Shown: positions 1-32,417 of the stretch, piece after piece
Layout of the letters: the number at the start of each line of letters is the position of its first letter
Numbering within the stretch: the first letter of the stretch is position 1
From: a virus
Length of the DNA stretch: 32,417 bases
Virus record (IMG/VR): IMGVR_UViG_3300036652_002077
Location: 1-32,417 of that record
Reading direction: 5' to 3' (one strand)
Made by a program: the position numbers and the translations under genes
Notes under the pieces: model-generated
Seen by the model: only the letters and a program-made list of their open reading frames with translations
The model's database searches: none
What the model was told of the DNA's origin: nothing

Positions 1-1
1 A

Positions 2-562
2 AAGGAGTTACTCGAACTGGACCGCCTTTGCCCTTTGGTTGTGCGCTGCGAATGCTGCCGCTTTATATGCGCGGTGCAGGACCTGCCCGTGCTCCTGGGT
101 TATGTGCGCGCCGGCGGTGGGCATTTGCGCGACGTCAGCATTCACCCGGACACAATCAAAGCCGCCCGGGCGCCGATGCAAGCCACGATCAACGCGATGA
201 AGCCGGCGCCACCGCCGCGGCTGGAAAAATGGGCCGATTGCGCAGCTTGCGGAGATCGCATCGTGCCAAAGGAAAACTACCCTTTCAGCCTCGCCGGCCA
301 ACCCCATACTCAACTTGTGCTTTGTGGCGCCTGCCTGGATTGGGCGCAAGCCGACCTCGCCAACCTGACAGCCGATCTTGAAAATACTTCCGAGCTATCG
401 CCGGCGGACTGGTACGTTGTCAAAGGCTGGATACATGACGCAAAAGCCGACCTGAAAGCCCAAGCTGCCGACCGCCCGCAAGCGCCACCCTTCAACGAAT
501 CCGATTGCGGTGGGGCGTTTGACGGCACCCAGGTAACCAGCGACGCCGATCCCGGGTTATAA
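2..562 (+). CDS. Cys-rich putative zinc-binding protein, 5' end cut by window
   Basis: The frame is open from the first bases of the window to a TAA at 560-562, giving 186 visible residues, so the true start is probably outside. A TTG at 35 is the first usable start if the gene is complete. The N-terminal part has a CECC cluster (49-60), and the middle has CAACGD followed about 35 residues later by CGAC, which looks like a four-cysteine zinc site. The C-terminal third is rich in Asp, Ala and Trp and looks helical. No enzyme motif is visible. It reads in the same direction as the next gene and opposite to the minus-strand operon. I do not recognise the family; the zinc binding is inferred from cysteine spacing only. 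Confidence 0.55.
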   Translation, partial: KELLELDRLCPLVVRCECCRFICAVQDLPVLLGYVRAGGGHLRDVSIHPDTIKAARAPMQATINAMKPAPPPRLEKWADCAACGDRIVPKENYPFSLAGQPHTQLVLCGACLDWAQADLANLTADLENTSELSPADWYVVKGWIHDAKADLKAQAADRPQAPPFNESDCGGAFDGTQVTSDADPGL

Positions 563-695
563 AAGCACCCCTTCACCCCCCAACCCGCCCTTTGGCCCAA
601 AGCCACTGCGGCGGGCTTTACTTTAACGATACGTTTGGACCACCCGCAGCTTTTAGCCCTTGACCCTTACCACAGCATGGGGGATAAAGCCGCTT

Positions 696-1295
696 ATGCC
701 TCGCTCGTCCACCACCTGGGACCCGGTCAAGGCCCGGTCCGCATCCATCGCCGGCGTTGAAGCCCGGCGCCGCAACCGGGCATACCGGCTTGCAAACCCG
801 CCGGCTATCCCGTCCAATAACCCGGTTGCACCCGGTTTGCCACCGGCTGAGCCCCAATCCTTCATTTCCAAGAGACTCGCCCGCGTGCGCGCGCAACTTG
901 ATCGGCTCGATGCCCTGCTCGCCAATGCCACCGAGCCCAAAGCGATCAAAGAGCTGGCCGATGCAACCACACGCCTGCAGGCCCAGGAGCAGCAGCTTGC
1001 CGGCCGCCCCGGTCCTGGCACACTGAAGCCAGTGGCACCTGGCGCCGCTCGAACACCAGCTTACTCGCCGGCTGTCCCTCTACCACCGCTGCCTAACGCA
1101 CCCAATCAATCGAGTAGCTCCGCTCTTCCTACCTTCGGAAGGGATGCTCTATGCATACCAACGCCCCTGCCGAAGGTAGATAGAACGCCTGCCACACATA
1201 CCAAGAGTGCGCCCGAGCCTCAGCCTCTCACACCCGGCGCCGATGATAGTGACGAGCAGGACGATCCCCCCCTCGACTACGGCCCGGCTGAGTAA
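696..1295 (+). CDS. hypothetical coiled-coil protein with Pro-rich tail
   Basis: A 199-residue protein read from ATG 696; a TTG at 660 would add 12 residues, but GGGGGA about 11 bases before the ATG favours 696. The N-terminus is basic (EARRRNRAYR). Roughly residues 60-110 form a predicted coiled coil rich in Leu, Ala, Arg and Gln (RVRAQLDRLDALL). The remainder is low-complexity Pro/Ala/Ser ending in an acidic tail (DDSDEQDDPP). A basic start plus coiled coil is seen in small terminase subunits and other oligomeric phage DNA-binding proteins, but no helix-turn-helix is clear, so I do not assign that. The gene ends before a gap that separates it from the convergent minus-strand operon. Confidence 0.5.
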   Translation: MPRSSTTWDPVKARSASIAGVEARRRNRAYRLANPPAIPSNNPVAPGLPPAEPQSFISKRLARVRAQLDRLDALLANATEPKAIKELADATTRLQAQEQQLAGRPGPGTLKPVAPGAARTPAYSPAVPLPPLPNAPNQSSSSALPTFGRDALCIPTPLPKVDRTPATHTKSAPEPQPLTPGADDSDEQDDPPLDYGPAE

Positions 1296-1675
1296 GGAAT
1301 CTCTTTTTGCTCCCGGACCGTCCCGGGCACCCCCCACCCCGGGGGGCCACCGATGCGCGTGGGATTGTCCAACTGTGGGTTTGATTCGCGGGACAAATTT
1401 CCGGTACTTTTTCCTGAGAGGCTGGTAGGGAAGCCAAAGGCATACAGCATGTTTTTGCGTAGGTACAACAAGTCCCGGCGAGATTTTTGGGACTACTGCG
1501 ATTGGCGTACCCTGAAGTTTACCTCAGCCTGGGGTTGGCCTTTAACGTGGCCTGCCGATCGGAGTGCCGCGATTACTTCACCGGACCACAGATAAGGATT
1601 CCCGGAAGGTCCGCGACTTTATTAAGCGCCGTTGGACAAAAGCCGGCGCGCTTCGAATTCCCGTGGTTACAAGCG
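1296..1675. other. gap between convergent genes; possible structured RNA
   Basis: No convincing gene. Plus-strand frames of 60-160 codons exist but lack family-like sequence or good start sites. Perfect inverted repeats are present: AGTCCC/GGGACT (1471-1476 and 1489-1494), CGGACC/GGTCCG (1582-1587 and 1608-1613) and GCGCCG/CGGCGC (1626-1631 and 1644-1649). A C-run facing a G-run at 1328-1346 could form a strong hairpin. This may be a bidirectional termination region or the 3' part of a structured RNA. The strand is undecided. Confidence 0.35.
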
Positions 1676-1939
1676 TTATGTAAGGACGGTACACGCATCC
1701 CGGCTATCAGGCGGGGATGGGGCTGGCGCGTTCACCGCAGCGCGAGCGGTTTTGGGTCGGTTCTTCGACCAGAAATCGTTGGATGCCTGAGCGGCGAGCC
1801 AGGCAGCGCGGTCGGGCGAGGTTGGGCGCCGGGACATGTGGACACCCGCCGGGGTGCCTGCAAATTGCGGTACCGGCGTATCGTAGCGCGCCCGGGCCTT
1901 GATGGCCTTGCGGTATTTCCTATGCCATTTGGGGCTCAC
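1676..1939 (-). CDS. small basic hypothetical protein
   Basis: An 87-residue protein, last gene of the minus-strand operon. I chose GTG 1939 because it overlaps the TGA of the upstream gene (1936-1938) as GTGA, the junction style used throughout this genome; a longer TTG version would start at 1963. The first 15 residues are strongly basic (SPKWHRKYRKAIKAR), suggesting nucleic-acid contact. The rest is rich in Pro, Ala and Arg with several Trp. No known domain is recognised and there is no signal peptide or membrane segment. It is real by context and composition rather than by homology. Confidence 0.5.
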   Translation of the reverse strand: MSPKWHRKYRKAIKARARYDTPVPQFAGTPAGVHMSRRPTSPDRAAWLAAQASNDFWSKNRPKTARAAVNAPAPSPPDSRDACTVLT

Positions 1940-2163
1940 GGCTTGCCCTCCAATCCCTTCCAAAACTCACCGAAGCCCTGAAATCGTTCAAAATCAAAGG
2001 GGCCAGAGTTGGGAAACAGGGTGCCTTTGGAGGCGTTCGCGAAGCGCGGCTCGAGGAAGGAGAGCGGGTGCGCCGCGGGGTTGGCGCTGTGGCGCTGGTG
2101 GTAGAAATTGCGCCAGCGCTCGATGGCGTCGATACTCAGGCCGGGTTGGAAGGTGCTGCTCAT
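1936..2163 (-). CDS. small hypothetical protein
   Basis: A 75-residue protein starting at ATG 2163, which overlaps the TGA of the preceding gene (2160-2162) as ATGA; an ATG six codons upstream is possible. It contains an amphipathic helix (SIDAIERWRNFYHQRHS) and an aromatic-rich C-terminus with repeated Phe-Gly (FERFQGFGEFWKGL). There are no cysteines and no transmembrane segment. Translation is probably coupled to its neighbours on both sides. I do not recognise the family. Confidence 0.55.
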   Translation of the reverse strand: MSSTFQPGLSIDAIERWRNFYHQRHSANPAAHPLSFLEPRFANASKGTLFPNSGPFDFERFQGFGEFWKGLEGKP

Positions 2164-2429
2164 GCGGATCGTGGATTGCATGACGGGCAGCGTGGATACT
2201 CGCGCTGTGGAACATCGGCGCCCTTGCTGTAGAAGTCTATTGCCTTACGCACCGAAGCGTGCGCTGCGTTGTATGCAACATGTTCAAGGAACGCTACTTG
2301 TCCATCGGTTAACTCCTTGCATTTGAGCTCAATTTCGAGCTGAAAATCGAGTTCTGGATGTGGAACAATGGCGGGTTTTCGAGCCGCTTTTCGTTCGGCC
2401 AAAAGGTTGATCATGGCCTGGTCGATCAT
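2160..2429 (-). CDS. small hypothetical protein
   Basis: An 89-residue protein whose ATG (2427-2429) overlaps the TGA of the upstream gene as ATGA. It starts with a basic helix (LLAERKAARKPAI). A charged, helical middle section (ELKCKELTDGQVAFLEHVAY) is followed by a C-terminal CPSC pair that, with the upstream Cys, could bind a metal. No catalytic motif is seen. The strict coupling to the genes before and after supports a real coding sequence. Function unknown. Confidence 0.6.
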   Translation of the reverse strand: MIDQAMINLLAERKAARKPAIVPHPELDFQLEIELKCKELTDGQVAFLEHVAYNAAHASVRKAIDFYSKGADVPQREYPRCPSCNPRSA

Positions 2430-2662
2430 GTGCCAGGCGCCGGCGGGTTTACGGTGTCGATTTCGGGTGCGGGTGCCAATTCCACCTTGGCCAATTGGTA
2501 AGCCGCAAAGTATTGAGCCAGAAGGGTTGGCAGCGCCGCCTGGATCTCCTCGACCGATTTGAACACCGACAGTACGGGCTCATTTACCACCGAGTGCCCG
2601 GAATGTTGAGCAAATCCCACTATCCAGCCGTTGCTGGCCTGTTCAATGGTTATATTTATCAT
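2426..2662 (-). CDS. small hypothetical protein
   Basis: A 78-residue protein from ATG 2662. GGGGA about nine bases upstream on the minus strand may serve as ribosome binding site. The frame is open much further upstream, but that extension (2663-3478) has non-protein-like composition and coincides with the structured RNA candidate, so I start here. Residues 1-30 look like beta strands (MINITIEQASNGWIVGF) and residues 35-62 like one long amphipathic helix (VEEIQAALPTLLAQYFAAY). The C-terminus is Pro/Ala-rich. It ends in an ATGA overlap with the next gene. No family recognised. Confidence 0.55.
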   Translation of the reverse strand: MINITIEQASNGWIVGFAQHSGHSVVNEPVLSVFKSVEEIQAALPTLLAQYFAAYQLAKVELAPAPEIDTVNPPAPGT

Positions 2663-2668
2663 AAAGTA

Positions 2669-3540
2669 ATCCCCGGCAATAGGTTGAGTGCGAACTCTGG
2701 GGTATAGAAACGACTTTTGGATTCCTGTTGGCAACTCGACAATGATCGGTTCCGGGGAAAGTAATGGGGCTTGGCACTTGGCGGTTAGCTTCATCGGGTC
2801 CATATCCGGTTTTAACGCTTCGGCCAAAACCGACCGGCAAACGCCCCTTCTTGTGAAGGATCTGGGATTCCTTGCTAGCATATAACCCATCTCGCTCCCG
2901 ATGATATTCGCCGTTGCTGCCAAGCCCCGCGTGTTTTGGGAAATTGGACCCGGCACCGGGGCATGGTACCGGGATGGCGCGGGAGAGAAGAAACCCCAAG
3001 ACCGCGCCAAAAGAGACACCCGACAAAGCCGAGTCACTACGCTATCGGCAAGCCTTGCAGGGTGTGCCTTGTCGCTGGCCCGGTTAGGGTGCAAGCAGTC
3101 GCCTATGAGCCGGCTATCCAGCTTCCCGTCACGCGCACCGGGCCTTACGACGCGACAAGCCGCCGTTTGTTTGCGCTGGAAAATGTTCCCGGCAGTATCC
3201 CTATCGGCGCGGCCCTCAACAGGGGCTCTAGGCTTTTGCATCAGTGGCTTATAAACCTCGCAACCCAGTCCTTTGGGTGAGCCTGCTCCAACACTACAGC
3301 CGGGAACTGTGCGGCATCGGCTCGCGGTCTTGGGAATTACGAAAAGAGCCCCATCACTGTTACGAGCAGCGATGGGATTGCCAGCAGAGGGGCGACCTCG
3401 ACTGGCGGTTGTATTTCGGCAGGGAGCCGAAAGGGATTCGGATGATTCCCTGCCACCGCTCTCGTAAAGCGCTTTCATGTTTCAGCTTTTACACCCGCAC
3501 CCCGGGGGTGTGGCAAGAATTATTTTTGGATTTTTTTTCA
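2669..3540 (+). ncRNA. candidate large structured non-coding RNA
   Basis: About 830 bases without a credible gene, in a genome with almost no gaps. The plus strand shows many local helices: GAGT-GCGA-ACTC (2686-2697, GNRA loop); CGGTTTT/AAAACCG enclosing GC-UUCG-GC (2807-2832); CCTTC-TTGT-GAAGG (2846-2859); GGCGCGG/CCGCGCC (2976-3008); CTTGTCGC/GCGACAAG plus GGCCCGGT/ACCGGGCC (3068-3159); ACCCA/TGGGT closed by GGCT/AGCC (3246-3283); TTGCCAG-ca-GAGG/CCTC-ga-CTGGCGG (3378-3408); and a nested 8+5 bp hairpin (3418-3454). GNRA and UUCG loops and G-U pairs exist only on the plus strand. TATCAT at 2657-2662 could be a -10 box, placing the start near 2669. The size resembles giant phage RNAs such as GOLLD or ROOL, but I cannot match a class. 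Confidence 0.42.
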
Positions 3541-3728
3541 TCCATTTGCATCGTCCAGTCGCAGAACGATTTACTGGGAGTTGTACCGCGGCCGATTATT
3601 CCGGTCTTCGGAAAGCAGTCAGGGCACTTGCAGCAGCATATTCCGGTGCAGGCAAAGGCGATGACCTCGGTTGAGAAACAGAGCGCACACTTGCACGTCG
3701 AACAAATATAGGGTGTGGGATCGTTCAT
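3489..3728 (-). CDS. small Cys-rich putative zinc protein
   Basis: A 79-residue protein whose ATG (3726-3728) overlaps the TGA of the methyltransferase gene. It has about eleven cysteines, including ICSTCKCALC, CTGICCCKCPDC and two single Cys near the C-terminus, which suggests two zinc knuckles or a compact zinc ribbon. The C-terminus is charged (MDEKKSKNN). It is probably co-translated with the methyltransferase. The last codons lie within the terminator-like hairpin on the opposite strand. Function unknown; zinc binding is inferred. Confidence 0.6.
   Translation of the reverse strand: MNDPTPYICSTCKCALCFSTEVIAFACTGICCCKCPDCFPKTGIIGRGTTPSKSFCDWTMQMDEKKSKNNSCHTPGVRV
3491..3538 (+). terminator. 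hairpin followed by T-tracts, possible end of the RNA
   Basis: ACACCC (3491-3496) pairs with GGGTGT (3506-3511). An ATTTTT stretch and a run of eight T follow at 3521-3538. The T8 lies about 20 bases after the stem, farther than in a canonical rho-independent terminator. On the opposite strand the same bases encode the last codons of the Cys-rich gene 3489-3728, so coding constraint contributes to the sequence. Confidence 0.35.
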
Positions 3729-4975
3729 GCTAGGGCGAGGCCGGGAGTGACGTCGGTTCTGCGCTCAATCAGCTTGGCGTACTCGCCCGACAGGTCGATC
3801 CCGATGCAATGGCGGCCGTGTTCCAGGGCCACTTGGGCCGTGGTGCCGCTACCCAGGAACGGGTCAAGGACGGTGCAGGGCACGGTTTTGGTTTCGCCGC
3901 ATTGGCAGGTGGGTTGCCAGCCCATGGTTTTTGCCCCTTGATACGTGTCCCAAACGGCTTGCCCGTGACTTCCTTGGTCATTGCCTCGTGCGGCGTCGTC
4001 AGCATGGTCGTGCCATGATTTGCCCGTGGTCCCGCCTGTTGGTTCTGACAAAATCCGCTCCCACGGCGCACCGCACTTTGGGCAGCAACCGCGCGCCGAG
4101 GTTCCGGCCAGGATACAGGGCAGCACGAGCGCCTTGGGAAACGTGGCGAAGTGTGCGCCCTTAAACGGCTCGGTGGCGATGGTCCAGACTGAGCGTTTGT
4201 TACGGCTGGAAACGAGACCGCTGCAGGCTTCCTCGAAACCCTTATTGTTTTTGATGCCGCTGCCAACTTCCGCCGCCTTGCGCTTTCCATAAGCCAAAAG
4301 ACCAGCCTTGGTGCGTTGTCGGTGGTCGCCATCAGCGTATGCTTGTGCACCTTTTGACGGGTTCACATTGCCCGGTAAGCGAGCGTGCGCACCGCCGTTC
4401 ACCGGCTCCTTCACCGCCTCAGCGTCGTAGAAGTAGTGCGGGCTTTTGGTGATCAGGAACAGGTATTCGTGCGATTTGGTTGGCCGGTCGGTCACGCTCT
4501 CAGGCATGGGATTGGGCTTGTTCCAAATAATGTCCGAGCGCAGATACCAGCCATCGGCGCGGAGTGCGAATGCGACGGCCCATGGGATTCCAACCAAGTC
4601 CTTTGATTTAAGCGTGCCCCACTCTTTGCGCTCTCGGATGTAAGCACCGGACTCCTTACAGGCTTGGTTTTTGCCACCGGATGAACCACCCCACTTGCCA
4701 ACCGATGCGAATGAATCACCGAGATTGATCCAGCAAACGCCATCGTCCCTGAGCACCCGGCGCACTTCACGGAAGATTAAAACCTCGTGCTCGATGAAAA
4801 GCTGCGGTGTGGGCTCAAGACCGTGGCAACCCGTCCAGCCGGTGGGCCATGTCACCGGTGGGAGCTTGTAGTCGCGCAAACCCCAGTACGGCGGCGAGGT
4901 CACGCAGCACTGGACCGACTCATCTGGCAGCCCGGCGAGCATGTCCAGAACGTGGCCTTGGAGGAAGCGGAACAT
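3725..4975 (-). CDS. DNA methyltransferase, N4-cytosine/N6-adenine type
   Basis: A 416-residue beta-class DNA methylase (N6_N4_Mtase family). The catalytic motif IV is TSPPY at residues 26-30. The AdoMet-binding motif I (DPFLGSG) lies near the C-terminus, followed by HCIGIDLSGEY; this IV-before-I order defines the class. The SPPY form is more common in N4-cytosine enzymes, though target base cannot be fixed from this alone. A CPKCGAPW motif paired with CQCGET forms a probable zinc ribbon just before motif I. The ATG at 4975 overlaps the upstream stop as TAATG. No cognate restriction endonuclease is visible, so it is an orphan phage methylase, likely protecting phage DNA from host restriction. 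Confidence 0.93.
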   Translation of the reverse strand: MFRFLQGHVLDMLAGLPDESVQCCVTSPPYWGLRDYKLPPVTWPTGWTGCHGLEPTPQLFIEHEVLIFREVRRVLRDDGVCWINLGDSFASVGKWGGSSGGKNQACKESGAYIRERKEWGTLKSKDLVGIPWAVAFALRADGWYLRSDIIWNKPNPMPESVTDRPTKSHEYLFLITKSPHYFYDAEAVKEPVNGGAHARLPGNVNPSKGAQAYADGDHRQRTKAGLLAYGKRKAAEVGSGIKNNKGFEEACSGLVSSRNKRSVWTIATEPFKGAHFATFPKALVLPCILAGTSARGCCPKCGAPWERILSEPTGGTTGKSWHDHADDAARGNDQGSHGQAVWDTYQGAKTMGWQPTCQCGETKTVPCTVLDPFLGSGTTAQVALEHGRHCIGIDLSGEYAKLIERRTDVTPGLALA

Positions 4976-5301
4976 TAGTCCCCGGTGCTTTCTTCAACCT
5001 CTTCTTCTTCTTCAGCTTTCGGATCTTTGTGACGTCGCACGTACGCGCGTTCCTCGGGCTTTTCGAGAAAGGCGTCGAGTTTCACGGTTTCGCCGTCCTC
5101 TTCGCATTCGAAGATGTACGGCCGTTTCGCTGTGAACCGGTGTTCTTTGAGAAGGTCGCGCAGCTTTTGTTGCGCCTCTTCCTCATCGGCGGCCAGCTTT
5201 TGGCGCCGGGTGCGCAGCTTGCGCAATTCTTCAGCCGCGTCTTCGATTGCCGGGATTTGTTTGGGTAGTACGCCGGGCAGGCGTTGTTGTTTTTCAGCCA
5301 T
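4975..5301 (-). CDS. hypothetical coiled-coil protein
   Basis: A 108-residue protein starting at ATG 5301; an upstream in-frame extension to 5439 is an artefact overlapping the polymerase-like gene. Residues 18-55 are a predicted coiled coil (IEDAAEELRKLRTRRQKLAA). A short beta-like segment follows (YIFECEEDGETVKLD), then a very acidic tail (EEEEEVEEST). Small proteins with coiled coil plus a short strand segment are common in phage early operons, but I know no function. It lies 19 bases after the nucleotidyltransferase and overlaps the methyltransferase start by one base. Confidence 0.65.
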   Translation of the reverse strand: MAEKQQRLPGVLPKQIPAIEDAAEELRKLRTRRQKLAADEEEAQQKLRDLLKEHRFTAKRPYIFECEEDGETVKLDAFLEKPEERAYVRRHKDPKAEEEEEVEESTGD

Positions 5302-5320
5302 GTGTTTGTGTTGTTGATGG

Positions 5321-5905
5321 TTATGGACGTTGTGGTGGTGAAAGGAAAGGCAGGCCGACAAACTCGAAGACGTCAGCCTCGGAAGTGGTTCGGTGGTGTG
5401 GCTGGCACCCAAGGCAAAGGCTTCGGAACCCGGTGCCATAAGCTTCGAGCGAGTACCCCTTTTTCTGAGCCGCGGTCGCTATGGCAATGTTGGTTTTCTT
5501 GCCGCCGGTGCGAACTACCAGCGAATTCCACCATTTGTCCTCGGTGGTGGCGAAGAAATCGACGGGGATGCCAGTCTCGATGTGCACGGCCAGCTTGTTC
5601 TCTTTGCCCCAGGCCGGCACGCCGGTAACGCTGAGCCGCTTTCTGAGCACAACCGTTTCCTCAAGCGAATTGATAAAAGCATCCGCCAAATCCTTCATTT
5701 CCGAGGCTTTAACGCTAAAGAGATCCGCCGATTTGAGCGCGTACTTGGGGATGAAAAGCAGCTCGACGTCCTTGGGAAACGGCCTGCGCCGCCGGATGGA
5801 CCCGACAATTTCGATGCGCTCGACAAAGGGCAAGAGCATCGCCTTGAGCACATTGGCCACGCGCAGCGCGTCTTCGAGGGTGTGTCTGCGGGCCTCGGTG
5901 GTCAT
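5321..5905 (-). CDS. DNA polymerase beta-superfamily nucleotidyltransferase
   Basis: A 194-residue protein starting at ATG 5905, which overlaps the upstream TGA as ATGA. The family X palm signature is visible: VGSIRRRRPFPKDVELLFIP (GS motif with a downstream D-V-E in place of D-x-D) around residues 35-55. A second metal-binding aspartate is in GIPVDFF, and a TGGKKTN...AQKKGYSL segment resembles the conserved TGS...A..KG.. region of family X polymerases. It lacks the 8-kDa lyase domain and the PHP domain, so it is a minimal palm/fingers protein. Roles in repair, end processing or nucleotide transfer are possible; the substrate cannot be told. Confidence 0.8.
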   Translation of the reverse strand: MTTEARRHTLEDALRVANVLKAMLLPFVERIEIVGSIRRRRPFPKDVELLFIPKYALKSADLFSVKASEMKDLADAFINSLEETVVLRKRLSVTGVPAWGKENKLAVHIETGIPVDFFATTEDKWWNSLVVRTGGKKTNIAIATAAQKKGYSLEAYGTGFRSLCLGCQPHHRTTSEADVFEFVGLPFLSPPQRP

Positions 5906-6354
5906 GCGGCGGCTTTCTCTGGGAGCGCTTTGAATCCACCGCCCTTGAGCCGGTCGTAATAAGTCTGCTCGCCGTCCCACACGAAACCCATAAAGACCTG
6001 AATAAAATCGACCTGCTTTAGTTTGATGAGACTCATTTGCACCTGAACCCAATCCTGCTGGATCTTCCAGGCAGTTCGAGCGGCTTGGTCGCGGAAATCA
6101 TCTTTTCCCTTTTGCGGCCGACTTCGGCTACTCACGTATTCGCGCCAAAGAAACTCGTGAACTTCATCGACCTTGGCTGGCAGCCGAATCGTAAATCCTT
6201 TGCCACCAACATCGACATGAAAGAACAGAGCCACCGGAAACCCATCGGCGAATTGCTTCGAAATACCAGTCACGCCGCACTCAGCGAGGTAGGTCTCGAT
6301 GTAAGAGATCGTGGTGTTGACCGCGATGGACGAAGTATAGTTTTTGAGGTTCAC
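5902..6354 (-). CDS. conserved phage hypothetical protein
   Basis: A 150-residue protein with a GTG start (6352-6354) directly after the TAA of the preceding gene. It has the features of a phage family I recognise but cannot name. The N-terminal segment (KNYTSSIAVNTTISYIE) is followed by beta strands (PVALFFHVDVGGKGFTIRLP), a helical stretch containing AARTAWKIQQDWVQVQMSLI, and a C-terminal DGEQTYYDRLKGGGF. In related phages it sits near replication or early genes. No catalytic residues are evident. It overlaps the nucleotidyltransferase gene by four bases, so the two are probably translated together. Confidence 0.75.
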   Translation of the reverse strand: MNLKNYTSSIAVNTTISYIETYLAECGVTGISKQFADGFPVALFFHVDVGGKGFTIRLPAKVDEVHEFLWREYVSSRSRPQKGKDDFRDQAARTAWKIQQDWVQVQMSLIKLKQVDFIQVFMGFVWDGEQTYYDRLKGGGFKALPEKAAA

Positions 6355-6537
6355 TTAATCTTTGACCGGCCGAAATAGATTCTCAAGCTGCGGAAGCGTC
6401 ATTTCAAGCGCGCGGTAAACAAGGAAAGTCATGCTCGGCACTACGGCGTCCTTCGCGCTTTTGCAGTCGCGCCGAATCGCCTGTAATCGGCGATGATGTT
6501 TGGCGTCAATTTCTACGAACTTACGTTTTGCTGCCAT
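6355..6537 (-). CDS. ribbon-helix-helix-like small DNA-binding protein
   Basis: A 60-residue protein, first gene of the minus-strand operon, starting at ATG 6537 (a TTG ten codons upstream is possible). The order is a basic N-terminal strand (KRKFVEID), a helix (KHHRRLQAIRRDC), a turn, and a second helix (SMTFLVYRALEMTLPQLENL). This matches the layout of Arc/MetJ/CopG-type ribbon-helix-helix regulators, though no family is certain. A 16-bp palindrome lies about 20 bases upstream of its start, an arrangement typical of an autorepressor. The assignment is inferred from predicted fold and context. Confidence 0.55.
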   Translation of the reverse strand: MAAKRKFVEIDAKHHRRLQAIRRDCKSAKDAVVPSMTFLVYRALEMTLPQLENLFRPVKD

Positions 6538-6559
6538 CGGGCTATGTTTTCCAACAGGC

Positions 6560-6575
6560 GTTGACAAATGTCAAC
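6560..6575. promoter_or_regulatory. palindromic operator candidate in divergent promoter region
   Basis: GTTGACAAATGTCAAC is an inverted repeat with 7-bp arms and a 2-bp centre. Each arm contains TTGACA, the consensus -35 box, one on each strand. It lies between the divergent minus operon (start 6537) and terminase gene (start 6622). Matching -10 boxes are weak on both strands (ATTAAA-like at 6590-6595 on plus; ACATAG-like on minus), so promoter activity is less certain than the palindrome. Confidence 0.5.
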
Positions 6576-6621
6576 AACTTTCTGCTTGCATTAAATTTCC
6601 ACCTGTGAGCAAATCGCGGGC

Positions 6622-8412
6622 GTGGCGAGCAAAACAGTTTACGGATTGCCGTGGTCTGAGGGTGAAGACCTGCTCGCAATCGAACTGGCCATGATCGCTG
6701 CGGGCGGGTTTATCGAGCGCTACGGCCGGAAGCACGGGCAAGGGGTTTTCCATCACCAGCGGGCCGCTCAATCACTTTGCTGGCCTAACGACGATCACCA
6801 TCGCTGGTCAGACCTCTCTCTCAGAACCATTTGCGAGGAACGTATAACCGTCCTGCAGGGGACCAAGGATTCGTCAAAAACCCGCACAATTTCCAAGTGG
6901 GGACTCATCGACTACTGGGCCAGCCCGAGCGACACGCTGACCTTGGTTTCCTCGACCGGTATCCGCGAACTCAAGCTGCGCATTTGGGGCGACATTACTA
7001 GCCTGTTCAAAGAGGCCAAAGACCGCTACCCGTGGCTGGCCGGGCGCATGTCCAACACGATGACCGGCATTTTCACCGATTTGCTCGAAGACACCGGCGA
7101 CGTTCGCGATATCCGCCGCGGGATGATAGCTGTGCCGTGCGTGGGTGGTGAAGGCGAGTGGATAGGCATGGACCGCTACGTTGGGATCAAGCAGAGGCGC
7201 CGCCGCATCCTGGGCGACGAGCTCCAGTTTATGGCGCCGATGTATGTGAACGTGCTCGACGCCATGGACAAAGGCGATTTCAAAGGCGTTTTCGCTGGCA
7301 ATCCCATCGGCGGTAACGGTAAAGCTCTCGACAAAATAGCTGAACCTTTGGCCGGCTGGTCGAGCCTGGGCGAGATCACCAAGACCACCACCTGGCGCAA
7401 CAAGTACGACGGGGTAACCGTCCAGCTTGTCGGCAGCGACAGCCCCAACTTCGATAAGGACCGGCCCAAGTATTACCCCTACCTCACCGATGAAGCCGAT
7501 TTAAAGAAAATCGAGCAGCGCAACGGGAAAGACTCGGCGCAGTATTGGACCCTGGGGCTGGGTGTGCGCAAGATTGGCGCCGATGCCTACCGGGTGCTCA
7601 CGGTCGAGATGTGCGAGCGCTGCGGGGCGTTCAAAGACGTCATCTGGCGCGGTGGCGAGCGCACCCGGGTTTACGCGATTGACGCGGGTTTCGGTGGTGA
7701 CCCGTGCGAAGTGATGGATTTGGAGTTTGGCGAGGACGTTGAAGGGCGGCAGGTCATTCGCTTCAACGAGACCCGCTCAATTCCCATCGAGGTAAGCTCG
7801 CGCATTACGGCCGAGGACCAAATTGCCTACTTTGTGAAAGCCGACGCCGAGCGGCTCAAGGTGCCACCGCAAAACATCTTCTTCGACGCTGGTATGCGGG
7901 CCACCCTGGCAATCAGCATGGCGCGAGTTTGCGGCAACGCGGTAAACGCGGTGAACTTTGGCGGCCCGGCGACTGATCGGCCGGTGGACGATGGCAGCTT
8001 TATCGACGACCCCAAGACCGGTGAGCGCCGGCTGATGAAGTGCAACGAGCTCTACAGCAAATTTGTTACGGAAATGTGGTACTCGATCCGGAAGGCGGTC
8101 GAGTGCAAACAGGCGCGGAATTTTCCAAAGAGCGCCGCCGAGGAATTCTCGCAACGCGAATGGCGTTGGGTGCCCGGGCCATTGGGCGAGCGCTACGAGC
8201 TGGAAACCAAGCCAGAGTACAAGTTGCGTAACAGCGGCCACAGCCCGAATAAGGCTGACGTGCTCAGCATCGGTGGCGAGGGCGCGCGCCGGTTGGGCTT
8301 TGTGATTCAATCGGTGAAGGAAGGCGCGGCGGTCGAGGAAGATAATTGGCTGGAACGCGAGCAGGAGAAATGGCGCAAGGTGGTCAAAAAGAGCGAGTTG
8401 AAATATGGCTGA
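6622..8412 (+). CDS. terL: large terminase subunit (DNA packaging ATPase/nuclease)
   Basis: A 596-residue protein. It powers DNA translocation into the procapsid and cuts the concatemer. The ATPase has a Walker A-like GTKDSSKT at 80-87 and a Walker B with catalytic carboxylates at RRILGDE (195-200). The C-terminal RNase H-like nuclease has acidic residues in AIDAGFGGD (D354), FFDAGM (D422) and SPNKADVLSI (D546). Length is a little above the usual 450-550. GTG 6622 is the first plausible start after an in-frame stop at 6592; there is no good ribosome binding site, and ATG at residue 24 is an alternative. The portal gene is 9.6 kb downstream rather than adjacent. Confidence 0.93.
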   Translation: MASKTVYGLPWSEGEDLLAIELAMIAAGGFIERYGRKHGQGVFHHQRAAQSLCWPNDDHHRWSDLSLRTICEERITVLQGTKDSSKTRTISKWGLIDYWASPSDTLTLVSSTGIRELKLRIWGDITSLFKEAKDRYPWLAGRMSNTMTGIFTDLLEDTGDVRDIRRGMIAVPCVGGEGEWIGMDRYVGIKQRRRRILGDELQFMAPMYVNVLDAMDKGDFKGVFAGNPIGGNGKALDKIAEPLAGWSSLGEITKTTTWRNKYDGVTVQLVGSDSPNFDKDRPKYYPYLTDEADLKKIEQRNGKDSAQYWTLGLGVRKIGADAYRVLTVEMCERCGAFKDVIWRGGERTRVYAIDAGFGGDPCEVMDLEFGEDVEGRQVIRFNETRSIPIEVSSRITAEDQIAYFVKADAERLKVPPQNIFFDAGMRATLAISMARVCGNAVNAVNFGGPATDRPVDDGSFIDDPKTGERRLMKCNELYSKFVTEMWYSIRKAVECKQARNFPKSAAEEFSQREWRWVPGPLGERYELETKPEYKLRNSGHSPNKADVLSIGGEGARRLGFVIQSVKEGAAVEEDNWLEREQEKWRKVVKKSELKYG

Positions 8413-8626
8413 AATTAAAAGTGCAAAGGAGTGGATTACTCACATTGCCAAAACACGCGGTTTTGCGACAGAGGAAACTGTGCAAAACATTCAGGCCGAT
8501 GCCCTGCGAGGCGCGGCATGGATTGCTCAAGCGGAAGCGCAGGGGCGAGATCCTGAATTAGCTCAGCGACTATTCGCTATTTTCCAGGGGAAAGCAGACT
8601 CACTTACACTCATGCGTCATGGCTGA
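8405..8626 (+). CDS. small hypothetical helical protein
   Basis: A 73-residue, mostly helical protein. Its ATG overlaps the last codons of the terminase gene by eight bases and its end overlaps the DnaC-like gene by eight bases, so it belongs to the same translational chain. It shows helices around EWITHIAKTRGFATEETVQN and LRGAAWIAQAEAQG. There are no cysteines or membrane segments. I do not recognise it. Confidence 0.55.
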   Translation: MAEIKSAKEWITHIAKTRGFATEETVQNIQADALRGAAWIAQAEAQGRDPELAQRLFAIFQGKADSLTLMRHG

Positions 8627-9311
8627 AACCGTCGCCGTTCCATGCACCGGTTGCACCGCTTTGGTGGAAGTCGAAGCGGGAAGTGAGGTTGCCAGACTGG
8701 CTCAGGAAGTGGGCATTTACTGCGACACCTGCATGGCCGCTCAGTCCGAGATTGCCCGCGAGGAACTATTGCCCAAACCGCTGCCGTTCAGCACCTATTG
8801 CCCACCGTGCTTCGAGGACACCGCTTTCGAGAATCTCCCATGCCCGGCCAAATCCAAACAGGCACTGGAATGGTGCTTTGGCCATTCGGGCTTGAACCTG
8901 TGGGGTTACCCTGGCACCGGCAAAACCCGCACGATGAGCCTCGTTATTAAAGGGATGCTGGAAGGTGGCCTGTCAGTGGTGGCGTTTGGCCCCGGCGATT
9001 TTCGACAGAACTGCGAGTTGAAGGAGTGGAAGCGCGGCCCCTGGCTCAAGAAGCTCTCAAGCGTGGACGTGCTCTTCATCGATGACCTCGACAAAATGAA
9101 CCTCACCCGCGAGATGGAGAAAGACTTTTTCGCCGTCTTGAGCAACCGCATGGGGCGCAAACCCGTGCTGATGACCGGCAACAGCACCGGCGAGGAGATC
9201 ACTTACACCTTCAAGCTCGGGTACGCCATGGTGCGCCGCATCCGCGACCACTGCCTTTCGATTCACTTTGGACAAAACGACATTAACCCGCTACCAAATG
9301 GCCATGAGTGA
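8619..9311 (+). CDS. DnaC/IstB-like AAA+ ATPase with N-terminal zinc finger
   Basis: A 230-residue AAA+ protein. Residues 9-38 hold a four-Cys zinc site (CTGC...CDTC), with another Cys pair at CPPC 61-64. The ATPase core has Walker A GYPGTGKT (96-103), Walker B VLFIDDLD (151-158), sensor I MTGNST (185-190) and a candidate arginine finger RR (206-207). The closest type is the DnaC/DnaI helicase loader, whose N-terminal zinc domain contacts the replicative helicase. No helicase gene is in the window, so the partner is either elsewhere in the phage or the host DnaB. An IstB-type role is less likely without a transposase. Confidence 0.85.
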   Translation: MAETVAVPCTGCTALVEVEAGSEVARLAQEVGIYCDTCMAAQSEIAREELLPKPLPFSTYCPPCFEDTAFENLPCPAKSKQALEWCFGHSGLNLWGYPGTGKTRTMSLVIKGMLEGGLSVVAFGPGDFRQNCELKEWKRGPWLKKLSSVDVLFIDDLDKMNLTREMEKDFFAVLSNRMGRKPVLMTGNSTGEEITYTFKLGYAMVRRIRDHCLSIHFGQNDINPLPNGHE

Positions 9312-9831
9312 AATGAGAAAAATAGGCAGGCCCAAAGGGTCGAGAAACCACAAAGACCTGACGCCGGAAGAAATTAAACGGCAATTTTGGAGCCACGTTA
9401 AGGTCGGCCTACCACACGAATGCTGGCCATGGACCGGATATGTCGAGCGAGAGACCGGCTATGGAAAATTCACTTGGAACACCAGACCGAGTTCCGCCCA
9501 TCGCTTTGCGTGGATAGCCACCTTTGGAGAAATACCGTTTGGTTTGCTCGTGTGCCACAAGTGCGACAACCGAGTTTGCCAGAATCCTTCCCATTTGTGG
9601 CTGGGCACCATTGCAGACAATAATCGCGATATGAGAGAAAAGGGACGCGGGGCAAAGCCGCCGAGGAACGACAAGATCACTCGCGAAGAGGTGAAGTTGG
9701 TTCGCAAACTTTGGGTTCCTTACAAAGTTAGCGTGCGAAAAATATCAACCATGCTCAAACTTCCCTATAAAAGCGTGGAAACCGCAGTAAGCAAAACTCA
9801 CTGGAAAGAAATACCATGGACACCATCATAA
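9298..9831 (+). CDS. HNH homing endonuclease with DNA-binding tail
   Basis: A 177-residue HNH nuclease (HNH_3-like). Key features are CWPWTG and GYGKF near residues 42-57, AHRFAW, and the core VCHKCDN-CQNPSHLWLGT followed by DNNRDMREKGR (about 85-113). These supply the beta-beta-alpha metal fold. The C-terminal 55 residues (KITREEVKLVRKLW...KISTMLKLPYKSVETAV) look like a helix-turn-helix that would give site specificity. The start is ambiguous: ATG 9298, 9304 or 9313, all overlapping or abutting the DnaC-like stop. Such genes are typically free-standing mobile elements in phage genomes; two further HNH genes lie downstream. Confidence 0.88.
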   Translation: MAMSEMRKIGRPKGSRNHKDLTPEEIKRQFWSHVKVGLPHECWPWTGYVERETGYGKFTWNTRPSSAHRFAWIATFGEIPFGLLVCHKCDNRVCQNPSHLWLGTIADNNRDMREKGRGAKPPRNDKITREEVKLVRKLWVPYKVSVRKISTMLKLPYKSVETAVSKTHWKEIPWTPS

Positions 9832-10490
9832 GTCGTAGTCAATTTCCCCCATCGGGTTGGGTTTTTTTTGAGCCCAGCACAGGCTGGTCGGCGCCGATGC
9901 CTAAGGCCACCACCTTCGACACCACGGTTACCCAAATCATCCAGCACCGCCTCGCTAACCCGGCATTGATGCTGCGCCACAAGCTCTCGACCGATCGCAC
10001 GGTCGTCGCCAACGAGCTTGAAAACTTCACCCGGGCGAGGCTCGGGATGCAACCACTGGGGGCCGGTAACCCAAAACCGATGCCCAGCCGGACACTGCCA
10101 CAAGCCGTGCTCGGGCAAGTTGCTGCGGTGGCTAAGATGGCCGATGGGATTGGGCTGCTTTTGGACTTCATTCCCAACGGGACACCGGTTGCGCCTGAGC
10201 TTGCGGCCAAACGCGCCGAGGTCTGCTCGACATGCCCAAAGAATTCGGAGAAAGCCTTCCTCTCGTTCTTCACGCAGCCGGCGAGCGAGCGGTTGCAGAA
10301 GATGGTCGAGGCGCGAACCGAGTTGCATCTTTCAACGCCATACGACGAAAAGTTAGGAATTTGCCAGATCTGCCTTTGCCCAATGCGGCTTAAATGTCAT
10401 TTGCCCATGGACGTAATTCTGAGCAAGACAAAACCCGCAACCATGGCTGAGTTTCCAGACCATTGCTGGATAAAGCGGCAAGACCAATGA
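9816..10490 (+). CDS. zinc-binding conserved phage protein
   Basis: A 224-residue protein starting at ATG 9816, inside the last codons of the HNH gene. The N-terminal half includes a basic, helical segment (PALMLRHKL...ENFTRARLGM). The C-terminal half has CSTCPKN, CQICLCPMRLKCH and a final HCW, giving six or seven likely metal ligands. The arrangement matches a phage family seen in many genomes, with the sequence LSTPYDEKLGICQICLCP as its clearest mark, but its function is not known to me. It overlaps the next gene by four bases. No catalytic motif is visible. Confidence 0.7.
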   Translation: MDTIISRSQFPPSGWVFFEPSTGWSAPMPKATTFDTTVTQIIQHRLANPALMLRHKLSTDRTVVANELENFTRARLGMQPLGAGNPKPMPSRTLPQAVLGQVAAVAKMADGIGLLLDFIPNGTPVAPELAAKRAEVCSTCPKNSEKAFLSFFTQPASERLQKMVEARTELHLSTPYDEKLGICQICLCPMRLKCHLPMDVILSKTKPATMAEFPDHCWIKRQDQ

Positions 10491-11722
10491 ATTACGGCAC
10501 GGTATGCAGCGGGATTGGTGCGCCGGAATGCGCCTGGTCTGACCTCGGCTGGAAGTGCCAGTTCGCCGCAGAGATAGACGTTTTCCCTTCCGCCGTTCAT
10601 GCTCACCGTTTCCCTGGAGTACCAAACTATGGCGACATTACGAAATTCAAAGAATGGCCAGAGCAATCAATCGACATTCTCGTTGGAGGCACACCATGCC
10701 AGAGCTTTTCCGTCGCCGGACTCCGAAAGGGACTGGCTGATCCGCGTGGCAACCTTATGCTCACCTTCCTGGCCATCACTGGCCGCTATGCTCCCACCTG
10801 GGTCGTTTGGGAAAATGTGCCTGGCGTGCTGTCCATCGACGGAGGGCGGGCTTTTGGAGCCTTCCTCGGAGGGCTGGCAGAACTCGGGTATGGGTTCGCC
10901 TACCGAGTTTTGGACGCTCAATTCTTCGGAGTGGCCCAAAGACGCCGCCGTGTGTTCGTTGTCGGATGTGCTGGAGGACAATGGCAGCGTGCCGCAGCGG
11001 TATTATTTGAGCGCGAAAGCCTGTGCGGGAATCCTGCGCCGCGCCGAGAAACGCGGGAAAGACTTGCCCCAACAATTAGCGCACGCACTAAAGGCGGTGG
11101 CGGACTTGGGACAGACGCGGACTTAGACGGGGCGCTGATCACCCACAGCCTACGCGCCGATGGCTTCGACGCGAGCGAGGACAGCACCGCGCGGGGCACG
11201 CCGGTGGTTGCCGCATTTGGCGGCGATAACTGTTCGGGGCCAATAGAAATTGCTACTGCGTGCAGGGCGCACGGCTCATTTCATGGAGACTTTGAAACAG
11301 AAACAATGCTCGCGTTCAGTTCCAAAGACCACGGCGCGGATGCGGGACACACCGCACCAACACTGCGAGCCGCGCCACACGACAAATCGCACGCCAATTC
11401 GGGAGCGCCACCGGCGATTGCGTTTAAGCCAAACCAGGGCGCTAAGAGCCGAACCTTGGGAGCTTCCGAGCACGTTGCGCCAACACTCGAAAGCGCGATG
11501 GGAGGGAACAATAAGCCAGCCGTGCAACAGGGCTACGCTGTGCGCCGATTGACTCCAACCGAGTGCGAAAGACTCCAGGGCTTTCCAGATGGCTGGACGG
11601 CGATCCAATACCGAGGCAAACCCGCCGCCGATGGACCGCGCTACAAGGCACTGGGCAATTCGATGGCGGTACCGGTGCTAAAGTGGATCGGGCAGAGGAT
11701 TGAGATGGTGCATAAGCTGTGA
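10487..11722 (+). CDS. dcm: C5-cytosine DNA methyltransferase
   Basis: A 411-residue Dcm-type enzyme. It transfers a methyl group from AdoMet to carbon 5 of cytosine. Motif I is CSGIGAPE (7-14), motif IV GGTPCQSFS with nucleophile Cys71, motif VI ENVPG with Glu109, motif VIII QRRRRVFVV, motif IX LTPTECERLQGFP and motif X GNSMAVPV. The target recognition region (about 190-350) is long and Gly/Ala-rich, with repeated AF..K..G...APTL-type segments typical of phage Dcm proteins. ATG 10487 is chosen for its ATGA overlap with the upstream stop. No partner endonuclease is seen. With the methylase at 3725 this gives two orphan specificities. Confidence 0.95.
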   Translation: MNYGTVCSGIGAPECAWSDLGWKCQFAAEIDVFPSAVHAHRFPGVPNYGDITKFKEWPEQSIDILVGGTPCQSFSVAGLRKGLADPRGNLMLTFLAITGRYAPTWVVWENVPGVLSIDGGRAFGAFLGGLAELGYGFAYRVLDAQFFGVAQRRRRVFVVGCAGGQWQRAAAVLFERESLCGNPAPRRETRERLAPTISARTKGGGGLGTDADLDGALITHSLRADGFDASEDSTARGTPVVAAFGGDNCSGPIEIATACRAHGSFHGDFETETMLAFSSKDHGADAGHTAPTLRAAPHDKSHANSGAPPAIAFKPNQGAKSRTLGASEHVAPTLESAMGGNNKPAVQQGYAVRRLTPTECERLQGFPDGWTAIQYRGKPAADGPRYKALGNSMAVPVLKWIGQRIEMVHKL

Positions 11723-12432
11723 AGGTCCTCCTTACTTACATTTCTGTGACCGGCGGCCTCGTTACGCAACAATTTGCCAGCCGATTCGCCGCGACCTACC
11801 TGCAATTTCCGCCGGGTTACCCTCACAAGCTGCTCGTGGTTTGCAATGGCGGGCCGCCCGCAACCGAGCTTGGCCTGCTATTTCGACCGTTCGAAGCCGC
11901 GTTCTACCCGCGGCCAAACGACCCCGGCTGGGACGTGAGCGCCTTCGTGGACGTCGCCCGCAACATGGCCACCGATTACGATCTGATGATCTGCTGCGGC
12001 GAGTCGTGCTATTTCCATCGCCCTGACTGGCTCGCGCGCCTGGTCGAAGTGGTCGAGCGCTATCCCCGCGGCATGTATGGCTTCTTTTCCAGCCACGTCG
12101 TACGGCCGCACCTGAACACCACCGGGTTTGCCGTGTGGCCAAAGTGGCTCACCGATTACCCGCGCCAGGTGCGCTCACGCGACGAGCGCTACCACTTCGA
12201 GCACGGCGAATTCAGTTTCTGGCGCCATGTTCACGCCAAGGCGGGTCCGGTTAAGCTGGTGACCTGGGACGGCGACTGGAACCCGGGCCAATGGCGCTTG
12301 CCGCAGAACATCTTGTGGCGCGGCGACCAGTCAAATTGCCTGATTTGGTGCCGCCATAACGACATTTACCGAGACGCAGAGAAAGCGCGGCAGCTTAATT
12401 GGTCAGCGTCGATTGATCGGGTGGCGGTATGA
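11719..12432 (+). CDS. glycosyltransferase-like protein, RGDQSN family, copy 1
   Basis: A 237-residue protein with a GTG start overlapping the dcm stop (GTGA). The first strand (MKVLLTYISV), LLVVCNG and GWDVSAFVDVARN...YDLMICCGES followed by DWLARLVEVVERY resemble a GT-A fold, where the segment after YDL normally carries the D-x-D metal motif; here it is C-G-E-S. The C-terminal signature WRGDQSNCLIW is shared with the proteins at 12808 and 14162. There is no signal peptide, so it would act in the host cytoplasm. Donor and acceptor sugars cannot be inferred. Other possibilities include an inactive or non-metal-dependent enzyme. Confidence 0.6.
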   Translation: MKVLLTYISVTGGLVTQQFASRFAATYLQFPPGYPHKLLVVCNGGPPATELGLLFRPFEAAFYPRPNDPGWDVSAFVDVARNMATDYDLMICCGESCYFHRPDWLARLVEVVERYPRGMYGFFSSHVVRPHLNTTGFAVWPKWLTDYPRQVRSRDERYHFEHGEFSFWRHVHAKAGPVKLVTWDGDWNPGQWRLPQNILWRGDQSNCLIWCRHNDIYRDAEKARQLNWSASIDRVAV

Positions 12433-12617
12433 AGGACGATACCCGATATAAATGTCCGAAGTGCGGGATGGCTCTAAAATTTGAGCAGTTGCCGGACTTT
12501 AGTTGCGTCTGTCGGTGCCCCACATCCTATTGCAAAGGGGTTTCCGATCCTGGATTTGGTAAAGACGCCGCTACTGCCCACGCCGATTGGCTCAGGCGAA
12601 ACGGATTTGTGCAATGA
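12429..12617 (+). CDS. small zinc-ribbon protein
   Basis: A 62-residue protein, ATG overlapping the previous TGA. CPKCGMAL near the start and CVCRCPTSYC in the middle form a likely zinc ribbon. The C-terminal helix (AATAHADWLRRNGF) is similar to those of small phage restriction-alleviation-type (Lar-like) proteins, which have a CP-C...C...A...W..RN pattern. That resemblance is suggestive only. It is nested between two glycosyltransferase-like genes. Confidence 0.6.
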   Translation: MKDDTRYKCPKCGMALKFEQLPDFSCVCRCPTSYCKGVSDPGFGKDAATAHADWLRRNGFVQ

Positions 12618-12817
12618 AGGTCATCACGATTACATGTCCTGAACCGATGAGCGACTACAAGCGACGGGTGGCTCGCTGGCTGGCTTGGGATGGTTACCAA
12701 AAGCGCCGGCATGAAGTCCAAGGCCCGATGTTCAATGACGAAAATAAGGTTGAAGCAACGCAAGAATTTAACGATTTGCTTCTCAAAAATCTCAGAGACT
12801 ATCCCGAATGCGCTTAG
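12614..12817 (+). CDS. small hypothetical protein
   Basis: A 67-residue protein starting at ATG 12614 (ATGA overlap with the previous stop); an upstream extension to 12587 is not needed. It has a short N-terminal strand (MKVITITCPE), a basic helix with several Trp and Tyr (SDYKRRVARWLAWDGYQKRR) and an acidic helical C-terminus. No recognised domain. Confidence 0.5.
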   Translation: MKVITITCPEPMSDYKRRVARWLAWDGYQKRRHEVQGPMFNDENKVEATQEFNDLLLKNLRDYPECA

Positions 12818-13488
12818 CAATAGTTTACGTCTTTCCCAACACCGCCGAAGCGCAGCGCACCGAGCAGGCTGCGCGCTTCGTTACCAGCTACGGCGCTAAC
12901 CCGCCGGGCATGGACCATGAATCTATCGTAGTGCTCAACGGCAGTAGCGGCGGCGGGAGCGGGTTTGCCCAGGCGCTCTTTGCCGCTTTGCCAAATCTGC
13001 GCATTCTCCAGCACGATAACAGCGGGTGGGACATTGGCGGGTTTCAAAAGGCCGCACGCGAAGTGCCGTGTGATTTGATGGTGTTCTTTGGCGCTACGGC
13101 GTGGTTCCCGAAAGAAGGCTGGCTCAATCGGGTGGTCGAGGCGTCGAGATTGCGCGGGTTGGGCCTCTTTGGTGCTCATGGCAACCAGGGCGATAAGAAT
13201 GTCAGCGTATGGCCACACGTCAGGACTACGGGCTTCTGGTGCAACCCGGCGCTAATGAATCGTTACCCGATCCGGGTTACTGAGCCTGGCCAACGGTACC
13301 CATTCGAGCACGGCCCGCAGTGCTTCGCCAACTGGATTAAAGGCGAAGGTATGAAGGTGTGGGTTGTAGGATTCGATGGCGAGTACGAGGTCGATGTGTG
13401 CGACGCGATGCCAAACGGGTTCCACCGGGGCGACCAAAGCAACCTGCTATTTCGAGACCGGCTTAGCGATCCTCCCTACTACGCATGA
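12808..13488 (+). CDS. glycosyltransferase-like protein, RGDQSN family, copy 2
   Basis: A 226-residue paralogue of the proteins at 11719 and 14162. Aligned landmarks are the N-terminal strand MRLAIVYVF, IVVLNGSS, NSGWDIGGFQKAAREVPCDL, FFGATAWFPKEGWLNRVVEA, PHVRTTGFWCNP, FEHG and HRGDQSNLLF. The canonical D-x-D position reads F-G-A-T. Identity with the other two is moderate, so the duplications are old or the copies have diverged toward different sugars. ATG 12808 overlaps the upstream TAG and the gene ends in an ATGA overlap. No signal peptide. Assignment rests on fold-like patterning and on the surrounding sugar-modifying genes. Confidence 0.6.
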   Translation: MRLAIVYVFPNTAEAQRTEQAARFVTSYGANPPGMDHESIVVLNGSSGGGSGFAQALFAALPNLRILQHDNSGWDIGGFQKAAREVPCDLMVFFGATAWFPKEGWLNRVVEASRLRGLGLFGAHGNQGDKNVSVWPHVRTTGFWCNPALMNRYPIRVTEPGQRYPFEHGPQCFANWIKGEGMKVWVVGFDGEYEVDVCDAMPNGFHRGDQSNLLFRDRLSDPPYYA

Positions 13489-14165
13489 GACCTATTGCTA
13501 TCTTCTTCCACTGCCTCTTTTATATGGCCGATGAATTTCGGCCTCGTGCTTTGGAGATCGTTACCCACCAAATGAACCTGCTCAAGTCCTCGGGCTTGGC
13601 CGATGCCGCGAGCGAGATAGTGATCGGGATTAACGGTGGCGATGAGAGCCGGAACGTGGCCAGCATCGTTTGCCCGGCCAAGGCGCGTTTTGTCATGCAC
13701 GGCTTAGCCTCGCACGCTGAGAACCTCACCATAGTTGAGCTCGAACGCTGGGCGCCGACGCACCCTGACTGGTACGTGCTCTACTTTCACGCTAAGGGTT
13801 GCACCCATCGGCCCGGAGAGTCCTACGGCGACAATGTATCTGGTCCTTGGCGCGAGGGCATGACAGCAGACCTAGTGGAAGGCTGGCGACAATGCGTTGT
13901 GGACCTCGACGCGGGTTTCGATATCGCCTGTTCGCACTGGATGTGGAATATGGCCGATGGCACACAGCACATTCCGGCGGGTAATTTTCTTTGGGTAAAA
14001 TCCAACTTCGTTGCTAGGCTGCCGAGCATCTACCTGCGTGAGCGTATCAAAATGTCAGGCATATCGGCGGCCGAGAGCCGCTTCGAAGCCGAGGTTTATT
14101 GGGGCAACGGGCCGAGGCCGGCGGTTAAAGAGTATCGACCCAGTGGCGGCGGGGGTGTTCCGTGA
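13485..14165 (+). CDS. putative glycosyltransferase of a different family
   Basis: A 226-residue protein without the RGDQSN signature of its neighbours. Recognisable segments are MRPIAIFFHCLFY, ASEIVIGING, VLYFHAKGCTHRPGE, WREGMTADLVEGWRQCV, GFDIACSHWMWN and IPAGNFLWVKSNFVARLP. The pattern LYFHAKG(x)H plus AGNF(x)W(x)(x)S is seen in bacterial proteins annotated as polysaccharide glycosyltransferases. It sits between copies 2 and 3 of the other family with overlapping starts and stops. A cytoplasmic enzyme is likely, substrate unknown. Confidence 0.6.
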   Translation: MRPIAIFFHCLFYMADEFRPRALEIVTHQMNLLKSSGLADAASEIVIGINGGDESRNVASIVCPAKARFVMHGLASHAENLTIVELERWAPTHPDWYVLYFHAKGCTHRPGESYGDNVSGPWREGMTADLVEGWRQCVVDLDAGFDIACSHWMWNMADGTQHIPAGNFLWVKSNFVARLPSIYLRERIKMSGISAAESRFEAEVYWGNGPRPAVKEYRPSGGGGVP

Positions 14166-14878
14166 AAGTGGCGCTTGTCTATCCCTACATCGTTCCGAGA
14201 GCCGATGAGTACCGACAGGACGTTAGGCGATTTTGCAATACTCTGATGAATTTTAGCGCGGGCACCGATTTCGACATTTTTATCCAAACCTGCAACGGCA
14301 GAGAATTTGTCGGTGATGACGGCGAATGGTTGGGAGAGCTTTACTGGATGGGCGGTGAGTACTTTGGTGATGGATTCGACATTGGAGCCCACCAACACGC
14401 GGCAAACTCAATCCCACCCGAGTATGACTTCGCCGTGTTTTGTTCAACTCAAGTTCACTTCCACCGCGAAGGCTGGCTCAAACGCATGGTCGAGGCGCGC
14501 GAACAGTTTGGCCCAGGTCTCTACGGCGCTATGGCCAGCCGCGAGAACCATCCGCACCTGCGCACCTGCTTCTTTGGCTGCGACCCAGCCGACTTTCGGG
14601 CGTATCCGTGGGTAATCAACAGCAAGGCGCTGTCGCTGGAATTTGAGAGCGGCAAGACCGGCTTCTGGACGTGGATACGGGCCAATGGCCGAAAAGAGGT
14701 GCTCGTCGCCTGGGACGGGTTTTACGATGAGCGCAAAGACTGGCGCAAACCGGACAATATTTTTAGGCGCGGCGATCAATCCAACTGCCTCGTGTGGGAC
14801 CGGCACACCGAGCTTTACGCCAAGGCTACACCCGAGGAAAAGGCGATGCTTGAGCAGCTCGCGGATGGGATGGCATGA
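14162..14878 (+). CDS. glycosyltransferase-like protein, RGDQSN family, copy 3
   Basis: A 238-residue paralogue of 11719 and 12808, starting at a GTG that overlaps the previous TGA. Shared landmarks are MKVALVYPYI, IFIQTCNG, DGFDIGAHQHAANSI, FAVFCSTQVHFHREGWLKRM, HPHLRTCFFGCDP, FESG and RRGDQSNCLVWDR. As in the other copies, the site of the D-x-D motif is not acidic (C-S-T-Q). The three copies differ mainly between the CNG strand and the GWD/GFD helix. This copy is immediately followed by the FkbM methyltransferase, consistent with assembly of a methylated glycan. Confidence 0.6.
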   Translation: MKVALVYPYIVPRADEYRQDVRRFCNTLMNFSAGTDFDIFIQTCNGREFVGDDGEWLGELYWMGGEYFGDGFDIGAHQHAANSIPPEYDFAVFCSTQVHFHREGWLKRMVEAREQFGPGLYGAMASRENHPHLRTCFFGCDPADFRAYPWVINSKALSLEFESGKTGFWTWIRANGRKEVLVAWDGFYDERKDWRKPDNIFRRGDQSNCLVWDRHTELYAKATPEEKAMLEQLADGMA

Positions 14879-15438
14879 ACAGTTACAGTGGCTATGGCGA
14901 GGACAAGTGGATTTACGAGAATATCAATCCACCAACGGGTGTGTTCTGCGAAGTCGGCGCTTACGACGGCATTAGCTCGTCGAACACGCTGGCTTTTGAA
15001 CAAATCGGCTGGACCGGAATGCTGGTAGAGCCTGACCCGGCGAGTGCCGCCAAGTGCATTATTAGTCGCAAAGGGCCTGTTTGGTGCTGTGCCGCCGGTC
15101 GTGCGGGATTTCGACCATTCTTTCTCAACGAGGCTGACCGGGGAAGATCGAGTTTTGCGCAGTATGACGGCAAGGTTATCCCGGTCATCGTATGCCCATT
15201 GATCGAGCTTCTATTTCACGCCGGTTTAACGTCGCTAGACCTGCTTAGCATCGACACCGAGGGCACCGAATTGGAGGTTTGGGAAACTCTTGGTACCCAT
15301 CGGCCAAAGATCGTGATTATGGAATTCCTGACCTGGGGTAGCCCGCCTCGTGACAAAGAGATCGTTGAGCGCATGGTCGCCGATGGTTACCGCGAAGCCC
15401 ACCGCACCGAAGCCAACCTGATTTTTGTAAGGCGATGA
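14875..15438 (+). CDS. FkbM family SAM-dependent methyltransferase
   Basis: A 187-residue methyltransferase. The AdoMet-binding motif is FCEVGAYDGISSSNT (23-37), followed by FEQIGWTGMLVEPDP, where the acidic residue binds the ribose. The FkbM hallmark SIDTEGTELEVW follows at about 125-136, then IVIMEFL. FkbM proteins O-methylate sugars or polyketides. Length is short but contains the whole core. ATG 14875 overlaps the previous stop. In this cluster a sugar hydroxyl is the likely acceptor. Confidence 0.88.
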   Translation: MNSYSGYGEDKWIYENINPPTGVFCEVGAYDGISSSNTLAFEQIGWTGMLVEPDPASAAKCIISRKGPVWCCAAGRAGFRPFFLNEADRGRSSFAQYDGKVIPVIVCPLIELLFHAGLTSLDLLSIDTEGTELEVWETLGTHRPKIVIMEFLTWGSPPRDKEIVERMVADGYREAHRTEANLIFVRR

Positions 15439-16067
15439 AAACCCTGGATCAAATTGGCATCGAACAGCAAACCGACAAGGCGAGCCAGTTCAGCCGCACC
15501 TACGCTAAGCCACACGATTATCTGCGGCACATGGAGTTATTCTTTGCACCGCTGCGCGAAACGCCGATCAAGCTGGTTGAGATCGGTGTCGGTGGCGGGG
15601 AGTCGGTGCGAACGTGGTTGCAGTATTTTAAATGGGCGTGGGTGCTGGGCATAGACAATGTTCACGATACCAACCAATGGAACACCCCTAAGAAGTGGTC
15701 AGCGTCATCTGACAGCCGCGAGGTGGACGGGTACGACCGCTACGCCTTTATGGCGGCCGACCAAAACGACCCTGTGTTTTGGGCCTGTTTTGCTGCCGAC
15801 CTTGGCAAGACCGTGGATATCGCGATTGACGATGGCTCTCACGAGCCGCAAGGAATTATCACGAGTTTTAACGGCCTCTGGCCCCTGGTGAAGCCGGGCG
15901 GTTATTATTGCATCGAGGACCTTGGGTGCGGCTTTTCGAGCCCGTGTTTCCCAAGTCATTACGAGTGGCTCAATTCGCTGGTTAACGAAATAAACCGGGG
16001 CACCTTTGGTATCGATTCGATGTACTTCAGTAAAGAGTTGTGCGTGCTCAGAAAAGCGGGCATCTAA
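15435..16067 (+). CDS. class I SAM-dependent methyltransferase
   Basis: A 210-residue protein, ATG overlapping the previous TGA. The N-terminal pattern LDQIGIEQQTDKAS precedes KLVEIGVGGGESVRTWLQYF (AdoMet motif I) and VLGIDNVHD (acidic motif II). DIAIDDGSHEPQGI and LVKPGGYYCIEDLG follow. This arrangement matches methyltransferases that modify deoxysugars or glycosylated natural products (macrocin/TylF-like and cephalosporin hydroxylase-like groups). IDDGSH often marks metal-dependent O-methyltransfer. The C-terminus continues another 50 residues. It probably modifies the same glycan as its neighbours. Confidence 0.82.
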   Translation: MKTLDQIGIEQQTDKASQFSRTYAKPHDYLRHMELFFAPLRETPIKLVEIGVGGGESVRTWLQYFKWAWVLGIDNVHDTNQWNTPKKWSASSDSREVDGYDRYAFMAADQNDPVFWACFAADLGKTVDIAIDDGSHEPQGIITSFNGLWPLVKPGGYYCIEDLGCGFSSPCFPSHYEWLNSLVNEINRGTFGIDSMYFSKELCVLRKAGI

Positions 16068-16073
16068 CCCACT

Positions 16074-17372
16074 ATGTATCGCGAACACACACGCTGCAGG
16101 GCCTGCGGCTTTGGCCAGCAACCCAACCCAGGCGGTATCAAATCCGCGCCATCAAACGAGAGGCTGTTGCCCGTCTTCGATTTGGGCACGCAACCCCTCG
16201 CCAATGACTTCGCCAGGGACACCGACGAGCGCGCCGGGTTCGCGCCGCTCAAGGTGTTGCTCTGCCCGCGGTGCTCGCTCGCGCAGCTTTCGGTTGTGGT
16301 ACGGCCTGAGATCCTTTACCGCCACTACCTCTACGTCACCAGCCCGAGCGATACGATGCGGGCGCACTTCGACACGATTGCCCAAGGCATGGCCGCCGAG
16401 GCTGGCAGCAAACGGCTGCTCGAAATCGGCAGTAACGACGGCGCCTTCCTCGACTACCTCGCAGTTCGCGGCTGGCAGGTGATGGGAGTTGACCCGGCTG
16501 AAAACCTGTGCGCCAAAGCCAAAGAGAAGGCCCTGGACGTGGTTTGCGAGTACTGGGGCGCTCAAGCCGGCTCCAACCTGGCCGGGTTCAAACCGGGCAT
16601 CGTGCTCGCTCGACACGTTTTCTGCCACGTTGATGACTGGCGCGATTTCATTCGCGGCCTCGAATTGGTTGCGACCGACGACACCCTGGTTTGCATCGAA
16701 GTGCCATACGCGGCCGACCTGCTCAGCAAAGGCGAATTCGACACCATCTACCACGAGCACACCAGTTACCTCACGGTCAAGGCCATGTCGGCGCTCCTGG
16801 CCGAGAGCCGCTTCCGGTTGCACAAGGTTATTCACATGCCCATTCACGGCGGGGCCCTCTTTCTGATGTTGCGCACCAAAGGCCACGAGGCCCACCCGCA
16901 CAAGAGCGTGAGTGAGTTTATGAACCGCGAGGAGTGCGGAGAGGAGGCGTGGAAGACTTTTAATTACGAAGCAACGGTCAAAATCCGCAGTGTCATAAAC
17001 CTTGTTTGTAATCTTCGAGATCAGGGCAAACGAGTTGTTGGTTACGGCGCTTCGGCCAAATCAACGGTGTGGATCAATGCGTGCAGGTTCACCCGAAACC
17101 AAATCGAGGCGGTTTACGATTGCACCACCGAGAAGCTCTACCGGTGCATCCCAGGCACCGATATTCCCATCGCGCACGAGGGCGGTTTCTATGTCGATGG
17201 ACCCGATTACGCCATCTGCTTCGCTTGGAATTTCCGCGAGGAAATACTCGCCAAGCAGGCCAAATGGCTAAAGAGCGGTGGCAAATTCATCTTCCCGCAC
17301 CCGTCAATCGAGGTCGTAGGAGCCAACGGACCTATAGCGTTTGAACTTGCTACCGCACCAGCAGGGGTGTAA
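16074..17372 (+). CDS. sugar C-methyltransferase, TylCIII/NovU-like
   Basis: A 432-residue three-domain protein. The N-terminal zinc domain has CRACG and CPRC with the family mark FDLGTQPLANDF. The central AdoMet domain has LLEIGSNDGAFLDYL and VMGVDPAENL, then the conserved YHEHTSYL. The C-terminal domain includes VVGYGASAKSTVWIN and FIFPHP. This order (Methyltransf_13, _23, _14) is that of enzymes that add a C-methyl branch to NDP-4-keto-deoxysugars, as in mycarose or noviose synthesis. Full length matches the family. No genes making the NDP-sugar are present, so it must use a host-made intermediate. Confidence 0.9.
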   Translation: MYREHTRCRACGFGQQPNPGGIKSAPSNERLLPVFDLGTQPLANDFARDTDERAGFAPLKVLLCPRCSLAQLSVVVRPEILYRHYLYVTSPSDTMRAHFDTIAQGMAAEAGSKRLLEIGSNDGAFLDYLAVRGWQVMGVDPAENLCAKAKEKALDVVCEYWGAQAGSNLAGFKPGIVLARHVFCHVDDWRDFIRGLELVATDDTLVCIEVPYAADLLSKGEFDTIYHEHTSYLTVKAMSALLAESRFRLHKVIHMPIHGGALFLMLRTKGHEAHPHKSVSEFMNREECGEEAWKTFNYEATVKIRSVINLVCNLRDQGKRVVGYGASAKSTVWINACRFTRNQIEAVYDCTTEKLYRCIPGTDIPIAHEGGFYVDGPDYAICFAWNFREEILAKQAKWLKSGGKFIFPHPSIEVVGANGPIAFELATAPAGV

Positions 17373-17385
17373 AGCGGGTAACGCG

Positions 17386-18030
17386 ATGAACGCAACACAG
17401 CCAAAAGACCGCCGAGAATACTTTCGGTTGTGGCATTTGAGAAATCGAGAACGGAGGCTCGCCGCGCACAAATTGAGGTATCGAGCGAAATGGGCTGAAA
17501 TCCAAAGGCAGAACAAGACATACCACGAAGCGCATCCCGAGGTCGCAGAAAGGGCGAGGAAAAAATATTGGGCAGCAAATCAAGAGAAGTGCCGAGAGGC
17601 TAATCGCAAGTGGCGAGAAGAGAATCTAGAAGAGCAGCGATCAAGAGAACGGCTGGTTCGTAAAAAGGCATTTGCTAAAGATCCCGAAAAAATTCGCGCA
17701 GCTAATCGTGCATGGGCGGCTCGCAATAAGGACAAAATCCGGCTGCGCGATTTGCGCCGAAAGGCGTTGAAAAAAGGCGCGAGGGTAAATCTCGCCCACA
17801 TGCAAGAGTGGATGGATTCGGTGAAGTCAAAACGCACAGCGACTTGCTATTGGTGCGACAAAACCATTCTCAGTAAAGACCTTCATTTCGATCACATCGT
17901 TCCACTCTCCAAAGGCGGGGAGCACTCCGTTGAAAATCTTTGCGTTTCTTGCGAGGCGTGTAATTGCGCAAAGCAGGCAAAGTTGGTTACCGCCTGGGTG
18001 AGAGTCGGTCAGCAAACCCTAACATTATGA
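17386..18030 (+). CDS. HNH endonuclease with basic coiled-coil N-terminus
   Basis: A 214-residue HNH nuclease. The first 130 residues are very basic and helical with repeated AANRKWREEN / AANRAWAARN-type segments, probably a DNA-tracking or specificity region. The nuclease core is CYWCDK, DHIVPLSKGGEHSVENL and SCEACNCAK (about 160-200), with paired Cys for structural zinc. ATG 17386 is chosen; a frame extension upstream overlaps the C-methyltransferase. The gene ends in an ATGA overlap with the portal. It lies exactly between the sugar cassette and the portal, as expected for a homing element at a junction. Confidence 0.88.
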   Translation: MNATQPKDRREYFRLWHLRNRERRLAAHKLRYRAKWAEIQRQNKTYHEAHPEVAERARKKYWAANQEKCREANRKWREENLEEQRSRERLVRKKAFAKDPEKIRAANRAWAARNKDKIRLRDLRRKALKKGARVNLAHMQEWMDSVKSKRTATCYWCDKTILSKDLHFDHIVPLSKGGEHSVENLCVSCEACNCAKQAKLVTAWVRVGQQTLTL

Positions 18031-20384
18031 GATTTGACAAGGTTGGGACTTGCGAAGAATTGGTTTGGAATATGCGCCTTGCAGATCAACCGCGGGGCGA
18101 AAATCGCACCATCATCAATCGGCTCTACAACGGCGATCCGCCCTTCGACGAAGCCACCGCCGAAGAGAACCAGATCCAAATTAACCGTAACGACCTCGAA
18201 GGTGTCAACGCCATGTCCCAGGCCCGCCGCCAGTGGATGCAGGCGTTTTTGAGGCCCGGCAACAATTTCAGCGTCTCCTACGACAGCGGCCCGCCGCGCA
18301 AACGACGCGAGTGGGCCCACAGCGTCACCCGCCACTGTAACCGCGTGCTCAAGCGCTCGCGCAATTACATGGAGCAGAACCGCGGTACCGGCGCCAACGT
18401 GATGCTGCACGGTCCCGGCCCGGTGCTCTGGAAAGACCGGCGCTCGCCCGTCCCGAGGGTGCTGCCGATTTCCAGCGTGATGATCCCAAGTGAGACCGAC
18501 ATCGACTTCGACAACCTTTCGTATATCGCCTTCTTTCAGGAGTGGACGCCAGCGCAGCTTTACAGCCTCACTCACGGCGACCTGGTTGACCCTGGCTGGA
18601 ACATGCCGTTAGTCCAAGCGCAGTGGAAGTACGTGAGCGAGCAATACCAGAAGCAACCCAACGCCACCGCGTTCCAGTACATGCCCGAGCGCATTGAGGA
18701 ACTCATTAAGCAGGACATGGGCATGTGGGGCAGCGATGCGGTTCCCACAATCGATGTTTGGGATTTCTACTTCCGCGAGGGCGAGGATGGCGATGGCTGG
18801 TACCGCCGGGTGTTCCTCGACTGGGGCGTGGCGCAGTCCGAAGTCTATGGCTACAAAGACAAAATGCCTGACTCGCGCAACAAGGTGGGTGGCAAATTTC
18901 TTGGCACCGATAAGGACGGGCGCGGCGGCTTTCTCTACAGCTCGGGCAAACGAATGTTCGCCAAATCGCTTAACGAATTTTTTCACTGCCAGCACGGCGA
19001 TTGCTCGGCGGTGGCACCCTTCAAATACCATTCCGAGCGCTCGCTGGGCTGGATGCTCTGGGGTGTGTGTGACCTTGAGAACCGGTTGCACTGCAAGTTT
19101 TCCGAGGCGCTTTTCGAGTCGCTCATGTGGTTTTTCCGGGTGGCCAATAACGAGCAACTCACCCGGTTGCGCAAGGCTGACTTCCTGAATATGGGCGTTA
19201 TTCCCAATGGTGTTGAAATGCTTAAAGCCGCAGATCGTTACACGCCGGATGCTCAACTCACAACCATGGGCTTTGCTCGGTTTAAGCAGCTCATTTCCCA
19301 AAACTCGCCCGCGTTCACCCAGGATTTTGACAAGGGCGACACCGGCAAAGAGATGACGGCGACCGAAACCATGGCCCGGGTGAACGTCACTAACGCCCTG
19401 GTGTCCGGTTTGCTCTCGCTCGCCTACTTTTACGAAGAATTCAAAGACCGCGAAGTGCTGCGCCGGCTGTGCGTCAAGAACAACCCGCATCCGATGGCCC
19501 GCAAATTCCGAAAGGGCTGCCTTGAGGACGGTGTACCGCCGGAAATGCTGGACGTGGAGCGCATGGATGTGTCACGCGAGCGTGCGCTGGGCGGTGGCAA
19601 CAAGACTCTGGAAATGGCGCAAGTGCAGTTCCTGCAGGGCATTCGCAAGAACCTCGGGCCGGATGGCCAGCGCCGGGTTGACCATATCTCCATCGAATCG
19701 GCGACCGATGATGCGAATCTGGCCGAGGACCTCGCGCCGCTCGATGATCAGAAGATCGTTACCAACTCGATGCACGATGCGCAGCTCGCCACCGACCGGC
19801 TGATGCGCGGGTTGCCCTTCAGCGAGCGGCCGGAAATGGTTTACGAAGATTACGTCAAGGTGTGGATTGCGGATCTTACGCTGCTCATTCAAAAGAACGT
19901 CCAAAATGGCAACATGGCCACCATGGAACAGATCGCCGGGTACCAGAATGTAGGGCAGGAGATTGCCAAATTCCTCAAAATCATGTCTTCGGACCCTGAG
20001 GATAAAGATCGCGTCCAGAAGCACGCGAAAGACCTCAATGCCCTGATGAAGCTGGTCAAGGGCTTCGCGCAACGCCTGCAGCAGCAAATGAAGGCTGCGG
20101 CCAAACAAGGCGCGGGCGGGCCTGACCCGAAGGCTGCGGCTGCGGCTCAGTCCACCATGATGCTCGCGGGCGTCAAAGCGAAGGTGACAGCAGACAAAGC
20201 CGCGCAGTCCCAGGCGCAGAAGCAAATCGCTTTCGACCTGAAAGAACAACGCGCCGAGCGCGAGCACCACGCTACCTTGCGCCGGATGCAAACCGAGCAC
20301 TCTCTTGACCTGCTCACTGGCCACATTGAACGATTGGCTGAACTGAGCGGGCCGGAAGGCAACGGAAAACCAGAAAACCAGTAA
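18027..20384 (+). CDS. portal protein
   Basis: A 785-residue protein starting at ATG 18027 (ATGA overlap with the HNH stop). It forms the dodecameric ring through which DNA enters and leaves the capsid. Evidence is size, position upstream of scaffold and capsid genes, and portal-like content. The N-terminal domain has NRNDLEGVNAMSQARRQW; the stem/wing region includes SVMIPSETDIDFDN. A helical C-terminal third rich in Gln, Lys and Ala (RLQQQMKAAAKQG, KQIAFDLKEQRAEREH) resembles the barrel/crown extension of long podovirus-type portals. No catalytic motif is expected. Confidence is high for the role but not for a named family. Confidence 0.8.
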   Translation: MRFDKVGTCEELVWNMRLADQPRGENRTIINRLYNGDPPFDEATAEENQIQINRNDLEGVNAMSQARRQWMQAFLRPGNNFSVSYDSGPPRKRREWAHSVTRHCNRVLKRSRNYMEQNRGTGANVMLHGPGPVLWKDRRSPVPRVLPISSVMIPSETDIDFDNLSYIAFFQEWTPAQLYSLTHGDLVDPGWNMPLVQAQWKYVSEQYQKQPNATAFQYMPERIEELIKQDMGMWGSDAVPTIDVWDFYFREGEDGDGWYRRVFLDWGVAQSEVYGYKDKMPDSRNKVGGKFLGTDKDGRGGFLYSSGKRMFAKSLNEFFHCQHGDCSAVAPFKYHSERSLGWMLWGVCDLENRLHCKFSEALFESLMWFFRVANNEQLTRLRKADFLNMGVIPNGVEMLKAADRYTPDAQLTTMGFARFKQLISQNSPAFTQDFDKGDTGKEMTATETMARVNVTNALVSGLLSLAYFYEEFKDREVLRRLCVKNNPHPMARKFRKGCLEDGVPPEMLDVERMDVSRERALGGGNKTLEMAQVQFLQGIRKNLGPDGQRRVDHISIESATDDANLAEDLAPLDDQKIVTNSMHDAQLATDRLMRGLPFSERPEMVYEDYVKVWIADLTLLIQKNVQNGNMATMEQIAGYQNVGQEIAKFLKIMSSDPEDKDRVQKHAKDLNALMKLVKGFAQRLQQQMKAAAKQGAGGPDPKAAAAAQSTMMLAGVKAKVTADKAAQSQAQKQIAFDLKEQRAEREHHATLRRMQTEHSLDLLTGHIERLAELSGPEGNGKPENQ

Positions 20385-20387
20385 CTA

Positions 20388-20422
20388 TTGCAACGCTAAA
20401 TCGAATGTGATATACCGTTGCA
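20388..20422 (+). promoter_or_regulatory. promoter with inverted repeat before HNH gene
   Basis: TTGCAA (20388-20393) and TATACC (20411-20416) are separated by exactly 17 bases. TGCAACG (20389-20395) and CGTTGCA (20416-20422) form a 7-bp inverted repeat overlapping both boxes. The predicted start site falls on or beside the GTG at 20423, so the transcript would be nearly leaderless. Confidence 0.45.
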
Positions 20423-20851
20423 GTGCGTCAGTGTAAAAAGTGCAGACAGCTCAAGCCGATTTCAGAGTTCTACGTCAAAAGCACGAGAAATAGGGTGTGG
20501 AGCTGCCACGCGTGCAAAGAATGCGTTAAAGCTTATGAACGAAAACGCCACCAAACTTGGTACAGGGACAAGCACCGACAGATTCAAAAAAAATACCATC
20601 GAAAGCTCAAATTGGAACTGGTTCAGGCGTACGGCGGTAAATGCAAATGCTGTGGCGAAAATCGGTTCGAATTTTTGCAAATTGATCACATCAATGGCGG
20701 TGGCCTAAAGCACCGTCGCACTCTGACAATCCATATGTCGGCGCACCTTAAAAAGCTGGGTTACCCAAAACAAGGATACCGATTGTTGTGCGCCAACTGC
20801 AACTCGTCGCTCGGGTTATATGGATACTGCCCCCATGAAAATCATCATTGA
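20423..20851 (+). CDS. HNH endonuclease (third copy)
   Basis: A 142-residue HNH protein with GTG start. The N-terminus has a zinc finger CKKC...CHACKEC. The nuclease core is CKCCGENRFEFLQIDHINGG followed by H-R, GYRLLCANCNSSLG and YGYCPH, the usual pattern of phage HNH proteins with IDH as the catalytic step. No ribosome binding site precedes the GTG, and a promoter ends at the start codon, so it may be expressed from a leaderless mRNA. It lies between portal and small structural-module genes and is probably a mobile insertion. Confidence 0.86.
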   Translation: MRQCKKCRQLKPISEFYVKSTRNRVWSCHACKECVKAYERKRHQTWYRDKHRQIQKKYHRKLKLELVQAYGGKCKCCGENRFEFLQIDHINGGGLKHRRTLTIHMSAHLKKLGYPKQGYRLLCANCNSSLGLYGYCPHENHH

Positions 20852-21278
20852 GACCATTCCTCACGCTTCCCATCGTTATAGCACCGTAGGCGATTGGTAC
20901 ACCCGAACCGAGATGGTGGAGTCATCTCGTATCGATGACACGAGCGCCACTTCGAAAGAGGTCCTGCACATTCGAGTCAGCCAGGAACTTGCTGACCAAA
21001 ACCCGCTCTTCGCCGTCCTTGTAGCCGTTCACGAATTGGTTGAGCAGCAGCTTTGCGCTCACGATGGCGTGACTGAGCAGGCAGTTGATGAATTCGACAA
21101 AAAATTCGAAGCCGACCGCGAAGCCGGTTTGCACGGGGAAACCGATGAGCCTGGGGATGCTTCCGATGCTCCCTACCGCGTTCAACATGGTGTAGCCAGT
21201 GGGGTAGAGCGGCTTTTGGGCGCGCTCCTGGGCGTGGACTGGAACAAATACGATGAAGCCGTCAATGCGCTGCCGTGA
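20835..21278 (+). CDS. conserved phage protein with HELVE motif
   Basis: A 147-residue protein starting at ATG 20835, overlapping the HNH stop by 17 bases. The segment ETIPHASHRYSTVGDWYT followed by HIRVS and VAVHELVEQQLC matches a common phage family of unknown role. HELVE places His-Glu and a second Glu on one helix turn, like a gluzincin-type partial metal site (HExxE), but no third ligand is clear. VDEFDKKFE and a C-terminal VERLLGALLGVDWNKYDEAV complete the family pattern. Enzyme activity is not demonstrated. Confidence 0.7.
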   Translation: MKIIIETIPHASHRYSTVGDWYTRTEMVESSRIDDTSATSKEVLHIRVSQELADQNPLFAVLVAVHELVEQQLCAHDGVTEQAVDEFDKKFEADREAGLHGETDEPGDASDAPYRVQHGVASGVERLLGALLGVDWNKYDEAVNALP

Positions 21279-21460
21279 ACTGGATCAAAAAACTATTTTG
21301 CCGAGTCCATATCCATTCGTGGTCTAAGTGGAAAACTAACCCCGGTTGGAAAAGTATCTGGGCACAAGAACGGCACTGCATGACGCAAGGGTGCGATACG
21401 CGTCAATTCCGCCGAGTCAGGAGAGGCCCGCCGCCTCCTTGTTGTTGTGAAATGGATTAG
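21275..21460 (+). CDS. small basic His/Cys protein
   Basis: A 61-residue protein with a GTG start overlapping the previous TGA. HIHSWSKW, followed by RHCMTQGCDTRQFR, suggests a small zinc-binding fold with two Cys and two His, and the tail is PPPPCCCEMD. Several Trp residues and high basic charge are notable. No family recognised; real by coupling and composition. Confidence 0.5.
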   Translation: MNWIKKLFCRVHIHSWSKWKTNPGWKSIWAQERHCMTQGCDTRQFRRVRRGPPPPCCCEMD

Positions 21461-21464
21461 CGCC

Positions 21465-21677
21465 ATGAGAACCTTTTACGCTGGATCGTGGCGGCACCGA
21501 CATGGGGATTCGGATTTGACTGATCGCTGGTCTTACAGCATTCGCAAACTCAAAGGCTTCATATTGGGAGTTGGCTACGGGAAAGGCGGTAAGCTCTCGC
21601 CCCCGTTTGTGATGCTCTACCTTGGTTTTTGGTACGTCCTATTCGTGAAAGACGCGCCTTTAATTCCAGACCCGTGA
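21465..21677 (+). CDS. small hypothetical protein, possible membrane segment
   Basis: A 70-residue protein starting at ATG 21465; a GTG at 21447 would overlap the preceding gene. It is aromatic-rich, with a basic N-terminal half (SWRHRHGDSDL) and a hydrophobic stretch FVMLYLGFWYVLFV near the C-terminus that could span or anchor to a membrane. The end overlaps the ATP-grasp-like gene by four bases. No recognised family. Confidence 0.5.
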   Translation: MRTFYAGSWRHRHGDSDLTDRWSYSIRKLKGFILGVGYGKGGKLSPPFVMLYLGFWYVLFVKDAPLIPDP

Positions 21678-22987
21678 AAGAACTTAGCGAAATCACTTGC
21701 TGCTTTATCGACCATAGCGGGCTCTACCAACCCCTGGCCGAGTGCCTCGCCGAGTCGTACAAGCGGGTGCTCTACTACGACCCAAACGCTGAGGATTCCG
21801 AGACCGTCAATGATGACGTGATCGGCGATGAGTTTCCCGACAACCCGCGTTTCGAGCGCATTGATGACTACTGGCTGCGCAAGAAGGAGATTGACCTCTT
21901 CGTGGTGCCCGACTCCAAGCACGCGGGCGAGCAAATCGAGCTGCAATCCCAGGGTTACCCGGTGTGGGGCTCCTTCCGCTCCATCTTCCTCGAAAAGTCC
22001 CGCGAGACCTTCGTGCGCGTGCTGCATGACCTCGGGTTGGAAGTGCCGAAATACAAGCAAATCATCGGCATCGACGCGCTACAGGAATACCTCAAGCCGC
22101 GAGAGAACCAGATCGTCAAAATCTCGAAGAACCGCCGCACAATGGAGACCAAGAAATGGTCTTCGTGGGATGAGGATGAAGCCTGGCTCGACATGCAGCG
22201 CGTGAAGTTTGGCGGGGTTAAAAACCTCCAGCCGTTCCTCGTGTTCGAGGCCATCGACAAAGACGCTTTCGAAATTGGGTTCGACACCTACCAGATCCGA
22301 GGGAAGCTGCCGCGTCACATGCTCGACGGGTACGAGGGCAAGGACAACTGCTACTTTGCCGCTTTCAAACCGATTGAGGATATGCCCGAGCAATCCCGAG
22401 CCGTGCTCGAAGCTTTCCGGCCAGTACTCGAGCGAGCTGGGCACGCCAACTTCTGGACGATGGAGATCCGCGATATTGTTGAGCACTTCTTTCCCATCGA
22501 CGGCACTCCCCGCGGCCCGATGCCTGGCACTGGCTCACAAATCGAGCTCTACAAGAATCTGCCTATCATCATCGCCGCTGGCGCAGAGGGTGAACTGGTC
22601 GAACCGGAGGCCAAAGGCAAATTCGTGTGCGAAGTCGCGCTCTGCAAAAAGGGCTGTGACATGATGTGGCGCAGCACGCGGGTACCCGATGAACTCAAGC
22701 GCTGGATGAAGCTGAGCGGTGTCTGCCGAGTCAATGGCCGGTCGTGGTTGCCATATCGGGTGAACGATGACGAGGGTATCGGCTGGCTGGTCGCCATAGG
22801 GTATACACCCAAGGAAGTGATTGGTAAGATCCTCGAGTACAAGGACAAACTTCCGCCCGGTGTGGACTGCTCGACCGAGAGCCTTGTTGATTTGCTCAAG
22901 GAAATCCACAAAGCTGAGGCCGAGGGCATCGAGTTTACCGAAGAGGAAGTCCCCGAGCCTGAAAGCGTGGTTGCCGATGGAGAGTAA
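21674..22987 (+). CDS. ATP-grasp-like phage protein
   Basis: A 437-residue protein starting at GTG 21674 (overlap with the previous TGA). It matches a phage family I recognise by its layout: an N-terminal Rossmann-like region with VLYYDPNAEDSE and DLFVVPDSKHAGEQIELQ, a lid with QIVKISKNRRTMETKKW, and a core with FLVFEAIDKDAFEIGFDTYQ, FAAFKPIEDMPEQ, FWTMEIR and a PIDGTPR loop where metal ligands would lie. Such proteins are related to ATP-grasp ligases, which join carboxylates to amines or thiols using ATP. The substrate is unknown; peptide or virion-protein modification is possible. Placement within the structural region is noteworthy. Confidence 0.65.
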   Translation: MKELSEITCCFIDHSGLYQPLAECLAESYKRVLYYDPNAEDSETVNDDVIGDEFPDNPRFERIDDYWLRKKEIDLFVVPDSKHAGEQIELQSQGYPVWGSFRSIFLEKSRETFVRVLHDLGLEVPKYKQIIGIDALQEYLKPRENQIVKISKNRRTMETKKWSSWDEDEAWLDMQRVKFGGVKNLQPFLVFEAIDKDAFEIGFDTYQIRGKLPRHMLDGYEGKDNCYFAAFKPIEDMPEQSRAVLEAFRPVLERAGHANFWTMEIRDIVEHFFPIDGTPRGPMPGTGSQIELYKNLPIIIAAGAEGELVEPEAKGKFVCEVALCKKGCDMMWRSTRVPDELKRWMKLSGVCRVNGRSWLPYRVNDDEGIGWLVAIGYTPKEVIGKILEYKDKLPPGVDCSTESLVDLLKEIHKAEAEGIEFTEEEVPEPESVVADGE

Positions 22988-23153
22988 ATTCAAACGCAAA
23001 CGTCAGATCCGTATGGGATTCTCACGAGTCCGTTACCGAGTGATGACCCATGAGAACGGTCAAAAGTGGGACGTGCCCGAAACCGAGGATTTGAGGAAGC
23101 ATGATCCCGAGCGCTGGAAGCATACTTTTGTGAGAATATCGACCGATGAATGA
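22977..23153 (+). CDS. small basic hypothetical protein
   Basis: A 58-residue protein starting at ATG 22977, ten bases inside the end of the preceding gene. It is basic at the start (KFKRKRQIR) and has a short strand-rich centre (FSRVRYRVMTHENGQKW), then a charged helix (EDLRKHDPERWKHTF). The longer frame to the left is a shadow of the ATP-grasp-like gene. Coupled to the next gene at its TGA. No recognised domain. Confidence 0.5.
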   Translation: MESKFKRKRQIRMGFSRVRYRVMTHENGQKWDVPETEDLRKHDPERWKHTFVRISTDE

Positions 23154-23379
23154 AATTCCACCATACGCGCCACTCAAACCCGTCGAGCCGCCGGTTGATC
23201 CGGTTGCTCGCTCGGTTGCGCGCGAGGGTGCCTTTAGCAAGCCTGGGAGCACCAAGGCCGCCTCGAAGGGCAAAGGTTGGGCTCCAGCCAAAGGTACAAG
23301 GTTCCGCGCCACCAACGAGAAGGCCAAAGGCAGGCCGCGCATCCGCAAGCGGGACCCGCGCAGCGTGGAATTTTTCTGA
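23146..23379 (+). CDS. small basic, disordered hypothetical protein
   Basis: A 77-residue protein from ATG 23146. It begins with Pro-rich sequence (IPPYAPLKPVEPPVDP) and continues with a Lys/Arg/Gly-rich stretch ending RPRIRKRDPRSVEFF. It is probably disordered and nucleic-acid binding or a scaffold-associated peptide. No family recognised. An overlapping 77-codon frame one base out of register (23150) is treated as a shadow. Confidence 0.5.
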   Translation: MNEIPPYAPLKPVEPPVDPVARSVAREGAFSKPGSTKAASKGKGWAPAKGTRFRATNEKAKGRPRIRKRDPRSVEFF

Positions 23380-23399
23380 ATAACGTGAAAAGGCTTTTA

Positions 23400-23510
23400 A
23401 TGTTTATTTGCCTGTTTAAAGGCCACGTCTACGAGTGGCAACCCAAGCCCTGGTCTGGTGTGGGAATTTGCAGAAGGTGTGGCAAAAGAACTTGGTGGGA
23501 ATTCAGATGA
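23400..23510 (+). CDS. tiny DUF1660-like zinc-finger protein
   Basis: A 36-residue protein with ATG 23400 preceded by AAAAGG six to seven bases upstream. Its layout, MFICLFKGHVYEW then CRRCGKR, matches the short prophage family in which a start Cys, a GH, and a C-x-x-C-G form one zinc site. A GTG 15 bases upstream is an alternative. The stop overlaps the next ATG. Confidence 0.6.
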   Translation: MFICLFKGHVYEWQPKPWSGVGICRRCGKRTWWEFR

Positions 23511-23773
23511 CACCCAAAGAATCATTTATCGCCAGTGCGTACAAGGTTGCCCACGAAAAGGTGACCGATACCCCAGCGTTTAAGGCCGCGCTCGAATCCG
23601 CCCTGGCGCACTTCGTTTATCTGCAAACCGAGGACGGCACGCCGCTCGCCTGCACCATGGCGCACAACCAGTTAATCGGGGCCAAAGCCGTGCTCGGCAT
23701 CCTTGAGAATTTGCATCTACCACCGCAACCAATAACCCGAGAGAAATTCCCTTCTCTCAGAGCACCATCGTAA
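23507..23773 (+). CDS. small hypothetical protein
   Basis: An 88-residue protein starting at ATG 23507, overlapping the previous TGA. It is mostly helical (SFIASAYKVAHEKV, AFKAALESALAHFVY, NQLIGAKAVLGILENL), with a Pro-rich end. This size and helix content are common among phage head-region accessory proteins, but I recognise no family. The gene ends one base before the next ATG region (stop 23771-23773). Confidence 0.5.
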   Translation: MTPKESFIASAYKVAHEKVTDTPAFKAALESALAHFVYLQTEDGTPLACTMAHNQLIGAKAVLGILENLHLPPQPITREKFPSLRAPS

Positions 23774-23774
23774 T

Positions 23775-24002
23775 ATGACTCGACTTCCCGACGGCTCGGG
23801 TTTTTGCGTAGTCGAAATCGACACGTCGCGCAAACCCGGTAACCCGATTCATTGGAATCCCGGCAACAAGGTGGTTCACGACCACCGAGACGGATCTATT
23901 ATCCAACCCGACACCGACATTGAGCGCGCCAAACGCGGATTGCCCATACCGTGGACACCCGCGATGGGCGAAACAGAAACACAGCAACCAGACATTCCCT
24001 GA
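23775..24002 (+). CDS. small hypothetical protein
   Basis: A 75-residue protein from ATG 23775, two bases after the previous stop. It is rich in Asp, Pro and His with no obvious helix or membrane segment (TRLPDGSGFCVVEID, PIHWNPGNKVVHDHRD). It lies just ahead of the probable scaffold gene. No domain recognised. Confidence 0.5.
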   Translation: MTRLPDGSGFCVVEIDTSRKPGNPIHWNPGNKVVHDHRDGSIIQPDTDIERAKRGLPIPWTPAMGETETQQPDIP

Positions 24003-24005
24003 CCT

Positions 24006-25319
24006 ATGCCAGCACCAGCAGCACCACCACCGGCGGCACCCGCCGCACCCGCCCCAGCATCCGCAGCACCCAAAGCCGCACCACCCGCGACCGAACCCGC
24101 CGATGGAGGCGCGTGGTTGGATGAAGTTGGCAGCGATTTGGAAGCGATGGACCGTGGCGAGACACCGCCGGATCGCGGCGCCTTCGTACCCAAACCGAAG
24201 GAAAAGCCCGAAGAAAAGGCCGATGATGCGTTGCCGCAAGATGTTGTCCCGCCCGAAAAGCCCAAGGACAAACCCAAACCTGCCGATGTACAGCCAGCGC
24301 CCGAGGCCCAAACCCTCAAGCTGCCCGAATTGCGCAAGGCGTACGACGGTCTCAAGAAGCGCGTAGCCAGCGAACTCGAACCCGAGGTCACCCGCCTGCG
24401 CTCCCAGGTCGCCGAACTGGAAAAGCGCGCGCCGGTCGATACCAAACCGTTCGAAGAGAAGGTTACGGCGGCCGAGAAGCGCATTGCCGACCAGGAAGCG
24501 GTGATCCGGTATCTCAATTACCAAGAGAGCGCCGAGTTTAATGAGAAGTATCAGAAGCCCTACAACGAGGCTTGGCAAAAGGCCTTGGGTGAAATGGCAG
24601 AGCTGGAAGTAGAGCAGTCGGACGGCACTACTCGCAGGCCAACCGAAAACGATTTGATCTCTCTGGCAGGTATGAATTTGGGCGAGAGAAGGAAGGCCGC
24701 CAATGCCATGTTTGGCGATTCGGCAGACGACGTGATGGCTCACGTTCGAGAAATTCGCCGGCTGGCCGACGCCCAACACAATGCCTTGCAGCAAGCCAAG
24801 ACCAACGCGGCCCAAATGGCCGAGGACAATAAGACCCGCAGCATCGAGAACGCCAAGGTCCGCAATGCTGCCTGGGAAACTCAAAATCAGAGCCTCGCGC
24901 AAAAGTATCCCCAGTGGTTTGCTCCTGACGCCGAGGATTCTGAGGGATCTGCCTTACTGAAAAAGGGTTTCGCCATTGCTGACCTCGTTTTCTCTTCCAA
25001 ACCGCCCGATGAGGCCACCAAGCAGCTTTTGCCCAAATCGTTCCTCGCTGACCTCGAAGCCAACAAGGGCCGGTTGTCGCCCGAGGCGCAGATCCGCCTG
25101 CACACCCTGATTCGCAACAAGGCGGCCGGGTTCGACCGCCTCGCCCGCCAGGTCAAAAGCCTGAGCACGCAACTCGAAGAGGCAAATAAGAAGCTCGCCG
25201 CGTACGAGGACACCGAGCCGCCTACGGGTGGCGACAGCCCAACCGGTGGCGGTGTGGTGGGCGATTACCTCGAAGATTCCAACGCTGAGCTTGATAAGCT
25301 CGACAAGCTGAGCCGATGA
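24006..25319 (+). CDS. probable scaffolding protein
   Basis: A 437-residue acidic, highly helical protein. The first 100 residues are low-complexity Ala/Pro followed by Lys/Pro/Glu (KPKEKPEEKADD). Residues about 105-175 are a coiled coil (LRKAYDGLKKRVASELEPEV, RLRSQVAELEKRA), and further coiled coils occur at 255-285 and 380-405. There are no Cys residues and no enzyme motif. This composition and its place between portal and probable major capsid genes fit an internal scaffold that directs procapsid assembly. A fused protease is not visible. The call rests on composition and position. Confidence 0.6.
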   Translation: MPAPAAPPPAAPAAPAPASAAPKAAPPATEPADGGAWLDEVGSDLEAMDRGETPPDRGAFVPKPKEKPEEKADDALPQDVVPPEKPKDKPKPADVQPAPEAQTLKLPELRKAYDGLKKRVASELEPEVTRLRSQVAELEKRAPVDTKPFEEKVTAAEKRIADQEAVIRYLNYQESAEFNEKYQKPYNEAWQKALGEMAELEVEQSDGTTRRPTENDLISLAGMNLGERRKAANAMFGDSADDVMAHVREIRRLADAQHNALQQAKTNAAQMAEDNKTRSIENAKVRNAAWETQNQSLAQKYPQWFAPDAEDSEGSALLKKGFAIADLVFSSKPPDEATKQLLPKSFLADLEANKGRLSPEAQIRLHTLIRNKAAGFDRLARQVKSLSTQLEEANKKLAAYEDTEPPTGGDSPTGGGVVGDYLEDSNAELDKLDKLSR

Positions 25320-25612
25320 AGCTCTCGAAACTCAGCGCCCGACAGCTCTCGAAACATTTGCGCCGCGCCATGAAGAGTGGCGATGAACAAATGGCCAAGA
25401 GCGCCTCGTATTTTTGGGCGCAGCGCATCGAGGGTGGCCCGGCGAAAAGCTGCACGCCAAAGGCAAAACTGAGAAAGGCGGGTTTGCTCCCGCCGGTGAA
25501 TTATGATCCGACCGTTACAAGGCCAGTGCCTAATACGCTTGCTCCCGCCGGACAAAGCGACATTGAGCGGGCTGCTATTGCCCGATGTGGCTCAGGACAA
25601 CCCGCGTGGTGA
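25316..25612 (+). CDS. small basic hypothetical protein overlapping groES
   Basis: A 98-residue protein whose ATG overlaps the scaffold stop. The first 60 residues are basic and helical (KLSARQLSKHLRRAMKSGDE, SASYFWAQRIEG). The final 36 codons overlap the co-chaperonin gene in another frame, an unusually long overlap for this genome. Either both proteins are real or a sequencing error has lengthened this one. Function unknown. Confidence 0.45.
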   Translation: MKLSKLSARQLSKHLRRAMKSGDEQMAKSASYFWAQRIEGGPAKSCTPKAKLRKAGLLPPVNYDPTVTRPVPNTLAPAGQSDIERAAIARCGSGQPAW

Positions 25613-25835
25613 AAAGGCTCGACCGAGAAAGGGCTTAGTCATCGCGTGCGGACCATGGAAAACGACCAAGCAAGGTTTTTCGGTCCTGCCCGATTTTAGG
25701 CCGGGTGACACAGTGCTCCTGAGCGAGTACATCGGCACCAAATTGACCAGGGCGATCGGTGAAAACCTACGGCTTTGCAGGGTTAATGACGTGCTTGCGG
25801 TGCTCAGCGAGAACGGCGATAGTGCCTCGCACTAG
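25503..25835 (+). CDS. GroES-like co-chaperonin
   Basis: A 110-residue protein matching the Cpn10 fold. It opens with IRPLQGQCLIRLLPP (compare IRPLxDRVLVK), has a mobile-loop segment ATLSGLLLPDVAQ, then GLVIACGPW, FRPGDTVLLSEYIGTKL and NLRLCRVNDVLAVL. GroES-type lids close the GroEL chamber; phage versions such as T4 gp31 enlarge it for the capsid protein. Its place just ahead of the probable capsid gene supports the same role here with host GroEL. ATG 25503 has no strong ribosome site and lies inside the preceding gene. Confidence 0.85.
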   Translation: MIRPLQGQCLIRLLPPDKATLSGLLLPDVAQDNPRGEKARPRKGLVIACGPWKTTKQGFSVLPDFRPGDTVLLSEYIGTKLTRAIGENLRLCRVNDVLAVLSENGDSASH

Positions 25836-25849
25836 GTTGTTCGTGATAG

Positions 25850-25900
25850 GAGCCGCTCCTGCTCATTCGGTGAGGATGAGGGGAGCGGTTCTTTTTATTT
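25850..25900 (+). terminator. rho-independent terminator after groES
   Basis: GAGCCGCTCCT (25850-25860) pairs with GGGAGCGGTTC (25881-25891) with two G-U pairs. After a one-base bulge, CTCAT pairs with ATGAG, giving about 16 bp around a nine-base loop. TTTTTATTT follows directly. It closes the head-gene operon and isolates the next cassette. Confidence 0.85.
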
Positions 25901-25901
25901 G

Positions 25902-25934
25902 TTGACTAAAAGCGACGTTCTGATAAGGTCGCTT
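25902..25934 (+). promoter_or_regulatory. promoter with overlapping inverted-repeat operator
   Basis: TTGACT (25902-25907) and TAAGGT (25924-25929) are 16 bases apart, a near-consensus promoter directly after the terminator; GATAAG two bases earlier is an alternative -10 box. AAGCGAC (25910-25916) and GTCGCTT (25928-25934) form a 7-bp inverted repeat with an 11-bp centre covering the spacer and -10 box, a typical repressor site. Predicted transcription start is near 25936. Confidence 0.6.
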
Positions 25935-25935
25935 C

Positions 25936-26028
25936 ATGGTCAAAGCAGTCAGTAATCTCAGCGCCGTTTTCTTGGGGCCTTTCTCACGATTGGCTGCTTT
26001 GACCAGCAACCCAGGAAGGCGGCGCTGA
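25936..26028 (+). ncRNA. leader RNA with two interleaved long helices (A-B-A'-B')
   Basis: Helix A: 25937-25953 pairs with 25989-26005, 17 bp including two G-U pairs, no mismatch. Helix B: 25958-25976 pairs with 26010-26028, 19 bp including three G-U pairs, no mismatch. The 5' arm of B lies in the loop of A, and the 3' arm of A lies in the loop of B. Linkers A-B and A'-B' are both four bases; the central loop is twelve. Linkers this short cannot span complete helices of this length, so the helices are more likely mutually exclusive or only partly paired at once. G-U pairs without mismatches point to RNA rather than DNA pairing. The ribosome site CGGAG (26036-26040) is eight bases downstream, so switching could control translation of 26048. 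Confidence 0.7.
25936..26028 (+). CDS. possible 30-codon leader ORF spanning the paired region
   Basis: ATG at 25936, close to the predicted transcription start, opens a frame ending at TGA 26026-26028, the last bases of helix B. The peptide begins MVKAVSNLSAVFLGPF and ends in three Arg. It has no ribosome binding site and would be read from a leaderless mRNA. It could be a translated attenuator leader or a coincidence of the palindromes. Confidence 0.2.
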   Translation: MVKAVSNLSAVFLGPFSRLAALTSNPGRRR

Positions 26029-26047
26029 TTTTATTCGGAGTAACCAC

Positions 26048-26755
26048 ATGACAAAAGTTAAACTACCTGCGGCTGACCGCATCTCTAATGGCGAGGTGAT
26101 CGAAAGCGAGCCGCTCTCAAAACTCAACATTCAAATCTCAGCGCCAAAAATGCGGACGGCTGAGTTTGAAATCGAAGGCACCGCGCCGCTCGTCATTCAT
26201 CGCTTCAGCCAAAAGGCAAAAATGGAAATGATGGCCAAAATGACCGCTGGTAGCGTAGCCAACAAGGGCAAGAAGCGAGAGCCGATGAACGTCGAGAGGC
26301 TTTACAACGAAGCTCGCTATATCTCACCGGAAGGCTGGGACGGCTTTAATGTCTCGGCGGTGCGCAACGGCCTGATTAGCGCCTGCCGCATTGTCAGTTT
26401 CAAGATGACTCTCGCTAAAATGGGCGTTTTCGTTCTGGCAGATGGCCGAGACAAGCTTGAGCCGCAGTTTGGGCTCATCCGCATCTACGGCAAACCGGTT
26501 CGCACCGAAATGACTGCCAGGGTCGAGACCGGCGCGGCTTATGTCACGGTGAGGCCGATGTACGATCCGTGGTCGGCCAAAATTCGCATCCGGTTCGATT
26601 CAGATATGTTCTCATTCGAGGACATTGCGAACCTGCTTTCGCGCATGGGCGAGCAGGTTGGGCTTTGCGAGGGAAGGCCGGACTCGAAAAATTCTGCCGG
26701 AATGGGCTGGGGAGTTTTCGTTGTGAAGGGAGAAAAGACCGATGAAAAACGCTAA
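26048..26755 (+). CDS. conserved phage protein with RAMP-like glycine-rich loop
   Basis: A 235-residue protein with ribosome site CGGAG seven bases before ATG 26048. I recognise it as a phage family of unknown function. Conserved-looking parts are GTAPLVIHRFSQKAK (44-58), KKGKKREP-like basic segment (73-79), EARYISPEGWDGFNVSAVRN (88-107), RPMYDPWSAKIRIRFD (169-184), EDIANLLSRMGEQVG (191-205) and GRPDSKNSAGMGWGVF (209-224). The last resembles the glycine-rich loop of RAMP/Cas5-Cas7-type RNA-binding proteins (GxxxSxGxGxG) and sits at the same C-terminal place. That relation is inference from pattern only. It is the first gene behind a structured leader RNA and would be a good candidate to bind it. 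Confidence 0.65.
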   Translation: MTKVKLPAADRISNGEVIESEPLSKLNIQISAPKMRTAEFEIEGTAPLVIHRFSQKAKMEMMAKMTAGSVANKGKKREPMNVERLYNEARYISPEGWDGFNVSAVRNGLISACRIVSFKMTLAKMGVFVLADGRDKLEPQFGLIRIYGKPVRTEMTARVETGAAYVTVRPMYDPWSAKIRIRFDSDMFSFEDIANLLSRMGEQVGLCEGRPDSKNSAGMGWGVFVVKGEKTDEKR

Positions 26756-27167
26756 AATCGAAGCCTGCTTGCGGCAGATTGCTACCAAGCACGGCGGAAT
26801 GCTCAAGCCAGAGCACATCATCAAAGAGGCCGAGAGCCCAAAGCATCCACTTCACAGCCGGTTCGAATGGGACGATACAGAAGCCGCCTACCAGCATCGG
26901 CTTTGGCAGGCCCGCCAACTTATTTCGGTTTGCGTCGAAGTGATTGGCGACTTTGACCCAAGCCCGGTGTTCGTTTCTCTCAGCAGTGACCGGGGCAGCG
27001 GTGCTGGTTATCGGGTTATGGCAAACGTCATGTCCGATGCCGAAATGCGGGCGCAGTTGCTCAAGGACGCTTTGCATGAGGCAAACCGATGGGCGCAAAA
27101 ATATCACAAGCTAAAGCAATTAGCCGGGGTGTTTGCCGCGTTGAAGAAGGTCAAAAAGGCTGCCTGA
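26742..27167 (+). CDS. conserved phage protein paired with the upstream gene
   Basis: A 141-residue protein starting at ATG 26742 inside the end of the previous gene. It has a compact helical N-terminus (KIEACLRQIATKHGGMLKPE), then the family mark PLHSRFEWDDTEAAYQHRL, a helix (WQARQLISVCVEV), strand-like PSPVFVSLSSD and a long C-terminal helix ending in Lys (QKYHKLKQLAG, ALKKVKKAA). The RFEWDD-type motif is familiar from other phages, where function is also unknown. Coupled translation with 26048 implies the two act together. The G-rich pentamer array begins 13 bases after its stop. Confidence 0.65.
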   Translation: MKNAKIEACLRQIATKHGGMLKPEHIIKEAESPKHPLHSRFEWDDTEAAYQHRLWQARQLISVCVEVIGDFDPSPVFVSLSSDRGSGAGYRVMANVMSDAEMRAQLLKDALHEANRWAQKYHKLKQLAGVFAALKKVKKAA

Positions 27168-27180
27168 TTCAAAAAGTAAT

Positions 27181-27574
27181 GGCATGGCAGGCAAGGAATG
27201 GTGGGAACCGGATTGGTCGTGACTGGCGGGGTCAGGATTGGTTTGGAATGGCATGGCAGGCTTGGCACGGCATGTCGCCGTCAGGGGAGGGCTGGCGCGG
27301 TCAGGATTGGTTTGGAATGGCATGGAGAGGCCGGCGGGGTCGGGCCGGGTGAGGGCCGGTGGGGTGGTGCGGGGCATGGTCCGGTTCGGAAGGCAATGGT
27401 TAGGAATGGCAGGCGAGGCGAGTACTGGAATGGCATGGACGGGTGCTGATTTGTCAGGTCCGGTGTGGTATGGCGTGGCAGGCATGGTTTGGCGCGTGTA
27501 GGTATGGCTCGGATAGGTGTGGACGGCAGGCATGTTTGGGCGTGTTAGGGATTGGTGTGGCCAGGGAGGCAGGG
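27181..27574 (+). repeat. GGNNN pentanucleotide-periodic array
   Basis: Over about 395 bp, GG recurs every five bases with variable triplets between. By hand count roughly 70 of about 79 positions keep GG. Most exceptions are single changes to GT or TG, and a few steps are four bases. AATGGCATGG recurs at about 27178, 27247, 27316 and 27429, and a 27-bp block is duplicated. GG-N3-GG-N3-GG-N3-GG is a two-tetrad G-quadruplex motif, so about 18 could form in tandem on the coding strand. The array follows the gene pair directly and ends in AGGG followed by T6 (27572-27580). Open frames here are side effects of the 5-base period and are not called genes. Confidence 0.85.
27230..27325 (+). repeat. 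27-bp direct repeat inside the array
   Basis: The 27 bases at 27230-27256 recur exactly at 27299-27325, 69 bases apart; they start GGTCAGGATTGG and end GGAATGGCATGG. This shows the array grew at least once by duplication of several pentamers together. The offset is not a multiple of five because one step between the copies is four bases long. Confidence 0.85.
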
Positions 27575-27583
27575 TTTTTTCAT

Positions 27584-27613
27584 TTGACAGAATCCTGTCT
27601 TCCGTGCGATAGG
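27584..27613 (+). promoter_or_regulatory. promoter candidate for the capsid operon
   Basis: TTGACA (27584-27589) is followed after 18 bases by GATAGG (27608-27613) with an extended TG one base before it. GACAG/CTGTC (27586-27590 and 27595-27599) form a short inverted repeat over the -35 box. It lies just after the T6 tract of the array and about 155 bases before the capsid gene; the leader between (27614-27768) shows no other clear element. The capsid ATG itself has only a weak GAG upstream. Confidence 0.4.
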
Positions 27614-27768
27614 AGGATTGACGTAACCGGTTTCGTCGCCCGGGGCGTATAGAGTCTCGCCAGCTTCATCCGGCTGTAAGGGCCGAGGACATAACCCGAA
27701 CGGTTTGCGCCTCGCGTGTGCCTGGATGCTTTCCGCTCGAAAACTTTTCACCAGAATTTTTTTGAGCT

Positions 27769-29328
27769 ATGGCCTTAACATGCCGCAGTTTTACGGATTT
27801 CCTCTCGCGCCGCTCCGAGCACCTTGATGATTTAATTATTAGAGCGCTGCATCCAGTCGATGGCTGGATCGGCCATGTGAGCATTGGTCGATTCAAAGCC
27901 GAAGATGGCGTGGAGCACACCTTTGACCGCTTCGAAAACGTATTCCCTGACCTCTCGGGCGTGTGGGAAGACGTCACCGCTTCTTCGTGCGTTGGGTTGC
28001 CTTGCGACCCGTCGAGCACCAAGATCGGCCTGGGCTTCACGCGCGACAGCTACAAGTTGCAGCGCCGGGCCTACGAAACGGACTTGTTCTGTTTCGACCA
28101 GATCCTGAGCGCCGACCGCGCCAAGCAGCAATTTGCGCACGTCATTCGCACGCTGCGCCGGGCTTCTTCGCTGATTACCGGCCACCGGTTTCGGACTGAG
28201 GCATTGCGCATCGTCAAATACAAGTGGGCTCTGGCCAATAACACCCTTGTCCCGATTACCGCGACCTGGGACGCGACCCAAACCTTGCTCACGGTGAGTG
28301 CGCTGCCGACTTCCAAGCTCTCCCCGCGCCACCTGCAACGGCGGGTGCAGCCGCAGATCCGCGAGGGTGCTCTTTCTGAGGACCTGAACCGTGGAGGCGC
28401 GCCCATGCTCGAATTCGTTTCGGACATGGATGAAATCTGGGCGATGGACGAGGGCAACCCCGAGGTTACCGACCATTGGCGCTTTAACCTGTTCGATACC
28501 CAGGGTGCCAAAGAGTTTTACAAGTACGGCTGGTCTGGAACGGTGGGTAACTACGGTGTGCGCGCCGACTGGTGCGCTTTGCGTTTCAACGTGAAGCAGC
28601 AGAATGCGGACGGCTCGGCTGTCCTGCAGCTCGTACTCCCCTACACCAACGTCTCTGCGACCGAGGGTATCAAAGAACAGGTTAATGCGGACTTCGACAA
28701 TGCCCGCATTCAGCTCGACTTCATCTGGCACCGCAAGGCGATGACCTCGCTCGTTCGCGACACGACTGCCATCAATCCCGAGATGCCATTCGCCATGCGC
28801 GATTTCGCGGGCAAGTGGCAATTCGTGATGGACAACCTGACCTGCGGCACCGACGTCAACGGCAACCCGATTGCGGTGGACAACGCGCGCCGGAATAAGG
28901 GCAAATTCATTGCCGATTGGGCCTACGCGACCAAGGCCGAATACCCCGAATTGGGCGAGGCCATGTTCCACCTGCGCGAGCCCGCTTGCATCGTGGACGT
29001 GCCTCCTTGCGCCAACGACCCGGGTTACCCGGCTCAGTCGTACGGCAGCGCCAATGCGCTTTGCCCGAGCACGACCGTTGTGCTCACGTTCACCCCGGCG
29101 ATCAACGTCGTTACCGGCACCTACCAGGTGGCGCGCGACTCCATCACCTGCAACGGCCTGAATATTCTCAACCCGCCCATTGACGGCAGCACCACGCTGA
29201 CCGCCCTGGTGGCGCAATTCAACTCGTTGCTGGCTTCGATGGGTGTGTGGTCTGTGCTCAGCGCGACCCAGATCCAGCTTACCGGCTCGGTCTGTCAGAC
29301 TGTCGCGATCCCCTGGATCGTTGACTAA
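27769..29328 (+). CDS. probable major capsid protein
   Basis: A 519-residue protein behind scaffold and GroES-like genes. The content fits an HK97-type or similar coat: RTEALRIVKYKWALANNTLV, PMLEFVSDMDEIWAMDEGN, ATEGIKEQVNADFDNARIQLD and GKFIADWAYATKAEYPE are mixed alpha/beta with many aromatic residues. The last 120 residues (PGYPAQSYGSANALCPSTTVVLTFTP onward, in sections) read as a beta-rich domain with NVVTGTYQVARD and SATQIQLTG, probably a surface insertion or Ig-like extension. Several Cys are present. No signal peptide. It is the largest likely structural gene after the portal; the family cannot be named by eye. Confidence 0.65.
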   Translation: MALTCRSFTDFLSRRSEHLDDLIIRALHPVDGWIGHVSIGRFKAEDGVEHTFDRFENVFPDLSGVWEDVTASSCVGLPCDPSSTKIGLGFTRDSYKLQRRAYETDLFCFDQILSADRAKQQFAHVIRTLRRASSLITGHRFRTEALRIVKYKWALANNTLVPITATWDATQTLLTVSALPTSKLSPRHLQRRVQPQIREGALSEDLNRGGAPMLEFVSDMDEIWAMDEGNPEVTDHWRFNLFDTQGAKEFYKYGWSGTVGNYGVRADWCALRFNVKQQNADGSAVLQLVLPYTNVSATEGIKEQVNADFDNARIQLDFIWHRKAMTSLVRDTTAINPEMPFAMRDFAGKWQFVMDNLTCGTDVNGNPIAVDNARRNKGKFIADWAYATKAEYPELGEAMFHLREPACIVDVPPCANDPGYPAQSYGSANALCPSTTVVLTFTPAINVVTGTYQVARDSITCNGLNILNPPIDGSTTLTALVAQFNSLLASMGVWSVLSATQIQLTGSVCQTVAIPWIVD

Positions 29329-29349
29329 CGGTGGTTACTGGTTATTGGG

Positions 29350-29378
29350 TGGCGCCCTTGCGTGGTGGCGGGGCGCCG
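29350..29378 (+). other. strong intergenic hairpin between capsid gene and next gene
   Basis: GGCGCCC (29351-29357) pairs perfectly with GGGCGCC (29371-29377) around a 13-base loop, plus a T-G pair outside. There is no T-tract, so it is more likely an RNA-stability or attenuation element than a full terminator. Confidence 0.5.
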
Positions 29379-29397
29379 CTCAACCCTCCGATACGAT

Positions 29398-29721
29398 ATG
29401 AAAATGACACCCGCCGAGACCGACGACGGCATGGACGAACTCTATGCCGGTAGCAAAAGCCCGCCCGAGTCGGTTGACCAGGAGGAGGCCGAACAGATGG
29501 AAACCACGGCAACCGTGCCCATGAAGCTCTTGATGGGCAAGCACACCGAGGCGCTCAAGGTGGGCGACGAGGTTGTGGTCAAGGTCACCGGCATTCACGG
29601 CGACGAGGCGATGATCGCCTACTCGGAAACCAAACCGGGTGAAATCGGCAAAGGCGAAGAAAATGGCGAAATGTCGCCCGATGATGAACTGGATCAAATG
29701 AACGAGAAAGGCGGATACTAA
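29398..29721 (+). CDS. small acidic protein after capsid gene
   Basis: A 107-residue acidic protein from ATG 29398 (a second ATG follows two codons later). Residues about 40-80 form a small beta-rich domain (VPMKLLMGKHTEALKVGDEV, VVKVTGIHGDEAMIAYSE), flanked by acidic, disordered ends. Genes of this layout often follow the capsid gene in phages and may encode a head accessory protein, but no family is certain. An in-frame TTG or GTG upstream (29362) would add 12 residues and lacks support. Confidence 0.55.
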   Translation: MKMTPAETDDGMDELYAGSKSPPESVDQEEAEQMETTATVPMKLLMGKHTEALKVGDEVVVKVTGIHGDEAMIAYSETKPGEIGKGEENGEMSPDDELDQMNEKGGY

Positions 29722-29725
29722 CGCT

Positions 29726-30106
29726 ATGTCAGTTGTAACCTGTGACCAAAAAACGCTGAATGCTGGCCAGAAATGTTACTCTTGCCTGAGTGACAAGGAA
29801 GTTCAGGCTGCCATTGTTTACTGGCTTGAGCAACGCCGTGCAGTACTTACCGGACAAACGCCTCAAACCGTCGCGCAGCTTCGCAAGTCGGCTGCCTGCT
29901 TTGGTTGTATGCCGGCTAATCTTATTGCCGATGGTCTTGATGCTTTTATTGCCCAACAGGGCGCAATCGTCGCTGGGGCACCCGGTGCTTCGATTATTAC
30001 AATCGCTCAAATTCGGGCTGCGATTAAGGGATTTGCCAACACCAGTATCCAGGAACTGAGAAGCATGGAAATCATCACTCGCTGCGCGCTCAACGCCTTC
30101 CCTTAA
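29726..30106 (+). CDS. protein with three copies of a Cys module
   Basis: A 126-residue protein from ATG 29726. It contains the module found in the next three genes: KCYSCLSDKEVQAAIVYWL, then ACFGCMPANLIADGLDAFI, and a third copy without the Cys pair (KGFANTSIQELRSMEIITRC). Each unit is about 35 residues: a C-x-x-C turn, then a helix. Between units lie Thr/Ala-rich spacers (QTPQTVAQLRKSA). The neighbours use the module as an N-terminal domain of larger proteins, so this one may be a virion adaptor or decoration protein. The C-x-x-C may form a disulfide or bind metal. Confidence 0.6.
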   Translation: MSVVTCDQKTLNAGQKCYSCLSDKEVQAAIVYWLEQRRAVLTGQTPQTVAQLRKSAACFGCMPANLIADGLDAFIAQQGAIVAGAPGASIITIAQIRAAIKGFANTSIQELRSMEIITRCALNAFP

Positions 30107-30110
30107 AGCC

Positions 30111-30347
30111 ATGGCCGTCAACTGTGATCCAGCGGCACTGGTGGCGGCCGCCAAGTGCTTTTCTTGCATCCCGCCGCAAATGCAAAAACCGGTTGAGCTC
30201 TACCTCCTGGCGGTGGCCAACGGTTTTGCTACCGACAAAAACGGTGTGAACACCATTGTCGCCAATGCGAAGTGCTTTTCGTGTATCGAAAAAGAGATGC
30301 GCGAGCCGGTCGAGCTTTACGAATTGTGCCAACTCGTTAATAAGTGA
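30111..30347 (+). CDS. protein with two Cys modules
   Basis: A 78-residue protein made almost wholly of two copies of the module: AKCFSCIPPQMQKPVELYLL (about 14-33) and AKCFSCIEKEMREPVELYEL (about 53-72). Between them is a short linker with a Thr-Asp-Lys-Asn turn. It begins MAVNCDPAALVAAAKC, matching the start of the next two genes. ATG 30111 lies two bases after the previous TAA region. It is probably a small virion protein that binds the same partner as its neighbours. Confidence 0.65.
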   Translation: MAVNCDPAALVAAAKCFSCIPPQMQKPVELYLLAVANGFATDKNGVNTIVANAKCFSCIEKEMREPVELYELCQLVNK

Positions 30348-30350
30348 TGA

Positions 30351-31316
30351 ATGAGCATATCCTGCGACCCCGCCGCCCTTGTCCGCGCAGCGAAGTGCTT
30401 TCCCTGTGTTCCTAAGCAATCGCGTCGATGGGTTAAGGCCTACCTTCTCTGCCAGCTTTCCAGCAAGGCAAGTCCCTTTGGTACATTCGGTGCGTCAGTA
30501 GGCAATGACTGGGCGCGCCGGGTAGTGGTCAACGGTGGCCCAATGCCTTCCCAAAACAGTATCAACGCGGTTTCAGCCTTCACCGACACGCTGAATAACG
30601 CCGGGCTGTGGTCGAAGATGATCCACATCAACGTGATTGCTCCCGACAGCATCAATGCGTTTTTGACACCGCTTCTGGTTGGTGGTGGCAATGACCCCTG
30701 GCAGGCGGTTTGCGGCAATAACAACATAACCACCCTCGGCTTGACCGTAAACGGGGTGAAGGCCAATGGGGGAAACAGCGCGGCCGAGAACACTGGGATT
30801 ATCGCCGTGAATGCGTTCCCATCGGACGCCAGCGCCGGTATCACCATCTACATTGCCCAGGGCAGCCTAAGCGAAGCGGCTCAGGATGGGGGGTATATCC
30901 GAAGCGTCGATAACGGCGCCAACTTTGCCATGTACACCAACATCGCGAATACCTGTTACTTCCTCTGTTGGGATGGCGCCAATGGCCAGTGCTCAGGGGC
31001 TTTCCCAGGCGGTTTTGCCGGCAACGGGTACTTTTCTGGCAATAGAACCGCTGCCAACAACTCAAAAATCTATGTCGCTAATTCCGCAACGGCTCACCAG
31101 CAAGCGGCGACCTTGGCCACAATGGGGGGCACTCGTCAAAACGCGCCAGCTTACGCTTTGGATGCGTATAACATTACCGGCCCGGGCTGCGGCACCGTTT
31201 CAAACAAGCGCTGCTCGTTTTGGGCGCTTCACCTTGGGCTAATCCAGTCTGAGTCGCTCACCTTGTTCAATGCCGTCCAGGCGCTTCGTACCGCGCTAGG
31301 AGGCGGCTTTATTTGA
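30351..31316 (+). CDS. virion surface protein: Cys module plus beta-rich domain
   Basis: A 321-residue protein from ATG 30351. Residues 1-35 are the Cys module (CDPAALVRAAKCFPCVPKQ...VKAYLLCQ). The rest (about 45-321) is a beta-rich domain with WARRVVVNGGPMPSQNSI, MIHINVIAPDSINAFLTPLL, LGLTVNGVKANGG and a Cys-Ser-rich end. This resembles phage virion proteins with a concanavalin/LamG-type sandwich, usually tail or capsid surface binders. No signal peptide or membrane segment. The N-terminal module is likely the attachment part, the large domain the exposed one. Confidence 0.65.
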   Translation: MSISCDPAALVRAAKCFPCVPKQSRRWVKAYLLCQLSSKASPFGTFGASVGNDWARRVVVNGGPMPSQNSINAVSAFTDTLNNAGLWSKMIHINVIAPDSINAFLTPLLVGGGNDPWQAVCGNNNITTLGLTVNGVKANGGNSAAENTGIIAVNAFPSDASAGITIYIAQGSLSEAAQDGGYIRSVDNGANFAMYTNIANTCYFLCWDGANGQCSGAFPGGFAGNGYFSGNRTAANNSKIYVANSATAHQQAATLATMGGTRQNAPAYALDAYNITGPGCGTVSNKRCSFWALHLGLIQSESLTLFNAVQALRTALGGGFI

Positions 31317-32101
31317 GCATCTCTTGCGATCCATCGGCCTTGGTGCGCGCGGCGAAGTGCTTCCCGTGTGTGCCCAAGCAAGCTCGTCGATGGGTCAAAG
31401 CCTATCTGCTCTGCCAGTACGCCAACAAAACTCCGCAGCCACCCTGCGTTAATAATGTGGCACTTATTGCGGATCATTTTGGAGGCAGCGACGTTCAAGA
31501 TGGGGCTAACTGCTCTTTCACTTTTAATGCAGCTCATCAAGTTGCGGCGGGAAACACGGTGCTTGTCGGTATAGCCATGTTCGTTGGGGGTGGGGGTGGA
31601 CACGTTTTTACGCAACTGGATCTCACACAGTCAGGGGGAACGGCCGCGATTGGTCCTATTGCGCTGGATGCTGCTATCAATTTTGCGGCGAACGATTTTG
31701 GATTGGCTATTTTCCGCGTGCCAATTACCGCTCCAGGTACCCTTACCTTGACGTTTGGTCCACCTGGATTTGTTGAAATGGGATGCGCGGAATTTTCTGG
31801 ATTGGCCGCGGTGCCGTTTGAGGCATCCTTCTCCAACAACGGGAATAGTATCGCAGAGTCAAGCGGTTCGATGGCAACCTCAACCTGCGGTCTAATGTTT
31901 TACGCCGCCTCAGAAGCATCGAACGAGGATTGGGTCAGACAGTTTTCCGATCAACTTATTTACTCGCTTTCAACGGGAGCAACCACCTCAACCAGTATAT
32001 TCCAGTTCAAACTAATCAACTCGTCTCCTACGGTTATGACAAGTAGCGCCGGGGCGGCTGAACCATGGAAGGTCCTTTGTGCGAAATATAAAACCTCTTA
32101 G
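31313..32101 (+). CDS. virion surface protein: same Cys module, different C-terminal domain
   Basis: A 262-residue protein with a TTG start, supported by a perfect AGGAGG (31298-31303) nine bases upstream and a TTGA overlap with the previous stop. The first 35 residues (CDPSALVRAAKCFPCVPKQ) are almost identical to those of the gene before. The C-terminal domain, however, is unrelated: a Gly/Ser/Thr-rich beta sandwich with HQVAAGNTVLVGIAMFVGGG, FGLAIFRVPITAPGTLTLTF and FSGLAAVPFEASF. Domain exchange behind a constant N-terminus is typical of tail-fibre or decoration proteins with changing receptors. Confidence 0.65.
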   Translation: MSISCDPSALVRAAKCFPCVPKQARRWVKAYLLCQYANKTPQPPCVNNVALIADHFGGSDVQDGANCSFTFNAAHQVAAGNTVLVGIAMFVGGGGGHVFTQLDLTQSGGTAAIGPIALDAAINFAANDFGLAIFRVPITAPGTLTLTFGPPGFVEMGCAEFSGLAAVPFEASFSNNGNSIAESSGSMATSTCGLMFYAASEASNEDWVRQFSDQLIYSLSTGATTSTSIFQFKLINSSPTVMTSSAGAAEPWKVLCAKYKTS

Positions 32102-32417
32102 CCTGGTGATTTTTCTAATTGCGGCTCGGTCGATAGCGGGCCAGTACGGCACTGATTTTCCACTTCAAGAGAATCCCTTAAATCAGAATGGAATTTGGAC
32201 TTACGCGCCGAACACCGGTTGGACAGAACTCGCGGTCACAAATACCGGAGGAGCTAACCACGCCTATCTTTTGCAGACGGGTGCCCCGTATGTTTATGAT
32301 GATTCGCTCGCAACGCTCATGGGGATGGGATTATGGGGAAACACACAGCAGATCACGCTAACGGTTTTTGATAGCAACCCGCTGAGGCAAGATCCTCAAT
32401 CCCGGGAAATCGAATAT
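32079..32417 (+). CDS. secreted or virion protein with signal peptide, 3' end cut by window
   Basis: The frame is open for 113 codons from GTG 32079 to the end of the window, overlapping the previous gene by 23 bases. The N-terminus has a short basic start and a hydrophobic core (MRNIKPLSLVIFLIAARSIA) followed by GQYG, like a Sec signal. What follows (FPLQENPLNQNGIWTYAPN, TGWTELAVTNTGGANHAYL, TVFDSNPL) resembles the start of a LamG/concanavalin-type beta sandwich. A signal sequence is unusual for a virion protein; misassignment of the start is possible. Confidence 0.55.
   Translation, partial: MRNIKPLSLVIFLIAARSIAGQYGTDFPLQENPLNQNGIWTYAPNTGWTELAVTNTGGANHAYLLQTGAPYVYDDSLATLMGMGLWGNTQQITLTVFDSNPLRQDPQSREIEY

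What the first reader, a model, noticed from the sequence alone, without database searches (positions are those of the whole stretch)
25850..27600. Self-contained cassette: terminator, own promoter/operator, interleaved-helix leader, two coupled genes and a GGNNN array
The elements follow in order without other genes: strong terminator (25850-25900), promoter with a 7-bp inverted repeat (25902-25934), A-B-A'-B' leader (25936-26028), a gene with a RAMP-like glycine loop (26048-26755), a coupled partner (26742-27167) and a 395-bp GG-every-five-bases array (27181-27574) with a T6 end. The cassette sits between groES and the capsid gene but is transcriptionally separate. Both proteins belong to phage families of unknown function. 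A structured RNA, a possible RNA-binding protein and a periodic array under one promoter suggest a functional system, for example RNA-guided, RNA-decoy or genome-marking. The function is inference.
Basis: partly seen in the sequence, partly recalled or inferred. Interest (0 to 1): 0.93.

Follow-up and report, generated by a model that had tools for sequence, protein, structure and literature searches.

The report
Phage VIPR RNA-guided system
This phage carries a two-gene cassette plus a DNA stretch repeating "GG" every five bases, which matches a newly described RNA-guided system (VIPR) that phages are thought to use to find and silence rival phages, and which is a relative of CRISPR.

Summary
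The array at 27181-27574 has 55 GG pairs five bases apart, against 20.8±4.0 in shuffles. The gene at 26048 (A) is a RAMP: its model matches class-1 CRISPR subunits, and its family profile has one significant PDB sequence match, the "SUSP1 Vipr protein". All 30 other distinct A loci examined (phages, viral and bacterial contigs, including actinophages and a cyanophage) carry a GGNNN array beside A. B follows A in all 18 distinct loci tested. The pooled unit is GGYNN (86% pyrimidine), the code published in 2026 for VIPR guide RNAs. So this is a new VIPR locus: A is Vipr, B probably its accessory protein, and the array holds about six guides. The guides run on without the SUSP1 tail and are punctuated by a 4-base xGCA slip. 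The interleaved leader occurs in one other lineage only, where helix B is kept by five compensatory changes; its role is unknown. No natural target was found for this window. A relative's guide has one candidate (26/30 positions), possibly chance. Related phages carry a second Vipr lineage, inverted, upstream of the capsid gene. Novelty is modest: new member of a known kind, RNA-level function inferred.

The parts
25850..25900 (+). terminator-like hairpin with T-rich tail, after the groES-like gene
   Evidence: inverted repeat 25850-25859/25882-25891, 13-pair stem in fold
25902..25934 (+). possible promoter (TTGACT at 25902-25907) with inverted repeat 25910-25919/25925-25934; weak
   Evidence: no sigma-70 consensus found; relative L002 has TTGACA-17-GATTCT at the same place
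25936..26033 (+). structured 5' leader RNA, interleaved helices A 25937-25951/25991-26005 and B 25953-25976/26010-26033
   Evidence: z -5.1; conserved in L002 with 5 compensatory pairs in helix B; absent before the gene in 12 other relatives
26048..26755 (+). vipr gene (RAMP-fold guide-binding protein, glycine-rich loop near residues 201-222)
   Evidence: hhalign to SUSP1 Vipr E 4.6e-9; PDB profile match 36pp 'SUSP1 Vipr protein' E 1.6e-5; Foldseek top 50 all from class-1 CRISPR effectors; phrog_4652 shared with SUSP1 Vipr
26742..27167 (+). probable vap (VIPR accessory protein), phrog_15946, all-helical
   Evidence: B homologue follows A in all 18 distinct loci tested; model pLDDT 86, no PDB fold match; not related to the SUSP1 partner
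27181..27574 (+). vrRNA array of GGYNN units with 4-base xGCA punctuation
   Evidence: lag-5 GG 55 vs 20.8+-4.0; unit chain; family grammar
27190..27258 (+). guide segment 1 (NN: AA AT GG CC TT CG CT GG CA TT TT AT AT)
27259..27332 (+). guide segment 2 (shares its CA TT TT AT AT part with segment 1)
27333..27411 (+). guide segment 3
27412..27480 (+). guide segment 4
27481..27528 (+). guide segment 5
27529..27574 (+). guide segment 6, followed by T6

Best explanation
The cassette is a phage VIPR (Viral Interference Programmable Repeat) system. The protein at 26048 is a Vipr, a small RAMP. Inferred: several copies line up along RNA made from the 27181-27574 array, one copy per five bases, gripping GGY and leaving the next two bases (NN) free. 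The NN pairs of one guide segment, read with one target base skipped between them (NNxNNx...), would name a double-stranded DNA site, normally in a rival phage or prophage, and the bound complex blocks transcription there. The protein at 26742 is probably the accessory protein that assists DNA binding. In this branch many guides are strung together without the SUSP1-type tail, separated by a 4-base xGCA unit that resets the five-base register. Shown here: Vipr homology and fold, partner linkage, array code, punctuation, array-to-gene association. Inferred from the published work on SUSP1: RNA binding, one-base skip, silencing of competitors. Unknown: where guides are cut, what the leader does, which sequences this window's guides target.
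For: Protein: profile of 15 A homologues versus SUSP1 Vipr, probability 96, E 4.6e-9. The only significant PDB sequence match is 36pp 'SUSP1 Vipr protein', E 1.6e-5. SUSP1 Vipr and A fall in the same family, phrog_4652. The AlphaFold model (pLDDT 76.5, pTM 0.70) matches only class-1 CRISPR effector chains in its first 50 PDB hits, best E 2.9e-4. Array: GGYNN with 70% pyrimidine in the window and 86% pooled over relatives, next two bases mixed. Published rule: YNNGG repeats, 9-16 per guide (PMC13142463). SUSP1 shows the same arrays beside its Vipr in my own scan. Association: every A locus examined has an array. Among 78 capsid relatives, the 7 with an array are the 7 with a Vipr gene; one of these Viprs (L078) was predicted from the array alone and found when the neighbouring sequence was fetched. 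NN pairs carry the dinucleotide habits of natural coding DNA: r 0.83, null 0+-0.31, against 0.28 for the Y-N pair.
Against: No natural target for this window's guides: segment 1 had no exact 18-base match in IMG/VR; segments 3 and 4 gave only background matches; segments 1 and 4 had no match with up to 3 mismatches in 50 related records. The candidate target of L011's guide is not wobble-aligned with the gene it lies in, and by my estimate 0.1-0.2 matches that good are expected by chance among all hits looked at. No SUSP1-type structured tail follows the repeats. The window's GGY bias (70%) is weaker than the pooled figure. The partner is not related to the SUSP1 accessory protein. The Vipr model's TM-scores are modest (about 0.43). 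No expression data.
Confidence: 0.93

Rival explanations
1. The cassette is a Vipr-RNA complex but works on RNA (or as a sponge or regulator of the phage's own transcripts), not as a guide to rival DNA.
For: Foldseek's best hits are mostly RNA-targeting type III/VII RAMPs; no DNA target was found for the window.
Against: The SUSP1 homologue binds double-stranded DNA and silences genes (PMC13142463); the type III hits reflect fold, not substrate; absence of targets is expected for an environmental phage in sparse databases.
Confidence: 0.05
2. The array is a degenerate minisatellite or G-rich structural DNA (for example two-layer G-quadruplexes) with no coding role; its place beside the gene is incidental.
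For: Two parts of the array are near-duplicates (27223-27256 and 27292-27325); G-rich five-base repeats can arise by slippage.
Against: The same code recurs with different NN content beside A in 30 other distinct loci, on the coding strand of A, with the same xGCA punctuation; among 78 capsid relatives arrays occur only where a Vipr gene is present.
Confidence: 0.02
3. It is a CRISPR-Cas class 1 remnant or mini-array.
For: A has a RAMP fold.
Against: No repeat-spacer array in the window and no defence-library (PADLOC) match for A or B; the closest solved relative by sequence is Vipr, not a Cas protein.
Confidence: 0.01

Closest known systems
VIPR system of Escherichia phage SUSP1 (type II; PMC13142463, doi 10.64898/2026.04.26.720920; PDB entry 36pp)
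   Same: Two-gene phage locus, RAMP-fold Vipr in the same PHROG family (phrog_4652), GGYNN guide arrays on the same strand beside the genes.
   Different: Partner protein unrelated (phrog_15946 versus phrog_5926). SUSP1 guides each end in a constant structured tail; here about six guides run on continuously, split by a 4-base xGCA unit. A is longer (235 versus 195 aa).
VIPR arrays described as 'staggered with overlapping vrRNAs' in the same paper (fig. S18, not readable here)
   Same: Continuous multi-guide arrays would fit that description.
   Different: Could not be compared: the supplement was not available, so the type of this locus is not assigned.
Mycobacterium phage Quico gp57-58, Gordonia phage UmaThurman gp39-41 and Ecliptus gp19-20, Cyanophage Cy-LDV1 g33-34 (all annotated hypothetical)
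   Same: A and B homologues with a GGNNN array and GCA punctuation next to them.
   Different: Array lies before A (Quico), between A and B (UmaThurman, Ecliptus) or between A and B and again after B (Cy-LDV1), not only after B; 26-47% identity in A.
Class 1 CRISPR RAMPs (Csm3, Cmr4, type VII Cas7, gRAMP)
   Same: Predicted fold.
   Different: No CRISPR array; by sequence A matches Vipr and no Cas protein.

Membership tests
VIPR (general) | Vipr protein: small RAMP homologue with a glycine-rich loop | tested here: met
   (glycine-rich loop conserved)
VIPR (general) | guide RNA of tandem YNNGG pentanucleotides, GGY constant and NN variable, 9-16 per guide | tested here: met
   window 70% Y after GG, relatives pooled 86% Y; window segments of 8-16 units
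VIPR (general) | minimal phage locus: vipr plus an accessory (vap) gene and flanking non-coding arrays | tested here: met
   A-B-array in the window, and B beside A in 18 of 18 distinct other loci
VIPR (general) | accessory protein belongs to one of the described vap1-6 families | tested here: inconclusive
   not related to the SUSP1 partner; the other vap sequences are in a supplement that could not be read
VIPR (general) | thumb domain in the Vipr protein | not tested
   the model was compared with the PDB as a whole only; residues 68-72 are of low confidence
VIPR (general) | targets read by NN pairs with one skipped base | tested here: inconclusive
   no target for the window; one candidate for relative L011, 26 of 30 positions; NN statistics fit natural DNA but do not fix the skip
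VIPR (general) | array is transcribed and its RNA bound by Vipr | not testable with these tools
   needs small-RNA sequencing and pull-down
VIPR type II (SUSP1 / P. fulva clade) | constant structured 3' tail after each guide | tested here: not met
   guides follow one another directly; only xGCA is constant at the boundary
VIPR type II (SUSP1 / P. fulva clade) | vap1-type partner | tested here: not met
CRISPR-Cas class 1 | repeat-spacer CRISPR array | tested here: not met
   tandem and direct repeat searches show only degenerate repeats within the GG array, none of repeat-spacer form
CRISPR-Cas class 1 | RAMP subunit fold | tested here: met

The most novel reading that the evidence does not exclude
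This branch of VIPR uses one long continuous transcript in which a 4-base xGCA slip resets the five-base register between guides, in place of SUSP1-type tails, and its 5' leader is an RNA switch (two interleaved helices too long to form together) that controls how much Vipr and guide RNA is made. The slot before the capsid gene would be a recurrent landing site where related phages exchange different VIPR lineages.
Probability: 0.3. Interest if true: 0.72.

Novelty: new member of a known kind. Interest (0 to 1): 0.6.

Why it matters
VIPR was described only in 2026 and is proposed as the ancestor of CRISPR RAMPs. This locus and its relatives show it in phages of Mycobacterium and Gordonia, a cyanophage, Bradyrhizobium and Roseococcus contigs and many environmental phages whose genes annotation still calls hypothetical. 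They show a simple array grammar (GGYNN plus xGCA punctuation) that lets such systems be found from raw DNA alone. The culturable hosts make the guide-boundary and targeting rules of this tail-less branch directly testable.

Tried and rejected
Targets: exact-pattern scans of IMG/VR with the NNxNN rule for five segments besides the successful L011 one gave nothing or only background (24 and 29 checked hits, at most 5 matches outside the core). A Bradyrhizobium prophage guide gave only two-mismatch hits in 272 genomes, and its second guide one one-mismatch hit, fewer than chance. A comparison of skips 0-3 on about 1.3-1.6 Mb of fetched DNA did not separate the rules. The NN dinucleotide correlation does not resolve codon phase, although base composition fits codon positions 1-2 best.

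Many phages sharing a matched core, such as the 'FDDGSKADCLAL' protein and 'HVGEPGGGIPSDLKI', turned out to be single families or unrelated frames, not evidence of targeting.

A hammerhead or other known RNA: no Rfam family in the window, and only a tRNA in 15 relatives; the weak c-di-GMP-I match inside gene B (E 4.1) is chance.

The array as protein: reverse-strand ORF 27120-27533 exists only because the array lacks stops; Gordonia phage gene 40 looks like the same kind of artefact.

A full pseudoknot of both leader helices: a 4-base link cannot span a 15-pair helix, so alternative pairing is preferred (inference).

Full report
WHAT WAS CHECKED. The window is a 32,417-base IMG/VR phage record. 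The listed features exist at the stated places. The upstream hairpin (25850-25900), the inverted repeat (25910-25919/25925-25934), the two interleaved leader helices and the two overlapping genes are as described. The array at 27181-27574 has 92 GG dinucleotides, and pairs of GG exactly five bases apart number 55 against 20.8±4.0 in 1000 dinucleotide-preserving shuffles, maximum 33. The promoter is the weakest part: no consensus sigma-70 site is found.

THE GENE PAIR AND THE ARRAY TRAVEL TOGETHER. Homologues of the 26048 protein (A) were taken from IMG/VR (17 loci, of which L002-L006 are copies of one sequence), from the phage collection (cyanophage Cy-LDV1, Gordonia and Mycobacterium phages) and from bacterial genome contigs (12 loci, including Bradyrhizobium lablabi and Roseococcus). 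A homologue of the 26742 protein (B) lies 3' of A in all 18 distinct loci tested. A blind scan for lag-5 GG over all fetched loci ranked the A loci first. Chain parsing places the array after B, between A and B, or before A. L012, missed by the chain parser, has a degenerate array after B (scan score 12.0; sequence).

THE CODE. In 5-base units pooled over the first set of loci, the base after GG is C 546, T 219, A 93, G 34 (86% pyrimidine); the next two bases are mixed. In the window the figure is 35 of 50. Steps that are not multiples of five are almost only 4-base steps (138, against 8 of three bases and none of six). Of these, 107 are xGCA, nearly always followed by GG (scored without favouring GCA). 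Spacing between these marks is 5n+4 in 139 of 140 cases (which does favour GCA). The array therefore reads as guides of GGYNN units separated by xGCA. In the window this gives six segments starting at 27190, 27259, 27333, 27412, 27481 and 27529. Segments 1 and 2 share the part GGTCA GGATT GGTTT GGAAT GGCAT.

WHAT IT IS. The code equals that of VIPR, described in PMC13142463: phage-encoded RAMP protein Vipr, accessory Vap, and guide RNAs of 9-16 YNNGG units whose NN pairs read double-stranded DNA with one skipped base. I tested this rather than assuming it. I fetched phage SUSP1 and found GGY arrays flanking two genes at 28031-29061. The profile of 15 A homologues matches the larger of these proteins with E 4.6e-9. 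Both fall in phrog_4652. The only significant sequence match of the profile in the PDB is entry 36pp, 'SUSP1 Vipr protein', E 1.6e-5. The AlphaFold model of A (pLDDT 76.5, pTM 0.70) has chains of class-1 CRISPR effectors as all of its 50 listed PDB matches, best E 2.9e-4. The TM-scores are modest, so fold alone would be a weaker argument than the sequence link. Protein B is an all-helical model (pLDDT 86, pTM 0.46) with no PDB fold match and no relation to the SUSP1 partner. It is called an accessory protein from its constant position only.

A SECOND VIPR LINEAGE AT THE SAME PLACE. Among 78 contigs with a relative of the window's presumed capsid gene, arrays were found in seven (L020, L022, L032, L036, L051, L057, L078). 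These are the seven that have a Vipr. L051 has an A homologue. The other six have a different Vipr (profile A5) on the opposite strand, in most cases in or near the interval between the scaffold/groES genes and the capsid gene. In L078 the array alone was seen at the edge of the fetched DNA; extending it revealed the gene. A5 matches SUSP1 Vipr with E 5.1e-10 and A1 with E 1.1e-5. Its arrays contain a GC hairpin (GGGCCGNAAGGCC; GGGCCTTCGGGCC in L078), so they look tailed. Several relatives without Vipr have only about 260-340 bases between groES and capsid gene, so VIPR cassettes look like exchangeable inserts there. Some of these contigs are near-duplicates (L020/L036, L022/L032).

TARGETS. 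Guides were decoded with the one-base skip. For the window no target emerged in IMG/VR or in 50 related full records. One guide of relative L011 matches a phage contig (L103) at 26 of 30 positions, 22 of them consecutive, antisense to a gene that by eye resembles a baseplate hub. Background hits of other guides reached at most 5 matches outside the searched core. Given all hits inspected, I estimate that a match this good would arise by chance with probability of roughly 0.1-0.2, so it is a lead, not proof. Statistics of the NN pairs are independent but weaker support: they share the dinucleotide habits of coding DNA (r 0.83 versus null 0±0.31; the Y-N pair gives 0.28), and their base composition fits codon positions 1 and 2 best of six phases.

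THE LEADER. The 25936-26033 element occurs upstream of A in the L002 lineage, 79% identical over 100 nt. Helix B keeps all 18 core pairs with five compensatory changes and two one-sided ones, and G-U pairs are tolerated, which points to RNA rather than DNA. Helix A keeps all but one of 15 pairs, with one compensatory change. Both at full length cannot form together over a 4-base connector (inference), so a two-state switch in the 5' leader is the likeliest reading. Twelve other relatives lack it, so it is not part of the VIPR core.

HOW SURE. That this is a VIPR locus: 0.93. That it silences competitors by DNA binding is inferred from SUSP1. Which of the seven published types it belongs to could not be decided, because the supplement was not readable.

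Noticed in passing
L020 3372-4559, L022 3729-4859, L032 4517-5608, L036, L057 4451-5763, L078 edge and L191 355-1062 (all minus strand): A second Vipr lineage with tailed-looking GG arrays (hairpin GGGCCGNAAGGCC, or GGGCCTTCGGGCC in L078) sits inverted in relatives of this phage, mostly upstream of the capsid gene: the slot looks like a hotspot for VIPR cassettes.
   Followed up: partly
L103 546-589: Candidate natural target of L011's last guide: 26 of 30 NN positions under the one-base skip rule, antisense to a gene resembling a baseplate hub; could still be chance.
   Followed up: partly
L099 6625-6948 (Gordonia phage UmaThurman gene 40): The annotated gene 40 coincides with the GGYNN array and is probably not a protein-coding gene.
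   Followed up: no
window 3725-4975 (-) and 10463-11722 (+): Two DNA methyltransferases: one N6/N4 (CcrM-like) and one cytosine-5 (Dcm-like).
   Followed up: no
window 11719-14878: Tandem ORFs of about 230 aa, three of which share an RGDQSN motif, look like a duplicated gene family.
   Followed up: no
window 29726-32101: Consecutive ORFs share short cysteine motifs such as AAKCFSC/AAKCFPCVPKQ, another apparent tandem duplication, after the capsid gene.
   Followed up: no
window 25503-25835: A phage-encoded GroES-like co-chaperonin lies just before the cassette and is conserved near that place in most capsid relatives examined.
   Followed up: no
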